From Candidatus Nanopelagicales bacterium (lineage in GTDB: Bacteria; Actinomycetota; Actinomycetes; S36-B12; GCA-2699445): a stretch of DNA of 60,291 nucleotides. Below the pieces are notes generated by a model. That model was not told the origin of the DNA. It searched no databases and saw only the letters and a list, made by a program, of their open reading frames with translations. The stretch is taken from NCBI GenBank assembly GCA_030700225.1, contig JAUYJT010000065.1, positions 1 to 60,291 on the forward strand, given 5' to 3'. The position numbers and the translations under genes were made by a program. Positions 1 through 60,291 of the stretch are shown one piece after another (the stretch's first letter is position 1; each line of letters opens with the position of its first letter).

Positions 1-60
1 CCGTCGCCCATCCTTCGCTACATCCTCACTATGACGACGCACATGAACAACCACATGACG

Positions 61-139
61 GGGTCCCATGCGGCCCTCACGTCACTGAGAGATCAGCCCA
101 CCGTGACGGCATCATCCTCAGCCAGCCTGGCGGTCAACA
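61..139. repeat. RHS-derived segment, left inverted copy
   Basis: This 79-bp stretch matches the reverse complement of 58798-58876 with five mismatches, all in its first third; the last 50 bases are identical. In the right-hand copy the same reading frame continues into a YD-repeat (RHS) motif, so this copy is a remnant of an RHS-type gene. The identity stops at 139, only a few bases before transposase homology begins, so a deletion or insertion junction lies there. Confidence 0.8.
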
Positions 140-142
140 GCC

Positions 143-547
143 AGCAAACCCGTCGCGTTCCTGCTCGCCGATCTGGGAGTGACCAAGAGCCACAGCCGCC
201 CCCACGTACCCAACGACAACCCGTTCTCGGAGTCCCAGTTCAAAACGCTGAAGTACCGGCCCGAATTCCCGAAAACATTCACCAGCATCGAACAGGCACG
301 TGCCCATTGCGAGGAGTTCTTCACCTGGTACAACCTCGACCACCGCCATTCTGGGATCGGCTGGCACACCCCCGCCAGCGTCCACTACGGCACCGCCGAA
401 CAGATCCGCCAACAGCGCGCCCTGACCCTGGACGCGGCCTACCAGCAGCACCCAGAACGCTTCATCCGCAAGCCACCCCAACCGCCCCAGATCAGCCCAA
501 CCATCTGGATCAACCAACCCGAACAGGAGGCAAGCACAAATCCCTGA
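143..547 (+). pseudogene. IS3-family transposase (OrfB) C-terminal fragment
   Basis: The open frame gives about 134 residues beginning S-K-P-V-A-F-L-L-A-D-L-G and containing FKTLKYRPEFP, FFTWYNLDHRHSGIG and TPASVHYG, which are typical of the last third of the rve-type integrase core of IS3 OrfB. The final catalytic Glu lies in the DNPFSESQFKTLK region. Intact OrfB proteins are around 300 residues, so the N-terminal half with the first two catalytic Asp residues is missing. A GTG at 179 could start translation, but no full-length protein can be made. The fragment abuts an RHS remnant directly. No terminal inverted repeats were identified. Confidence 0.85.
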
Positions 548-667
548 AACTCACCACGAAATCTGTCTCACCGAGGTTGACATCTTCCGTGCGCGCGTCC
601 TAGTTTCTGACGCCAGAGCCGCGTCGGGAGTTCCCGGCACTGGCCGGCGCGGCCGGGAGTTCAGGCG

Positions 668-1105
668 TCACGGGCAGGGCGGCGGAGTCTTAGTCGTGTA
701 GTGGAACCGCAGCATCTTCGGCTCGTACGTCGACTCGAAGATCAGGTCCGTCCAGGTTGGCTCGCCTGGTCCCCCAATCTCCGCTCCGTAGACTGCCTTT
801 CCCTTGGCGTAGGGGCTCGGCCATCCCGGAGGCGGCCCACCATTCCCAAACGGCGACGTCTCCCAGGTGTACCCATCGAACTGGAGGAACTGGATCCCGC
901 ACTTCGTAGACAACTTCACCCGGGGACCTATGACCAGTGGTATCGGCATCTTGCTAGGCCACACGTCAGGAGTCGGCCAAACCTCAGATGGGAAAGGCTC
1001 CTGGGAAGAAGGTTCCGGCGCCGGAGAAGAACACGCCCCGACAACACCTACCAGCACGACCGCTACCACCATCGCGAGCCCACGGCGATTCCGGCCACTG
1101 CCCAT
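668..1105 (-). CDS. Small secreted lipoprotein, paralogue 2
   Basis: Predicted 145-residue lipoprotein of unknown function. The ATG at 1105 is preceded by GGGGAG five bases upstream, which favours it over the nearby GTG. The N-terminus has Arg residues, a hydrophobic stretch and the lipobox VVGAC, so it should be anchored outside the membrane after cleavage at Cys. The mature part has a Pro/Ser-rich linker with a WPTPDVWP motif and then a small domain with one Cys near residue 60 (STKCG) and another at the end (TPPPCP), possibly a disulphide. It is a close paralogue of the gene just upstream and lies third in an operon behind a serine protease. I do not recognise a named domain. Confidence 0.75.
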   Translation of the reverse strand: MGSGRNRRGLAMVVAVVLVGVVGACSSPAPEPSSQEPFPSEVWPTPDVWPSKMPIPLVIGPRVKLSTKCGIQFLQFDGYTWETSPFGNGGPPPGWPSPYAKGKAVYGAEIGGPGEPTWTDLIFESTYEPKMLRFHYTTKTPPPCP

Positions 1106-1232
1106 GATCACTCCCCTTACCAGGACGCAGCTGATCGGGGCCGACTCGGCCGCAGTGCTGCGCGCGTCCTGGTTTCTGACGCCAGAGCCGCGTCGGAAGT
1201 TCCCGGCACCGGCCGCCAACCGTGCCCAGGCG

Positions 1233-1688
1233 TCACGGGCAGGGAGGCGGAGTCTTAGTCGTGAAGTGGAACCGCAGCATGTTCGGCTCGTACTTCGAGT
1301 TGAATCGCAGCACGTCCCCCGGCTTCGGATCATTCATGATGTCCAACCTGAGGGCGTTCCCTTCTAGGAACTTGACGTATCCCTTGGCGTAGGGGCTCGG
1401 CCATCCCGGAGGCGGCCGACCATCACCGAACGGCGACGTCTCCCAGGTGTACCCATCGAACTGAAGGAACTGAACCCCGCACTTCGTCGACAACTTCACC
1501 TCGTCACCGACTATCGGCTCCTCGTAGTAGTTACCCTTCGGCCAAACGTCAGGAGTCGGCCAAACCTCAGACGGCGATGGCTCCGGGGACGGGGTATCCG
1601 GCGGGGGCGAGGAACACGCCGCCAAGGCCCCCACCAGGACCACTCCAACCACTAACGCCAACCCGCGCCGACTCCGGCCACTGCCCAT
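1233..1688 (-). CDS. Small secreted lipoprotein, paralogue 1
   Basis: Predicted 151-residue lipoprotein, paralogous to the next gene downstream. The ATG at 1688 follows a GGGGAG ribosome-binding site that sits just after the protease stop codon (12 bases between the genes), so the two are co-transcribed. It has a signal peptide ending in the lipobox ALAAC, a Pro/Ser-rich spacer with WPTPDVWP, a conserved core containing QFLQFDGYTWETSPFG and a Cys-terminated tail. The two paralogues differ most at residues about 100-130, where this copy carries a longer segment. No recognised domain. A role as partner, inhibitor or surface docking factor of the protease is only inference from position. Confidence 0.75.
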   Translation of the reverse strand: MGSGRSRRGLALVVGVVLVGALAACSSPPPDTPSPEPSPSEVWPTPDVWPKGNYYEEPIVGDEVKLSTKCGVQFLQFDGYTWETSPFGDGRPPPGWPSPYAKGYVKFLEGNALRLDIMNDPKPGDVLRFNSKYEPNMLRFHFTTKTPPPCP

Positions 1689-1700
1689 GATCACTCCCCT

Positions 1701-3113
1701 CTACCGCTTGACAAGAGTCACCTTGAAATCCGACAAAGCCTTCTTGATCGGAGCGAAGTAGACCCTGCTCGAACACAAGTTGCCCGGGATCGCGACCGAC
1801 CCAGACGGACACGCGTAGAAGTCTCTCCCCCCAGAAATGGTGCCTCTGACCTGTCTCTTGTCCTCCTGCTTCTTCTTCCCCGGACCCATGAACACCGGGC
1901 CACCGCTATCGCCTTCCGCGACTGCGATGCCGCTGCTGGCCACAGCCTTGACCCAAGGGCAGAACGGAATCTTCCCCTTGCTCGCGGCACACGTCTTGGT
2001 CTTCGTCACCTTCAACTTGCAGTGAACGCCAGAATTCGCGCCACTGGTGCACACATAGTCGCCGACCTGACTATCGCCCGCACTGCCAACGACCTTGTAC
2101 TTGGACTTCGGCGCGTTCCAGTCCCCGGTGTAGATCAGCGCGGTGACCTTGCCCGTTGCCCCAACCAGCGCCGTGTCGTGCTTGGGCAACACATCCCACA
2201 CCTCCCCGAACTTGGAGCCCTTCTTCGGGGGGTTGTTTCCATCCATGGCGTAGTACTTGCCGCCCTTGACCTCCCCGCAATGCTCGGCGGTGATGAACAC
2301 GTTTCTCCCGCCCTTGTCCTTGCCCGCGACACCGCTGGAGCACAACCTGCCTAACGGCGTCAGCAGCGCCGCACCGGAACGCCACGGCTGATCGGGCTTC
2401 CAACGCGGACCCTGGGCTAGAGTCACCCGCTCACCTTTGGTCACCGTGACTGGCACACCAACCGCCTTGGAGAACACCCCCCGGGTCGACTTCAGACCAT
2501 CTTGATCCGCCCCGGAAACCGCGACAACTTCCGCGTCCAACCCGCTGCCGGTCTGGCTCGGTGACGACTCCACCAGCGACCACCCAGTCGACCGCCGCAA
2601 CTTCCCGCGCCGCTCCCACAACTTGCCGGTCGCGACATCCAACTCCGCCTGCGTGTACGCGGCGGACGTGACAGTCACCGAAACACCCTTCGGAGGCCTA
2701 GCCAGCTTCCGGGCCACCCGTCGGCCCGGCTCGCCTTTCCACGCGAAAGTCACCGAACCCACATCGGGGTCTAGCCACACTCCACCGAACCCCTCAGGGC
2801 CTTTGAAATCCAAGGAGTACGCCGGTCCCAGGATCCTGGCAATCCACGCGTCCATGCGCGCTTGTCGCAACATCACGCGGCGGTACTTACCTCCCTGCGG
2901 CTCACCTGAGCTGCTGACACCAACGCCAGCGGTCTGAGCCCGCGACGGAACAACACCCGCGCCATCAGCGGCCACACCACCCGAGGTCACAGCGCCGCCA
3001 GGGTCCCCGGCCGTGGCTACGACCTCGCCCCCCCCCAACGCCAGTACGACCAGCGCACCAGCCACGACAGCCGACTTGCCCTTACTGAAGCGGGTTCCCC
3101 CGAAAGTAACCAT
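1701..3113 (-). CDS. Secreted streptogrisin-like serine protease (S1 family)
   Basis: A 470-residue exported protease precursor. Residues about 1-36 are a signal sequence with Lys/Arg then a hydrophobic run; residues about 40-240 form a long pro-region without recognised motifs; the C-terminal 230 residues are a chymotrypsin fold. The catalytic triad is visible: His in TAEHCG (about 276), Asp in HDTALVG (about 311) and Ser in GDSGGPV (about 402). Cys pairs around the His (RLCSSG...HCG) and in VCTSGANSGVHC resemble the streptogrisin/alpha-lytic protease group. The leaderless ATG lies six bases after a strong -10 box. It heads an operon with two duplicated lipoproteins. Substrate unknown. Confidence 0.88.
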   Translation of the reverse strand: MVTFGGTRFSKGKSAVVAGALVVLALGGGEVVATAGDPGGAVTSGGVAADGAGVVPSRAQTAGVGVSSSGEPQGGKYRRVMLRQARMDAWIARILGPAYSLDFKGPEGFGGVWLDPDVGSVTFAWKGEPGRRVARKLARPPKGVSVTVTSAAYTQAELDVATGKLWERRGKLRRSTGWSLVESSPSQTGSGLDAEVVAVSGADQDGLKSTRGVFSKAVGVPVTVTKGERVTLAQGPRWKPDQPWRSGAALLTPLGRLCSSGVAGKDKGGRNVFITAEHCGEVKGGKYYAMDGNNPPKKGSKFGEVWDVLPKHDTALVGATGKVTALIYTGDWNAPKSKYKVVGSAGDSQVGDYVCTSGANSGVHCKLKVTKTKTCAASKGKIPFCPWVKAVASSGIAVAEGDSGGPVFMGPGKKKQEDKRQVRGTISGGRDFYACPSGSVAIPGNLCSSRVYFAPIKKALSDFKVTLVKR

Positions 3114-3119
3114 GCCGCG

Positions 3120-3148
3120 ACCCTACGTCAGCACCCAGATGCCGTCAA
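3120..3148 (-). promoter_or_regulatory. Promoter of the protease-lipoprotein operon
   Basis: Read on the minus strand: -35 TTGACG (3143-3148), a 17-base spacer and -10 TAGGGT (3120-3125), followed by six bases and the ATG at 3113. This is a near-consensus sigma-70-type promoter with leaderless spacing. Confidence 0.75.
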
Positions 3149-3174
3149 CCCCCGCGCGAGCCGGTGGATTCGGG

Positions 3175-4890
3175 CTAGAGGTTGTCGATCGCGCGGCAGA
3201 TGTTCGCCTCCATCTGCCGAAGGCGGTCATTCTCCTCGTGTCGGCCACCGACTGACGCCACTACTACTCGCCGACCCGTGGCGCACCGGGCCCCACCGTT
3301 CGCGAGCGCTGCGCGAAGTTCTCCGACTGTTCGCGCCAGGCAAGCTGGCAGGCCCGCCGCGTCGGCGACGGCGACCAGGTCAAGGCCGTGCGGCGTGCCG
3401 AAGACTCGTTCAAAGTCCCGCGCGAACTCCGGTTCGCCCTGTTCCAGCTGTGAGAACAAGCCGCCGCCGTTGTTGTCAATCACGACGTAAGTCAGGTCCG
3501 GCTCCGGCTCGCCCTCAGGCCACACCAGCCCGTTGTGATCATGGAGGAACGACAGATCTCCCATGACCGCGACGCTTGAGTCCCCACCAAGTAGCTGGTG
3601 AGCCAGCGCAGCTCCCGCACCACTGCTCACGACCCCGTCGATGCCGTTGACTCCACGGTTGGCCATGACGACGCCTGGGACGGACACCCAGTCCGCTTCC
3701 AGGAACCTGATCGGCCACGAGGGTCCGATGAACAACAGCCCGTCGGGCGCGACTGACCGGCGCGCCTCTGCTGCCGCCACAGGTCCTGTCAGATCCGCCT
3801 CAGGCTCGTCCGGTCGGCTCGACTCCACGACCCCGGCGATGACGCAGTCAGCGGCGAGCCACTCGGCGAGCCACTCATCCGCCGCCGGGCGCCCCGGTTC
3901 GCGGGGGGGCGCCGCCGGGAGTCCCGGCAGCACGACAGACGCTGATCGTGCGGGATCGGGGGGATCGCACAGCGGATTCAGGTTGACCGCCCAGTGGTCA
4001 CGAGCACCCGACACGACCCCCAATACCGAGCGGGTCAAACCGAACCGCCCCACCGTGATGGCCAGATCAGGTGTGTGCGTGCCAGCGAAACCCGTCGCGG
4101 CCAGAACCAGGGGCCCATGCCTAAGCACGTTGGGATGATCAAGAGGCCCAGCGGTGGGCTCGGCGATGACCGGCCAGCCCAAGGCAGCCGCTAGGTCCAC
4201 GACCTGCCGACGAAGGGATGCCTGAGCGGGCGGCAGGTCGCCTACGATAAGTAGCCCGCGCTCTGGAGGCACCCCTGGCCAGGGCGCCGCCGTCGCTGTT
4301 TCCCCCACATCAGCGGCCCCGGCGGTGGAATCGAACTCCGGAACCGAGCCAACGAGCGGCGGGCGGAAGGCGGCGTTGACGTGAACCGGGCCCGGCCAGG
4401 ACCTTGCCTCTGCCACGCCCCGAGTGGCCGCTGCCTTCCACGCGTCGGATTCGGTTGCGTCCCCTGACTCAGGTGCGGGCAGATCAACCGACCAGCGCAC
4501 CGCCGAACCGAAGATCCCGACCTGATCGACTGTCTGCGGAGCTCCGCAACCGCGAGCTTCAGCGGGCCTGTCCGCAGTCACCAAGACGAGCTGGGCTGGC
4601 GAGTAGCTGGCCTCGAGGACCGATGGAAGCAGATTCCCCACCGCCGTGCCCGATGTGCATACGACCGCCACCGGCTCACCTGACCGCCGGGACAATCCGA
4701 CAGCCAGGAACCCGGCGGAACGCTCGTCAATCCTCACGTGCAACCGCAGGTGTTGCCGCCGCTCCCGCTCGGCGAGCACAAGCGCCACGGGCGCCGACCG
4801 GCTGCCTGGCGACAGCACGAAGTCGCTCACCCCCTGGCGGACCAGCTCGTCGACGAACGCGGCGGCGCACGCCAGGGCTGGCGAAGTCAC
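3175..4890 (-). CDS. menD: SEPHCHC synthase (menaquinone biosynthesis)
   Basis: 2-succinyl-5-enolpyruvyl-6-hydroxy-3-cyclohexene-1-carboxylate synthase, a thiamine-diphosphate enzyme that joins isochorismate and 2-oxoglutarate. About 571 residues, the usual family length. The N-terminus carries FVLSPGSRSAPVAL and a conserved RIDERSAGFLAVGL with the catalytic Glu; the C-terminal half has GDLSFLHDHNGL and IDNNGGGLFSQL, the thiamine-diphosphate and metal site of the family. The GTG at 4890 overlaps the menC stop codon (GTGA), so an upstream in-frame start is less likely. Third gene of the menB-menC-menD operon. Confidence 0.95.
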   Translation of the reverse strand: MTSPALACAAAFVDELVRQGVSDFVLSPGSRSAPVALVLAERERRQHLRLHVRIDERSAGFLAVGLSRRSGEPVAVVCTSGTAVGNLLPSVLEASYSPAQLVLVTADRPAEARGCGAPQTVDQVGIFGSAVRWSVDLPAPESGDATESDAWKAAATRGVAEARSWPGPVHVNAAFRPPLVGSVPEFDSTAGAADVGETATAAPWPGVPPERGLLIVGDLPPAQASLRRQVVDLAAALGWPVIAEPTAGPLDHPNVLRHGPLVLAATGFAGTHTPDLAITVGRFGLTRSVLGVVSGARDHWAVNLNPLCDPPDPARSASVVLPGLPAAPPREPGRPAADEWLAEWLAADCVIAGVVESSRPDEPEADLTGPVAAAEARRSVAPDGLLFIGPSWPIRFLEADWVSVPGVVMANRGVNGIDGVVSSGAGAALAHQLLGGDSSVAVMGDLSFLHDHNGLVWPEGEPEPDLTYVVIDNNGGGLFSQLEQGEPEFARDFERVFGTPHGLDLVAVADAAGLPACLARTVGELRAALANGGARCATGRRVVVASVGGRHEENDRLRQMEANICRAIDNL

Positions 4891-5930
4891 AGCGCTTCGC
4901 CGACCAGCTTCGCGATGCCGGGTTCGACGAGCGGCCATGCGGCGATCATCCGCTCAAGCCACGCCACTTCGGCCTGCTCACCGGCCTGGGCGAGCAGCAA
5001 CGCGCGGGCTTCCGCGAGAACCTCATCCTCAACGGTCGGCCTCTCGACACGCAGGCCACCGTTTCTTGGCAGCGTCGTGTTCACTACGAGATCGTCAGCC
5101 AGTAGCTCGCCTGTGCCCAGACCGCAGTCGTAGGCCAGGTCGGGCAAAGCGGCGGCAGCCGCGACTCCGCATGCCAGACCAATCGAGGTATCCATAGCGC
5201 CGCTTATCACGACGGGGACACCGACCGATTCAGCGATCCGCAGCGTCCGGGCGACTCCGCCCAGAGCGGGAGCCTTCAGGATGGCGATGTCCGCAAACCG
5301 GGCCAGGTCAGTGACCATTCCGTCGCGGCGGACCAACTCGTCAGCAGCGACCGGCACGTCCAACCGGCCCCGCAGCCAGCTCAGCTCCGCCGCCGTGCGG
5401 CAGGGCTGTTCCACGTACTCAAGTCCGTACTCAGCCAGGACCCTTATGCGCTCGATGGCGGTGTCGACGTCCCAGCACCCGTTGGCGTCCACGCGGATCC
5501 GTCCGACCCCGGCGCCCAGGTCATCGTCGAGAACCCCACGGACTGCGGCCACGCGAGCTTCATCCGCCGCTGACCCCTCCTCGGGCGAAGCGACTTTGAT
5601 CTTGATCGTGCGACACCCAGCCTCCCGGATCGCTCGGCGCGTCAGTTCAGCGGCGGCGTCGGGACCGACCGCCGGCACAATCGCGTTCACGGGAACGAAG
5701 TTCCTGACGGCCGCGGGCCACTCACCGTAAGCGGCTTCAAGCGCCGAACCCAGCCACAGGGCGTCCGCGCGCTGGTCGTAGTCCGCGAACGGCGAGAACT
5801 CACCGGCGCCGCCCGGGCCTCGCAGCACAACACCATCGCGGAATTCCAGGCCACGGAACCGGGTCCGCAACCGCACGCGGAAAGCGACCGCGTTGGCGAG
5901 CACACCAGCCAGGCCCCGACGGTGATTCAC
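4887..5930 (-). CDS. menC: o-Succinylbenzoate synthase
   Basis: Enolase-superfamily dehydratase that turns SHCHC into o-succinylbenzoate. About 347 residues. Motifs seen: TIKIKVA with the catalytic Lys pair, VDANGCWD (metal Asp), YVEQPC (metal Glu), ADELV (metal Asp/Glu) and ILKAPALGG with the second-barrel-face Lys. The GTG start at 5930 overlaps the menB stop (GTGA) and the stop overlaps the menD start, so the three genes are translationally coupled. The protein is the shorter actinobacterial form. Confidence 0.92.
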
Positions 5931-6847
5931 GGCCGTTTGGGGAACTGTTTGAAGTTGGGCTGCCTCTGTTGCTGGAAGGCGTTTCGACCCTCCTGGGCTT
6001 CCTCGCTCATGTAGAACAGAAGCGTCGCATCGCCAGCGAGTTGCTGAACACCAGCCAGCCCATCATCAGCGGCGTTGTGCGACGCCTTCAGCATCCGCAG
6101 TGCGAGCGGAGACAAGGAGAGCATCTCCTGGCACCAGGCCACGGTCTCCTTCTCCAAGTCGCGCAAAGGGACGACCGCATTGACCAAGCCCCAATCCAAC
6201 GCCTGCTCCGCGCCGTACTGACGGCAGAGGAACCAGACCTCCCTGGAACGCTTCTGGCCGATCTGCCTCGCCAGCAAACCCGACCCGTACCCGCCGTCGA
6301 ATGACCCGACCTTCGGACCCGTCTGCCCAAAACGAGCGTTGTCAGCCGCGATGCTCAGGTCGCACACGATGTGCAGCACGTGCCCGCCACCCACCGCGTA
6401 TCCGGCGACCATGGCCACTACCGGCTTCGGGGTCCGCCGGATCTGCACCTGAAGGTCAAGAACATTCAGCCTGCCGATTCCCTTCCGGCCCACTTCATCA
6501 TCGCCGAGGTACCCGTCGCTACCCCTCAGATCCTGATCACCCCCGGAGCAGAAGGCCCAGTCCCCCTGACCCGTGAGGATGATGACCCCGACCTCGTCGT
6601 CGTCGCGAGCCAGGTTGAAGGCGTCAGACAACTCGAAGAGTGTCTTGGGCCGGAACGCGTTGCGGCGATCGGGCCGGTTGATCGTGATCTTCGCCATTCC
6701 GTCAGCGGTCTCGTACCGAATGTCGCTGAATTCGCCAGCCGCGAGCCAATCCGCTCCAGGTTCGACACTGGAATGCCCTGGGTCATCCGCCGCGGGGCTG
6801 TCGGGGGTGACCACGGGAGGCAGGGTGTAGCGATTCCGCGATTCCAT
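5927..6847 (-). CDS. menB: 1,4-dihydroxy-2-naphthoyl-CoA synthase
   Basis: Crotonase-fold enzyme that cyclises o-succinylbenzoyl-CoA. 306 residues, with a roughly 40-residue N-terminal extension typical of actinobacterial MenB. Motifs: [15 protein letters not shown] near the N-terminus, FCSGGDQ (oxyanion hole), [11 protein letters not shown] and GSFDGGYGS, which holds the catalytic Asp, and a C-terminal EGRNAF with [11 protein letters not shown]. The ATG follows a GGAGGG ribosome-binding site. First gene of the minus-strand men operon, divergent from menE with 71 bases between the starts. Confidence 0.96.
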
Positions 6848-6918
6848 GGCCGTCCCTCCATGTGGGCCGCACGGGCCGCGGTTCGCCAGCGGCCCGAGAT
6901 GTTCCTAGGCTAGTAGCG

Positions 6919-8217
6919 ATGAGCAGACGCGCGCTAAGCCGCATCCTCGTGCCTCCCGGGCCGCCCGGAGTGGGGCTTGTGGCGGGCGCCCTGTCGCGGG
7001 CTTTGTCCGGTGGTCAGCCATTCGCACCCATCCCTCTGGCTTCGCAGACAACGCCTGCCGCGCATGCGGCTGCCATGTCCGCGGCTGTGGAAGCCAGCGC
7101 GCCCCTGAAACGCGACGACATCGCTATCGTGCTGGCCACGAGCGGGTCCACAGGAGAGCCCCGGGGCGTGGTGCTCACCTCCTCAGCTCTGACTGCTTCC
7201 GCACAGCTTGGGTCCGCCGCCATGGGGCCCCCAGGTGTGTGGCTGACCGCGATGCCCGTTACAGGAATCGGCGGGCTGCTCACGGTGGCCAGGGCGCTGC
7301 TGGCTGGAGGCGAGCCCATGGCCTGGCCAGGTGTCGGTGGTGCGGAGCCGTTCACCGCCAAGTCGTTCACTTCAACTGCGCGGAGCGTCTTGGACCGAGC
7401 GCGAGCTGATGGGTTACCCGCCTACGTGTCCCTTGTGCCCACTCAAGTGACCCGCCTGCTCGGCGATCCCGCTGCCCTGGACGCGCTGGCGGGTTTCGGC
7501 CGGGTCATCGTTGGAGGGGCCCGCTTGGCGCGGCACTCAAGGGCCGCGGCGACTGCGGCCGGGGTGCGGATCGTCGAAACGTACGGCATGACCGAAACCT
7601 GCGGCGGAGTCGTCTATGACGGCAAGCCGCTGCCAGGAGTCCTGGTGGATGTCTGCGCCGACACTGGCGTGGTCCGACTTGGAGGACCAACAATCGCCGT
7701 CGGCTACCGCCTGCGCCCGGATCTGGACCGCCGCCGATTCGCGAACGGATGGTTCATCACGTCCGACCTCGGGCGCTGGGACGGCGAGACGCTGACGGTG
7801 CTGGGACGTTGCGACGATGTGATCAAAGTGGGGGGAGTCAAGGTCTCTTTGCCGGCGGTGACCGAAGCCGTGCGCTCGGATTCCCGGGTCATCGACGCGC
7901 TCACCGTCGCCGCCCAGGACCCCGAATGGGGCGCTGTCCCGACTACGTATGTCGTTCCAGATGACGCTTCAGCGACCCGACCAGGCGTTCTGGCCGACGC
8001 TCTCACGGTCGAACTGATAGGAATCGTGACTTCCAGATTGGGCCGCGCTTCCGCGCCCAGGCGGATTGAATTCGTAGCTGAACTCCCGCACCTTCCGAGC
8101 GGCAAGGCGGGGATCCTCCCCCACCCCGCTGGGGGCACCCTCCCCCACTTCGTGGGGGGACCCCCAACGAAGTGGGGGAGGGGGCACCCAGGCCCGCCAG
8201 CGGACAGTCAAACCTGA
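6919..8217 (+). CDS. menE: o-Succinylbenzoate-CoA ligase with in-frame palindromic insertion near the C-terminus
   Basis: ANL-family adenylating enzyme, about 432 residues. Motifs: ATSGSTGEPRGV (P-loop-like A3), VIVGGARL, ETYGMTETCGGVVYDG (A5), FITSDLGRWDGETLTVLGRCDDVIKVGG (A7-A8 regions) and LPSGKAG, the C-terminal catalytic Lys motif. After this motif the frame runs through a block of G/C palindromes (8104-8188), replacing the usual short end of the protein. The ATG at 6919 lies seven bases after TAGGCT (6906-6911), a leaderless start, so a GTG at 6862 is unlikely. The stop overlaps the menA start (TGATG). Confidence 0.92.
   Translation: MSRRALSRILVPPGPPGVGLVAGALSRALSGGQPFAPIPLASQTTPAAHAAAMSAAVEASAPLKRDDIAIVLATSGSTGEPRGVVLTSSALTASAQLGSAAMGPPGVWLTAMPVTGIGGLLTVARALLAGGEPMAWPGVGGAEPFTAKSFTSTARSVLDRARADGLPAYVSLVPTQVTRLLGDPAALDALAGFGRVIVGGARLARHSRAAATAAGVRIVETYGMTETCGGVVYDGKPLPGVLVDVCADTGVVRLGGPTIAVGYRLRPDLDRRRFANGWFITSDLGRWDGETLTVLGRCDDVIKVGGVKVSLPAVTEAVRSDSRVIDALTVAAQDPEWGAVPTTYVVPDDASATRPGVLADALTVELIGIVTSRLGRASAPRRIEFVAELPHLPSGKAGILPHPAGGTLPHFVGGPPTKWGRGHPGPPADSQT
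8104..8188. repeat. G/C palindromic repeat block inside menE
   Basis: Three successive hairpin-forming units, with arms such as CCCCCAC/GTGGGGG around TTC and the mirrored GAAGTGGGGG, separated by GG/CC-rich spacers. The same type of unit occurs inside hemA at 22262-22345. The block keeps the reading frame open and adds about 28 residues rich in Gly, Pro, His and Trp. Confidence 0.8.
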
Positions 8218-9086
8218 TGGCGACTGCCCGCCAGTGGATCGCCGGTGCCAGACCGCGCACACTGCCCGCCGCGATCGCACCCGTCGCTGTTGGAACCGGT
8301 GTCGCCGCGCACGAGCACGCGTTCTCCGCTCCTAGAGCGATCCTGGCCCTAGCAGTCGCGCTGGCACTACAGGTCGGCGTCAACTTCGCCAACGACTACA
8401 GCGACGGGGTACGCGGCACGGACGCGGTACGCGTCGGCCCGGTGAGACTGGTTGGCCAGCGACTGGCACCACCGGGCGCTGTCCTCGCGGCCGCAGTCGC
8501 GTCGTTCGGGCTCGCCGGGATCGCGGGCCTGGCGCTAATCGCGTTGTCCGGGGCCTGGTGGCTCCTCGCGGTGGGAGCGGCCGCGATCGCGTCCGCGTGG
8601 TTCTACACCGGTGGCCGCCGCCCGTACGGGTATGCCGGCCTCGGGGAGGCTTTCGTCTTTGCCTTCTTCGGCGTAGTCGCTGTCATGGGCACCGCGTACA
8701 CGCAAACCGGGACGCTCACCACGCTGGCGCTCATCGCCTCGATCCCACCCGGGCTTTGGGCTTGCGCGATCCTGCTGGCTAACAACCTGCGGGACATCCC
8801 GGGAGACCGCGAAGTCGGCAAGATGACTCTGGCCGTGAAGCTCGGCGATCGGAGGACCCGGCATGTGTATGTCGCCGTGATGGGGCTTGGTTTCGTCGCG
8901 ATCGCAGCCCTCGCCATCTTCTCCCTCCCGGCGCTCATCGGGCTGCTGGCCGTGCCCTTGGCTGTCAAGCCAGTGTCCGTTGTCGCTTCCAGTGCCTCTG
9001 GGCCAGCTCTGATCCCAGTGCTCGGCGGCACGGGCGCGGTCCTGCTGGCGGGCGGGCTGCTCGTGGCCGTCGGCCTCGGCGTCTGA
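8217..9086 (+). CDS. menA: 1,4-dihydroxy-2-naphthoate polyprenyltransferase
   Basis: UbiA-family integral membrane prenyltransferase that attaches the isoprenoid chain to DHNA. About 289 residues with around eight hydrophobic segments. The two Asp-rich motifs are present: NFANDYSDGVRGTD near residue 60 and NNLRDIPGDREVGK near residue 190. The start ATG shares a base with the menE stop codon, so the genes are coupled; an in-frame start at 8172 inside the palindromic block is unlikely. It ends the plus-strand men pair and converges on the restriction endonuclease gene. Confidence 0.95.
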   Translation: MATARQWIAGARPRTLPAAIAPVAVGTGVAAHEHAFSAPRAILALAVALALQVGVNFANDYSDGVRGTDAVRVGPVRLVGQRLAPPGAVLAAAVASFGLAGIAGLALIALSGAWWLLAVGAAAIASAWFYTGGRRPYGYAGLGEAFVFAFFGVVAVMGTAYTQTGTLTTLALIASIPPGLWACAILLANNLRDIPGDREVGKMTLAVKLGDRRTRHVYVAVMGLGFVAIAALAIFSLPALIGLLAVPLAVKPVSVVASSASGPALIPVLGGTGAVLLAGGLLVAVGLGV

Positions 9087-9146
9087 CACGATCGACTACG
9101 AACCGCGCCTGCCAGAGGCTGGGGAAGCGTATGGAGTCCGGGCACG

Positions 9147-10106
9147 TCAACTCCCGTATGGGCCCAGAAACCGCTCACCGTTGAAGTGAATCAAGTGACT
9201 CAGGTTGTCAGCGCACCAAACCTCAGTTTCCCAAGCGATGTCGGCAAGGTACTTCCGCATCTCGCGGCGGGAGGGGAAGCAGGAAACGAACACCAGCCCA
9301 GCGGACGAACTCCCGAATAGATTGCTTAGTTCGCCGTGCCGCTTGGCATCGACAGGTCCATGCGACGAGGCGGCCTCCAGCAGGACCATCCAGTTCCTGT
9401 CTGGATAGTGCACCACCAGGTCCGGCATCTTGCCATGGCTGTCAACTGTGACCCCGAGCGCCGCCAGCCGGTCCACGTCAAACACAGCCCACTTCGCATC
9501 AGCGTCTCCGATGTACAGCACCACGCCGCCGGGGGTGAAGCGTTCACAGAACTCCTCCACCATCTTCTTCAACAGGATGTTCTGCCCCCCAGGACTCAGC
9601 TGGATCGCTTCACCGCTGGGCAGTGTGACCGGTATTCGGTTCATCTGACGTGCCACTGCGTACTGCTGAACGAGGCCGGGCCGGAGAGCGAGGTAGTGCT
9701 CGAACATGCCATCCGGCCTCCCCGTGCCAAACCTGCGCGCCAGTTCTAGCGCCGTGGGATGGATTCGGTAGCACCATTTCGGCGAGTTGACTGGGCGTGT
9801 CGGTTCATCCGGGTTCTGCTCAACCAGCAGCGTGTCGGCGAACTGGTGCAGCGTCTGGCGCCTGATCGTTTCCCGGGTGTTCGGCTTGTACCGATGCCCG
9901 AGTTTCCGGTCAATCCAGTCAATGATCTCGACAGTGCGCAGCGGCGGGTTGGCTGCCTGGGGCCACGGCTTGCCGGGTTCGAGCTGGAGCAGCGCCAGGA
10001 GGATTCGCGCAGAACGTTCGTTCTGGCGTTCCGCGTCGAGGCCGACCCTGCGGAGGAACTCCTGGGCTTCGGCAATGCGCGTGGCGATCCCGTGATCGTC
10101 TCTCAT
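9147..10106 (-). CDS. BsuBI/PstI-type type II restriction endonuclease
   Basis: About 319 residues. The N-terminal half looks like the helical, HTH-like domain of BsuBI/PstI enzymes (EAQEFLRRVGLDAERQNERS, LLALLQLEPGKPW, RETIRRQTLHQF). The C-terminal half has the nuclease core with YIGDADAKWAVFD and KMPDLVVHYPDRNWMVLLEA, fitting a PD-(D/E)xK-like pattern, and HGPVDAKRHGEL. The known family cuts CTGCAG; the site here is inferred from family membership. It follows the methyltransferase by 13 bases in one operon, so the methylase is made first. Start chosen at the ATG at 10106, the first plausible codon after the methylase stop. Confidence 0.88.
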   Translation of the reverse strand: MRDDHGIATRIAEAQEFLRRVGLDAERQNERSARILLALLQLEPGKPWPQAANPPLRTVEIIDWIDRKLGHRYKPNTRETIRRQTLHQFADTLLVEQNPDEPTRPVNSPKWCYRIHPTALELARRFGTGRPDGMFEHYLALRPGLVQQYAVARQMNRIPVTLPSGEAIQLSPGGQNILLKKMVEEFCERFTPGGVVLYIGDADAKWAVFDVDRLAALGVTVDSHGKMPDLVVHYPDRNWMVLLEAASSHGPVDAKRHGELSNLFGSSSAGLVFVSCFPSRREMRKYLADIAWETEVWCADNLSHLIHFNGERFLGPYGS

Positions 10107-10119
10107 GCCGCTGATCCGA

Positions 10120-11628
10120 TCACAATTCAAAGTGGCCAGCGACGATTTCGTCCAAGGTGTCCTGGTCCGGCAAGCGAGGGTCGAAGCGCGCTCCCAGCGC
10201 CCGCATCTCATCGTCGCTCGGGAATCGGAGTGTCCGCAGGTCCGTCGCGTTGACCTGAGTGTGACCCGAGAACGTGCGGAAGAAGCGGTCGACGAGCGTC
10301 GAATTCAGCCAGTACGACAGACCGATTGCGAGGAAGCGATCCAAGCCAGCCCCGCTGCGGTGGAACACGTTCAGGTGGTTCTCGAACGCGACCGTCTTTG
10401 CCGCGTGTCCGGTCGGATCCCACACTCCAGCGACAATTCTCCGCCGCTCCTCCTTCGCGGAGAACCGTTTCGCGAGGACGTAGTAGCCGTTGGGCATCAC
10501 GCGCTTCGCCGCTCGGACCTCGTCGGACACGTCTAAGGCTTGCGGCTTACGGATCTCCCGGGGCCACTCAACGATCCCGCCCCGAATGTTGCCCGGGTAC
10601 ACGAGGGGCACCGTAGCTTCGTCCATCTCGTTCCGCAGGAGGTCCCGGACGCGGAAATCGACAACCCGGCCCGTGGAAACACTGAGCCCGATGCCGGAGA
10701 GCGTGCATGGGATGAGCGCCATCGAGTCCGCGGCCTCCTGATCCTTGTCATTGGCGAAGACGCGGACGAACTTGTGCGGGTCACCGGGTCTGACAACCTC
10801 GTTGTACGGGACGGTACGCACAACTGCCACGTCATGATGCCCCGCGCTGATCGCGATGGTGACGTGTGAGCGCTTGCCGACACGAGTGCCCGAGAACACG
10901 ATGTTCTCCTGGAGCACGCCCGTGTCAGCGAACACCGTCGACCGCGACTGGAATGTGTGAATCGCATCCAGTGCAAGCCGGTCCAGCAGGAACCGACGAA
11001 AGCTGCCGAAGTAAGGTCCGTTGGCGAAAGAGCGCGGCGTGATCGCCGCGAGTTGCCCACCGTCCCGCAGCACTTCAACGCCGACCGCGAGGAAGGCGGC
11101 ATACAGATTCGGGCAGTCGGCGCCGATCGCGGCGACAGCGAGCCGGTGCGAGGAACGCGCCCCGAGTTTCAGGTATGGGGGATTCATGATGACCAAGTCG
11201 AACGGCCGCGAAAGCAGGGGTTCACTGGCGAGCAACCCGGTAGCGAGGTCTATGAAATCGCCCTCAATCACTGACGCATCCAGACTCATGCCGCTTGACC
11301 TGGCAGCGTCCTTGCAGTCCTCAAACGTGTCGCGCAGGTACCCAGCGACAGTGGGATCTGTTTCGACACCAACAACCTCAACGTCGAGTTGGGGCGACTC
11401 GCTCAGGATTCGGGCAACGATCGCAGCCGTCAGCGAGCCCGACCCAGCCCCAGGGTCGAGAATCCGAAGTTGGCCTTCGCGTGGCAGCCGGGGAATCGCG
11501 GCAATCAGCGAAGCCGCGCGCCCGGGGGTGAAGAACTGGCCGAGTGCTGACCGAGACTTGTCGTCAAGCCTGGATGCCGCCCCGACTCGGCGAGCCTCTG
11601 CGTGGGCGAGCAGCTGCCGCGGTATCAC
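10120..11628 (-). CDS. BsuBI/PstI-type adenine-N6 DNA methyltransferase
   Basis: About 502 residues, matching the roughly 500-residue M.PstI/M.BsuBI family. Motifs: LGQFFTPGRAASL near residue 30, ILDPGAGSGSLTAAI (SAM-binding motif I) and LVIMNPPYLKL (catalytic NPPY of N6-adenine methylases), then a C-terminal target-recognition region. The GTG at 11628 is chosen because TACGCT (11636-11641) lies exactly seven bases upstream on the minus strand, a leaderless arrangement; a longer frame to 11802 would start with TTG inside the neighbouring promoter. It should protect host CTGCAG sites. Confidence 0.9.
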   Translation of the reverse strand: MIPRQLLAHAEARRVGAASRLDDKSRSALGQFFTPGRAASLIAAIPRLPREGQLRILDPGAGSGSLTAAIVARILSESPQLDVEVVGVETDPTVAGYLRDTFEDCKDAARSSGMSLDASVIEGDFIDLATGLLASEPLLSRPFDLVIMNPPYLKLGARSSHRLAVAAIGADCPNLYAAFLAVGVEVLRDGGQLAAITPRSFANGPYFGSFRRFLLDRLALDAIHTFQSRSTVFADTGVLQENIVFSGTRVGKRSHVTIAISAGHHDVAVVRTVPYNEVVRPGDPHKFVRVFANDKDQEAADSMALIPCTLSGIGLSVSTGRVVDFRVRDLLRNEMDEATVPLVYPGNIRGGIVEWPREIRKPQALDVSDEVRAAKRVMPNGYYVLAKRFSAKEERRRIVAGVWDPTGHAAKTVAFENHLNVFHRSGAGLDRFLAIGLSYWLNSTLVDRFFRTFSGHTQVNATDLRTLRFPSDDEMRALGARFDPRLPDQDTLDEIVAGHFEL

Positions 11629-11801
11629 GAGGAATAGCGTAGGCCGTCCCCTCAAGTCGTCGGCGCATTTCCACAGGCCCCTAAGAGGTGCCGTCGGCCT
11701 CAGCGTCTGAGGCCCCGGCTCAACCCTTGGATCACGTTCCCGGTCACTTAGGATCGAACTGTGCGGGCACTGGCTAGTGGGCCAACGAGGGGAGGACTCC
11801 A

Positions 11802-12620
11802 ATGCGATCGCCGGACTCCCCCCGCCTGGTTCCCGTCCTGCTGTACCACCACGTAGTGGCGGGCCGACCCGACGAGCCCTGGGCGATCGGCTCGAACGAA
11901 CTGCGCCGACATCTCCAGATGCTGGCCGCCACAGGAGCGGCTACATTCACCGCCAGCGACTACGCCGACCACTGCCGATCGGCGACATTGCCCGAGAAAC
12001 CCCTGGCGATGGTCACATTCGATGACGCCCACGCCGGTGTGGTGGACCTCGCGCTTCCGATTCTCCAGGAGCTCGGGCTGCGGGCCACGTTCTTCGTCGC
12101 CACTGGATTCCTTGGCAAGCCGGGCAACATCTCTGCCAGCGCCCTGCGAGGGCTCGCCGGGACCGATCTGGAGATCGGCTCCCACAGCATCAGCCATCCG
12201 CAGCTAGATGTGATCAGCGAGCACGATGCCTGGATCGAGATAGCGCGTAGCCTCGACGCGCTGCAGGACATCACAGGTAGCGCGGTTACCTCCTTCTCAT
12301 ACCCGCACGGCTATCACGGACCTGTCGCGCGCCGACTCGTCGAGCGTGCTGGCTACGAGACCGCCCACGCCGTGAAGAACTCGTTCAGCTATGTAGGCGA
12401 CGACCTGTTGGCGGTGGCCCGGCTCACAGTGCTCGCCGATACTCCCACCGCTGTCGTTGGCGAATGGATCAACCGCCGCGGCGCCCCGATCGCGCGTCGT
12501 TCCGAAGCAGCGCGGACGCGGCTGTGGCGCCACTACCGGCGAGCACGCATGCGCCTCGGGCCTGGCCTGGGGCAACCGGCGGTCGCTTCGACGGAGGCCG
12601 CCGACGATGCTGACGGTTGA
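11802..12620 (+). CDS. Polysaccharide deacetylase (NodB/CE4 family)
   Basis: 272 residues. Motif 1 is VTFDDAHAG (metal/catalytic Asp pair, with Ala instead of the usual Gly after DD), motif 2 is SHSISHPQL (the two metal His residues) and motif 3 is FSYPHGYHGP. The start ATG has GGAGGA about six bases upstream. No signal peptide is visible, so it may act in the cytoplasm or rely on another export route. It overlaps by 14 bases a glycosyltransferase-flippase fusion gene, which points to a joint role in making a surface glycan or glycoconjugate. Confidence 0.85.
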   Translation: MRSPDSPRLVPVLLYHHVVAGRPDEPWAIGSNELRRHLQMLAATGAATFTASDYADHCRSATLPEKPLAMVTFDDAHAGVVDLALPILQELGLRATFFVATGFLGKPGNISASALRGLAGTDLEIGSHSISHPQLDVISEHDAWIEIARSLDALQDITGSAVTSFSYPHGYHGPVARRLVERAGYETAHAVKNSFSYVGDDLLAVARLTVLADTPTAVVGEWINRRGAPIARRSEAARTRLWRHYRRARMRLGPGLGQPAVASTEAADDADG

Positions 12621-15102
12621 CCTCGACTCCCTGCCCGAAACGGTCGAAGCCGGGGCTTTCGTCCTCATCCGCGACGTCGGCCGTCCTGTCTGCTTGCTGC
12701 GGGTCGCTCGACCGGTGACCGGTTCACAGCTGCTGGACGTCGCACGAGATGACGCTGCCCAATCGCCAGGCGTAACAGTGCTTCAACGGGCCAAGCCACG
12801 CGCTCGTCCCGCTGGGGAGATCCTCACTCCGGGCGACGCGAAATCGGCCAGGCCCACTCTGTCAATCGTCATTCCCAGCGCCCGTGGAGGAAGCTCGGCA
12901 GCTCGGCTGATCGCATCGTTGGCTGGAGAGCGTGACTGGATAGATCAGATCTTGGTGATTCCCAACGGTTGCGACCCGGTGCGAACCCGAGACGTAGTCG
13001 CCGAAGCGATTGCCAGCAACTGGGGCAGCGTGGATTCCATCGATTGGGACGTAATCGAGTCACCGGTCGGGCTGTCACGCGCACGCAACACTGGCCTTCG
13101 CGCCGCGACCGGCGACCTCACGGCGATGGTCGACGACGACGTCATAGTCCTGCCCGGATGGGGATCCGCGATCGCCGCGGCAGCGACGAATCTCCCGCGG
13201 GCGTGGGCCTTCAACGCACTGGTGCTGAGCGACAGCCCCGCCACCGAGGCAGCGAAGTGGTTCGAGCACTCCGGCGGATTCCGCAAGGGCCTGGACTCGC
13301 GCATCTTCCTGCCGCGCGACTTCGCCGCCGCGCAGGCGCTGCGGGAGGTGACGGCCATGGGAACCGGCGCTACCTGCGTACTTCGCACCCAGCAGGCCCG
13401 CGAACTTGGCGGCTACAGCGAGCGCCTCGGGGCGGGCACGAGCGCCCTTGGTGGCGAAGACCTCAACATGCACCTGAACGTCCTTGACGCGGGTGGGGCT
13501 GTCGCGTACGTACCCGCAATCACTGTCTTGCATCCGCCGCCGGACAGCTGGGAGGCGATTCGAAGACAGACCTTCAGGTACGGGGTCGGCCTGTCAGCTC
13601 TGGTCACACACCGAGTCGCCACAGGCGGGATCACGATCCGACAACTGCTGAGGTTGTGCCTGGCGGCGATCGTGACTGTGGCTTCGCGCAGTGGCTACGT
13701 CCACGAGCACCAGGAACGATTCCCACTGAGACTGCGACTTCTCGAACTTGGCGGATTGGCCACCGGCCCGCTCGCCTACGCTCGCTCATCCCTGGCGCTT
13801 CCGAGGCAGGCTTCCGGCGGCGAGGACGCCGAGTCGATGGATCTGCGGCATCGAACCGTACGCAGCGGCTACCTGCTGATCGTGAACACGGTGGCAACAG
13901 CACTGCTGGGATTGGGCTACTGGGCCATCGCCGCTCGCGTGATGCCACCGGCCGCGCTCGGAGTTGGCGCGGCGTTGATCGCGTTGATCACAGCTCTGTC
14001 CACCGCCGGGCAACTGAACTTCTCCCTGTCATTGCCGGTGCTTCTGCCGCGCGCGGGCAAGCACCGAAGACGTTTGCTACTCAGGTCCTACTGTGCGGCG
14101 CTCGCGCTGACCTTGGCTATAGGTGTCGGAGCGCTGGCGATCGCTCCCGGCGCTATGAGTGCGTTGCCGGGTGGAGTGACTGGTGCCGCGCTGTTCCTCG
14201 TCGCACTGTGTCTGTGGTCGATCTTCTCGATCGAGGACGGAGCTCTGGTCGCGGCCAACAAGACCTGGGTTGTGCCCGTGGAGAACAGTGCGTTCGGTGT
14301 GCTGAAAGTTGCAGCGCTCCTCGGGCTAGCGCTACTGGTTAGCGGCGGCGAAACTGGTCGATCGGAGTCCGCCGGGGCCGCGATCCTGGCAGCGTCGTGG
14401 TACCTACCGCTAGCACTGATAATCCCCGTCGTGACCGTGATCCTGCTGCGTACGCTGGCGGCACCCACGCCCCGGGCGGATAGCGCCAAGCTGCGCATCC
14501 GCCAGTTCGTCGCGTTCGACTACGTCGGCTCGCTGCTCCTGCAAGCCGGGTCAACCGCGCTTCCATTCATCGTCGCTGTGGCTCTCGACCCGACGGCGGC
14601 GGCGTTGTTCGTGGTCGCCTGGACCCTGTCCACGAGCGTGGATGTCCTGACCATGAATCTGTCCTGGCCGATGAGCGTGGCCATCGCTTCCTCTCCGAAG
14701 GACGCCGCGGCCACGAGCCGGGCTGTAGCTCTACGGATCTCACTGCTGATCGTCCCCGCGATTGGGGTTGGCATCGTCGGTGCGCCGTGGCTGCTTCAGA
14801 TCTTCGGCCAGGAGTACGCCGAGGGCAGCGTCGGTATCCTGCGGCTGCTGCTGTTCGCGTCGATACCGCGGGCAGCGGCGACGTTCGCGATGTCGGGCCT
14901 GCGGGCGCGGGCCAAAGCCCGAGCGGTCGCGGGCGTTCAGGGCGTGGCCACCATAGTCACGCTCGCCGTCGGCTTGGGTCTGGCTCCAACGCTCGTCATC
15001 AACGGGTTCGGAATCGGCTGGCTCATCGCCAACCTATTCGCTGCGGCGCTGGCGCTCGCCGCCCTGCGCGCGGTGACTGGTTCGGAGCGCGCACACAGCT
15101 AA
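12607..15102 (+). CDS. Fusion of family 2 glycosyltransferase and MOP-type flippase
   Basis: About 831 residues with two parts. Residues about 80-310 form a GT-A glycosyltransferase: LSIVIPSARGG, LSRARNTGLRAATGDL, MVDDDVIVLPGW (DxD-like) and GGEDLNMHLNV with a C-terminal YVPAITVLHPPPDSW. From about residue 418 there are 12 or more hydrophobic segments resembling polysaccharide exporters of the MOP/Wzx class, beginning RSGYLLIVNTVATALLG. The first 80 residues are an extra domain I do not recognise. The ATG at 12607 lies within the deacetylase gene end. One polypeptide would thus extend and flip a lipid-linked glycan; the functional coupling is inferred. Confidence 0.85.
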   Translation: MLTVDLDSLPETVEAGAFVLIRDVGRPVCLLRVARPVTGSQLLDVARDDAAQSPGVTVLQRAKPRARPAGEILTPGDAKSARPTLSIVIPSARGGSSAARLIASLAGERDWIDQILVIPNGCDPVRTRDVVAEAIASNWGSVDSIDWDVIESPVGLSRARNTGLRAATGDLTAMVDDDVIVLPGWGSAIAAAATNLPRAWAFNALVLSDSPATEAAKWFEHSGGFRKGLDSRIFLPRDFAAAQALREVTAMGTGATCVLRTQQARELGGYSERLGAGTSALGGEDLNMHLNVLDAGGAVAYVPAITVLHPPPDSWEAIRRQTFRYGVGLSALVTHRVATGGITIRQLLRLCLAAIVTVASRSGYVHEHQERFPLRLRLLELGGLATGPLAYARSSLALPRQASGGEDAESMDLRHRTVRSGYLLIVNTVATALLGLGYWAIAARVMPPAALGVGAALIALITALSTAGQLNFSLSLPVLLPRAGKHRRRLLLRSYCAALALTLAIGVGALAIAPGAMSALPGGVTGAALFLVALCLWSIFSIEDGALVAANKTWVVPVENSAFGVLKVAALLGLALLVSGGETGRSESAGAAILAASWYLPLALIIPVVTVILLRTLAAPTPRADSAKLRIRQFVAFDYVGSLLLQAGSTALPFIVAVALDPTAAALFVVAWTLSTSVDVLTMNLSWPMSVAIASSPKDAAATSRAVALRISLLIVPAIGVGIVGAPWLLQIFGQEYAEGSVGILRLLLFASIPRAAATFAMSGLRARAKARAVAGVQGVATIVTLAVGLGLAPTLVINGFGIGWLIANLFAAALALAALRAVTGSERAHS

Positions 15103-15195
15103 CTGACAGCGCCGAAGCTTCAATCGCGCGACGCGGCGTTGGCGTGTGTCCACCTCCCGTGGCTACGATGAGTTGTAGAAGATCCTGGAGTCACC

Positions 15196-15564
15196 ATGAC
15201 GCGAGTAATCCCGGTCCTGATCATCATTGGGCTCGCACTATACGCGTTCTTCGACGTCCAGGGGACTCCCGCTGACAGAGCCCTGCGTTTGCCGAAGTCG
15301 CTATGGATGATCATCGCGCTGATTCCGCTGCTCGGGGCGGCTCTGTGGTTCCTGCTGGGACGCCCGGAAAGCGCGGGAAGCGGACCGCCGCCACCCCGGA
15401 TCATCACGCTGAAGTCAAAGCCCAGGCCGATCGCTCCCGACGACGATCCGACATTCCTGCGCAGGCTCGATGAGCAAACCTGGCGCCAGGCTCAGGATCG
15501 CAAGCGCGCCGCTCAGCAACCGTCCGAGCCACCAGAGGCCAGTGACGAGAGCGCCGGAGCTTGA
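15196..15564 (+). CDS. PLD-nuclease N-terminal-type small membrane protein
   Basis: 122 residues: two transmembrane segments (about 4-20 and 36-54) joined by a short loop with FFDVQGTPADRALRLPK, the pattern of the PLDc_N domain of actinobacterial membrane proteins, followed by a charged, Pro-rich cytoplasmic tail. The ATG follows GGAGTCACC. No catalytic phospholipase domain is present. Function unknown; it converges on the histidine phosphatase gene with about 20 bases between stops. Confidence 0.75.
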   Translation: MTRVIPVLIIIGLALYAFFDVQGTPADRALRLPKSLWMIIALIPLLGAALWFLLGRPESAGSGPPPPRIITLKSKPRPIAPDDDPTFLRRLDEQTWRQAQDRKRAAQQPSEPPEASDESAGA

Positions 15565-15585
15565 TCCGAATAGGACCCTTGCCGC

Positions 15586-16224
15586 CTAGGCTCCCGCGCC
15601 CTTAGACGCGCGAGCCGTGAGGTCAGCGGCTGGCTCGGTGTAGATGATGGCGACCAAGGCGTCTGCCTCGAATTCCAACGAAGTGACAGACGCCAGCGAA
15701 CATTGGCGGTGTCGCGGGTCGTGGGCGAACCGGCGGTGCTCCGCGTCAAGACGGGCAACCCATATGGGCAGCTGGTGCGAAACGACCAGAGCCTCATGCC
15801 CACTCGCTTCAATCCGCGCCCGGTCAATCGCGACACGCATCCTGGCGGCCATGTCCACATACGGCTCGCCCCAAGACGGACGCAACGGATTCCAGAGGTA
15901 CCTCAGCAGGCGCGGGTGCCTCGCCACCTCTCCGACGCTGACCCGCATCCCCTCGAAGACGTTCTCCCCTTCGATCAAGTCCGGGTCCGTCTTCACCTCC
16001 AGACCGCGCACGGCCGCGATCGGTGCGGCAGTCTCTTGCGCCCGTTCAAGCGGCGACGCCTTGACCAGCACGATGTCACGATCCTTGACAGTCGATGCGA
16101 CGCGCTGAGCCATCCGCTGGCCTAACTCGGACAAGTGGAACCTGGGCAGGCGCCCATAGAGGATGCCCTCGGGATTGTGGACCTCGCCATGACGCAGAAG
16201 GTGTACGACCGTCCGCTCGGCCAT
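15586..16224 (-). CDS. Histidine phosphatase family protein
   Basis: 212 residues of the phosphoglycerate-mutase-like superfamily. The catalytic motif LLRHGEVHNP is at the N-terminus; ASPLERAQETAAPIA supplies the second Arg, EGENVFEGM resembles the acid/base Glu region and VVSHQLPIW contains the second His. In many actinobacteria such a gene lies close to heme genes, as here (hemL is a few hundred bases upstream). Substrate unknown. The C-terminal 25 residues are Ala-rich and probably flexible. Confidence 0.88.
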   Translation of the reverse strand: MAERTVVHLLRHGEVHNPEGILYGRLPRFHLSELGQRMAQRVASTVKDRDIVLVKASPLERAQETAAPIAAVRGLEVKTDPDLIEGENVFEGMRVSVGEVARHPRLLRYLWNPLRPSWGEPYVDMAARMRVAIDRARIEASGHEALVVSHQLPIWVARLDAEHRRFAHDPRHRQCSLASVTSLEFEADALVAIIYTEPAADLTARASKGAGA

Positions 16225-16328
16225 CGGCGCTCCAATCTCATCCCGGCGTTCGGTCCAACGCCGCAGACCAGGCTACGCGAAGTATGGCGGCGCCGTCTTG
16301 CCACGAACACGGGCGGGAGCTGATGAGA

Positions 16329-16691
16329 TCAATCCCAGCGCGCAGCGTGAAGTTGCCGCCCGAGCAACACCACGCCGACCGCAAGCAAGAAACCGCTTGC
16401 CAGGGCGAGGTGCCATCTCGTAGGACCGCCTTGGATGTCGTTGAATACGGGGATCAGGACGAAGAGACCCACACCGGTGAAGACAGCGGGAACGGCGGGC
16501 CTCCACCCGGCAATCTTCACGGCTACGTATGCGAGCGCACTCGCAACAACAAGGAGGGCGAATCCAATCAAGACCCCCAAGACGGCGATCAGACACACGA
16601 AGTCAGTGGCGAGAACGAATAGCACGAACCCGCCGATCACTTCGGGCCCCCACGGGGGTGGCGCAGCCGGCACTTGTTCCGCGTCCGTCAT
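16329..16691 (-). CDS. Small multi-pass membrane protein of unknown function
   Basis: 120 residues with a short Pro-rich N-terminus and four likely transmembrane helices (about residues 17-38, 40-62, 66-84 and 94-113). The ATG at 16691 lies 46 bases downstream of the hemL stop, so it may be read with the heme operon. No recognised domain. Confidence 0.65.
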   Translation of the reverse strand: MTDAEQVPAAPPPWGPEVIGGFVLFVLATDFVCLIAVLGVLIGFALLVVASALAYVAVKIAGWRPAVPAVFTGVGLFVLIPVFNDIQGGPTRWHLALASGFLLAVGVVLLGRQLHAARWD

Positions 16692-16736
16692 GACACACGT
16701 CTGAGTTCACGGCATCCGCGTGCCACGCCTTGGTAC

Positions 16737-18044
16737 TCAGGTTGGGTCATGGCGAACCCCTGGGGGGGCTGCGGCGGCGGCTCGGGCGGCGGCGGGCAAC
16801 GCGGCCGCGATGCGGTCGATCGCGTTGTCGTCGTGTGCCGCCGATACGAACCAGGCTTCGAAGGCCGACGGCGGCAGGTACACGCCCGCGTCCAACATGG
16901 AGTGGAAGAACGCCGAGTAGCGCCACGCCTCTTGCGAGCGGGCCGCGTCATAGTCGCGGACCACCTCGGAGGTGAAGAAAACGCTGAACAGGTTCCCAGC
17001 GGCCTGAACTCTATGGGCCACCCCACTTTCTGACAGCGCCGCGGACACTAACCGGGAGACTTGCTCCGCCCTGGAGTCCAGATGTGCGTAGACCTCTTGT
17101 GTGCACGCGCTCAGGGTCGCCAGACCGGCCGCCATCGCCACCGGGTTCCCGCTGAGGGTCCCCGCCTGATAGACCGGCCCGGCGGGCGCCACCTGCCGCA
17201 TCACGTCCGCCCTGCCGCCGAAAGCCGCGGCGGGCAAGCCGCCACCCATGACCTTGCCGAACGTGATCAGATCCGGCACGACGCCATCAACGCCGAACCA
17301 GCCCGACGAGGTCACGCGGAACCCGGTCATCACCTCATCGCTTATGAAGAGTGCGCCGTGACGGGCACACAATTCGGCCAAGCCCGCGTTGAAGCCATCG
17401 TGAGGAGGAACCACGCCCATGTTCGCGGCGGCGGCCTCGGTGATGACACAGGCGATGTCGTCGCGAGTTTCGAAGGCACGTGCCACAGATCGCAGGTCGT
17501 TGTATGGCAAGACGATGGTGTCGCACGCCTGGTGGCTTGTGACTCCGGGACTGTCAGGTAGCCCCAGCGTCGCCACGCCACTACCGGCGGCGGCTAGCAG
17601 CGCGTCAACGTGACCGTGATAGCAGCCAGCGAACTTCACTACGGCCGTCCGTCCGGTGAACCCGCGCGCCAACCTGACAGCAGACATTGTCGCCTCGGTC
17701 CCGCTGGACACCATCCGAACCATCTGAGCCGGAGCCACCCGACCTGTGATGACTTCCGCGAGGGCGACCTCGTCTGGCGTCGGAGTGCCGAAGGAAAGCC
17801 CACGAGCGGCAGCCACCGACACCGCTTCGACTACCGCAGGGTGAGCATGACCCAGGATCGCTGGCCCCCATGCCCCCACTAGGTCCACGTACTCCGCGCC
17901 GTCGACGTCGTACAGATAAGGCCCGCGCCCGCGAACCATGAACCGGGGGGTGCCGCCTACCGCCCCGAACGCCCTAACCGGGGAGTTCACTCCACCTGGC
18001 GTCACCGCGGCGGCACGGTCGAACAGGGATTTCGAAACGGTCAT
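16737..18044 (-). CDS. hemL: Glutamate-1-semialdehyde 2,1-aminomutase
   Basis: PLP enzyme that converts glutamate-1-semialdehyde into 5-aminolevulinate. 435 residues, normal length. Motifs: [14 protein letters not shown] at the N-terminus, [41 protein letters not shown] (Asp binding the pyridine N) and [13 protein letters not shown] with the PLP Lys. The C-terminus is an Ala-rich extension ending in PPGVRHDPT. Last of the five heme genes in the hemA-hemC-hemD-hemB-hemL order, 37 bases after hemB. Confidence 0.96.
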
Positions 18045-18081
18045 CCGTCGATTCTGGCAGCAGGCCTGGATCCTGTCGCTG

Positions 18082-19068
18082 TCAGGTGCTCAGTCGTTCG
18101 GCGAGTTCGGTCGCCCAGTACGTGAGAACAGCCGACGCGCCAGCACGTTGGATCCCCAAGACCGTCTCGTGCATCAATGCGTCCCGGTCCAACCAGCCGT
18201 TCGCGGCAGCCGCTTCGATGGCCGCGTATTCTCCCGAGACCTGATACGCCCACACCGGCAGGTCGGCGCTCGCCGTGACGTCCGCCAGCACATCCAGGTA
18301 ACCGAGAGCGGGCTTGACCATCAGGATGTCGGCTCCTTCGGCCGCGTCAAGCCACGCCTCGCGCATTGCCTCGCGCCGGTTGGCCGGGTCCATCTGGTAA
18401 GTGCGACGATCTCCGCTGAGCTGCGAAGACACGGCCTCACGGAAGGGGCCGTACCAAGCCGAGGCGTACTTGGCGGTGTAGGCCAAGATCGCGACGTCCG
18501 GCCTACCCGCCCCGTCGAGCGCCGCGCGCACTGCGGCGACCTGGCCATCCATCATGCCGCTAAGACCCAGCACTTCAGCCCCGGCCAAGGCTTGCGCGGC
18601 CGCGATGTCGGCGTACCTGCGCAGCGTCGCGTCATTGCCGACCGAACCGTCCGCGGAAAGCACTCCGCAGTGACCGTGATCTGTGAACGCGTCCAGGCAC
18701 GTATCCGCCATGACGACCAGATCATCGCCGGCAGCGTCGACGGCCACCCCGATCGCGCGATTCAGGATTCCGTCCGGGTCGTCCGCGCCAGAGCCCCGTG
18801 GATCCAGGTGCGCCGGAACTCCGAAAAGCATCACGCCGCCGACACCGGCATCGGCGGCCCGCCGCACGGCTGCGGCCCCGGACTCAAGGGTGTGCCTTAC
18901 GACTCCAGGCATGCTCGGAATGGGGTCAGGCTGCTCGATACTCTCGGCCACGAATAGTGGCTGCACCAGCGAAGCCGGGCTAACGCGCACCTCAGCCATC
19001 AGTCGGCGTACGGCAGGGGTTGAGCGCAGTCTGCGAGGGCGGTCGCTCGACTCTGGTTGGACGTACAT
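18082..19068 (-). CDS. hemB: Delta-aminolevulinic acid dehydratase
   Basis: Porphobilinogen synthase, about 329 residues. It begins [17 protein letters not shown] and carries the active-site Lys motifs [16 protein letters not shown] and [10 protein letters not shown]. The metal-loop region reads [15 protein letters not shown], with two Cys and a His-rich stretch. The ATG at 19068, seven bases past the hemD stop, is preferred to an in-frame codon at 19170 that would lie inside hemD and add a non-conserved Arg-rich segment. Confidence 0.95.
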
Positions 19069-19075
19069 CTGCCGG

Positions 19076-20674
19076 CTAGGTCGCCTTGCGCCGGGCTGCG
19101 GCGCGTCGGCGGCTGGGTCTCCAGGACATCTCCCCGACCTCCGCGGCAGCCAGGCGCAAGGCGTCACCATGCTCCGCGAGGTTGCACACCAGCTGGCTCA
19201 CGCTGGGGGAATCCGCCAAGACATCCACGGTCAGACCGTGCTCTTCGGCAGCGCGGGCTGTCTGGGGGCCAATGCACGCGATGACTGTGCTCGCGCGCGG
19301 TTTACCCGCTATCCCTATCAGGTTCCGCACCGTTGAAGATGACGTGAACAGGACAGCGTCGAAACCACCGGTCTTGATCGCCTCGCGGATGGGAGCGGGA
19401 GGCGGCGAGGCCCGCACAGTCCTATAGGCCGTCACATCATCGACTTCCCAGCCGAGTTCGTTCAATCCCGCGACGAGGGTCTCAGTGGCGATGTCCGCGC
19501 GGGGCAGGAACACACGGTTGATCGGATCCATCACGTCGTCGTACTCCGGCCATTCCTCCAGCAGGCCAAGGCTTGATTGCTCACCGCTGGGCGTCAAGTC
19601 CGGGGTCACGCCGAAAGCGCGCAGAGCGGCGGCGGTCTGCGCGCCAATGGCCGCGACCTTCAGTCCGGCGAACGAACGCGCGTCCAATCCATATGCGGTG
19701 AACCTCTCGCACACGGCACGCACAGCATTGGTGGACGTGAACCCGACCCACTCGTAGCGCCCGGTCACCAGTCCTTGGATCGCGCGTTCCATCTGCTGCG
19801 GAGTACGCGGAGGCTCGACCGAGATCGTGGGGACCTCGACCGGCACTGCTCCGTACTGCCTCAGCTGTTCAGACAAAGAAGCGGCCTGCTCCTTTGTCCT
19901 CGGCACCAGGACCCTCCAGCCGAACAGGGGCTTGGTCTCGAACCACGACATGACCGCGCGCTGTTCCACTACTTCGCCGACGACGACGAGTCCCGGCCCT
20001 GACTGCTTGGCGTTCTTCACCGCCGCGGCCACATCAGCCAGCGTGGACACCACCGTGCGCTGATCCACACTCGTGCCAGAACGAGTGATAGCGACCGGCG
20101 TTCCAGCATCCCGGCCCGCCGCGATGAGCGAATCCGCGATCGCCACAACGTTGTCGGCGCCGTTATGGATAACCAGGGTCACACGTTGGCGCGCGAGGAG
20201 ATTCCAGTCCAGGTCAGTGTCATTGGCGTCAACGATCGCGACCTCCCGCGCGCGGCCACCTGTCAAGCCGAAGCCAGCGTATGCGGGGATCCCATTGACC
20301 GGACTGACGCCGGGCACAATCTCGAACGGGACGTGTGCCTTGGTCAACGCCTGGACTTCGATCGCCAGCGAACCGTCGAGGACTGGGTCACCGGACAGGA
20401 GCCGGGCCACCACGCGGGACTGAGTAGCCAGCGCGGCCACGAGCTTGGCGCGTGCCTGATGGTCGAGCGGCACTGCGTCCTCGTCGACCGGGACCACTAC
20501 CTCCGCCCCCTCGGCGACCTGGGACCGCGCCAGGGCGGCTACGTCAGGATCGGCCACGATCACGTCGGCCGCAGCCAGCAAGGCGGCCGCCCGAACCGTC
20601 AGGAGGTCGGGATCTCCCGGCCCAGCGGCAATGAGCGACACGCAGGTGGCGGACTTCTTCTTCGCGCTTCTCAA
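19076..20674 (-). CDS. hemD: Fused uroporphyrinogen-III methyltransferase-like / uroporphyrinogen-III synthase
   Basis: 532-residue two-domain protein common in actinobacteria. Residues about 10-245 resemble the SAM-dependent uroporphyrinogen-III C-methyltransferase fold (AAGPGDPDLLTVRA, FEIVPGVSPVNGIPAYAG), and residues about 250-510 are uroporphyrinogen-III synthase (WRVLVPRTKEQAASLS, VGFTSTNAVRAVCE, VLFTSSSTVRNL, CIGPQTARAAEEHGL). In the first domain the usual Gly-Gly-Asp-Pro loop reads LLSGDPVLDGS, so methyltransferase activity is uncertain. The ATG overlaps the hemC stop (ATGA). The basic tail after residue 510 is unusual. Confidence 0.92.
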   Translation of the reverse strand: MRSAKKKSATCVSLIAAGPGDPDLLTVRAAALLAAADVIVADPDVAALARSQVAEGAEVVVPVDEDAVPLDHQARAKLVAALATQSRVVARLLSGDPVLDGSLAIEVQALTKAHVPFEIVPGVSPVNGIPAYAGFGLTGGRAREVAIVDANDTDLDWNLLARQRVTLVIHNGADNVVAIADSLIAAGRDAGTPVAITRSGTSVDQRTVVSTLADVAAAVKNAKQSGPGLVVVGEVVEQRAVMSWFETKPLFGWRVLVPRTKEQAASLSEQLRQYGAVPVEVPTISVEPPRTPQQMERAIQGLVTGRYEWVGFTSTNAVRAVCERFTAYGLDARSFAGLKVAAIGAQTAAALRAFGVTPDLTPSGEQSSLGLLEEWPEYDDVMDPINRVFLPRADIATETLVAGLNELGWEVDDVTAYRTVRASPPPAPIREAIKTGGFDAVLFTSSSTVRNLIGIAGKPRASTVIACIGPQTARAAEEHGLTVDVLADSPSVSQLVCNLAEHGDALRLAAAEVGEMSWRPSRRRAAARRKAT

Positions 20675-21582
20675 CGGACACTCTCCCCTAGATAACGGCC
20701 GGCCCCGACTGCGAGGAGTTCGCCGGCCACTCGATGACCGAGCGAAACAGCCTCACTGACAGGTCCGGCAGCGGACACACGGACAGGATCAGCGCCCTCG
20801 GGATCGAGGACGGCGGCAGTCAAGTTCAGTTCGTTGCCAAGCGCTCGCCCAAGGGCTCCGACCGGGGCGGCACACCCGACGCGAAGCGCGACCAGCACAG
20901 CTCGCTCGGCGTCGACCTCGGCGTGGGTCGGAGCGTGATCGAGCTGGGCGACTGCCAGCGCGAGTCCAGCGTCGGCGCGCGCCCTAACCTCAACGGCCAG
21001 GGCGCCCTGTGCAGGTGCCGGAAGCATCATGTCGGGTTCAAGGATCTCGGCGATGCGTTCCGACAACCCGAGCCTGTGCAGACCCGCGGCAGCCAGGACG
21101 ACCGCGTCGAACTCACCGGAATCGAGCTTGGCGAGCCTGGTTCCCACGTTGCCCCTCACAGGCACGGTCCGCAGATCTGGACGCAGGGTCCGGATGGCCG
21201 CCGCGCGGCGCGGTGACCCGGTCGCGATCGTCGCCCCCGCTGGTAGCTCCGCCAAAGGGACACCGCCGCGCGTGCAGACCGCGTCCCGCGCGTCAGCGCG
21301 TGCCGGGACAGCGGCCAGGTCAAGCCCCGCCGCGGGTGCCGTGGGGAGGTCCTTCAGAGAATGAACCGCCAGGTCCGCTGAACCGTCCAGGATCGCCGCA
21401 CGAACGTCACTGACGAAAACCCCTGATCCGCCTATCTCATGCAACGCTTCCGTGGACTGATCGCCCTTGGTCACTACTTGGAGTAGCTCGATGCCGATGC
21501 CCGACTGTCGGAGCTGATTAGCGACGAAGCGGGCTTGCGCGAGCGCCAAGTCGGAGGAGCGAGTCGCAAGTTTGTAGGTCAC
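20671..21582 (-). CDS. hemC: Porphobilinogen deaminase (hydroxymethylbilane synthase)
   Basis: 303 residues. Motifs: ATRSSDLALAQARFVANQL, VTKGDQ, AVHSLKDLP with the catalytic Asp region, TGSPRRAAAIRTLRPDL with substrate-binding Arg residues, VRGNVGTRLAKL and VGCAAPVGALG containing the Cys that carries the dipyrromethane cofactor. Start and stop overlap hemA and hemD by four bases, showing translational coupling. Confidence 0.96.
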   Translation of the reverse strand: MTYKLATRSSDLALAQARFVANQLRQSGIGIELLQVVTKGDQSTEALHEIGGSGVFVSDVRAAILDGSADLAVHSLKDLPTAPAAGLDLAAVPARADARDAVCTRGGVPLAELPAGATIATGSPRRAAAIRTLRPDLRTVPVRGNVGTRLAKLDSGEFDAVVLAAAGLHRLGLSERIAEILEPDMMLPAPAQGALAVEVRARADAGLALAVAQLDHAPTHAEVDAERAVLVALRVGCAAPVGALGRALGNELNLTAAVLDPEGADPVRVSAAGPVSEAVSLGHRVAGELLAVGAGRYLGESVR

Positions 21583-22997
21583 TGGACTACCTCCCTGAGG
21601 CGCTCGGCCTCGCGGAGGTCGGCAACATCGGCATCAGACGTACCCGGCACCAGAGCGACCTGATCGACGGCGAGGTTGAAGAGGGAATTCAGCGCTTGGG
21701 CGTACTGGGCGCTGTCGCGATCAGTCGCCAGCTCCTTGAGCCGAACCGTCGGGGTGTGCAACAAGGTGTTGAACGCGCGCCGGAATCCGAGCTCGATTTC
21801 CTCCCATTGGTCCTGCGTGATCTCGGGCAACCGCCCCCGGACCCGCAGCAGTTCTTCATCGACGACCGCTGATCCCCAAGCCCTAAGACCGAGCATGACC
21901 GGCTCGAATTTCCGGGCGGCGCGCGTAGCCACGAATTCTGTCAGTTCCTCTGCCACAACGCGCCTGGCGGCCGTCGCGCCATCTGACTCCGCCCCATCGG
22001 CGACTGCCAAACCGACGTCAGACAGGTCCAATCGGACGACTCCGGGCAAGTCCGCGATACCGATCTCGGAGTCGTGCGGCATCGCCATGTCGAGCACTAC
22101 CAGGGGTCGGCCGCCTCTGCCGATCAGCGTCGGCCGGACGATGTCGGTCGTCAACACGACGCCGGTCGCGCCAGTGCAGCACACGACCAGGTCCGCGTCG
22201 GTGATCAGTTCTGGAAGCTCACTCAGTCCGGCCACATCTGAGCCACGACCCAAGCCTCGACCCTGTTCCACTGGAGGGGACCCCTCCCCCACGAAGTGGG
22301 GGGACCCCTCCCCCACCTCGTGGGGGGACCCCCCAGGTCGTGGGGAACGGTTAGCCACTGTCACTTCGCCGACGCCCAACCGCGAAAGGTGAGCCAGCGT
22401 CAGCGACCCCAACGCTCCGGCTCCGATGACAACGACAGCTGCCCCGCCGGGTTGGGCACCGCCCAGTCCGGCCAGCCGCTCGAAGGCCTGCGCCAAACCA
22501 ACTGACACGATCGACGCCCCGGCGCCGTCGATCGGGGTAGCCGACCTAACGAGCTTGCCAACCCTGAGGGCCGCTTGTCCGACTTCGTTCAGTTCCCGGC
22601 CCGCGGTGCCTGAGTCCTGCGCTGCCACGACCGCCGCGCGCACCTGCCCCATGATCTGCTGCTCGCCGACCACCATCGAGTCAAGACCGGCTGCTAGTTC
22701 GAACATGTGCTGGATAGTCCGCTCGTGATAGCGGACGTAGCAGTGCGGCATCAGTTCCTCCACCGCCATACCCGCCCCCTTGGCCAACAGGGCAGAGATA
22801 TCGTTCACTGCCGCGTGGAACCTGTCCGCTTCGGCGTACACCTCAAGCCGGTTGCACGTCGACACGACCATTGACTCAGCGATGTGTTCACTGGCTAGGG
22901 CTTCCGACGCCAACCGGACCTGGTCCACTCCCGCGAGTTGATCGAGCACAGCGATCGGCGCTGTCTTGTGACTTGCCCCGACCACCAAGAGAGTCAC
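21579..22997 (-). CDS. hemA: Glutamyl-tRNA reductase with in-frame palindromic insertion
   Basis: First committed enzyme of C5 heme synthesis. About 472 residues. Motifs: LLVVGASHKTAPIAVLDQL, VVSTCNRLEVYAE with the catalytic Cys, MVVGEQQIMGQVR, and the NADPH site VVVIGAGALGSLTLAHLSRLGVGEVTVANRSP. Just after NRSP the frame runs through a G/C palindromic block (residues about 217-246, including SPHEVGEGSPHFVGEG) before normal sequence resumes at ELPELITDADLVVCCTGA. The GTG at 22997 is chosen because GGGAGGTGA lies five bases upstream; an in-frame GTG at 23024 has no such site. Confidence 0.93.
   Translation of the reverse strand: MTLLVVGASHKTAPIAVLDQLAGVDQVRLASEALASEHIAESMVVSTCNRLEVYAEADRFHAAVNDISALLAKGAGMAVEELMPHCYVRYHERTIQHMFELAAGLDSMVVGEQQIMGQVRAAVVAAQDSGTAGRELNEVGQAALRVGKLVRSATPIDGAGASIVSVGLAQAFERLAGLGGAQPGGAAVVVIGAGALGSLTLAHLSRLGVGEVTVANRSPRPGGSPHEVGEGSPHFVGEGSPPVEQGRGLGRGSDVAGLSELPELITDADLVVCCTGATGVVLTTDIVRPTLIGRGGRPLVVLDMAMPHDSEIGIADLPGVVRLDLSDVGLAVADGAESDGATAARRVVAEELTEFVATRAARKFEPVMLGLRAWGSAVVDEELLRVRGRLPEITQDQWEEIELGFRRAFNTLLHTPTVRLKELATDRDSAQYAQALNSLFNLAVDQVALVPGTSDADVADLREAERLREVVQ
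22262..22345. repeat. G/C palindromic repeat block inside hemA
   Basis: Three hairpin units in a row: CCCCACGAAGTGGGG, CCCCACCTCGTGGGG and CCCCCAGGTCGTGGGG, separated by GGACCCCT-type spacers. They match the unit type in menE (8104-8188). In the hemA frame they encode about 28 extra residues at a surface position after the second beta strand of the Rossmann domain, without a frameshift. Confidence 0.85.
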
Positions 22998-23190
22998 CGC
23001 GCCGTCACCTCCCGCCGCAGACACGTCCGCGGCTCAAACTGCGCCTGTCGCGACCGCGAATCGTTCGGCAACCGTGCTCCCCATGAAGCGGCGCGGCGGC
23101 TGCCGCACCGATGCCCGCACCAGGCTGGTTCTACTGGCTCGCCCCTGCGGCAATCCGGGAATATCCCGCCATTGCGCTCGGCGTGCCCTC

Positions 23191-23219
23191 AGAGTACGAA
23201 TCAGCGGCCGAATCCACAA
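23191..23219 (-). promoter_or_regulatory. Candidate promoter of the heme operon
   Basis: On the minus strand: TTGTGG (23214-23219), 17-base spacer, TACTCT (23191-23196). Transcription from here would give a leader of about 185 bases before the hemA GTG. No other sites were recognised in the leader. Confidence 0.4.
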
Positions 23220-23253
23220 AGTCGCGAGGAGTGAGACGCCCGCTATCCGAACA

Positions 23254-23970
23254 CTACGGTTCCACTCGCCTGAGCGTCGCCCCGGTCGTCACTCGTTGCT
23301 TGGTGATCTTCGGCTCGCCCAGGTAGGACAGCGAGGCACCCGTAGACAGTGACACCGCCATCGCACGCTTCACGTTCATCAGCGCTGTAGCTCCTGCCGA
23401 CATGTCCACCGATGCCTCAGTCAGTTCAAGATCTCCCGCCCGGACCGTTGAAGCTTCTGTGACGGCTACCTTCGCCCTCGCCACCGAACCTGTCAGGGTC
23501 GCCGAAGACCCCGCCTTCAGATCCGCCGTGAAGTCCTTGGCCCGCACCGCACCTGAGAATTCAGCACCGGCCGATAGCTTCAGCCGCACGGTCTTCCCGG
23601 ACAGAGCGACCCCCCGGCTCAACCGGATCAACGCCCCGGACGTGCCGGTGACCGACACCAGCGATTCGGCTGTTACGTCGGCGGAAAGCGTGGCTCCGGC
23701 AGGGACCGGGCCGGACGCCGTGCGCAGGGTTAGCACGCCGTCGGCAATCGTCACCTGTACCTGATTCGCCGGGATGCCCGAGGAGCGCACTTGGACCGTG
23801 CTCGAAGTCCCAGGCGAGACTGTCACACGGAATCCGTCTGCTGCCTGGATCGAGTCGAATGATCCCGTCGCGACGACACTTGCGGAAGGCGAAGCTGAAG
23901 GCCGCGCATCATCGCAACCGACCAAGGCGACCGAGCCGACCATCAGACCTGCGGCAACGATCCGGATCAA
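23254..23970 (-). CDS. GIN-domain (DUF2807) lipoprotein
   Basis: 238 residues. A short hydrophobic N-terminus ends in the lipobox ALVGC, followed by a Ser/Pro linker and a repetitive beta-rich region with the pattern of the GIN/DUF2807 auto-transporter-head-like domain (GSFDSIQAADGFRVTVSPG, VTIADGVLTLRT, VSVTGTSGALIRL, LKAGSSATLTGSV, MSAGATALMNV). The TTG at 23970 overlaps the stop of the upstream gene (TTGA); the next ATG would remove the start of the signal sequence. Probably surface anchored; function unknown. Confidence 0.8.
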   Translation of the reverse strand: MIRIVAAGLMVGSVALVGCDDARPSASPSASVVATGSFDSIQAADGFRVTVSPGTSSTVQVRSSGIPANQVQVTIADGVLTLRTASGPVPAGATLSADVTAESLVSVTGTSGALIRLSRGVALSGKTVRLKLSAGAEFSGAVRAKDFTADLKAGSSATLTGSVARAKVAVTEASTVRAGDLELTEASVDMSAGATALMNVKRAMAVSLSTGASLSYLGEPKITKQRVTTGATLRRVEP

Positions 23971-24467
23971 ACCGGCTCGACCTCGACCGCCGTGCCGTAG
24001 GCAGCCACTTCGTTCATCAGATCGGCGATCTCGCCGGAGTCGTAGCGCATGGCTAGCACAGCGTTCGCGCCGAGCCTGGCTGCTTCGGCCTTCAGTCGGT
24101 CAACTGCTTCGGTGCGGCTGTCGTTCAGCAAAGTCGTGTAGCCCTTGGCCTCTCCCCCGAACATCGTCCGGAAGCTGGCGCCGACGTTGGAGAACGCGTT
24201 GCGCGCGCGCACAGTCAGCCCACACACCTCGCCCAGTACGCGCACAACGCGGAATCCGGGAAGGTCGTTCATGGTCGAAACGATGATCGGTGGCCCTGAG
24301 TACTTAGCGGGCCCGGCGCCAACTTCACCGGGGGCCTGCTCACTGATCACTGGCTGAACGTGTTCACTCCAGCGTTCGCCGTCCCAGTAGCGAAGATTCG
24401 CGGGGTTCTGTGGATCGCCGTACCAGCCAGCGGGGGGCAGTGGTGTCATGTCATCGCTCATGGCCAT
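23967..24467 (-). CDS. DUF2510 plus YbjQ-like domain protein
   Basis: 166 residues. The N-terminal PPAGWYGDPQNP...LRYWDGERWSEH is the DUF2510 module common in actinobacteria. Residues about 60-166 match the YbjQ/UPF0145 fold (IIVSTMNDLPGFRVVRVLGEVCGLTVRARN, ARLGANAVLAMRYDSGEI), which forms pentamers in known members. Start at ATG 24467; an ATG two codons later is equally possible. Coupled to the GIN-domain gene and divergent from murT. Confidence 0.82.
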   Translation of the reverse strand: MAMSDDMTPLPPAGWYGDPQNPANLRYWDGERWSEHVQPVISEQAPGEVGAGPAKYSGPPIIVSTMNDLPGFRVVRVLGEVCGLTVRARNAFSNVGASFRTMFGGEAKGYTTLLNDSRTEAVDRLKAEAARLGANAVLAMRYDSGEIADLMNEVAAYGTAVEVEPV

Positions 24468-24560
24468 CAGCGTAGCGACCGGACACAGGTCCGCTCAGGC
24501 CGACTCGGAGAACGGGGCGGCAGAACCTCAGACGGGCACACAGCCGCGTAAAGTCCACCT

Positions 24561-25847
24561 GTGCCCAACTCTCACGCACGCAGCCGCGCGAAGGCTCGGC
24601 CCAGGACCCGGGTCGCCGTCGCCGCCGGCCGGATCGTCTCCGCGGCGTCCAGGGCAGCCGGGCGAGGCGAGGGCATGGTCGTCGGCGGAAAGGTGATCCT
24701 GCGACTCGCGCCATCAGCCGTCACAGACCTTGCTGCCGGGCGCGTCGCGGCCCTGGTTTCCGCGACCAACGGCAAGACGTCGACGACGCGTCTGCTGGCC
24801 AGCGCGCTCGAACAGGCCGGACCTGTGGTTAGTCAAACCACTGGCGCCAACATGCCGACCGGCATAGTCATGGCGTTGGCCAGAGCCCCGAGAACGGCCA
24901 CCGCGATTCTGGAGGTGGATGAGGCGTATCTGCCGGTTACGGTCGCGCAGGCGAAGCCGCGAATCGTCGTGCTGGGAAACCTCACACGGGATCAGCTGGA
25001 CCGGATGAACGAAGTCGCGATGATCGCGCGCAAGTGGCGATCCACGCTGGCCGAGCTTCACGATGTCGTGGTGATCGCCAACGCTGATGATCCGATGGTC
25101 GAGTTCGCCGCCGGCGCCGCAGCCAACGTGATCTGGGTGGGCGCGGGTCAACAGTGGACCGCCGACTCGACCGTGTGTGCCCAATGCGGGTCGCTGCTCA
25201 ACAGGGATGGCCCGCAGTGGTCGTGTCCCGGCTGCGGTCGGTCACGCCCCCACCCGGACTGGCTGCTCGACTATGAGCCTGGAGCAGCGACCGCAACGGG
25301 GCCGGACGGCGTCGCGCTTGACTTGAGTGACTTGCGGCTGCCGGGACGGTTCAACGCGGCCAACGCCACGCTCGCACTCGCGGCGGTGCGGGCGCTCGGG
25401 CTGGATCCGATAGAGGGACTTCGTCGGATGAAGGACGTGGATTCTGTCTCCGGCAGGTTCGCCACGATGCGCGTCGGACAGCTGACGGTCCAGCTACTGC
25501 TGGCGAAGAACCCCGCTGGGTGGTCGGAGCTGCTCGACATAATGCCCCCGGCGCCGACTCCGATCATCGTGACCATCAACTCCAATTCGGCCGACGGTCG
25601 TGATCCGTCGTGGCTTTGGGACGTGCCGTTCGAGAAGCTGCGGGGCCGCACTGTCGTCGCCACCGGATCCCGGCGGCGGGACCTCGCGGTCCGGCTGACA
25701 CACGCCGAGGTGGACTACGTAGTAATCGAAGATCCCTATGCCGTCGGCGCACGGCTTCCCGCTGGGATGGTCGACCTTGAGGCGGTCTGTTGCGCCGCCA
25801 CCTATACCGCCTTCCAGGAACTACGCACGACGGGGGTTCCAGCGTGA
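24561..25847 (+). CDS. murT: Lipid II isoglutaminyl synthase, ligase subunit
   Basis: Mur-ligase-like subunit that amidates the D-Glu of lipid II together with GatD. 428 residues. It has the ATP loop SATNGKTSTTRLLASAL, a four-Cys zinc ribbon (CAQCG...CPGCG, residues about 212-232) inserted in the central domain as in MurT, FNAANATLALAAVRALGLD and a C-terminal DUF1727-type domain (NPAGWSELLD, NSNSADGRDPSWLWDV). GTG at 24561 follows TAAAGT by six bases, a leaderless start. The stop overlaps gatD (GTGA). Confidence 0.94.
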   Translation: MPNSHARSRAKARPRTRVAVAAGRIVSAASRAAGRGEGMVVGGKVILRLAPSAVTDLAAGRVAALVSATNGKTSTTRLLASALEQAGPVVSQTTGANMPTGIVMALARAPRTATAILEVDEAYLPVTVAQAKPRIVVLGNLTRDQLDRMNEVAMIARKWRSTLAELHDVVVIANADDPMVEFAAGAAANVIWVGAGQQWTADSTVCAQCGSLLNRDGPQWSCPGCGRSRPHPDWLLDYEPGAATATGPDGVALDLSDLRLPGRFNAANATLALAAVRALGLDPIEGLRRMKDVDSVSGRFATMRVGQLTVQLLLAKNPAGWSELLDIMPPAPTPIIVTINSNSADGRDPSWLWDVPFEKLRGRTVVATGSRRRDLAVRLTHAEVDYVVIEDPYAVGARLPAGMVDLEAVCCAATYTAFQELRTTGVPA

Positions 25848-26590
25848 GCCCGGATCTGCACGCAGGCGAGTCCGCCGTCAGCATCGTTTCGGTCTACCCG
25901 GTGCTGCTTGGCACGTACGGAGATGGAGGCAACGTCATGACGCTTCGCCACCGGGCGAAGCTGCACGGCGTCGACGTGCGAGTAATGGAGATCCCACCTG
26001 GTTCCCCCGTGCCTCGCGACGCCGATATCTATGTGATGGGCGGAGGCGAGGACACGGCTCAGGTCGCAGCCAGCCAGGCTCTGCGGTCCGACGGAGGACT
26101 GCGCGCCGCCGCCGAGCGCGGAGCCGCTGTGTTGGCCATCTGTGCCGGGTATCAGCTTCTGGGCCGGGCGTTCCCTGATGCTCAAGGCCAGCCGACGCCT
26201 GGGCTCGATCTGATCGACATCGAAACGTCGCGGCTGCCCGCACGCGCCGTCGGCGAGCTAGTCGCCTCGCCTGAGGTGTCGGGTGAGGCACCACTGTTGA
26301 CCGACCGGTTAACCGGCTATGAAAACCACGCCGGTGGCACAACAAGAGGGCCGGGCGTCCGGCCACTTGGACGCCTCCTGGCGGGAGTCGGTAACGGCGA
26401 CGGGACCGAGGGCAGCATCGTCGGCCGGATCATCGGCACGTATCTGCATGGCCCGTGCCTGGTCCGCAATCCCAACATCGCCGACCAGCTGCTCAGCTGG
26501 GCGTCCGGTCGTCGGCTTGAGCCGATCAGCGAGGCCTCGGTCGAGGATCTGCGATCAGAGCGCTTGCGAACGGTCCTGGGCTCCCGTTGA
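25844..26590 (+). CDS. gatD: Lipid II isoglutaminyl synthase, glutamine amidotransferase subunit
   Basis: Class I glutaminase-like subunit that supplies ammonia to MurT. About 248 residues. Motifs: YPVLLGTYGDGGNV, YVMGGGEDTAQ, LAICAGYQLLG with the nucleophilic Cys, GYENHAGGT and GTYLHGPCLVRNP with the catalytic His. GTG at 25844 overlaps the murT stop by four bases. The stop in turn overlaps the next gene (TTGA). Confidence 0.93.
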   Translation: MSPDLHAGESAVSIVSVYPVLLGTYGDGGNVMTLRHRAKLHGVDVRVMEIPPGSPVPRDADIYVMGGGEDTAQVAASQALRSDGGLRAAAERGAAVLAICAGYQLLGRAFPDAQGQPTPGLDLIDIETSRLPARAVGELVASPEVSGEAPLLTDRLTGYENHAGGTTRGPGVRPLGRLLAGVGNGDGTEGSIVGRIIGTYLHGPCLVRNPNIADQLLSWASGRRLEPISEASVEDLRSERLRTVLGSR

Positions 26591-27837
26591 GCCTGCTGGG
26601 GCGGATCAAGGCTTCGCCGGTGCTTCGGGGGATGCCCCGCGAGGTGTCGGTCATTGCGGCGATCGCGTTCTGCGTGGCACTCGGGTACGGCATCGTCGCG
26701 CCCGCCATCCCGATCTACGCGCGCTCGTTCGGCGTCTCGGCGTTCCTGGCAGGCGCGGTAGTCAGCGTGTTCGCGCTGATGCGCCTGGTGTCAGCCCTGG
26801 GCGCTGGCGTCTTGATCGACCGGGCCGGGGAACGAGTGATCCTGACGTCGGGCCTGATCTTCGTCGCGGTGTCCAGCGTGCTAGCCGGACTCGCTGCCGA
26901 CTACACCCAGCTGCTCGTGCTGCGCGGCGTGGGTGGAATCGGAAGCAGCATGTTCACGGTCTCGGCGATGGCTCTGATGCTGAAGGTGGTTCACCCCGAT
27001 CAACGCGGTCGAGCGGCTGCGGCGTTCCAGGCCGGGTTCCTGCTGGGAGGGGTAGCCGGCCCTGCTGTCGGAGGGCTAGTCCTGGCTTGGTCCGTTCGCG
27101 CGCCCTTCTTCGTCTACGCGGGGACGCTGGCCATGGCAGCAGCAGTGTCGTGGCGGTACCTGCCATCGGAGCCGCCGGGCACACCGATCGTCACGGACCC
27201 TGAAGAACCCACCGAACCTGTGCCTTCGAGCGTCACACTCGCAAGCGCACTGAAGATGCGTGCTTACTGGACTGCTCTGTGCGCCAACTTGACCAACGGC
27301 ATTGTCTCATTCGGGCTGCGATTCAGCCTCGTCCCCTTATTCGTGATCGAAGGGCTGAACAGCGGAGCGAGCCTCGCGGGCATCGGATTCCTAGTGGCGG
27401 CCGCTTCCCAGGCCGCATTGCTCATGCCCGCGGGCCGAATGGCGGACACACGCGGCCGCAGGCCCGCCCTGCTGTTCGGCACACTGCTCACAGCGATCGG
27501 CATGGGCGCGCTGGTCGTGACGCAAGCGCCGGTGACGTTCGTCGTTGCCATGGCCGTTGCAGGGGCTGCCGGGGCGTTCATGGGGTCCGCTCCAGCCGCT
27601 GTCGCCGGCGACATCGTGGGCGCCGCGGGGAAAGGAACGGTTATCGCCGTCTTCCAGATGACGGCAGACCTGGGCGTGATACTCGGCCCGCTGCTGGCCG
27701 GACTGCTGGCAGACTCGTGGGGCTTCGGGCCGGCGTTCGCTGTTGGTGCCGCCGTGGCACTGCTGGCGTTCGTCGCGGCCGTGATCATGCCGGAGACCCT
27801 GGGCGCCTCCCGCAGAGCCAGCGGATCGGGACCTTGA
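26587..27837 (+). CDS. MFS transporter
   Basis: 416 residues with about 12 transmembrane helices. The loop between helices 2 and 3 reads LIDRAGERVILTSG and the corresponding second-half loop MADTRGRRPALLFG, the major facilitator signature. A longer, acidic, Pro-rich linker (about 195-220) separates the halves. The TTG start overlaps the gatD stop, so it is coupled to murT-gatD, though a direct link to peptidoglycan is not shown. Substrate unknown. Confidence 0.85.
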   Translation: MSLLGRIKASPVLRGMPREVSVIAAIAFCVALGYGIVAPAIPIYARSFGVSAFLAGAVVSVFALMRLVSALGAGVLIDRAGERVILTSGLIFVAVSSVLAGLAADYTQLLVLRGVGGIGSSMFTVSAMALMLKVVHPDQRGRAAAAFQAGFLLGGVAGPAVGGLVLAWSVRAPFFVYAGTLAMAAAVSWRYLPSEPPGTPIVTDPEEPTEPVPSSVTLASALKMRAYWTALCANLTNGIVSFGLRFSLVPLFVIEGLNSGASLAGIGFLVAAASQAALLMPAGRMADTRGRRPALLFGTLLTAIGMGALVVTQAPVTFVVAMAVAGAAGAFMGSAPAAVAGDIVGAAGKGTVIAVFQMTADLGVILGPLLAGLLADSWGFGPAFAVGAAVALLAFVAAVIMPETLGASRRASGSGP

Positions 27838-27873
27838 CGGCTTCGACCCGAGCTCGATCGGTACATTCGCGCA

Positions 27874-28659
27874 ATGACTGACTCCGACATCCTGCTCGAA
27901 ACACGCGGCAGCGCCGTGTACCTACTCCTGAACCGTGCGGACAAGGCGAACGCGCTCACACAGCGGATGTGGGACCTAGTACCTGAACTCGTGCTAAAGG
28001 CTGAATCAACGCCGGGAGCCCGTGTCCTTGTGCTGGGATCGACGACCGACAAGGTATTCAGCGCCGGCGCGGATGTCGCCGAGTACAGCGCGAATGCCGG
28101 AACTGTGGCGTGGGGCATGGAGAACCATCGCAGGGTCACAGACGCGACGGCGGCAATCGCCGACTGCTCATTGGCGACAATCGCCCGGATCGCGGGACCT
28201 TGTGCGGGAGGCGCTGTCGCGTTGGTTGCCGCGTGCGATCTGCGCTTGGCCGCCGAGAACGCGCGCGTCGTCGTCCCACCAGCCAAACTCGGCCTGGTCT
28301 ACCCGCAGGCCGACACCGCCAGACTCGTGGACCTGATAGGCCCGAGCGCCACGAAACTCCTGCTGCTGACGGCGGCCAAGATGGACGCCCCGTGGGCGCT
28401 GCGCGTCGGCCTGGTGGATTACATGGCACCCGATGATGGGCTCGATTCCCTAGTGGACGAATTCGTAGCCCGCATCAGCGCCACCGCGCCGGTTTCGGTC
28501 CGTTCGATGAAGACAACGGTCGCTTGGGCCTTGAGCGGGGTCCGCGAGGATACAGCGGAAACCCGAGATCTCATCGCTGGGGCGCTCGCCCATCCTGACC
28601 ACAAGGAAGGAACCGAGGCGTTTCTGGAAGGCCGGGCGCCGCGATTCACCGGCTGCTGA
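27874..28659 (+). CDS. Enoyl-CoA hydratase/isomerase family protein
   Basis: 261 residues, crotonase fold. Motifs: VYLLLNRADKANALTQRMWD, KVFSAGADVAEYS (oxyanion hole) and ARIAGPCAGGAVALVAACDLRLAAENARVVVPPAKLGLVYP. At the first catalytic Glu position the sequence reads PPAKLG, so the canonical hydratase Glu pair is not clearly present and the reaction is uncertain. The ATG lies six bases after TACATT (27862-27867), consistent with a leaderless transcript. Confidence 0.82.
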   Translation: MTDSDILLETRGSAVYLLLNRADKANALTQRMWDLVPELVLKAESTPGARVLVLGSTTDKVFSAGADVAEYSANAGTVAWGMENHRRVTDATAAIADCSLATIARIAGPCAGGAVALVAACDLRLAAENARVVVPPAKLGLVYPQADTARLVDLIGPSATKLLLLTAAKMDAPWALRVGLVDYMAPDDGLDSLVDEFVARISATAPVSVRSMKTTVAWALSGVREDTAETRDLIAGALAHPDHKEGTEAFLEGRAPRFTGC

Positions 28660-28775
28660 AGAGAGGTGACTGCTGAGCATCCGCTGGGTGGCCGAACCGT
28701 GCGCCGCCGAGCGAATTCCGCGCCCGGTTCGCGAGTCGCGCCAGATCAAGCGCCCATCGGTGTCAAGATCACGGA

Positions 28776-29816
28776 GTGGCCCGCGTACACCACGCCCGCA
28801 GGATCGCCCGCGCGGCCGCCTATGGCGGCGGCGGGTTACTGGGGTTGGGTGCAGCCACATTGGGCGGGCTCATCGCCCAATCACAGCAGGCGCGCAAGGC
28901 GATCGGTCAGCGCAGGGAGTCAGCCCCGTACGCCGATGGACGGTACGGACACGCGAAAGGAACATCACTGCGGTTGGCCCTGCTAGGCGACTCAGCGGCC
29001 GCGGGGCTGGGCGCCGACAACGCGCGCGACACCATCGGCGCAGTGCTGGCGTCCCTGGTCTCGGAGTACTCCGGGCAGCCGGTCGTGCTCAGCACCGTTG
29101 CCGAGGTGGGCGCCAGGTCAAGGCACCTGGACGAGCAGGTGACCCGCGCGCTCCACTACAAGCCGCACGTCGCAGTGATCATCATTGGAACGAACGACGT
29201 AACCCACATCATCCGGCCGCAAGTCTCCGTCCGGTACCTCGACGCGAGCGTTCGGCACCTGCGCGACAACGGGGTTCAGGTCGTCGTGGGGACATGCCCG
29301 GACCTCGGCACGATCACACCGATCGATCCTCCGCTTCGCTGGGTGGCGCGGCGCCTGTCGAGATCGCTCGCGGCCGCCCAGGCTATTTGCGTCGTCGAAG
29401 CCGGTGGGCGAGCCGTCTCACTGGCTGACCTGCTCGGACCCGAGTTCGGAGCCCGGCCCGAAGTCCTGTTCAGCCGCGACCGTTTCCATCCATCAAGCGA
29501 GGGATACAGGGCGACCGCGCAGGTGTTGGCACCATCGGTGCTCGCCGCTCTTAGTCGTGGCGCCAGCGGAGAGGTTCTTCCTGACTTGTTCATAGGACGG
29601 ACCATCGCCCCCCTTCCGCAAGCTGCGGCTGAGGCCGCCGAGAACCCCGGTACGGAGGTTTCCGCCACGACTGTAGGCGGCCGACAGCGCGGAGCTTTCG
29701 GACGCTGGGCACGGCTGGGTAAGCGCATTCTCGTGCACAGGCCAGCGCGATCGCCCGCCGTCGACGAAGACTCTCAGGGCGAGTGCCACCTCGGTCCGCC
29801 AACGGCGGTACGGTAG
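28776..29816 (+). CDS. SGNH/GDSL-type hydrolase with N-terminal membrane anchor
   Basis: 346 residues. A hydrophobic stretch at about 14-36 suggests a signal anchor or export signal. Block I is LALLGDSAAAGLGA (nucleophilic Ser), block III IIGTNDVTH (oxyanion Asn) and block V DRFHPSSEGYRATA (catalytic Asp and His). This matches actinobacterial SGNH esterases. The C-terminal 80 residues are a low-complexity, basic extension. The GTG start has only a weak ribosome-binding site. Substrate unknown, perhaps cell-envelope lipids. Confidence 0.85.
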   Translation: MARVHHARRIARAAAYGGGGLLGLGAATLGGLIAQSQQARKAIGQRRESAPYADGRYGHAKGTSLRLALLGDSAAAGLGADNARDTIGAVLASLVSEYSGQPVVLSTVAEVGARSRHLDEQVTRALHYKPHVAVIIIGTNDVTHIIRPQVSVRYLDASVRHLRDNGVQVVVGTCPDLGTITPIDPPLRWVARRLSRSLAAAQAICVVEAGGRAVSLADLLGPEFGARPEVLFSRDRFHPSSEGYRATAQVLAPSVLAALSRGASGEVLPDLFIGRTIAPLPQAAAEAAENPGTEVSATTVGGRQRGAFGRWARLGKRILVHRPARSPAVDEDSQGECHLGPPTAVR

Positions 29817-29853
29817 GTCAGCGAGAAGTTCCGCAACCGCTCGGAGGACCGGA

Positions 29854-30084
29854 ATGACCCTGCACCATTCAGAGGCCACTCACCGCCAGCTCGTCGATCG
29901 GATCCCCACCGCAACCGGCAAGAACCTGAACGAGTGGTTCTCGACGCTGCTCGATGGGCCGGCGCTGTCTCGGTTCGACGAGCGGGTTACGTGGTTGCGT
30001 GACGAGTACGACCTGTCCCATGGGCAGGCAACCGCGATCGTCCACGAGTACGACAAAGTGCGCGCCGCGCGCAAGCTGGCGTAA
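29854..30084 (+). CDS. DUF4287 domain protein
   Basis: 76 residues. The helical pattern with KNLNEWFSTL and TWLRDEYDLSHGQATAIVHEYDK matches DUF4287 small proteins, which often include a winding L-x-x-x-Y-x-L-x-x-G-x-A motif. ATG follows GGAGGA six bases upstream. Function unknown. Confidence 0.78.
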   Translation: MTLHHSEATHRQLVDRIPTATGKNLNEWFSTLLDGPALSRFDERVTWLRDEYDLSHGQATAIVHEYDKVRAARKLA

Positions 30085-30143
30085 CGGGGATAGTGCCCCG
30101 CAGCGGCGTAGCGAGGCCACACGTGCGAGTGATCTTGTCGCGC

Positions 30144-30165
30144 AAGCGGCCACATTTGGCCGCTT
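30144..30165. terminator. Candidate bidirectional terminator hairpin
   Basis: A perfect 9-bp inverted repeat, AAGCGGCCA/TGGCCGCTT, around a four-base CATT loop. It lies between two convergent genes (DUF4287 and the Bax-inhibitor-1 protein), where a shared terminator is expected. No clear U-tract follows. Confidence 0.55.
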
Positions 30166-30215
30166 CGCGTATCTGAAGTGGCCAAAACCGCTCCGTGAGC
30201 CCGGCGCAGGGACAG

Positions 30216-31061
30216 TCAGTCGCGGCTGAGGGCGAGAATCGCCAGGAGTCGAAGGATCTCCAGGTACAGCCAGATCAGCGTGACGAGCAGCCCGAAGGAC
30301 ATGCGCCACGATTCTCTTTCGGGAAGGCCCTGGGCAACGCCCTGCTTGATCGCCTCGAAGTCCAGGTTGAGCGTGAACGCTGCTAGCAGTACACCGAACG
30401 CGCAGAGCAGAAGCCCCAGCGTGCCAACTCCGTAGAAGCCCCATCCTCCCCCGACACCGAACAGCGCCGCCCCGAACGACACAAGCGCGATGAGCAGATA
30501 GGACACCATGGCGACGGCCATGACCTTCATGAAGGTTCCGTTGACCTTGATGATGCGCCCGGAGTACAAGGCGAGCATCACGCCGAACGCGACAAGAGTC
30601 CCGATGATCGCCTGGCTAACGAGCCCCTCGTACTGGGCCTCCTGGCGCACCAGCGTGTCGTAGAAGAGCGAGATGCCGCCGAGGAAGATCCCCTCCGCGA
30701 ACGCGTAGGCGAGCACGAGGCCAGGCTTGACCTGCTTCATGAAGATGTTCGCCAAGGCGAGGCCGAGGCCGACGAACATGGCCACGATCCACAGCCACGG
30801 GACCGATGGCGTCAGCTGCCAGCCGATGACCGCCGCCACGATCAATACCGCCAGGTTGATCGATGTCTTGACGATGACGTCGTTGACAGTGACGGCTGCC
30901 CCAGGACCGAAGCCCTGAGCCGATGGCAAGGCACCCGTCGCTCCTGGAGCGGTCGCCGCCTGCTGGTAGGCCGAGCGTCCCTCGTCATAGGCGAATCCAG
31001 CTCCGCCAGAACTCGGCGACTCCTTGGTGATGCGGTTCAGCACTGGGTTGCGGGTCTGCAC
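30216..31061 (-). CDS. Bax inhibitor-1/YccA family membrane protein
   Basis: 281 residues. After a roughly 70-residue cytoplasmic N-terminus there are seven transmembrane helices. Family features: VNDVIVKTSINLAVLIVAAVIGW, GLVLAYAFAEGIFLGGIS and the C-terminal acidic region LNLDFEAIKQGVAQGLPERESWRMSFGLLVTLIWLYLEILRLL. Such proteins are proposed ion leak channels; the role here is not known. It reads away from a composite repeat and the tRNA-Leu gene. Confidence 0.92.
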   Translation of the reverse strand: MQTRNPVLNRITKESPSSGGAGFAYDEGRSAYQQAATAPGATGALPSAQGFGPGAAVTVNDVIVKTSINLAVLIVAAVIGWQLTPSVPWLWIVAMFVGLGLALANIFMKQVKPGLVLAYAFAEGIFLGGISLFYDTLVRQEAQYEGLVSQAIIGTLVAFGVMLALYSGRIIKVNGTFMKVMAVAMVSYLLIALVSFGAALFGVGGGWGFYGVGTLGLLLCAFGVLLAAFTLNLDFEAIKQGVAQGLPERESWRMSFGLLVTLIWLYLEILRLLAILALSRD

Positions 31062-31231
31062 GTTGGGCTCCTTCTAGTGGGGTGGCCGGACACCTTCCGA
31101 GCTCATCTCGGGACTTCCTCGCGCGGGGCGCGAACGCCCCCTTGAGCAAGCATGCGTACTGGGATGACGGTATCGCAAGCTGTCCCGATTAGGCGGCATC
31201 CCTTGTTCCATTGTGGGAGCTACTCCCGTAG

Positions 31232-31430
31232 TGGCGGCGGGGGCTTGTCGGTGATGGTGATGCCGCCTCTGCGGAAGCGGCCGTTCCCGACAAACGCGCC
31301 CTTTAGGGTACAGACGCGCCCGTTGCAACGGTCGCGTCCTTGCGAAGCGGGCGCGTTTGTGCGTTGCGGCCGTTTCGGCGGGGGGTGGCGGCGGGGGCTT
31401 GTCGGTGATGCTGATTCCGCCTCTGCGGAA
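31232..31430. repeat. Composite element: nested palindrome between 45-bp direct repeats
   Basis: Direct repeats of 45 bp lie at 31232-31276 and 31386-31430, each ending in a CCGC-CTCT-GCGG hairpin. Between them, ACAAACGCGCCC (31290-31301) pairs with GGGCGCGTTTGT (31349-31360), and inside that GACGCG/CGCGTC arms enclose the perfect palindrome CCGTTGCAACGG. The whole would fold into a branched or long hairpin. It fills most of the 446-base gap between the Bax-inhibitor-1 gene and tRNA-Leu; no supported gene is seen in the gap. Confidence 0.75.
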
Positions 31431-31507
31431 CCGTCCGCCTGCGCGTGGCGCGGTAGACAGTCGGCAGATGAAACCCGGCTCAGTGCGGAATCCAGGAAGG
31501 GAGCAGG

Positions 31508-31591
31508 TGCCCGGAGTGGGACTCGAACCCACACGCCGTTGCCGGCCCGAGGGTTTAAGCCTCGTGCGTCTACCGCTTCCGCCATCCGGGC
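31508..31591 (-). tRNA. tRNA-Leu (anticodon UAA)
   Basis: An 84-nt class II tRNA. The acceptor arms GCCCGGA/TCCGGGC, the GGTTCGAGTCC T-arm, a long variable arm and the anticodon loop CTTAAAC (anticodon TAA) are all visible. CCA is not encoded. The discriminator base is A, as required for leucine. Confidence 0.95.
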
Positions 31592-31744
31592 GCTCGACTC
31601 GACAACAGCGTAGCCCGCCTGGCGGCCTGGACCCTTGCGAGTCTCTGTGGTTCCGCGCGATACTCATGACGCGAATGCTGCCCGCCTCAGGTCGGGCCGC
31701 CAGCGAGCCGATACCGGGTCTGACACACACCTTGGGGGTTGATC

Positions 31745-32803
31745 GTGATCGCTGTGCCGACGCGCGGGGCCATCATGCTGGCACTCGCTGGCGCCCTGAC
31801 CATAGGGCTACTCGCTCCGGCTAGCTCGGGCACCGGCGCGACCACGGCCAGTTCCGTCGACCCCACCGCGAGCGCGACGAAGGCACTGGGACCGAAGCTG
31901 TCCCTCGCGACATACAACATCTGCAACCCGCGCTGCGGCAGCGGTTGGAAGTCGTGGGAGAAGCGGCGACTCAAGATGGCAAGGACTGTCGGAGCCGCCG
32001 GCGCGGACATCGTCGCGATCCAGGAAGCCGAAAACCAGTATTACGGCGAGACACGGCATTGGACCGACGTCGCGGGCCTGCTGATCCGCAAGGGATACGC
32101 GATCGCCAACACGAACATCACCGAATGTCAGACCTTCTGCACGCGTGAGACGCACGTCTTCTACCGCCGCAGCCGCTTCGAGCTAGTGCAGTCGAGCAGC
32201 GGCGACTCTGCCGGATTGCAATCCCTAGAGGATCTGACCGGCCCCGGCTGGGGGGGATCGATCAGCAACCGCTCGTTCTCCTGGGCGTTCTTGCGCCACC
32301 GTTCAAGCGGCGCGGAGTTCCTAGCTGTCTCGGTCCACCTGCATCCGAACGAGACCGCGCGCGGTGAGCGGCTCCGGGTGCGAGCAGCGCGTGCGATCAG
32401 GAGTTGGATCGACCGGGAGCTGACACTCCGAGGCAAGCCTGGTCTCCCCGTAGCCGTGATGGGCGATCTGAACTCGTTCGCGGCTCGCCAGCCCAAAGGT
32501 GCGCAGAAGGTCTTCTACCGAGCGGGATTCCGCGACAGCTTCCAAGCCCGCAAGAAGATCAGGCCGAACTACTCGACAGTCAACATCAACTGGAACAACC
32601 TGAAGTACGCCGGGTGGCCGCCCAAGCCTTACGCCTACCCAGGCGAAGGGGCCCGAGTGGACTACATACTCGTCAGGAACGCGTCGCGGTTGGTTCAGTA
32701 CAGGACATTCCTGCGGCTTCGGAAGAACGGAAGGTTCAAGAATCGCTTCCGCTCGTCGGACCACAATCTGATCTCGGCAGTGGTACGTATACCCGTGACC
32801 TGA
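31745..32803 (+). CDS. Secreted endonuclease/exonuclease/phosphatase family protein
   Basis: About 352 residues. A signal peptide (about 1-30, ending near APASSG) is followed by a DNase-I-like fold: LSLATYNICNPRCG, DIVAIQEAEN (metal Glu), FLAVSVHLHPNE, VAVMGDLNSF (metal Asp/Asn), a VDYILVRN strand and SSDHNLISAVV (catalytic His). GTG at 31745 has GGGGG about seven bases upstream; an alternative TTG lies two codons before. Likely an extracellular nuclease or phosphodiesterase; the substrate cannot be fixed from sequence. Confidence 0.85.
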   Translation: MIAVPTRGAIMLALAGALTIGLLAPASSGTGATTASSVDPTASATKALGPKLSLATYNICNPRCGSGWKSWEKRRLKMARTVGAAGADIVAIQEAENQYYGETRHWTDVAGLLIRKGYAIANTNITECQTFCTRETHVFYRRSRFELVQSSSGDSAGLQSLEDLTGPGWGGSISNRSFSWAFLRHRSSGAEFLAVSVHLHPNETARGERLRVRAARAIRSWIDRELTLRGKPGLPVAVMGDLNSFAARQPKGAQKVFYRAGFRDSFQARKKIRPNYSTVNINWNNLKYAGWPPKPYAYPGEGARVDYILVRNASRLVQYRTFLRLRKNGRFKNRFRSSDHNLISAVVRIPVT

Positions 32804-32839
32804 TCCGGCCGCGTCGACGCCTTCCGAGCCAGCCAGGCG

Positions 32840-33376
32840 TCACAGGTAGGTCTTTCTGGCATGAACAGCGTGAGCGCCAGCGACTCTGTCGAGAAACAGC
32901 AGCCCGTCCAGGTGATCCATCTCGTGCTGGATCGCCCTGGCTTCAAACGCGTCAGTCGTAATCTCGATCTCCCGGCCCGAGCCAGGCAGCTGTGCCCAAA
33001 CGACCAGCCGAGTCGCCCGCCGGACATCGCCGGTGAAGTCGGGAACCGACAGGCACCCCTCGCGGGCCCGCTCCTTACGGGACGCACTGACGACGCGAGG
33101 GTTGACCAACACATACTCGCCGTGATGCGTCTTGGCCTTTGGATGCTCAGACACGTCGAGGCTGAACACTCGCCAGGACTCACCAAGCTGGTTCGCGGCG
33201 AGCCCGACACATCCGGGAGATTGCCGCATTGTCGCGACCAGGTCAGCGGCGAGGGCAACGATGCGCTCATCCGCCGGGTTCGCGGTCATACATGGCGCCG
33301 CTAACGGTCCAGCGGGCGCCGCCAAGACGGGACGCACGCGGCCCTGGGGCAGATCCATCTCCCGTCCGAGATTCAT
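32840..33376 (-). CDS. def: Peptide deformylase
   Basis: 178 residues. The three family motifs are present: GLAANQLG (motif 1; Leu replaces the usual Val/Ile), EGCLSVP (motif 2 with the metal Cys) and QHEMDHLDG (motif 3 with two metal His and the catalytic Glu). It removes the formyl group from nascent proteins. The start may be the ATG at 33376 or one six codons later. It lies five bases behind the ACT-domain gene. Confidence 0.94.
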   Translation of the reverse strand: MNLGREMDLPQGRVRPVLAAPAGPLAAPCMTANPADERIVALAADLVATMRQSPGCVGLAANQLGESWRVFSLDVSEHPKAKTHHGEYVLVNPRVVSASRKERAREGCLSVPDFTGDVRRATRLVVWAQLPGSGREIEITTDAFEARAIQHEMDHLDGLLFLDRVAGAHAVHARKTYL

Positions 33377-33381
33377 CGCGC

Positions 33382-33897
33382 TCAGAGGACATCCTCTTCA
33401 CACGCGCGCAGCGTCGCGGTGACCCCAAGTTCCCGGGCGACGTCAGCGATAGCGGCCGTCACTTCGGTCATGTCCGCGCCGACAGGGAACTCGACCTCCG
33501 CGGTCAAGACGTAGAAATCGTGTGCCAACCGAGTCGAGACATCGACGACGTTCCCCCCGCGCTCGGCGACTACCCCGGCCGCCCGGCTGACGATGCCAGG
33601 ACGATCGGCGCCGTGAACAGAAAGGACGTAACGCGGCCCGGACGGAGCAGCAACTCCATCGTCCGGGACAGGGAACACCGACACGGCGAGTCCTTCGTCC
33701 GACAAGCCAGCCAGGCGATCCGCGATCCGCTGAGTCGGCGCCGACACATCCGCGATCAGGGTCATGGCGAAGTGACCCCGAAGCAGCGTCATCGACGAGT
33801 CCTCAAGGTTGCCGCCCAGCTCGGCGATGGCCGCCGCGACCTCCGCCACGACGCCAGGCCTATCCCGTCCGACCACAGTCACCGCAACAGATGTCAC
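33382..33897 (-). CDS. Two-ACT-domain protein, GcvR-like
   Basis: About 171 residues made of two ACT domains: TVVGRDRPGVVAEVAAAIAELGGN... at the N-terminus and SVHGADRPGIVSRAAGVVAERGGN... from about residue 90. This is the layout of the glycine cleavage repressor-like regulators, which bind amino acids. The GTG at 33897 follows TAGCCT (33905-33910) by exactly seven bases, a leaderless start. Probably co-transcribed with def. Ligand unknown. Confidence 0.85.
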   Translation of the reverse strand: MTSVAVTVVGRDRPGVVAEVAAAIAELGGNLEDSSMTLLRGHFAMTLIADVSAPTQRIADRLAGLSDEGLAVSVFPVPDDGVAAPSGPRYVLSVHGADRPGIVSRAAGVVAERGGNVVDVSTRLAHDFYVLTAEVEFPVGADMTEVTAAIADVARELGVTATLRACEEDVL

Positions 33898-33992
33898 ATG
33901 CGCCAGGCTACATCTGACGCAGCTCGCTAAGGCGCTCCGACGAGACTCACCCCCCACTTCCGCGGAAATGAGCCGGTCACGGATTGCCAGTG

Positions 33993-34343
33993 TCAGCTAG
34001 CTCTCGCACTCGGCGGGTCCCCGACCAATCTGGCGCTGATCAGCCTGTTGAGGCTGACTCCCTGCTCGGCTGCGGCCAGTGTGAGGCTGCGATGCAGTTC
34101 CGGGGGGATACGCAGCAGCAACCGGCCTGAGTAATCACGTTCGGCGATGGGTTCGGGTACCGGCTCACCGGATTCCCTGAAGTCCGCGAGCGTGCTCCGG
34201 ACCAGTTCAGTGATGCCGGCCAGAGCTTCCTCCTGGGTTGGGGCCAGCCAGGACAGCGACGGAAACTCGGCGCACAGGCCAACGTATTCATCGTCTTCCA
34301 CCGACCACAGCAGTCGGTAGGAGTAGTGCTGAGTATCAGGCAT
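33993..34343 (-). CDS. hicB: HicB-family antitoxin
   Basis: 116 residues. The N-terminal half is the partial RNase-H fold of HicB (YSYRLLWSVEDDEYVGLCAEFPSLSWLAPTQEEALAGI), the C-terminal part a ribbon-helix-helix-like DNA-binding region (LLLRIPPELHRSLTLAAAEQGVSLNRLISARL). It overlaps the HicA stop by eight bases, the usual toxin-first order. Confidence 0.9.
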   Translation of the reverse strand: MPDTQHYSYRLLWSVEDDEYVGLCAEFPSLSWLAPTQEEALAGITELVRSTLADFRESGEPVPEPIAERDYSGRLLLRIPPELHRSLTLAAAEQGVSLNRLISARLVGDPPSARAS

Positions 34344-34611
34344 CGTCGCATCCTTCTCGCTCGTCGGTCCCGGCTGCTAGCCGGTCGATCGCTCTGATCA
34401 TCTGTCTGACCTGGTAGGCCTTGGCCTGACCGTGATCGCTTTGTATGTTGACCCGCGGGTCGCCCGCCCACGGCGTCTTGAACACCTCGTGCGATCCGCC
34501 ACTTCGCCGCGGATCTCCGAAGTAGTGGACGCAGACGTGGTGAAGGTCGCGAAACGATGTCGCCTTGGGGCTGTTGCGCATCTTGGCAACCAGATCCTCG
34601 ACGCCTCCCAC
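34336..34611 (-). CDS. hicA: HicA-like toxin
   Basis: 91 residues. It resembles HicA mRNA interferases: a short alpha-beta-beta-beta-alpha pattern with SPKATSFRDLHHVCVHYFG and the catalytic-His context GGSHEVFKTPW, where the His is expected to lie in a GSH motif, and a C-terminal helix VRQMIRAIDRL. GTG at 34611 lies six bases after TACTAT, a leaderless start. First gene of the hicAB operon. Confidence 0.85.
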   Translation of the reverse strand: MGGVEDLVAKMRNSPKATSFRDLHHVCVHYFGDPRRSGGSHEVFKTPWAGDPRVNIQSDHGQAKAYQVRQMIRAIDRLAAGTDEREGCDDA

Positions 34612-34617
34612 TGCTGG

Positions 34618-34639
34618 ATAGTATCACTATAGATATCAC
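34618..34639 (-). promoter_or_regulatory. hicAB promoter with direct-repeat operator candidate
   Basis: An AT-rich island in GC-rich DNA. The -10 box TACTAT (minus strand, 34618-34623) precedes the hicA GTG by six bases, and GTGATA occurs twice as a direct repeat (34622-34627 and 34634-34639), a plausible binding site for the HicB ribbon-helix-helix domain. Confidence 0.5.
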
Positions 34640-34644
34640 GGCGC

Positions 34645-35400
34645 GAGACGGCGCGGGAGAGCGGGGCCTCGCTCAGCCCCAATGGTCGCTCCGGTACTGC
34701 AAGCACCTCCTCACCGTGCAGTTGCTTCGTGGCGTTGCCGAAGCGCACCCAGAAGCCCGTGAAGTCGGCGTGGATGACGCGATCGAGTTCGGCGCGGTAT
34801 CCATCCACGTCGCCAGCGCTGAGCGTGCGAAGCCGAGCCAGGTCAGACTCGATCTGGCTCTCAGGGCTACTTGTGTAGCGGCCTGTGGTTTGGGCCATGA
34901 AGAACCACCGGGCGATGACCGCGCGCAGCATCTGGTCGGGCAAGGGATCGATGAGTGGATTGCGTGCCGACGGACCCGTGACGCTCGGATCGACAGCGGA
35001 CCGCGCAAATGCCTCCAGCGAGCGCTGGCCCTGTTCCCAGTGCACAGACATCAAGGTGAGGATGAAATCCGCCTGATTGAGCTGGACGCCCTCGGAGTTG
35101 GTCCGGACGAAGATTTCCGCGACCTGCTCCTCATCCGCTTGCGCGGCGAGCACGATGACCTGGAAGAGGAAGTTTGTCAGATCATGCACCCGGTCGATGC
35201 GTTCGCGGAGCGGGTCCTTCTCCAGTTCGGTGAGGGGAGTCTCGCGCGACCTGCTGAGCCGGTCCAACCAGTCCCTTTCCTCTAGCCGATAGTTGTCCGA
35301 CCACAGGACCGTGATGTCGGGGATGAACTCCGGATCCCGATCGATGGCGGCGTCGGCGACTTCGAACGTCTCGTCGGCGGGCTTGAACGCGATACGGACA
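34645..35400 (-). pseudogene. Truncated DUF262 (GmrSD-like) protein gene
   Basis: The frame open upstream of the TTG at 35267 reads VRIAFKPADETFEVADAAI and DPEFIPDITVLWSD, then DFILTLMSVHWEQGQRSLEAFAR, IARWFFMAQTTGRYTSSPE and ELDRVIHADFTGFW, all typical of the middle and later part of DUF262 proteins. The N-terminal nuclease/NTP-binding part with the DGQQR motif is missing upstream, and the reading frame runs into hicA sequence at its other end. Both ends are therefore truncated. Such genes are usually part of type IV restriction or other defence systems. Confidence 0.75.
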
Positions 35401-35864
35401 CGGCACCTACCCGACTCGGGCCACGTTTTGGCCGTGGCCGGTGCGCATGGCCTCTGACAAGGGAATCCTTCGTAGGATAGCGCTGGATTTGCGCACTAAT
35501 CCGCTTCCCCAGGTCCCGGTGCCGACCTTCAGGCCGCCTTGGCGGTCGTTATCGCGAATGGCCGAAACTCTTGCGTGAGACACCCAGTACAACGTCGGCC
35601 TTCCTCACGAACGTCGGCCTTCCTCACGAACGTCGGTCCTTTCCCCGCGAGCTGGGGGCCCCTTCCCAAGTGGGGGCCGCCGTGGTGCCTCACATAGAAG
35701 TGAGCGCCAAGTGATGCCCGGTGCCTCACGCGTGGTGAGCGCGTGGGGGCTTGCGCTACTTCGCCTCGCTCATCACCTGAAATGCGAAACGACACTAATC
35801 TGGCCCGAGTCAGGTCCAAGGCATCTTCGACGAGTCCAGCGGGAAGGCACTCGGGGGCCCCCAC
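35401..35864. other. 464-bp gap with short repeats and no supported gene
   Basis: The stretch between the DUF262 remnant and ppx contains a 19-bp tandem repeat (35591-35640) and a G/C-rich segment, around 35644-35682, with GGGGGCCCC arms that resembles the palindromes in menE and hemA. Short open frames exist, but none has a recognisable domain. Confidence 0.6.
35591..35640. repeat. 19-bp tandem repeat
   Basis: The unit AACGTCGGCCTTCCTCACG occurs twice in full (35591-35609 and 35610-35628) and then partly (35629-35640, one base changed). Confidence 0.85.
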
Positions 35865-36770
35865 TCAGGCCAGAGACCAGGCGATGCCGTCGAGGATGTC
35901 GTGTTCGCTGGCCACGAGCTCGGACGCGCCGCTGCGCTCGACGATCGCCGAAAGAATCAGGCACCCGGCCGGGATCACGTCAGCGCGGCCCGCGTGCATC
36001 ACGGGAAGATCAGCCCGTTGGTGTGACGTCATCGCCAGCAGATCCTCGGACACGGCGGCTACGTCACCCGCGCTGATCCTGGCGCCATGAATCCTGGCCG
36101 AGTCATACTCGGTCAATCCCAGGGCCAGCGCCGCGACCGTAGTCACGGTACCGGCGCAGCCGACCAAGGTGCGCGCACCAGCGAGCGGGACGCTTCGTTC
36201 GACGGCGTCGAGTTCGCGGCCAACTTCGGACCGGATCGCCGAAGCTTCGACGTCGGACACCGGATCTGAGTCGACGTAGCGCTCAGTGAACCGAACACAG
36301 CCCATGTCTACGCTGGCGAAACCAGTCGGGCGCTCGATTCCGCGAACGAACTCCGTAGACCCGCCTCCTATGTCGAACACCAGTGCCGGCTTCTCCAGCA
36401 TCTGACCACGCACAGCACCGGCGAACGTCAGCGCTGCCTCCTCCTCGCCCGTGAGGATCTCCGGTTCCACACCCATGATCCGGGACACATCAGCGACAAA
36501 CTCAACGCTGTTCGAGGCATCCCTCGCGGCCGACGTCGCGACGAAGCGCACCGCCGTCACGCCGCGCTTGTCGATAATCTCCCGGTAGCTCTGGCACGCC
36601 ACCTTGACCCGATCGAGCGCGGCGTCAGACAACCGGCCTGTCTGATCCACTCCCTCGCCCAGCCGCACGATCGTCATCACGCGGGCAAGCTCCACCATCC
36701 GATCGACGTCAGCCACAAGAAGCCGGATTGAGTTAGTACCGCAGTCGACGGCAGCGACCGTTCTGGTCAT
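35865..36770 (-). CDS. ppx: Exopolyphosphatase / GppA family phosphatase
   Basis: About 301 residues of the ASKHA fold, the short actinobacterial PPX form. Motifs: AAVDCGTNSIRLLV (phosphate-1 loop), FVATSAARDASN, EPEILTGEEEAALTFAG with the catalytic Glu, LVFDIGGGSTEFV (phosphate-2) and LVGCAGTVTTVAAL. It degrades polyphosphate or pppGpp. ATG at 36770 overlaps the DUF501 stop (ATGA), so a longer in-frame start at 36836 is unlikely. Confidence 0.93.
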   Translation of the reverse strand: MTRTVAAVDCGTNSIRLLVADVDRMVELARVMTIVRLGEGVDQTGRLSDAALDRVKVACQSYREIIDKRGVTAVRFVATSAARDASNSVEFVADVSRIMGVEPEILTGEEEAALTFAGAVRGQMLEKPALVFDIGGGSTEFVRGIERPTGFASVDMGCVRFTERYVDSDPVSDVEASAIRSEVGRELDAVERSVPLAGARTLVGCAGTVTTVAALALGLTEYDSARIHGARISAGDVAAVSEDLLAMTSHQRADLPVMHAGRADVIPAGCLILSAIVERSGASELVASEHDILDGIAWSLA

Positions 36771-37285
36771 GTGCGCTGAGGTTCCCCGGCGCCCCGTCCA
36801 GCCGAATCTGACAGGCACGAGCCCGCCACGCCCCACTCACTCAGCAGATCCAGCACCTCGTCACCGAATGGATTCACGCCGCGGCCAGCGACAAGCGAAT
36901 GCGCCACCAGCGCGTGAAGACACTTCACCCTTGACGGCATTCCGCCTGCGGATACGCCACTCAGCTCGTCCACCTCGCCCAACGCCGAGCGGCGCGTCAG
37001 GTAGTCATCGTGTGCCGCCGAGTAGCGTGACGCCAGGTCTGGGTCCGCGCTCAAGCGGGCGTTCATCTCCGCCATCAGGCCCCCGGCCTCCAGCGTGCTC
37101 ACCGCGGCGACAGCCTTCGGACAGGTCAAGTAGAACGTGGTCGGAAAAGGCGACCCAGAGCCCACGCGCGGCCCCGTGATCAGCACATCCGCGTGGCCGC
37201 ACCGGCACCGGTGACCGACCGACACGTCTCCCCGCACGGCCCGACCGAGCTGGCGGCTAACGCACTCCCGGTCAGCCGGACGCAT
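36767..37285 (-). CDS. DUF501 family protein
   Basis: 172 residues. The conserved region HRCRCGHADVLITGPRV...PFPTTFYLTCP and the SGVSAGGMPSRVKCLHALVAHSLVAGRGVNPFGDE motif are typical of DUF501, always near ftsB and ppx in actinobacteria. The Cys/His residues (CRCGH, CPK, KCLHALVAH) suggest a metal site, which is inference. ATG at 37285 lies 14 bases inside the ftsB end. Confidence 0.9.
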   Translation of the reverse strand: MRPADRECVSRQLGRAVRGDVSVGHRCRCGHADVLITGPRVGSGSPFPTTFYLTCPKAVAAVSTLEAGGLMAEMNARLSADPDLASRYSAAHDDYLTRRSALGEVDELSGVSAGGMPSRVKCLHALVAHSLVAGRGVNPFGDEVLDLLSEWGVAGSCLSDSAGRGAGEPQRT

Positions 37286-37664
37286 CTGATGACGCCGACT
37301 CCGCGACCTGTGCCGGGCGTCCGGTCGAAGACTCCACCGATTGCCACAGATGCCCCCACCACGTGGTCGGAACGTCGACCGTCGGCGTCACGACGTCCTC
37401 CTCCTGTGTATCCAGCACGATCAGGCCTGCCTCTCCAGGACTGACCATGTTCAGTCTGATCCGCGCCTGCGCGGCGACGTGAAGGTCGCTGCGCCAAAGT
37501 TCTTGTTCGCGCTGCAACTCCTGCACCCTGAACGACGCCTTGTCGATGTCAACGCTGAGCGATTCAAGCTCAGTTCTCTGCGACAACCACGATCTGACCG
37601 GCAGCGCGAGCATCAGAGCCAGCGCCATGAACACGGCGACCAGGATCAATGTGCGGCCAGACAT
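37272..37664 (-). CDS. Septum formation initiator family protein (FtsB/DivIC-like)
   Basis: About 130 residues. One N-terminal transmembrane helix (LILVAVFMALALMLALPV) is followed by a coiled coil with heptads (LSQRTELESLSVDIDKASFRVQELQREQELW), then IRLNMVSPGEAGLIVL, which matches the post-coil motif of FtsB/DivIC. The ATG at 37664 has GGAAGG about seven bases upstream; an alternative GTG at 37718 would add 18 residues. Placed between eno and DUF501 as in other actinobacteria. Acts in divisome assembly. Confidence 0.88.
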   Translation of the reverse strand: MSGRTLILVAVFMALALMLALPVRSWLSQRTELESLSVDIDKASFRVQELQREQELWRSDLHVAAQARIRLNMVSPGEAGLIVLDTQEEDVVTPTVDVPTTWWGHLWQSVESSTGRPAQVAESASSDASG

Positions 37665-37808
37665 CGGCTGCCCTTCCGTCTGGTCGGCGCCGGCCGCTGA
37701 TCCCTCCGCGATGCTCACGCGCCGATCGTCGCATGGCGGCGAAGGGCATCCGGGCAGCGCCACGCGCACTCGATGCAACCAAAGGTGCACCGAAGGGCGA
37801 AACCGCCG

Positions 37809-39101
<1,293 letters not shown>

Positions 39102-39219
39102 TTAGACGTCCACCCGACTCAATGACACAGGCGGGGCCGCGGCCACTCTATCGGCGGGGTCCGAAGGATGCCCGTCAACTCCGCGAGAAGATCACAATCC
39201 GCGGGCCGCGGCGGATCGC

Positions 39220-40878
39220 TCAGCCCAGGCCCAAGATTGACGGCAGATGCTCCGGCGCGATGGACCCCTGAGCCAGCAACCGGTCATGGACCTGTCGAAG
39301 GTTCCAACCGCGATGCCTTTCGGCGAGCTGCTTCACGACCGCCGCCACGCCCCGGTACCCGATGTAGCGAGCGGGAAGTTCCCCGTACGTCACGGACGCG
39401 CGGCGCCACTTACCGATGATCTCGCTCTCCTCCTGGTAGCCGCGGGTCGCCATGAGTCGCCGACCCTGCGCCTCCGTCATGCCTTGAGTGTGAATGCTGA
39501 TCTCCAGGATCGTGTTGATGATCATGCGGAGCTGCATCTTCAACTGCTGGAATCGCAACGAGGGACGTCGCTGTGTCGATACGACGAAACCGTTCCGTGC
39601 CATCATCTCCTCGGCATAGGTCGCCCAACCTTCGATCAGGAGCTGGCTGGGGAAAGCCGACCGGGCGGCCGTTGGTGACTCGGCACTTCGTGCCCACGCG
39701 AGCTGCAGCGCGTGTCCGGGCATCGCCTCATGGACCATCAGATCGAAGATCATGTCCCGGTTGTATTCGCGGTAGAAGGACTGGCGCTGCTCCGCTGTCC
39801 AGTCCGCTGCTGTCGGCGCGACAGCGAGCACGGTGGGGAGTTCCGCGCGCTCCAGCGATCCGGGCGCGTCGCAGTAGGCCACCCGGACACCCCGGTGAAC
39901 CTCGGGCATCGCTACCAGCCGTAGATCCATCGGCGGCACCGAAACGAGTCGGCGAGCCGCCACGAATTCCGAAGCCCGCTGGAGCGCCTCCCCGCATACT
40001 TCGAGCACCGACTCGTCATCGACAGCTGGGGGGCCGGCCAGTTTGTCCATCGCGTCCTCGACCAGGCGCCTGCGACCCATGCTCTTGCCGAGCAACTTCG
40101 ACGCGGTGCGGCCGAGCTCCTCCCCGACCCTGTCTAGGTCACTCTCGGCGGTCGCCAGCACTTCCTCGATTGACTCCGGCGTGCCCAGCCGGTAGCGCAA
40201 CACGCCCTCGTACGCGGTCGCGCCCATGCTGAAGCCTGGGGCCGCCTTCGCCCGGTGATCCGCGAGCCACACGACATGCCTGCCGATGGACGCCACAGCC
40301 GATTCGGCGGCCTCCGCCATGCCCGGCACGTCCCCGAGGTCGCCCATCGTTCGATCCAGCATTGGCTCGATCGCTGCCATCTGAGCGATGGCGACCTCAA
40401 TATGGGGACGGGGCATCGCGCGAAGGCAGTGGCGAGCGTTGTCTAGAAATTCCCCAACGAGTTCGAGGCGCCCAACAAGGGACCGGGCCCGGTCGGCGGG
40501 CGGCGCGAATGGCCGCTCAAGGAGTGAGTGCAGGGCATCAGCGGGGTTCCAGGCCAACGGATTCCACTCATGCGGACGGATCACGGTGAGTTCATGGAGT
40601 CGGGCGGACACTTCGCTGCGCAGTACGTACAAGTCAGCGGCAGTCATCCGGCTCAGCGCGACGTCATCAACCGACTCCAGGAAGTCGGAGTGTCTACGTA
40701 GGATGCGCGCGAACTCGTCGCTTGTGTCCGGGCTCGGGTCAGGCAAACGCGAATCGAATCGATGATCTCCGACGCGGGTCGCATGGACTGGATCGCGGAC
40801 GAGAATATCGTCGACTACGCCCGAGGCCAGTCCCACAAAGCGGCGGTCCTCGGGACTGTGAATGCCAACGCCAAACAC
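39220..40878 (-). CDS. DUF885 family putative metallopeptidase
   Basis: 552 residues, usual for DUF885. Zinc-site motif MVHEAMPGHALQ (HExxxGH form) near residue 385 and the downstream IEGWATYAEEMM supplying a third ligand Glu, then a helical C-terminus (RFQQLKMQLRMIINTILEISIH). No signal peptide is evident. The GTG at 40878 lies six bases after TATGGT, a leaderless start. The substrate is not known; peptidase activity is inferred from the family. Confidence 0.88.
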   Translation of the reverse strand: MFGVGIHSPEDRRFVGLASGVVDDILVRDPVHATRVGDHRFDSRLPDPSPDTSDEFARILRRHSDFLESVDDVALSRMTAADLYVLRSEVSARLHELTVIRPHEWNPLAWNPADALHSLLERPFAPPADRARSLVGRLELVGEFLDNARHCLRAMPRPHIEVAIAQMAAIEPMLDRTMGDLGDVPGMAEAAESAVASIGRHVVWLADHRAKAAPGFSMGATAYEGVLRYRLGTPESIEEVLATAESDLDRVGEELGRTASKLLGKSMGRRRLVEDAMDKLAGPPAVDDESVLEVCGEALQRASEFVAARRLVSVPPMDLRLVAMPEVHRGVRVAYCDAPGSLERAELPTVLAVAPTAADWTAEQRQSFYREYNRDMIFDLMVHEAMPGHALQLAWARSAESPTAARSAFPSQLLIEGWATYAEEMMARNGFVVSTQRRPSLRFQQLKMQLRMIINTILEISIHTQGMTEAQGRRLMATRGYQEESEIIGKWRRASVTYGELPARYIGYRGVAAVVKQLAERHRGWNLRQVHDRLLAQGSIAPEHLPSILGLG

Positions 40879-40906
40879 AGCCGAACCATACCCCGCTGGC
40901 GATCCG

Positions 40907-41566
40907 CTACTGCTCCGCGTCCCGGACGTCCTGATACAGGCCGCGGACTGAGTGCCTCAGAGCCGCCTCGGCGTCCAAGCCGTGCGCTTCGGCGGCAGCG
41001 ACGATTCCCAAGAGTCGCTCGCCCAGACCCTCGAACGACGGCGCGTCGGCGGAGGCCGAAGTCTGCTCCATCCGAAGGCCAGATTCTCGCGCTCGGCGCA
41101 GAGTCTTCTGAGCCCAGGACAACGCGGGCAGACCGGACGGGATTCCGTCAAGAGCTGATGTTCGCCCCTTCTCCTCCGCCTTGAGCCTGGTCCAATTCCT
41201 CACGACAGCCTCGGCGTCGTCTGCCTTGGTGTCGGCGAAGACATGCGGGTGGCGCCTGACCAGCTTGTCGATAATCCCCTCAGCGACGTCATCTATGTCC
41301 CATGGCCGGTCGGGGTTGTCCTGCGCGATCCGGGCGTGGAACACGATCTGAAGCAGCAGATCTCCGAGTTCCTCGAGCATCCCGGCGTCGTCGTCGGTTT
41401 CGATGGCCTCGACCGTTTCGTAACACTCCTCGATCAAGTACTCAGCCAGGGATCGGTGAGTCTGCTGAGCGTCCCAGGGACAGCCTCCGGGAGAGCGCAG
41501 CGTGTCCATGACGGCCACCAGTTCGAGGAACTTCCCGCCACGGGGATGGTTCGGTTCGGTCATCAC
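40907..41566 (-). CDS. mazG: Nucleoside triphosphate pyrophosphohydrolase MazG
   Basis: 219 residues. Typical MazG sequence: LRSPGGCPWDAQQTHRSLAEYLIEECYETVEAI, MLEELGDLLLQIVFHARIA (metal-binding E-x-x-E-D) and RRHPHVFAD. A second, shorter half follows and looks partly degenerate, as in actinobacterial MazG. ATG overlaps the upstream lipoprotein stop (ATGA), giving an mfd-lipoprotein-mazG operon. Confidence 0.95.
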   Translation of the reverse strand: MMTEPNHPRGGKFLELVAVMDTLRSPGGCPWDAQQTHRSLAEYLIEECYETVEAIETDDDAGMLEELGDLLLQIVFHARIAQDNPDRPWDIDDVAEGIIDKLVRRHPHVFADTKADDAEAVVRNWTRLKAEEKGRTSALDGIPSGLPALSWAQKTLRRARESGLRMEQTSASADAPSFEGLGERLLGIVAAAEAHGLDAEAALRHSVRGLYQDVRDAEQ

Positions 41567-42189
41567 CTAGCTGGGATGACCGACTCGGGAGTCGACTCCG
41601 GCGCCGACACTGGGTTGGCAGGATCTGAGATCTGGAGAGTCCGCTGGTCCCACTGGCCATAGCGGGGCGAGACTTCGACGCCGATCCGCCTTGCGATGTC
41701 CATGATCGCCGCCAGCAGTTTCTGCTCCTGCTCGCTCTGGCCAGCCCCGGGAGCCAGCGCTTCAGCGATCGCGCGCACCCTCAGCTGAGTCAGAAGGTCC
41801 GTCTTGATCATCGAAGGCGCGATCCCACGCTCCGCCGCTACCTGGAAGAGCTGCTGCTCCCCGCCCAAGGCGAGCACTTGCTGGCCGTACGCCTCTTCCA
41901 CTTCGACGGCCGCGACCTCTGCCTTCAGGATGTCGGCAGCCTCCTCAACCAGCGCCGCACCAACGTCGTAGGAGACCACGGCTATCGCGCCGTTCTCGCT
42001 TGGAGCATCCGGAGGAAGTCCAAGTACGCCGTTGATCTGGTGCATCTGATCAGCGACCGTCGCGACTTCGATAACCCGGTCTCCCACGATGGCCGCCGCG
42101 CCCGGCCTCGCCGACGCGCACCCGGCCAGGACCAGGACCGCCGCTACGCCTGCCGGCAAGGCTCCGCGAGCCAGGATCTTGTGCCTCAT
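41563..42189 (-). CDS. SurA N-terminal-domain-like lipoprotein
   Basis: 208 residues. Signal peptide with lipobox VLAGC and then a helical region (AAIVGDRVIEVATVADQMHQINGVLG, VEEAYGQQVLALGGEQQLFQ, IKTDLLTQLRVRAIAEAL) like the chaperone part of SurA/PrsA; no PPIase domain. Such lipoproteins lie between mfd and mazG in many actinobacteria. Overlaps mfd by four bases. Probably an extracytoplasmic chaperone; not proven. Confidence 0.82.
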   Translation of the reverse strand: MRHKILARGALPAGVAAVLVLAGCASARPGAAAIVGDRVIEVATVADQMHQINGVLGLPPDAPSENGAIAVVSYDVGAALVEEAADILKAEVAAVEVEEAYGQQVLALGGEQQLFQVAAERGIAPSMIKTDLLTQLRVRAIAEALAPGAGQSEQEQKLLAAIMDIARRIGVEVSPRYGQWDQRTLQISDPANPVSAPESTPESVIPAR

Positions 42190-45100
42190 TGCCCAACTCC
42201 CGATTCCACCGGCTCTCCCAGGAGCACGGTCTTGACCAACCGTACGGCCCAGGCCAAGACAGCGGACTCCTGGCCTCCCACGCCCGTTGGCAGCGGAACG
42301 AGAATCTGGCGGGTCGCGGGCTTGACGATCGACCCCTTGTACAGCCTGGCGAGCCGGACCCGCCGTGACTCGGGCAGCTCGACCGGATGCAGCCGAACCC
42401 GGCCGCCGACCTGGAGGATCTCGCTCAGCCCGGCTCCCCTGGCGAGCACGCGCAGAGTCGCGACTGCCACGAGGTTGTCCATCTCGGCGGGGAACTTGCC
42501 GTACCTGTCGGCGAGCTCGGATCGCAGGTCGTCGAGTTCCTCAGTCGATCGGGCAGCCGAGAGCCGCTGATAGGCCTCGAGCCGCAGCCGCTCCTCTGGC
42601 ACGAACTCGTGCGGAATCCGCGCACTCACCGGCAGATCGATCCGAACCTCGCCGGATTCTGGCTGACTTTCGCCCTTGAAGTCCGCGAGAGCCTCGCCCA
42701 CCAGGCGCACGTACATGTCGAACCCAACCTCGGCAATGTGGCCGCTCTGCTCTCCCCCGAGCAAGTTCCCGGCACCGCGGATCTCAAGGTCCTTCAGCGC
42801 TACATGCATCCCGGAGCCCAGGTCCGTGTTCTGTGCGATCGTCGCCAGGCGGTCGTGCGCCGTTTCGCTGAGGACCCCGCCAGCGGGAAAGAGGAAGTAC
42901 GCGTATGCCCGGCTGCTCGACCGACCGACGCGCCCCCGCAGCTGATGCAGCTGGCTGAGGCCGAAGCTGTCCGCGCGATCTACGACCAGAGTGTTCGCGT
43001 TGGCTATGTCGATGCCGGCTTCGATGATCGTGGTGCAAACAAGTACGTCCACCCGCTTCTCCCAGAAGTCCAGGATCGCGCGCTCCAGTGCCGCTTCGGG
43101 CATCTGACCGTGGGCCACGGCGACTTCGGCCTCGGGTACGAGCTCTTGGATCCGCGACGCTGTCCGGTGGATGGATTCCACCCGGTTATGCACGAAGAAG
43201 ACTTGGCCGTCCCGAAGCAGCTCTCGCCGAACCGCCGCGCTGATGTGCCGCTCATCGTAGGGGCCCACGTGCGTGAGCACGGGCAGCCGAGCCTCGGGGG
43301 GAGTCGCGATCGTGGACATCTCGCGGATCCCGGTCACTGCCATCTCAAGCGTCCGGGGGATCGGGGTCGCGGACATGCTGAGCACGTCGACATTCGCACG
43401 CAAGGCCTTCAGGTGTTCCTTGTGCTCGACGCCGAAGCGCTGCTCCTCATCGATGATCACCAGACCCAGGTCCGCGAACTGGATTTGAGGCGTGAGCAAC
43501 CGGTGGGTCCCGATCACGACGTCCAGGCGCCCGTCCGCGAGGCGTTCGATGACATCGGTGACCTCGGCGCGAGTCTGGAACCTGCTCAGGGCAGCGACAG
43601 CGACGGGGAAGCCCGCGTACCGCTCCGAGAACGTCGCGAGGTGCTGTTGGCTCAGCAAAGTCGTTGGCACAAGAACGGCCACCTGCTTGCCGTCCTGCAC
43701 CGCCTTGAACGCCGCTCGCACCGCGATTTCGGTCTTGCCGTAGCCAACGTCACCGCAAACCAGCCGATCCATGGGCACGGGGCGCTCCATGTCGGCCTTC
43801 ACCTCATCGATGCAACTGAGCTGATCAGCGGTCTCCACGTATTCGAATGAATCCTCCAGCTCCCGCTGCCAAGGCGTGTCCGGGCCGAAAGCGTGCCCCG
43901 GCGCGGACTGGCGAGCCGCGTAGAGCCTGATGAGCTCGGCAGCGATCTGCCTGACGGCTTTGCGGGCGCGGCCTTTCGTGGCGGCCCAGTCTGAACCACC
44001 CAGCTTGTTCAGCGCCGGTTGCTCACCGCCGATGTAGCCAGACACAGCCTCCAACTGGTCCGTCGGGATGAACAGTCGGTCGGGCGGATGGCCGCGTTTG
44101 CCTGGCGCGTACTCGACAACGAGGTACTCCCGCGCCGCTCCGTGAACCTCACGCGTCATCAGCTCGACGTAGCGACCGATCCCATGCTTGTCGTGGACGA
44201 CTAGGTCCCCCGGCCGCAGTGATAGCGGGTCGACAGTTCGGCCCCTCCTCGAGGGAAGGCGTGTCGTTGTCCGGCGTGCTGCCACGCCCGTTGTGATCTC
44301 TCGCTCAGGCAGTACCACGATCCGCGGACCATCAAGCGTGAACCCGCCGACCATCGCTCCGACCGCGACGCAGACCACGCCCGGCTCCAGCGGCTTGGTC
44401 TCGTCCAGAGACGCGGGGATGCCCCGGTCGCGAAGCACTTCGGTCAAGCGCTGCGCCACCCCAGGGCCGGAAGCAGCCACAAGCGCGCGATAGCCGTCCC
44501 CGGTGAGCTGGGCGATCTCGTCCAGCGCCCGCGCCGGTCCGGTGTAGGGGCCGACACTTGTGGCTCCGCAGTCCCACTGGTCATCGGTCGGGTCGCCGCG
44601 AAACGCCGTGAGCTCCACCAACGGGCCGATCGCGCTTCGGAGCCGCTGCGTCAGAGCGTCCCAATCCGTCATCGCCCCAACGGACACCGCGAGCGGCGCC
44701 GCGCTCCCAGCGCTGGCGGACGCCCAAGCAGCGGCCGCGAACTCCTCCGCTGTGCGCAGCGCATCTTCGGAGCGGCCCCTGACCCGCTCGGGATCGGTGA
44801 CCACGGTGCTCCAGCCTGTGCCGAGCAGGTCTAACAGGTTGCCCATCCGAGGCACCAGGAGAGGGGCGAGTGACTCCATTCCGGGAACCGCCCGACCGTC
44901 GGCGATCGCGGCCAGGTCTTCAGCGAGTACAGGCTGCTCGGCAGACAAAGTCAGCGCCCTGGCCCTAACCGCGTCGGTCAGCATCAGCTCGCGGCACGGC
45001 AGCACCAGGATCTCCCGGTCGAGTTCCAGCAGCATCCGCTGGTCTGTGACGGCGAATGAACGAATCTGCTCAATCTGGTCGCCCCACAGCTCAGCTCGGA

Positions 45101-45656
45101 CCGCGTGTCCTTCAGTCGGTGGGAATACGTCCAAGATCCCGCCGCGGATCGCGAACTGGCCGCGCCGCTCGACCAGATCGCACCGCTCGTACCCGAACTC
45201 GACGAGCGTCCGGGCCGCGGCCCTAAGTTCCAGCTCAAGCCCAGTGGCCAAGCGCAACGGCTCCACATCCGGCAAGTCGATCGGGAACCTCTGCATCAGT
45301 GCCCTCACCGGAACGATGAGCGCGTCGATCTTGTCCCACGAGGGATCGCCGGGCGACGGACTCACGAGCCTGCGCATGATGGCGAGGCGGTTTCCCACTA
45401 TGTCCGCCGATGGGGAAAGGCGCTCGTGCGGCAGGGTCTCCCAAGCCGGCAGTACAGCCGTCAGGCATCCTGGCGCCCAATGCGGGAGCTGGCTGGCGAT
45501 GTCTTCAGCTTCCCCGCTAGAGGCCGTGACGACGAGCACCTGACCCTTGCGGGCCAAGCTGGCGATCAATGCCGCCTTCGCGCCAGGGGGGGCTAGCACA
45601 GACCCGAAGGATTCTGGCATCTCCAGACAGTCGACGACCTCGGTCCAAACAGTCAC
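42186..45656 (-). CDS. mfd: Transcription-repair coupling factor
   Basis: 1156 residues, normal length. N-terminal UvrB-like module (residues about 1-330), RNA-polymerase-interaction domain starting near LRPGDLVVHDKHGIGRYVEL (about 480), then RecG-like translocase: RLVCGDVGYGKTEIAVRAAF (Walker A, about 636), LVIIDEEQRFGVEHKEHL (Walker B DEEQ, about 735), LSMSATPIPRTLEMA and the TRG region GGEQSGHIAEVGFDMY, and a C-terminal domain from IDLPVSARIPHEFVP. The GTG start has AGGAGTGGG upstream. It removes stalled polymerase and recruits UvrA. Confidence 0.97.
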   Translation of the reverse strand: MTVWTEVVDCLEMPESFGSVLAPPGAKAALIASLARKGQVLVVTASSGEAEDIASQLPHWAPGCLTAVLPAWETLPHERLSPSADIVGNRLAIMRRLVSPSPGDPSWDKIDALIVPVRALMQRFPIDLPDVEPLRLATGLELELRAAARTLVEFGYERCDLVERRGQFAIRGGILDVFPPTEGHAVRAELWGDQIEQIRSFAVTDQRMLLELDREILVLPCRELMLTDAVRARALTLSAEQPVLAEDLAAIADGRAVPGMESLAPLLVPRMGNLLDLLGTGWSTVVTDPERVRGRSEDALRTAEEFAAAAWASASAGSAAPLAVSVGAMTDWDALTQRLRSAIGPLVELTAFRGDPTDDQWDCGATSVGPYTGPARALDEIAQLTGDGYRALVAASGPGVAQRLTEVLRDRGIPASLDETKPLEPGVVCVAVGAMVGGFTLDGPRIVVLPEREITTGVAARRTTTRLPSRRGRTVDPLSLRPGDLVVHDKHGIGRYVELMTREVHGAAREYLVVEYAPGKRGHPPDRLFIPTDQLEAVSGYIGGEQPALNKLGGSDWAATKGRARKAVRQIAAELIRLYAARQSAPGHAFGPDTPWQRELEDSFEYVETADQLSCIDEVKADMERPVPMDRLVCGDVGYGKTEIAVRAAFKAVQDGKQVAVLVPTTLLSQQHLATFSERYAGFPVAVAALSRFQTRAEVTDVIERLADGRLDVVIGTHRLLTPQIQFADLGLVIIDEEQRFGVEHKEHLKALRANVDVLSMSATPIPRTLEMAVTGIREMSTIATPPEARLPVLTHVGPYDERHISAAVRRELLRDGQVFFVHNRVESIHRTASRIQELVPEAEVAVAHGQMPEAALERAILDFWEKRVDVLVCTTIIEAGIDIANANTLVVDRADSFGLSQLHQLRGRVGRSSSRAYAYFLFPAGGVLSETAHDRLATIAQNTDLGSGMHVALKDLEIRGAGNLLGGEQSGHIAEVGFDMYVRLVGEALADFKGESQPESGEVRIDLPVSARIPHEFVPEERLRLEAYQRLSAARSTEELDDLRSELADRYGKFPAEMDNLVAVATLRVLARGAGLSEILQVGGRVRLHPVELPESRRVRLARLYKGSIVKPATRQILVPLPTGVGGQESAVLAWAVRLVKTVLLGEPVESGVGQ

Positions 45657-45720
45657 CGATGCCCACTCCTAGATCGCCCGCGCCGACAGCGCACCAACGA
45701 TGGTAACTGGCGAGTCGAAG

Positions 45721-46506
45721 TCAGCCTTCTGGCAAGCTCGCGCGAAGATCGCTGGCAACCTCCGGGTGGGCGACAAACAAGTCGCGCACATAGGGAGGCA
45801 TCTGGTTGAAGCCGACACCCGTGCGATCCCAGTGAGTGATCTCCAGACCGTAGCGGCGGCCAACCGCCAGCGGCGCGGCGACATCCCACTCGTAGAAGCC
45901 TGTGTCGTGCAGGTAGGCCTCCGCGCGACCACACAGGATCTCATTTACCTTGGCGCCGACCGATCCGACGTTCACGATCTCAACTTCGCGTCCGGCCCGC
46001 TCCGACCAGCGGGTGACGATCCTGTCCAGCTCAGCGGGCGGACGGGTCCTGGACACAACCACGCGCAGCGGCCGATCAGTTGCCAATGGAGGAAGCGTCC
46101 CGTGATCTCCCGATGTTCGCGTCAGACCTTGATCGGGCAGGTCAACGACACCCGTTTCTACCCGGCGCTCCGCTTGGTTCCACAACGCGATGTGCACACC
46201 GAAGTCCGCGCGGCCTTGACCGTACTCCCACGTGCCGTCAAGCGGGTCGACAATCCACACGCGGTCGGCGGTAAGTCGGCGGTCGTCATCCTTGCCTTCC
46301 TCGCTGAGGATGGCGTCGCCCGGTCTCGCGGCGATTAGCCCCCGCATGATCAGGTCGTTGGATGTGCGGTCCGCCGTGTCGCGCAGCTCCTTGGAGCGCT
46401 CCTTGTCCCGCGGATCTATTGGGCCGAAGCTCTCACGCAATTCCAAGAGGAGACGACCTGCCCGGACAGCCAGATCGCGAGCCAGGTCTAGGTCGGAAGT
46501 CGTCAT
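45721..46506 (-). CDS. Inositol monophosphatase-family phosphatase, CysQ-like
   Basis: 261 residues. Metal-site motifs: ILSEEGKDD (metal Glu), VWIVDPLDGTWEYGQG (D-P-L-D-G-T) and FYEWDVAAPLAVG (final Asp). The sequence fits the 3'(2'),5'-bisphosphate nucleotidase (CysQ) group, which removes PAP, better than true inositol phosphatases, but substrate cannot be settled. Located between mfd and pth. Confidence 0.88.
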   Translation of the reverse strand: MTTSDLDLARDLAVRAGRLLLELRESFGPIDPRDKERSKELRDTADRTSNDLIMRGLIAARPGDAILSEEGKDDDRRLTADRVWIVDPLDGTWEYGQGRADFGVHIALWNQAERRVETGVVDLPDQGLTRTSGDHGTLPPLATDRPLRVVVSRTRPPAELDRIVTRWSERAGREVEIVNVGSVGAKVNEILCGRAEAYLHDTGFYEWDVAAPLAVGRRYGLEITHWDRTGVGFNQMPPYVRDLFVAHPEVASDLRASLPEG

Positions 46507-46552
46507 GCCGCCTCACCGTACCGGAGCCAAGTTCCCGCGCCCACGGTGTTCA

Positions 46553-47164
46553 TCAGGAATTGAACTGATTCTGAGCGGCCGCCAAGCCCAGGCGAATGGT
46601 GGTTTCCGCGCAGTTCCGCGCGCGCTCCAACACCTCTGGCAGGTCTTGGCGTTCAGACTTGGCGAAGCTGGACAACACGTAGTCCACAGGATCGACCCTG
46701 TCGTTCGGCCGCCCAATTCCGATGCGGAGCCGATACCACTCGCCCGTTCGCAGTGAACGCCGGACGCTGCGCAATCCGTTGTGCCCATTGTCGCCGCCTC
46801 CGAGCTTGACCCGCACTGACCCGAATGGCAGATCCAACTCGTCATGCACCACGAGCAGCCGATCAGCCTCTGCCTTGTAGTACGACAAGACCGCTGCCAC
46901 GGCTCCACCGGACTCGTTCATGTAGGAGCGCGGAACGGCCAGGATCACACGCTCGGTCCCCAGACGGCATTCCCTGGCGTCGCAACGGGCCATTCGCCGT
47001 ACCTTGAGGGGTCCCCCAAGCTCCAGTGCCCAGGAGCGCACAACCATCGCTCCGACGTTGTGCCTGGTGTCCGCGTACTCCTCCCCAGGGTTCCCCAAGC
47101 CAATGACGACCCAGGGGGCGCGCTGGCCTTCAGACTGTCGCGCTTGGCTGCCCAGTCGGATCAC
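46553..47164 (-). CDS. pth: Peptidyl-tRNA hydrolase
   Basis: 203 residues. Motifs: VVIGLGNPGEEYADTRHNVGAM with the catalytic His, PRSYMNESGGAV, VVHDELDLPFG with the catalytic Asp, and KLGGGDNGHNGLRSV. GTG at 47164 overlaps the rplY stop (GTGA). It recycles peptidyl-tRNAs. Confidence 0.95.
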   Translation of the reverse strand: MIRLGSQARQSEGQRAPWVVIGLGNPGEEYADTRHNVGAMVVRSWALELGGPLKVRRMARCDARECRLGTERVILAVPRSYMNESGGAVAAVLSYYKAEADRLLVVHDELDLPFGSVRVKLGGGDNGHNGLRSVRRSLRTGEWYRLRIGIGRPNDRVDPVDYVLSSFAKSERQDLPEVLERARNCAETTIRLGLAAAQNQFNS

Positions 47165-47781
47165 TGGCCTTCAGCCGCTGGGGTGCCCCCAGACGAGGCA
47201 TCCGCGCCAGCTTCCTCGGATGGCTCGCCCGCAGTCTCGCCCTCCTCCAAAGCTTCGGCAGCAGCGATCGCTTCCTCCCGCGCCTCAGCCGCAGCGGTCG
47301 CTTCCTCCCGGGCCTTCGCGCGCTCTTCCAGTGTCTCCACTATGCGGCTAGCCACTTCGTCGAGGTCCTCGCCCTTGGCGGAGGCTTCCTCGATGATCGC
47401 CGCCACCGCGATCTGGTCAAACCCGGCTTCCTCTGCGGCGGCCCTTGCCTTGGCCAGAGCTTGCGCGTAGGCGTGGCGATCCGCCACATCGGCAGCGCTG
47501 AGGATGATCAAGTCAACGTGCTTGAGATCTTGGCGAACCGGGTTCCTCTGGATGTCGCGTGGAGCCACGAGCAGGCTCTGTCCGTCCAGCTCAACGTTTA
47601 GAACGACCCGGGAGATCCGTAGAGCCAGGTTCAGCTCGTGATCGGGAAGCAGAACGTGGCGGACATCGCTGCCAGATCCGTACATCACGGCTGGCACATG
47701 TCCGGCCCGCCTGTATCTGCGGGCGGCTCCCTTGCCAAAGTCCGTTCTTGCTTGCGCGGCGATTCGTACGTCGGTCGACAT
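47161..47781 (-). CDS. rplY: Ribosomal protein L25 / Ctc family
   Basis: 206 residues: the N-terminal 5S-rRNA-binding L25 domain (GKGAARRYRRAGHVPAVMYGSG, RNPVRQDLKHVDLI), then a TL5/Ctc C-terminal domain and a low-complexity Ala/Glu tail from about residue 150 (RAKAREEATAAAEAREEA). Follows prs and is coupled to pth. Confidence 0.94.
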   Translation of the reverse strand: MSTDVRIAAQARTDFGKGAARRYRRAGHVPAVMYGSGSDVRHVLLPDHELNLALRISRVVLNVELDGQSLLVAPRDIQRNPVRQDLKHVDLIILSAADVADRHAYAQALAKARAAAEEAGFDQIAVAAIIEEASAKGEDLDEVASRIVETLEERAKAREEATAAAEAREEAIAAAEALEEGETAGEPSEEAGADASSGGTPAAEGQ

Positions 47782-47963
47782 CCGGTCTCCTAGTCGAGGT
47801 CCATCAAACTGCCCCGGCCAGGTTCAACCAGGTCGATAACGGCGCGGTCTTCGCTTTCCGCGCCCTCGCCGAGGCTCGCCCAGTGTAGGCCCGGCCTCGC
47901 GCGCACCCCAAACCGCCGGCGACTGGCTGTGACACGGCGCCGCCCGATCCGACTCACGCGTCC

Positions 47964-48965
47964 TCAGGTGATGTCAGCCTTGCTCAGCTCGAACATGCTC
48001 GTGACCGACCCGTCGGTGAACACCTCGTGGATTGCCTTGGCCACGAGCGGGGCGATCGACAAGATCGTGAGCTGCTCGAAGCGCTGGTCATCGGCGATCG
48101 GGAGCGTGTCGGTCACGATCACTTCGGCGATCCCGGACGCAGCCAGCCGCTCAGCCGCCGGGTCACTCAGGATGCCGTGAGTCGCGGCCACAACCACGTC
48201 CCGTGCTCCGGTATCGAACAGAGCCTCGGCCGCCTTCGCGATAGTGCCCCCGGTGTCGATCATGTCGTCCACTACGACGCACAGCCGGTCGCGGACATCA
48301 CCAACGACCTCCAGAACCTTCGACTGGTTGGGAACATCCGGGTCGCGGCGCTTGTGGATGATCGCCAGGGGCGTTCCGAGCACGTCAGTCCACCTCTCAG
48401 CCACGCGCACTCGGCCCGCGTCCGGAGACACCACGGTGATGTTCGCCGGGTCGTAGTTGCGCCTCACGTGGTCGGCGAGGTACGGCAGGGCGAACAGATG
48501 GTCTACCGGTCCGTTCAGGAATCCTTGGATCTGCGACGTGTGCAAGTCCAAAGTCATGATCCGATCGGCGCCAGCGGCTTGGAACATGTCCATCATGAGG
48601 CGGGCGGTGATTGGCTCGCGACCCCTGTGCTTCTTGTCCTGACGGGCGTATCCCAGGAAGGGGGCCACGACGGTGACGCGCCTGGCGGAAGCCCGCTTGG
48701 CGGCATCCACCATGATCAACTGTTCCATGATCCACTGGTTGATCGGTGTCGTGTGGCTCTGGAGGATGAACACATCGCAGCCGCGTACAGACTCCTCGAA
48801 CCTTACGAAGATCTCTCCGTTGGCGAAGTCGTAGGCCGACACGGGACTGAGTTCGGTGCCCAGCTCAGCGGCCACGGCGTTCGCCAAATCCGGGTGGGAT
48901 CTTCCAGCGGTCAGCAGGAGCCGCTTGTTGGCCGCGAGGGTTATGCCATCGCTGTGATCAACCAT
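47964..48965 (-). CDS. prs: Ribose-phosphate pyrophosphokinase
   Basis: About 333 residues. Motifs: GRSHPDLANAVAAELG, FANGEIFVRFEESVRG, FLGYARQDKKHRGREPITA (ATP flexible loop) and VVDDMIDTGGTIAKAA (PRPP-binding loop). Start ATG shares a base with the glmU stop. It makes PRPP for nucleotides, His and Trp. Confidence 0.97.
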   Translation of the reverse strand: MVDHSDGITLAANKRLLLTAGRSHPDLANAVAAELGTELSPVSAYDFANGEIFVRFEESVRGCDVFILQSHTTPINQWIMEQLIMVDAAKRASARRVTVVAPFLGYARQDKKHRGREPITARLMMDMFQAAGADRIMTLDLHTSQIQGFLNGPVDHLFALPYLADHVRRNYDPANITVVSPDAGRVRVAERWTDVLGTPLAIIHKRRDPDVPNQSKVLEVVGDVRDRLCVVVDDMIDTGGTIAKAAEALFDTGARDVVVAATHGILSDPAAERLAASGIAEVIVTDTLPIADDQRFEQLTILSIAPLVAKAIHEVFTDGSVTSMFELSKADIT

Positions 48966-50449
48966 CAGGGTTCCACTTCCTCGTCCGAACCTCGCGCCGC
49001 TTCCGCAGCCGGACTCCCCGGCCGACGTTTCTCCACCCAGCCTTCGATATTGCGCTGACGCCCCCGGGCCACAGCCAGGGCGCCTGCGGGAACGTCTTCG
49101 GTGATAACCGATCCGGCGGCTGTGTACGCGCCGTCGCCGATCGTCAATGGCGCGACCAGCATCGTGTCGCTGCCAATACGCACATCCCGCCCGACCGTGG
49201 TGTGGTGCTTGTCGACTCCGTCGTAGTTGACGAAGATCGTCGCGGCGCCGATGTTGGTTCCGGCTCCGATGGTCGCGTCGCCGACGTAGGTCAGGTGAGG
49301 AACCTTCGCGCCCGGCCCGATGACCGCGTTCTTGATCTCCACGTACGCGCCAGCCTTGGCGCCTTGCTCGATCCGCGCGCCCGGGCGCAGGAACGTGAAC
49401 GGCCCGACTTCGGCTCGCGGCCCGATCGCCGCGCCAACAGCATGGACGCGGTTCACGTGAGCCCCGGACTCGACGACGGTGTCCACCAGCGTGCAGTCCG
49501 GCCCGACGATAGCCCCCGCGCCGACCTTGGTCGAGCCTCGCAGGATCACGCCTGGCTCCAGGGTGGCGTCGGCTTCCAGCTCGACAGTGACGTCGACGTA
49601 GGTGCGGGCCGGGTCGGTCATCGTCACACCCTGGGCCATCCACGCCTCGTTGATCCGGCTTCGCAAGACGGCGGCGGCTTGGGCCATTTGCGCTCGGTCG
49701 TTCACGCCGGTGATGTCCGCGGCGTCGGCCGCCGCGATCGCTGAGACTCGCAGTCCGTCGTGCCTGGCGATCGCCACGAGATCCGGCAAGTACTCCTCGC
49801 CCTGCGCGTTCTTGGTGGAAAGCCGGCTGATGGCGCTGCGCAGGAACTCCGGGTCGAATGAGTACATGGCGCTGTTAACTTCGTCGATCGCCAGGGTGCC
49901 GACGTCGGCGTCGCGATCCTCCACGATGGCTGTCAGGGATCCATCGCCAGCCCGGATCACGCGCCCGTAGCCTGACGGGTCGGCGACCACGGCGCTGAGC
50001 ACGGTCACCGCCGCGCCGGTATTCACCTGCTCGTTGACCAACAACCGCAGCGTGGCCGGCTTCAGCAGCGGCGAGTCCCCGGACACGACAACGACCGGGC
50101 CGCCGCTCCAATCGATGTCCTCGGCGTCCATCTGTCGCAGCGCCATCCGGACAGCGTGGCCGGTGCCGTTCTGCTCCGCCTGGACCACGGGCAGGACTTC
50201 GGGCCACTCCTCAGCGAGATGAGCGGCGACTCGATCGCGCTGGTGGCCGATAACGACGACGGTCTTGCCCGGCCGAAGCTGTTCCACGGCCGCGATCACA
50301 TGCCCGACCAGCGAGCGCCCGCAGATCTCATGGAGGACCTTCGCGGTACCGGACTTCATGCGAGTTCCCTCGCCGGCAGCGAGCACGATGACGGCCGACG
50401 GCGCGATCTCCAGCGGCTCTGCTGGCGAGGTTCCGCCGGGAAGCGTCAT
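48965..50449 (-). CDS. glmU: Bifunctional N-acetylglucosamine-1-phosphate uridyltransferase / glucosamine-1-phosphate acetyltransferase
   Basis: 494 residues. N-terminal nucleotidyltransferase with VLAAGEGTRMKS, QNGTGHAVRMAL and VSGDSPLL; C-terminal left-handed beta helix starting near VDVTVELEADATLEPGVI with the HLTYVGDATIGAGTNIGA region and ending with EDVPAGALAVARGRQRNIEGW. Makes UDP-GlcNAc for cell wall. In an operon with prs, downstream of tRNA-Gln, an arrangement common in actinobacteria. Confidence 0.97.
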   Translation of the reverse strand: MTLPGGTSPAEPLEIAPSAVIVLAAGEGTRMKSGTAKVLHEICGRSLVGHVIAAVEQLRPGKTVVVIGHQRDRVAAHLAEEWPEVLPVVQAEQNGTGHAVRMALRQMDAEDIDWSGGPVVVVSGDSPLLKPATLRLLVNEQVNTGAAVTVLSAVVADPSGYGRVIRAGDGSLTAIVEDRDADVGTLAIDEVNSAMYSFDPEFLRSAISRLSTKNAQGEEYLPDLVAIARHDGLRVSAIAAADAADITGVNDRAQMAQAAAVLRSRINEAWMAQGVTMTDPARTYVDVTVELEADATLEPGVILRGSTKVGAGAIVGPDCTLVDTVVESGAHVNRVHAVGAAIGPRAEVGPFTFLRPGARIEQGAKAGAYVEIKNAVIGPGAKVPHLTYVGDATIGAGTNIGAATIFVNYDGVDKHHTTVGRDVRIGSDTMLVAPLTIGDGAYTAAGSVITEDVPAGALAVARGRQRNIEGWVEKRRPGSPAAEAARGSDEEVEP

Positions 50450-50521
50450 CTGTCCTCCGGAACGCGCGATCGATGCACGGGCAGAATACCGCCGCGACCG
50501 GCCACGACCGAGCCAAGGTAG

Positions 50522-50592
50522 CTCCGCCGCCAGGTCTCGATCCTGGACTTACAGCTTCAAAGGCTGTCGGGCTGCCATTACCCTACGGCGGA
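50522..50592 (-). tRNA. tRNA-Gln (anticodon UUG)
   Basis: 71 nt. Acceptor arms TCCGCCG/CGGCGGA pair fully, the T-arm is CCAGG..GATCGAGA..CCTGG and the anticodon stem ACAGC/GCTGT encloses the loop CTTTGAA (anticodon TTG). CCA is not encoded. It sits just upstream of glmU on the same strand. Confidence 0.93.
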
Positions 50593-50683
50593 ATGGACCC
50601 GCGCCAGAGCGGGCCGCTGACAGCAATCTTCGCATCCGGACGCCGGTCGGCCCAAGGTTATCCTTGGTGCTGGAGGACCAACC

Positions 50684-50725
50684 ATGAGTAGTCAACCGCC
50701 TGTCCCGGCGAGGCGCGACGCGTGA
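50684..50725 (+). CDS. 13-codon leader ORF upstream of the esterase
   Basis: ATG at 50684 is preceded by GGAGG (50672-50676) and starts MSSQPPVPARRDA; its TGA overlaps the GTG of the next gene (GTGA). The esterase itself has no ribosome-binding site of its own, so translation may be coupled through this leader. A TATCCT box lies at 50659-50664, 20 bases before the ATG. Whether the peptide is made is unknown. Confidence 0.5.
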   Translation: MSSQPPVPARRDA

Positions 50726-51771
50726 ACGAATCGCTCATCAACGCCGTCGTGGGCATGAACAGGCGGCTCGTGGCGTCCCCGGACGGCTGGAAGGCGAGGG
50801 TCATCGGCCCGCCGATCACGATCGACGGCAACACCCTGGACCGCTCTCTGCAGGCCATGCTGTACATCGGAAACCGCTCGGGAATGGCCGACTTGGAGGG
50901 TGCGACGGTTCGGCAGCGCCGGGCGCGCCTGAATCAGTCGACCCAGCTCACCATGCCGTTGCGCAGAGACGTCAGAGTCCTTCAGCGAACGATCCCTGGA
51001 CCCGAGCGGCCGATCCGGATCAGGATCTACCGCACCGGTCGCGGCTACGTCCGGCGGCCGGGGCTGGTGTATTACCACGGCGGCGGCTGGGCGCTCGGTG
51101 ACCTGAACACCCACGACGGCGGTTGCCGCGAGCTGGCTGCCGCTAGTGGGTGCTCAGTCATATCTGTCGACTACCGCCGCGCACCGGAGAACCCCTTCCC
51201 CGCCGGACTGGAAGATGCGATCGCCGCGTTCCGCTGGGTCAGCCAGAACTGCCGCCCCCTATCGATCATCCCCGGCGCCGTCGCCGTAATCGGCGACAGC
51301 AGCGGCGGAAACTTCGCCACTGTGGTCGCACAGACGGCCCGGGACGAGGGCTTCCCACCGCCAATCGCGCAGGGCCTTGTCTACCCAGCGGTCGACCTGC
51401 GGTTGAACACTCGCTCAGTGGCGCTGTTCGGTGAGGGGTTCTTCCTGACGCTGGCCGACATGGAATGGTTCCGCGACAACTACATTCGTGAGCCCGAACA
51501 GATCCTCGACCCCAGGGCTGCACCAGCGATGGCCGAGGACCTATCCGGCCTGGCCCCAGCGGCCGTGTGGACCGCCGGCTTCGATCCTCTGCGAGATGAG
51601 GGCATCGAGTACGCGGAACGAATGCGCGACGCCGGGGTCACCGTGACGCATAGGCATTACCCGTCGATGACGCACGGGTTCTTCGGGATGGGGGTACTGC
51701 CTGGCGGCGTGGCGCGAGTCCGCGAGATCGGCCGCACGATGAGCGACATGATCCTGAATCAGCTCGTGTGA
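50722..51771 (+). CDS. Alpha/beta-hydrolase, hormone-sensitive-lipase-like esterase
   Basis: 349 residues. HGGGW oxyanion motif in YYHGGGWALGDL, DYRRAPENPFPAGLEDA, catalytic Ser in IGDSSGGNFAT (GDSSG), catalytic Asp in AGFDPLRDEG and His in MTHGFFGM. This is the HSL family, close to mycobacterial Lip esterases. Start GTG overlaps the leader ORF stop. Cytosolic; substrate probably short-chain esters. Confidence 0.88.
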   Translation: MNESLINAVVGMNRRLVASPDGWKARVIGPPITIDGNTLDRSLQAMLYIGNRSGMADLEGATVRQRRARLNQSTQLTMPLRRDVRVLQRTIPGPERPIRIRIYRTGRGYVRRPGLVYYHGGGWALGDLNTHDGGCRELAAASGCSVISVDYRRAPENPFPAGLEDAIAAFRWVSQNCRPLSIIPGAVAVIGDSSGGNFATVVAQTARDEGFPPPIAQGLVYPAVDLRLNTRSVALFGEGFFLTLADMEWFRDNYIREPEQILDPRAAPAMAEDLSGLAPAAVWTAGFDPLRDEGIEYAERMRDAGVTVTHRHYPSMTHGFFGMGVLPGGVARVREIGRTMSDMILNQLV

Positions 51772-51849
51772 GTGGGGGGCGGGTCGTCTCCGCAAGCACC
51801 ATGGCCTGTGCTCGTCTGACCGCTTCTCGCGCGACAGAACCTCGACGTC

Positions 51850-52617
51850 TCAGCGAGCCGCAGCTGCGAGGAGAAGCTCCGCCGCAAGATCAATGTCATC
51901 GTTCGAGATCTCGCCACCTCCGGCCGCCCGTATCGACGCGAGCGCTTGGGCGCGTCGGCGCACGAGCCACAGGTCGACGTGGAGTGCGATGTCACGAGCG
52001 ACAGAGGCGTCGACGGCGCCAACCTGCGATAGGGCCGCCGGGCGGGTTGCCCCGTCGAAAGTTAGACGCACGATGTCGAGCAGGTCAGTTCCTTGCTTGT
52101 CGGCAGAACGGTTCATGACGGCCTGAAGCTTCATGGCGATCAGAGGTCCCGGTTCGGCGACAGGCGTCGTGACCTCCACTAGCTGTCCGCCCGAGCGAAT
52201 CACCTCGATTGTTAGGTCGGTCGCGGAGTCGTGCGCCCACGCGTGGGCAGCCGCGTAGAGACGATCGCCTGGATCGTCACTGGGCCGGTCGAGCTCAACC
52301 TGGCGGACTTCAAGCACGTCGACCCTCACGGCCCCCCACTGGGTGGGCAAGAGGACGGCCGTCGGCTCGACAGGCTTGGCTCCAGCAGCGGCGCGAAGTA
52401 GTTCGAGTTGAGACAACTCACCCCGCATCCGGTCTACGACGTCTAGATCGACTGTGGCGCGATACGGGCTCGACAGGCGCGACTGGACCGCGAGCCCACC
52501 CACGATGACGGGCGGCTGGCCGATAAGAGCGGACGCCTCCACGACACCTTGGACGAGTGCGGCCATCGCGTCGCCCAGGAATGTCACGCGGCTACCAGAC
52601 ACGAGTCCAGCGATCAT
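51850..52617 (-). CDS. AbiEii-like nucleotidyltransferase (candidate toxin)
   Basis: About 255 residues. The nucleotidyltransferase core shows VIVGGLAVQSRLSSPYRATVDLDVV (GG and DxD motif) and a following helix-rich domain with GPLIAMKLQAVMNRSADKQGTDLLDIVRLT, which resembles AbiEii/AbiGii toxins that modify RNA. Start at ATG 52617 or GTG 52587; it overlaps or just follows the upstream gene, consistent with antitoxin-toxin order. Function as toxin is inferred from family and position. Confidence 0.75.
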   Translation of the reverse strand: MIAGLVSGSRVTFLGDAMAALVQGVVEASALIGQPPVIVGGLAVQSRLSSPYRATVDLDVVDRMRGELSQLELLRAAAGAKPVEPTAVLLPTQWGAVRVDVLEVRQVELDRPSDDPGDRLYAAAHAWAHDSATDLTIEVIRSGGQLVEVTTPVAEPGPLIAMKLQAVMNRSADKQGTDLLDIVRLTFDGATRPAALSQVGAVDASVARDIALHVDLWLVRRRAQALASIRAAGGGEISNDDIDLAAELLLAAAAR

Positions 52618-53611
52618 CGGGTGTCCAGGCGTCCAGGATCTCCCGGCCCCGACCGACGTCCTGCGCGAGATCGAGCGCGACGAACAACGGATGGGCGAGT
52701 GGCCACTCGACATCATCCCTCTCAAGGTCCACTCGGTCCCGTACAACTGTGGACACGGGAGCCACGCGCACGGTCGCCCTCGCCCGCGCGGCGAAGCCTG
52801 CTGCACCAAGGAGGCTGGCTGCGCGCCGGACGACCGACTCGTCGGTCACGAAGAAGTCGAGTGCCTGATCAGAGCGAAGCGCCAGTGGCGCACCATAGGC
52901 CACTGCGGCAGCGGAGTCGGTCAACGCCCACCCTGACTCGTGCTCAACATCCTCCAGACCCAGTCGCAGGGCCTTGGCCAGGGCAGCGTCGCCGGGGGTA
53001 GGGAGCCGGGCGAGGTTGGTGCGCCGCACAGGCCAGCGGTCAGCGACCCTCCAAAACAGGTCGGCACCCGCGACAGCGTTCTTGGCGTCAACCAGGCCAC
53101 TCCGCCGGAGAGCGGCAAGAATGTCGGAGACAGTGCTCGGGGATCGCCCCAAGACGCGGGCCAACTCACGCACGGCCGTGGCGCGCTCTGGCTCTAGCAA
53201 GAGCGCCGTAGCGACTTCCAGCCCGGCTTTGCCACTGAGTGCCTCCGTCCGAATGGCACGCTCTCCTACCGGCTCAACCTCCGCGTCGATCACCAGGCGG
53301 TCCGTGCGGAGCGCCAACCTTCCTCGCAAGTCGAAGTAGCCGCCGCGACGCGAGGTGAGCGCCTTGCGTGCCGCGCCAGTTACTCTGTCGGCCGCGACGA
53401 GAAGGGCGGCATCAGTCGGCAGGATCTCGGAGAGAAGATGATCGGCCACATCTTCGGTAACCAGCGAGCGACGTTTCACGTGAATCGCGGCTCTGACACC
53501 GTCCGGATCCAGCACCAGATCGAACTCTGCTCGGTCGAGGGCGCCCGGGCTCAACTGGGTTGCGATGCCCAACTGCGCGAAAGCGTCAACCACGAGGCCT
53601 TCGGTGTCCAT
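52592..53611 (-). CDS. HTH protein, candidate AbiEi-like antitoxin
   Basis: 339 residues. Residues about 25-90 have a region (FDLVLDPDGVRAAIHVKRR, DAALLVAADRVTGAARKAL) that looks like a nuclease-type alpha/beta fold. Residues about 145-200 form a winged helix (RATAVRELARVLGRSPSTVSDILAALRRSGLVDAK). The C-terminal half (ALRSDQALDFFVTDESVVRRAASLLGAAGF, HPLFVALDLAQDVGRG) resembles the C-terminal part of AbiEi-type antitoxins. Directly upstream of the AbiEii-like gene. ATG at 53611 is supported by an operator candidate just upstream. Confidence 0.65.
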   Translation of the reverse strand: MDTEGLVVDAFAQLGIATQLSPGALDRAEFDLVLDPDGVRAAIHVKRRSLVTEDVADHLLSEILPTDAALLVAADRVTGAARKALTSRRGGYFDLRGRLALRTDRLVIDAEVEPVGERAIRTEALSGKAGLEVATALLLEPERATAVRELARVLGRSPSTVSDILAALRRSGLVDAKNAVAGADLFWRVADRWPVRRTNLARLPTPGDAALAKALRLGLEDVEHESGWALTDSAAAVAYGAPLALRSDQALDFFVTDESVVRRAASLLGAAGFAARARATVRVAPVSTVVRDRVDLERDDVEWPLAHPLFVALDLAQDVGRGREILDAWTPDDRWTRVW

Positions 53612-53635
53612 GCATCACTCTCTCAGGCGTTCTGT

Positions 53636-53660
53636 GTTCGGTCAATACCGAACGCCGAAC
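53636..53660 (-). promoter_or_regulatory. Palindromic operator candidate of the AbiE-like pair
   Basis: GTTCGGT and ACCGAAC form a perfect inverted repeat around CAAT (53636-53653), with a third half-site GCCGAAC at 53654-53660. It lies 25 bases upstream of the HTH gene. Autoregulation by binding such repeats is known for AbiEi antitoxins. Confidence 0.5.
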
Positions 53661-53969
53661 ATGACGCGAACGGACGCCATAGCTAGCCCCGGGACTAGTC
53701 CGAACGCGACTCACCTCCACCGCTGAAGCGGGTCAAGGGGCGCCAATCTGCCTGTCTAGCGTTTCCCGTAGACGCCGCTAGAGTTTGCTATACGTTGATG
53801 GGCAGCGAGCCGTGCGCCTGCGCAGATGACCCCGGCGCCGGTAGCTACCCAGGTGATCGCACAGTTCGCGCCACAGGATCTTGGCCGAGGCTCGACATCC
53901 AACACCCTGACTTCCCGTGCCGTAGGCGGGGCTCTTGGCAGGGCCGCTCGGCCAGTGATCGTGACCGGC
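53661..53969. other. 309-bp stretch with no supported gene
   Basis: Apart from the region near the operator, I see no gene in this interval. The frame that continues from the DUF5655 remnant lies here but is out of frame with its homologous C-terminus. Open frames on the plus strand show no domain. Confidence 0.5.
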
Positions 53970-54466
53970 CTAGTCCAGCGAGCCGGGCACCCATTCGTAG
54001 AGGTAGTCCTGCAATCCGACCCCGATGCTCTCGGCCAGCCACTGGCGGACTTGATCGTCAACGCCGTCGGGCGACGCAAGGGGCAGCTGATGCGCCTGCC
54101 ACCTCGGGCCGTGGTCATTGATTCGCGAGATGCGCGAATCGTCCAGTCGGCGCCGCAGCGCGAAATTCGCGAGAAAGACTCTCTTGCGGGACTGCCCCCG
54201 GCGAACCGGACTCGGGCGACCATGACAACCCGGGTCTTCTGGGGGATGACGCGAATCCGGGCCTTTCGCTTGGTGCCCTCCTCCGCCGTGACCTGTGCGA
54301 ACCGGCTGAATGTCTCCAGGACGTTGGGCTCTGACTGGGCGAACGCATCCTCGATCGCCATGGTCACGCAGGAGTGCGCCAGGTTCCTCGACACGAGGGG
54401 GGCGCCGCACTTTGGGCAGAACCAAAGGGGCGGGGCAGGCAGGCGGCAGCACGGCATCCTCTCCAC
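53970..54466 (-). pseudogene. DUF5655-type protein gene broken by a frameshift
   Basis: The N-terminal frame has a zinc-ribbon-like PLWFCPKCGAPLVSRNLAHSC and a conserved ARIRVIPQKTRVVMVARVRFAGG. The homologous continuation (KRVFLANFALRRRLDDSRIS and LASPDGVDDQVRQWLAESI, ending YEWVPGSLD) is in another frame. One extra G in the five-C run at 54195-54199 (plus strand) would restore a single frame. The break may be real or a sequencing error in the homopolymer. Confidence 0.7.
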
Positions 54467-54633
54467 TGGTCGGCGACGCGTGGCGTTGCGCCGTGAACGT
54501 CCCCAGTATTCTCGCTGGCCTCATCGCCCGCGCGCCTGCGGCGACGAGAGTCCCCGGGGCCTGTTCGGCCGTCGCCTGCTCCGGCGGACGCGGCGCGGAC
54601 GCGGCGCGGACTCAGTGGTCCGGGTCCGGGGAA

Positions 54634-54663
54634 TTAGTTTGGCCGCACGGGATGTCCTATGCT
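54634..54663 (+). promoter_or_regulatory. Promoter of the MarR-efflux operon
   Basis: -35 TTAGTT (54634-54639), 18-base spacer and -10 TATGCT (54658-54663), seven bases before the ATG at 54671. This would give a leaderless transcript. AT-rich compared with its surroundings; probably bound by the MarR protein. Confidence 0.6.
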
Positions 54664-54670
54664 TAGTTGT

Positions 54671-55150
54671 ATGGTGCAAGCAACAAAGGGTTCAGCTCGG
54701 GCACTTAATGAGAGCCTGGAATCACGCGGCCTCCTGGCCATGTTCAAGATCCTCAGGGCTTCTCACGTGTTGTCTCCCCACGACAACATTGACATCGGCG
54801 CGATCAAGCTCGTGTCAGCGCTGAGCGAGCTCGGCCCGTCGCGCCTTGGTGAAGTCGCTCGCGAGGCGCATCTGGATATTTCCACGGCCAGTCGGCACGC
54901 GGCGGCTTTGGAGCGGCAAAGGCTCGTAGGGCGTTCGCCTGACCCCGACGACGGGCGGGCTTGCGTGCTCGAACTGACAGCAGAGGGCGCCGACCTGCTG
55001 CGCGCCATGCTCGAAAACCGGGCAGCCGCGATCACTCCGGCGCTGCGGGAATGGAGCGCGGCCGACAAGGAGAGCCTCTTCAACCTGCTCATCAGGTTGT
55101 CCCACGACATGAACGAGCAGGTCGAGCTGAAGCGACGGAGCCTCGCGTGA
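54671..55150 (+). CDS. MarR-family transcriptional regulator
   Basis: 159 residues. The winged helix is visible (LGPSRLGEVAREAHLDISTASRHAAALERQRLVGRSPDPDDGRACVLELTAEG), with flanking dimer helices. It overlaps the DHA2 efflux gene by four bases, so it probably represses this pump. ATG at 54671 is chosen from the -10 spacing; an ATG at 54659 is inside the promoter. Confidence 0.9.
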   Translation: MVQATKGSARALNESLESRGLLAMFKILRASHVLSPHDNIDIGAIKLVSALSELGPSRLGEVAREAHLDISTASRHAAALERQRLVGRSPDPDDGRACVLELTAEGADLLRAMLENRAAAITPALREWSAADKESLFNLLIRLSHDMNEQVELKRRSLA

Positions 55151-56778
55151 GCGCTCAGGACAACGCCACCGTCACGACCAGCCAGGGCGTCACGACCAGC
55201 CAGGGCGTCATGACCAGCCAGGGCGTCATGACCCCCCGCCGGTTATGGCTGATCCTGTGCGCGCTGATGCTGACGATGCTGCTGGCGGCCCTGGATCAGA
55301 CGATCGTGGCGACGGCGCTTCCGACCATCACTTCGGACCTCGGCGGGCTGAACGAACTGTCGTGGGTCGTCACGGCGTACCTGCTCGCCTCGACTGCGAG
55401 CACTCCGATCTGGGGCAAGCTGTCCGACCTGTACGGCCGGAAACTGATGCTGCAGTCCGCCGTCGTGATCTTCGTTCTCGGCTCGATCCTGGCCGGCCTG
55501 TCTCAGAACATGGGGCAGTTGATCACCACTCGCTCGATCCAGGGCCTCGGGGCTGGCGGCCTCATGGTGTTGATCCTGGCGGTGATCGCCGACATCGTGC
55601 CGCCGCGCGACCGCGGGAAGTACGGAGGGCTCTTCGGCGGTGTCTTCGGAATCGCCAGCGTGGTGGGCCCGCTTCTGGGCGGCCTGTTCACTCAACACCT
55701 CAGCTGGCGATGGGTCTTCTACGTCAACGTCCCCCTGGGAATCGCGGCGTTCGTGATCCTCGGCGCGGTTTTGCACATTCCCGCGCATAAGAAGCAGCAC
55801 AAGATCGACTGGCTCGGGGCCGGCCTCCTGGTCGCGGCCGTGGTAACGCTACTGCTCGTTGCGGTGTGGGGCGGCCAGCGCTACCCGTGGGGATCATCCA
55901 CCATCATCGGCTTGGCAATCGGCAGCCTGATCACGGCCGCCCTGTTCATCTGGCAGGAGCTGCGTCATCCGGAGCCGATAGTGCCGTTGTCGATGTTCCG
56001 GCTGCCGGTGATGCGGATTGCGTCCGCGATCGGTTTCGTCGTCGGTTTCGCGATGTTCGGAGCGATCGTGTATCTGCCGCTGTACCTGCAGGTTGTGCGC
56101 GGCGCGACACCGACCGTCGCGGGCCTGCAACTGCTGCCGTTGATGGTCGGGCTGCTGTCGACTTCGGTTCTCAGCGGTCGGCTGATCAGCCGAACGGGAA
56201 GGTACAAGGTCTTTCCGATCATCGGCACAGCGTTGGCCGGGATCGGCGTTTCCATGCTTTCGCTGGTTACTGCCACGACGGGATATTGGTACATCGCGCT
56301 TGCCGCGTTCATCCTCGGATCTGGTTTGGGCAACGTGATGCAGGTGCTGATCATCGCCGTTCAGAACAACATCGACCCACGTCAGATGGGCGCGGCAACG
56401 AGCGCGTCCACTTTCTTCCGGTCGATCGGCGCCTCCTTCGGTACCGCGGTCATGGGCGCGGTGTTCACTGCTGCGCTGGCCCAGGAAATCACGGACGCAG
56501 TGCCACCGGATCTCGCGGCCCAGTTCAACGGGGCTGCCAACCAGATCACGTCGTCGGTGGGCCAGATCGACTCACTGCCGCCGACAATCCACGACAGCGT
56601 TCTGACCGCTATGGCCAACGCGATCGGCGACACGTTCCTGTTTGCCGTGCCGATCATCGTGATCGCCTTCGTGCTGGCGTGGTTCCTGAAGGAGGTTCCG
56701 CTGCGCAAGGGCCACGGGCCGACACTGACTGAGGAACTGGCCGAGGACGCCGCCGTACCCATGCCGAGCTTCGAGTAG
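55147..56778 (+). CDS. DHA2-family drug efflux MFS transporter
   Basis: About 543 residues with 14 transmembrane helices. Motifs: LLAALDQTIVATALPTI (helix 1 of DHA2), WVVTAYLLASTASTPIWGKLSDLYGRK, GLGAGGLMVLILAVIADIVPPRDRGKYGG and WRWVFYVNVPLG. Starts at the GTG overlapping the MarR stop. Residues 8-29 are a 6-residue tandem repeat (T/M-T-S-Q-G-V) from an 18-bp DNA repeat. Likely proton-coupled multidrug export. Confidence 0.9.
   Translation: MSAQDNATVTTSQGVTTSQGVMTSQGVMTPRRLWLILCALMLTMLLAALDQTIVATALPTITSDLGGLNELSWVVTAYLLASTASTPIWGKLSDLYGRKLMLQSAVVIFVLGSILAGLSQNMGQLITTRSIQGLGAGGLMVLILAVIADIVPPRDRGKYGGLFGGVFGIASVVGPLLGGLFTQHLSWRWVFYVNVPLGIAAFVILGAVLHIPAHKKQHKIDWLGAGLLVAAVVTLLLVAVWGGQRYPWGSSTIIGLAIGSLITAALFIWQELRHPEPIVPLSMFRLPVMRIASAIGFVVGFAMFGAIVYLPLYLQVVRGATPTVAGLQLLPLMVGLLSTSVLSGRLISRTGRYKVFPIIGTALAGIGVSMLSLVTATTGYWYIALAAFILGSGLGNVMQVLIIAVQNNIDPRQMGAATSASTFFRSIGASFGTAVMGAVFTAALAQEITDAVPPDLAAQFNGAANQITSSVGQIDSLPPTIHDSVLTAMANAIGDTFLFAVPIIVIAFVLAWFLKEVPLRKGHGPTLTEELAEDAAVPMPSFE
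55171..55233. repeat. 18-bp tandem repeat in the efflux pump N-terminus
   Basis: GTCACGACCAGCCAGGGC occurs at 55171-55188 and 55189-55206, with one-base variant (GTCATG) at 55207-55224 and a partial copy to 55233. Being a multiple of three, copy-number changes would only lengthen or shorten the cytoplasmic N-terminus. Confidence 0.9.
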
Positions 56779-56785
56779 CCAAGTG

Positions 56786-56816
56786 GCACCGCAGGTCTGA
56801 CGCCGCTGCGGGGTGC
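56786..56816 (+). terminator. Candidate terminator hairpin after the efflux gene
   Basis: GCACCGCAG pairs with CTGCGG..GGTGC with a small bulge around an 11-base loop, eight bases after the stop codon. No U-tract. Confidence 0.4.
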
Positions 56817-57309
56817 GCTGATAAGTGCGCCTGAGCCAATGAGGCTCTTCGGAAATGCGTGGGCTGGCGGTCTCTCAACATCTGACTGTGGGGGTCGATT
56901 GCGGCGATACCCTGATCCCAGCCATGCGGCCCTTGCCCGTTTCATCCACCCAAGCCTTCGAACCAGTCGGATTCCCCTTGGCGCACCGCCCGGTCAACAC
57001 CGACACGTGCACGTCGCACTTCTGAGCCGTCATCAACCGCCGCCGCTTGCGGGAGCCACCCGACACTGTCCCAGTCACGAAACCCAACCCTTCGTCTCGT
57101 TGATCCTTCCGAGACCACCCGATTCGGTTGGGTAATGAGACGGGGGAAGTTCTTCACGGATTCAGACGCCGAGCACACTCCCAAACGACGCGGAAACCAC
57201 GAAACCGGGCTAAGCCAGCCGCAGGATCACAACGATTGTCCGGCGAACGAACAAGTCGACGAACTGGCGGCTGCGGGAGAGCGCAACGACCAAGCCGTAG
57301 TCTGCGACT
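56817..57309. other. Nearly 500-bp gap with no supported gene
   Basis: Between the efflux gene and tetR. The minus strand has a 70-residue frame (56875-57087) rich in Gly, Lys and Arg and ending in Cys, and another of 80 residues, but neither has a recognised domain or clear ribosome-binding site. May be a decayed gene. Confidence 0.4.
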
Positions 57310-57963
57310 GTGACCGACAGCCCTGACCCCGCCGCCTACCGGCCAGCGCGCACCCGAGTCCGGATGAGCGGCCAGCAGCGCCGCGAGCAGCTGATCACGG
57401 TCGCCCGGCACCTGTTCGCCCAGAAGGGCTACGAGACCGTGAGCGTGGAAGAGATCGCAGCCGAAGCGCAGGTTTCCAAGCCCGTCGTGTACGAGCACTT
57501 CGGCGGCAAGGAGGGCCTCTACGCGGTGATCGTTGACCGCGAGATGAACACGCTCCTGGACACGATCACCAGCGCCTTGACGGCCGGTCACCCCAAGCAG
57601 CTCCTGGAGCAGGCTGGGCTCGCTCTGCTGGACTACATCGAAACTGACACCGACGGCTTCCGGATCCTGGTCCGGGACTCGCCGGTGTCGGTGAGCACCG
57701 GGAGTTTCGCCAGCTTGATCCTGGACGTCGCCGCGCAGGTCGACCACATCTTGGCGGAGCAGTTCCGCGAACGCGGATTCAACCCGAAGCACTCGCAGAT
57801 GTACGCACAGATGCTCGTCGGCATGGTGGCGCTGACGGGACAGTGGTGGCTCGACGCGCGGCGCCCGAAGAAGCGGGAGGTCGTCGCGCACCTGGTCAAC
57901 CTGGCCTGGAACGGGCTCGGCCATCTAGAGCAGAAGCCGCGACTGTCAGCGCCCGAAACATGA
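57310..57963 (+). CDS. TetR-family transcriptional regulator
   Basis: 217 residues. N-terminal HTH: RREQLITVARHLFAQKGYETVSVEEIAAEAQVSKPVVYEHFGGKEGLYAVIV. The C-terminal ligand-binding domain has LLDYIETDTDGFRILVRDSP and a final HLVNLAWNGLGHL. GTG at 57310 lies six bases after TAGTCT (57298-57303), a leaderless start. Target unknown; a MarR fragment follows directly. Confidence 0.88.
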   Translation: MTDSPDPAAYRPARTRVRMSGQQRREQLITVARHLFAQKGYETVSVEEIAAEAQVSKPVVYEHFGGKEGLYAVIVDREMNTLLDTITSALTAGHPKQLLEQAGLALLDYIETDTDGFRILVRDSPVSVSTGSFASLILDVAAQVDHILAEQFRERGFNPKHSQMYAQMLVGMVALTGQWWLDARRPKKREVVAHLVNLAWNGLGHLEQKPRLSAPET

Positions 57964-58090
57964 CCGCGAGCGCTGGGTCGGCAGCACGCTACGAGGTTGA
58001 CCGCATCACCGCCGAGTGGCGCCAAGAGCGGCCTGACCTGGACCCGATTCGCAAGCGCGCTTTCGCCGAGCTGGCAGCCCGGATGAGTCA
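57960..58090 (+). pseudogene. 5' fragment of a MarR-family regulator
   Basis: The ATG overlaps the tetR stop (ATGA). The frame reads ARYEVDRITAEWRQERPDLD, the typical N-terminus of a MarR group with VDRI..QWRRERPDLD, but it loses similarity after about 45 residues and no HTH follows (the frame stays open to 58343 without homology). A truncated gene once coupled to tetR. Confidence 0.65.
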
Positions 58091-58229
58091 TGTCGACGCC
58101 AGCCACGCCGCCGTCGCTAGCCCGAAGTTTCGAGGCCTAGACGCGTACCAAAACACACACTTTGAGCGACGGCCGACCGGCCGTTCACCCATGACCAGGT
58201 GTGCACGGAACCCGGGGCGGCTCAGCGGA

Positions 58230-58691
58230 TCAACAACTTCGAGAACGTGTCCAGAATCCTTGACACACTCCAGAGCCCATTTCCGGACTCATCGAGGAGG
58301 GCGTGTCGTGAGTTCCCGACATCGAAGTCTTCCGCCCCGATGAACCCAAATTGAACATGAACCCCAATACCAACACATACGTCACGATCGTGACGATGAC
58401 GACCGCGAATCTTGGCCAAGGCAGGCCCGAGTAGCCATATCGACTCACTGCCAACATCACCAAAGCGGTGAGCACAACATCTGCGGAGCCGCGTCCAGCG
58501 CTCACAGCCGCCGCGTACGACCCGGTCGCGCCAGCGGTCACAAGGAAGAACACCAACAGCAACGCGCTCATGACCAACGTGGTCCAGATGGCCGCCCGAG
58601 AATTCCTAGCACGCCTTCGAATCTGCTCTGATTCCGGTGGCGCTGAAAGCGGTGGCCCGGTCGGCGGCGGTAGCTGCTCGATTCCACCCAT
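58230..58691 (-). CDS. Small membrane protein of unknown function, possibly frameshifted
   Basis: 153 residues; a hydrophilic N-terminus with PPPTGPPLSAPPE is followed by three hydrophobic segments (about 33-55, 68-82 and 93-113). The ATG at 58691 has a strong AAGGAGG upstream. After residue 115 the sequence becomes low-complexity; adding one T at the TTT-like site near 58350 would switch to a frame giving FGFIGAEDFDVG and SGNGLWSVSRILDTFSKLL, which looks more like protein. No recognised family. Confidence 0.55.
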   Translation of the reverse strand: MGGIEQLPPPTGPPLSAPPESEQIRRRARNSRAAIWTTLVMSALLLVFFLVTAGATGSYAAAVSAGRGSADVVLTALVMLAVSRYGYSGLPWPRFAVVIVTIVTYVLVLGFMFNLGSSGRKTSMSGTHDTPSSMSPEMGSGVCQGFWTRSRSC

Positions 58692-58724
58692 GGTTTCGCC
58701 TCCTTGAGGTGTGTCCGACCCAAA

Positions 58725-58903
58725 CTGTCATAACCAAACCCCGTAGTCCGCCCATTGGCATCAACCGACCGGATCGGCGCGCCATCTGCGGCCCTAGTGT
58801 TGACCGCCAGGCTGGCTGAGGATGATGCCGTCACGGTGGGCTGATCTTTCAGCGACGCGAGGGCCGCGTCGGACCCCGACGAACACGGCCCTCGGAACCC
58901 GAC
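58725..58903 (-). pseudogene. RHS/YD-repeat protein remnant
   Basis: The minus-strand frame reads QPTVTASSSASLAVNTRAADG and then the YD-repeat motif RSVDANGRTTGFGYDSLGRT, typical of RHS proteins. The rest of the several-kilobase gene is missing on both sides; beyond the motif lies the ribosome-binding site of the next membrane protein gene. Part of it is duplicated, inverted, at 61-139. Confidence 0.7.
58798..58876. repeat. RHS-derived segment, right inverted copy
   Basis: 79 bp matching 61-139 in reverse complement with five mismatches. The two copies lie about 58.7 kb apart in opposite orientation. Confidence 0.8.
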
Positions 58904-59035
58904 GCTGCGGCTCAAGCTCGAAACTGTCTACCAATTCACACCCGACAAGCAAGACCGCGTCGCTGCCTTCATCGAAGGCGCACTCCTCCGCCACCAAGCC
59001 CGCCAATCCCCCGCGGCCAAGCCATCTGAACGGGC
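58878..59035 (+). other. Fragment of an unrecognised plus-strand reading frame
   Basis: One frame reads PTLRLKLETVYQF, TPDKQDRVAAFIEGALL and RHQARQ, which has the composition of a real helical protein C-terminus, but there is no start codon and it begins directly at the RHS remnant boundary. Possibly the 3' end of a lost gene. I do not recognise the family. Confidence 0.3.
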
Positions 59036-59040
59036 CAGAA

Positions 59041-59526
59041 CTACGGCATCACCGGCACGAGGTCTGGTCCGTCAACCCGCAGTAGTGCTTCCTCACCCGC
59101 CTCGTCCAGCACGGCCAGCGCTTCACCGCGCCACACGGCTCGGACAGCGACCTCAGGCAACTCCCACCTTCCGGTCTGCTCACCCCCGAGCACGCGGCGC
59201 ACTGAAGTCTCACACACCAGCACCCAGCCGCCAGCGTGCTCGAAAACGAAGATCAAATCTTCGTCCGTGCTGACCTCAACAACGGGCTCATCGCTCTGAA
59301 GTCGCGGGAGACGAATCAGCTCACGGGCCGACCACAAGTAGGAGGACTCGGCTCCGAACCCGAACGCGATCGGTCGCCAAGATGGCTCTTCGTAGGTCCA
59401 CTCGTGCCTGCCATCCATCGCGACGGTGACCGTTGCGCGAAGCGACTCCCCTCCATCGGCCACACACACTCGAAACCAGCGACAGCCAGCGACGAAAATC
59501 GTCTCTGTTTCCACGACCAGCCTCAA
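59041..59526 (-). CDS. Candidate immunity protein for the adjacent toxin
   Basis: About 161 residues, beta-rich, Trp-rich and acidic (RWFRVCVADGG, HEWTYEEPSWRPIAFGFG, DLIFVFEHAGGWVLVCE). TTG at 59526 overlaps the toxin stop (TTGA). No known domain recognised. Placement directly after a toxin C-terminal domain, overlapping it by four bases, is the normal position of an immunity gene; that role is inferred. Confidence 0.55.
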   Translation of the reverse strand: MRLVVETETIFVAGCRWFRVCVADGGESLRATVTVAMDGRHEWTYEEPSWRPIAFGFGAESSYLWSARELIRLPRLQSDEPVVEVSTDEDLIFVFEHAGGWVLVCETSVRRVLGGEQTGRWELPEVAVRAVWRGEALAVLDEAGEEALLRVDGPDLVPVMP

Positions 59527-60291
59527 TTCGTTGGGAACGCAGTGATGAATCTGACCGCGCCGTCGTAATCGACACCCCACGATGCGGTGATGTCGAACGT
59601 CCTTCCGCTAGGACCGGTCATCGGACCACGCACAAGGAACTTGGTACCGATCTGCTGCCCTGTGCCATTCAACATTGGAACGGAGCTCGAGGCGCTACCG
59701 AAGTTCGAAGTGAGGTGACTTCGGAGCGCAGCATCCATCCCTGGTTCATCGAAGCCCAAGCGGTCAGCGAAGATCCCCGCCTTCGCTGGATCCTTCAGGA
59801 GGTAGCCAGGCTTGCCGCTCGGAACCGTGACCCGCGCCGTGTCAAGCAGATCACCAGCCGCGTTGCCCACAAAGCGGGGCGCGCGCCAGGTTCGTACCGC
59901 GTCGATGCCTTTGCCGGCGAGCTTGCCGAGCAGTTGGATGCCTTTGCCGACGACCTTGCCCAGGCCGGGGATGACGATCGTGGCCGCCAGCGCACAGTAT
60001 CCGATGCCCTCACCGCTCGCGCAACGCTTGGCGTCGTTGACGCCGACTACCTCGGCGACCACGTTCACCGTCCCCTCCCACACGGCATTGGCTTCAGCGG
60101 GCTCAAGGTCCACGCAGTACGACACACCGGCGCAGCGGGAGAACCCCTGGCCCTCGGGGACGACAGGCTTGACGACCCCAAGCTTGACTCTCCCCGACAC
60201 CCCAGATACTGGTGAACGATTACCACGCGCGGTGCGCTGGCCCTGACCATCATCGCCACTGAACCAGCTTGTGACCGCGTTGTAGGCGTTC
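59523..60291 (-). CDS. C-terminus of a polymorphic (RHS-type) toxin with DUF6883-like domain
   Basis: The frame is open through the right edge of the window, so only the last 255 or so residues are seen. A pretoxin-like region (AYNAVTSWFSGDDG, GVSYCVDLEPAEANAVWEG) is followed by a hydrophobic segment (IGYCALAATIVIPGLGKVVGKGIQLLGKL) and a C-terminal domain with KPGYLLKDPAKAGIFADRLGF, GTKFLVRGPMTGPSGRTFDI and AVRFITAFPTN. This matches the general pattern of DUF6883 domains found at the ends of RHS and other polymorphic toxins. Catalytic activity unknown. Confidence 0.7.
   Translation of the reverse strand, partial: NAYNAVTSWFSGDDGQGQRTARGNRSPVSGVSGRVKLGVVKPVVPEGQGFSRCAGVSYCVDLEPAEANAVWEGTVNVVAEVVGVNDAKRCASGEGIGYCALAATIVIPGLGKVVGKGIQLLGKLAGKGIDAVRTWRAPRFVGNAAGDLLDTARVTVPSGKPGYLLKDPAKAGIFADRLGFDEPGMDAALRSHLTSNFGSASSSVPMLNGTGQQIGTKFLVRGPMTGPSGRTFDITASWGVDYDGAVRFITAFPTN

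Follow-up and report, generated by a model that had tools for sequence, protein, structure and literature searches.

The palindromic array inside menE in the DNA analysed here (the window, 60,291 nt) belongs to a repeat that very likely is a family of minute palindromic elements, dispersed and specific to this lineage. Its basic unit, TGGGGGTCCCCCCACGAAGTGGGGGA, occurs as single copies or short arrays, in both orientations, in intergenic DNA as well as in genes. The observations as a whole are best explained, in all likelihood, by tiny palindromes of this lineage being kept in genes where the protein tolerates the insert. The host, a 2.6 Mb draft genome in 85 contigs (95.7% complete), probably belongs to the order Candidatus Nanopelagicales, as suggested by its closest named IleRS relatives, which come from Candidatus Nanopelagicales and other actinobacterial MAGs (70–74%). 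The features of the window that carry the two arrays are as follows.

6919..8217, forward strand: menE, AMP-binding ligase (PF00501/PF13193)
~8115..8190, forward strand: palindromic array in menE, three hairpin units, encoding about LPHPAGGTLPHFVGGPPTKWGRG
8118-8134, 8142-8158 and 8162-8178, forward strand: the menE hairpin units
8217..9086, forward strand: menA-like gene, named from the preliminary description and from context
21582..23033, reverse strand: hemA, glutamyl-tRNA reductase, open frame with insert (PF05201, PF00745, PF01488)
~22280..22351, reverse strand: palindromic array in hemA, three units (22286-22302, 22310-22326, 22330-22346)

The preliminary description had reported three G/C hairpin units just after the LPSGK motif of MenE, spanning 8104-8188. 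The units are indeed present at that place; however, the span began too early, as 8104-8114 is ordinary menE. The insert has the LPSGKAGI stretch on one side and the native C-terminus, HPGPPADSQT, on the other. The MenE of a relative (L084) reads GKAGIFGGKHPSGRDSRPT, i.e., GKAGI-FGGK-HPSGRDSRPT vs. GKAGI-insert-HPGPPADSQT here, and the native C-terminus thus seems to be kept beyond an insert whose exact length is uncertain. Units of the same type had also been claimed inside hemA, and this is borne out by the array listed above, which is 79% identical to the menE copy over 68 nt. HemA gains a net 24 aa (72 nt) immediately behind the ANRS strand in its NAD(P)-binding domain, where the insert could possibly affect cofactor binding.

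Genome-wide, the unit has the consensus nGGGGGTCCCCCCACGAAGTGGGGGAGGGG and measures 26 bp with a net step of 24 bp, and arrays reach ~98 bp. Using the 19-mer CTCCCCCACTTCGTGGGGG at ≤3 mismatches, 45 matches (22 + 23) were found in the host genome vs. 0 for a reversed control, and chance occurrence is excluded; the two spots first noticed are therefore not a coincidence. A covariance model trained on 34 units identified 39 units in the host genome at E ≤ 0.01, or 47 when the threshold was relaxed to E ≤ 0.1, and 0 units in 59 relatives, all of them outside its genus. Since the 34 source units match by construction, the contrast with the relatives is the informative part. The 39 units correspond to ~27 loci when five lipoprotein copies are counted as one event, and in the count of genic and intergenic copies that the preliminary description had proposed, about half of the loci lie in frame within protein genes. 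Among 395 other sampled genomes of the phylum, one stray match at 1 mismatch was observed; the exact 26-mer had no match in the named genome collection, nor did a 24-mer in viral contigs. A longer-stem relative of the unit, the repeat TGGGGGTCCCCCCACCCGCGAAGCGGGAAGGGGGAGGGG, was observed on contigs C3, C37, C48, C61, C71 and C72 (L254, L255), mostly near contig ends; five of these places share one model score and the sixth comes close to it.

The description of an element inside two essential-pathway genes was right for menE and hemA and an under-count overall, as ileS, leuA, leuD and others also carry it. Open frames with the unit and with Pfam support comprise ileS, menE, leuA, hemA, leuD, a beta-lactamase, a TesB-like thioesterase and an AtuA-family gene. 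They also include a DUF2520 protein and a holin-like protein, both with the unit on the N-terminal side, and a histidine phosphatase with it at the C-terminal end; the start codons of the N-terminal cases are uncertain. A lipoprotein family is also among the in-frame hosts, L016 has a further N-terminal copy without a Pfam match, and a cytosine methylase carries a weaker copy at its C-terminus. Immediately 3′ of this methylase lies an Eco29kI-type restriction gene (L250, contig C68). No second copy of ileS, leuA, hemA, menE or leuD was found in the 95.7% complete draft.

Insertion-free forms, which had been suggested as a check, were found in the relatives for ileS, leuA, hemA, leuD and the thioesterase. 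The inserts of IleRS (14 aa, 42 nt), LeuA (22 aa, 66 nt) and HemA are each absent in 7 of 7 same-family relatives, that of LeuD (8 aa) in 4 of 4, and that of the thioesterase (8 aa, GGPPTKWG) in the three examined; the latter was placed by eye, as its linker is variable and automatic alignment scatters the insert. The ileS and leuA inserts are not multiples of 24. Alignments to solved structures (M. tuberculosis LeuA, one IleRS and one LeuD) also have a gap at the inserts. The inserts would lie in surface loops. The outcome that could have spoken against insertion, i.e., relatives conserving the same residues at the protein level without palindromic DNA, did not occur.

The most precise view of the insertion comes from a family of small lipoprotein-like genes, of which eight copies were examined: five are filled and three are empty, including these two in the window.

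834..850, reverse strand: empty site in lipoprotein-like paralog, window copy 1 (gene ~698-1105), TTTGGGAATGG, no element
1414..1430, reverse strand: empty site in lipoprotein-like paralog, window copy 2 (~1263-1718), TTCGGTGATGG, no element

When these paralogs are aligned as DNA, filled sites exceed empty ones by exactly 24 bp net (8 codons), with 26 bp replacing 2: a filled site reads ..TTCGG[TGGGGGTCCCCCCACGAAGTGGGGGA]ATGG, whereas an empty one reads ..GG-TG-ATGG or ..GG-GA-ATGG. No target-site duplication, as for a MITE with TSD, was found between filled and empty lipoprotein paralogs. The direction of the change here, gain vs. loss, we infer from what relatives show for the other genes. 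The lipoprotein-like genes are in tandem with a lipobox-like ACSSP (window 590-1718, contigs C8, C39 and C57), with variable presence of the element. Near both contig ends, at 59-139 and 58798-58878, the window also has an 81-bp inverted repeat (94% complementary).

The 24-bp step was also observed in an intergenic repeat, termed repeat B (core GCGTGAGGCTTGAAGCC), of which 23 copies at ≤1 mismatch were found and which is nearly confined to the host genome. Repeat B is REP-like and lineage-specific, its core sits inside a longer variable stem, and its copies (L046-L075) are mostly intergenic. Several of them carry a nested palindromic unit. Six empty copies have a constant 9-nt gap, relative to which filled copies are longer by 24, 24, 48 and 96, and also by 23, 25, 28 and 31; a ninth filled copy (L005) reads as 48 by stem symmetry, judged by eye. 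The nets of 24, 24, 48 and 96 indicate that 24 bp recurs even in places with no reading frame to preserve, alongside drift through indels. Multiples of 3 make up 6/6 genic nets vs. 5/9 intergenic ones, a difference that is not significant (Fisher p = 0.09) and that includes B copies sharing flanks and hence not independent.

None of the six frames of the unit contains a stop codon (WGSPHEVG, GGPPTKWG, GVPPRSGG, SPTSWGDP, PPLRGGTP, PHFVGGPP), and the frame in use differs between host genes. The use of several frames speaks against selection for any particular peptide; a single frame, as for a selected peptide, was considered and rejected. In the mechanism that we propose, one unit would add a net 24 bp, or 8 codons (more in arrays), and leave the downstream protein intact because the unit is stop-free and 24 is divisible by 3. 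Genic copies would persist where the protein has a loop, linker or terminus that can accommodate the extra peptide (e.g., GGPPTKWG, PHEVGE, DPQRSGG), and copies elsewhere would be removed by selection. The insert-bearing proteins presumably work, and the element would be a neutral or mildly harmful passenger. An alternative that appears unlikely is that the element is gene-adapted, with an integration step that is intrinsically 24 bp and a sequence lacking stops in all six frames, so that frame would be kept by design rather than by later selection; if true, it would give a steady supply of short peptide insertions in core enzymes.

The tolerated palindrome is most likely a non-autonomous hairpin repeat; it may spread either with a Y1 (IS200/IS605-type) transposase acting in trans or by template switching at G-runs. 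The genome contains one Y1_Tnp gene (95.7% complete draft), which looks like an IS605 tnpA beside tnpB. A related but different G/C hairpin interrupts this tnpB and changes its frame; it was recognised by eye, is absent from the covariance-model matches, and lies inside tnpB rather than flanking tnpA. The hairpin at the IS605 right end, GAATCCCCCACACATTCATGTCGGGGAGG, considered as a source of the element, bears only a loose resemblance to it, and no useful shared ends came from a second tnpB locus on contig C7. In the C-terminal part of that second tnpB (L257), a related hairpin, GGGGTACCCCTTCCCGAAGGGGGA, was reconstructed from an encoded KREGEGYPFPKGDTPKAG stretch. Neither a dedicated transposase for the unit nor a recognisable RAYT was found among the Y1_Tnp matches of the draft, and no strict target motif could be defined.

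That the copies owe their origin to template switching or slippage during replication at G/C-runs and not to transposition, the 24-bp step being the copied hairpin unit, is a possibility we take seriously without thinking it probable, and it disputes the route of spread only. It would account for units being arrayed in either orientation at offsets of 24 and 20, for the missing target-site duplication and for the element having no transposase of its own, and several targets (thioesterase, leuD, ileS, hemA) probably already had TGGGG or its complement. However, the ~27 dispersed loci share one consensus, in most cases with the CGAAG loop, which would require copying between distant sites, and we slightly favour hairpin transposition in trans. 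An assembly or binning artefact might be suspected in a draft genome with several copies near contig ends, yet the copies differ in sequence and keep the frame in conserved genes, and filled and empty paralogs differ by just the unit at the insertion site, making such an origin very improbable.

Two further readings concern what the inserts are. The preliminary description had considered a role in mRNA structure at the menE/menA junction, and host functions such as stability, ribosome pausing or regulation can be added to it. The predicted fold at the menE end is very stable (z = −4.2 for RNA at 8090-8230 and z = −5.2 for DNA at 8115-8190, with 0/200 shuffles equally stable in each case), and the menA-like gene starts with an ATG that shares letters with the menE stop (TGATG), ~35-40 nt beyond the last hairpin unit. 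However, the same unit occurs at internal, N-terminal and C-terminal positions of many unrelated genes and inside intergenic repeats, relatives lack it, and Rfam has no match in the four loci tested; the junction role was not upheld, and an mRNA function in general is decidedly improbable. Covariation, considered as proof of an RNA role, was uninformative, as the stem is nearly invariant. That the inserts are native, conserved protein parts that are G/C palindromic by coincidence agrees with the frames being open throughout, but is scarcely credible given that they are missing in every same-family relative examined, that the match lengths of 80 named IleRS homologues (lengths only) leave no room for one, and that the host genes translate this DNA in several frames. 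A genome-wide repeat, insertion-free relatives and paralogs both filled and empty all point to a small dispersed repeat tolerated as coding sequence, which is the reading first offered by analogy with Rickettsia.

The Rickettsia palindromic elements (RPEs) were reportedly described by Ogata et al. in 2000 and 2002, and to our knowledge no transposase is known for them. RPEs are 105–146 bp long (PMC2229807) and occur in frame in 19 Rickettsia protein genes, and a guanylate kinase bearing one is still active (reviews PMC2229807, PMC10969869). Like RPEs, the present repeats are dispersed palindromes, found in intergenic DNA and in frame within conserved genes, and are missing from relatives; they are set apart from the RPE description by a unit of 26 bp with its 24-bp net step, by arrays of ~98 bp at most, and by a GC-rich, actinobacterial host. 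Intragenic GTAG/CGTC REPs measure 20–40 bp and are known in several species, their dimers or groups adding 20–30 residues, and REPs are predominantly extragenic (PMC3733652). As with these, our hairpins are single or opposed dimers, some wholly within ORFs; in contrast to REPs, the consensus has no GTAG/CGTC at its ends on either strand, about half of the loci are genic, and no RAYT was recognised in the draft. By the titles cited in PMC2229807, protein-coding palindromic repeats also exist in Wolbachia and Methanocaldococcus jannaschii, which are different hosts. Perfect coding inverted repeats of up to 284 bp occur in Nematomorpha mitochondrial genes, likewise within coding sequence, which the abstract does not describe as one dispersed family (PMC6649704).

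In the literature found, coding palindromic repeats are those of Rickettsia and Wolbachia, those of an archaeon, and some of the intragenic REPs; the open-access literature searched gave no actinobacterial precedent, which is not proof of absence. The present case, GC-rich and actinobacterial, with exact empty sites, the 24-bp step and a single-copy IleRS among its hosts, offers a clean system for studying the spread of such repeats and the way in which enzymes cope with random insertions in loops. The family functions like RPEs and REPs and is a member of neither, as judged by RPE length and REP tags.
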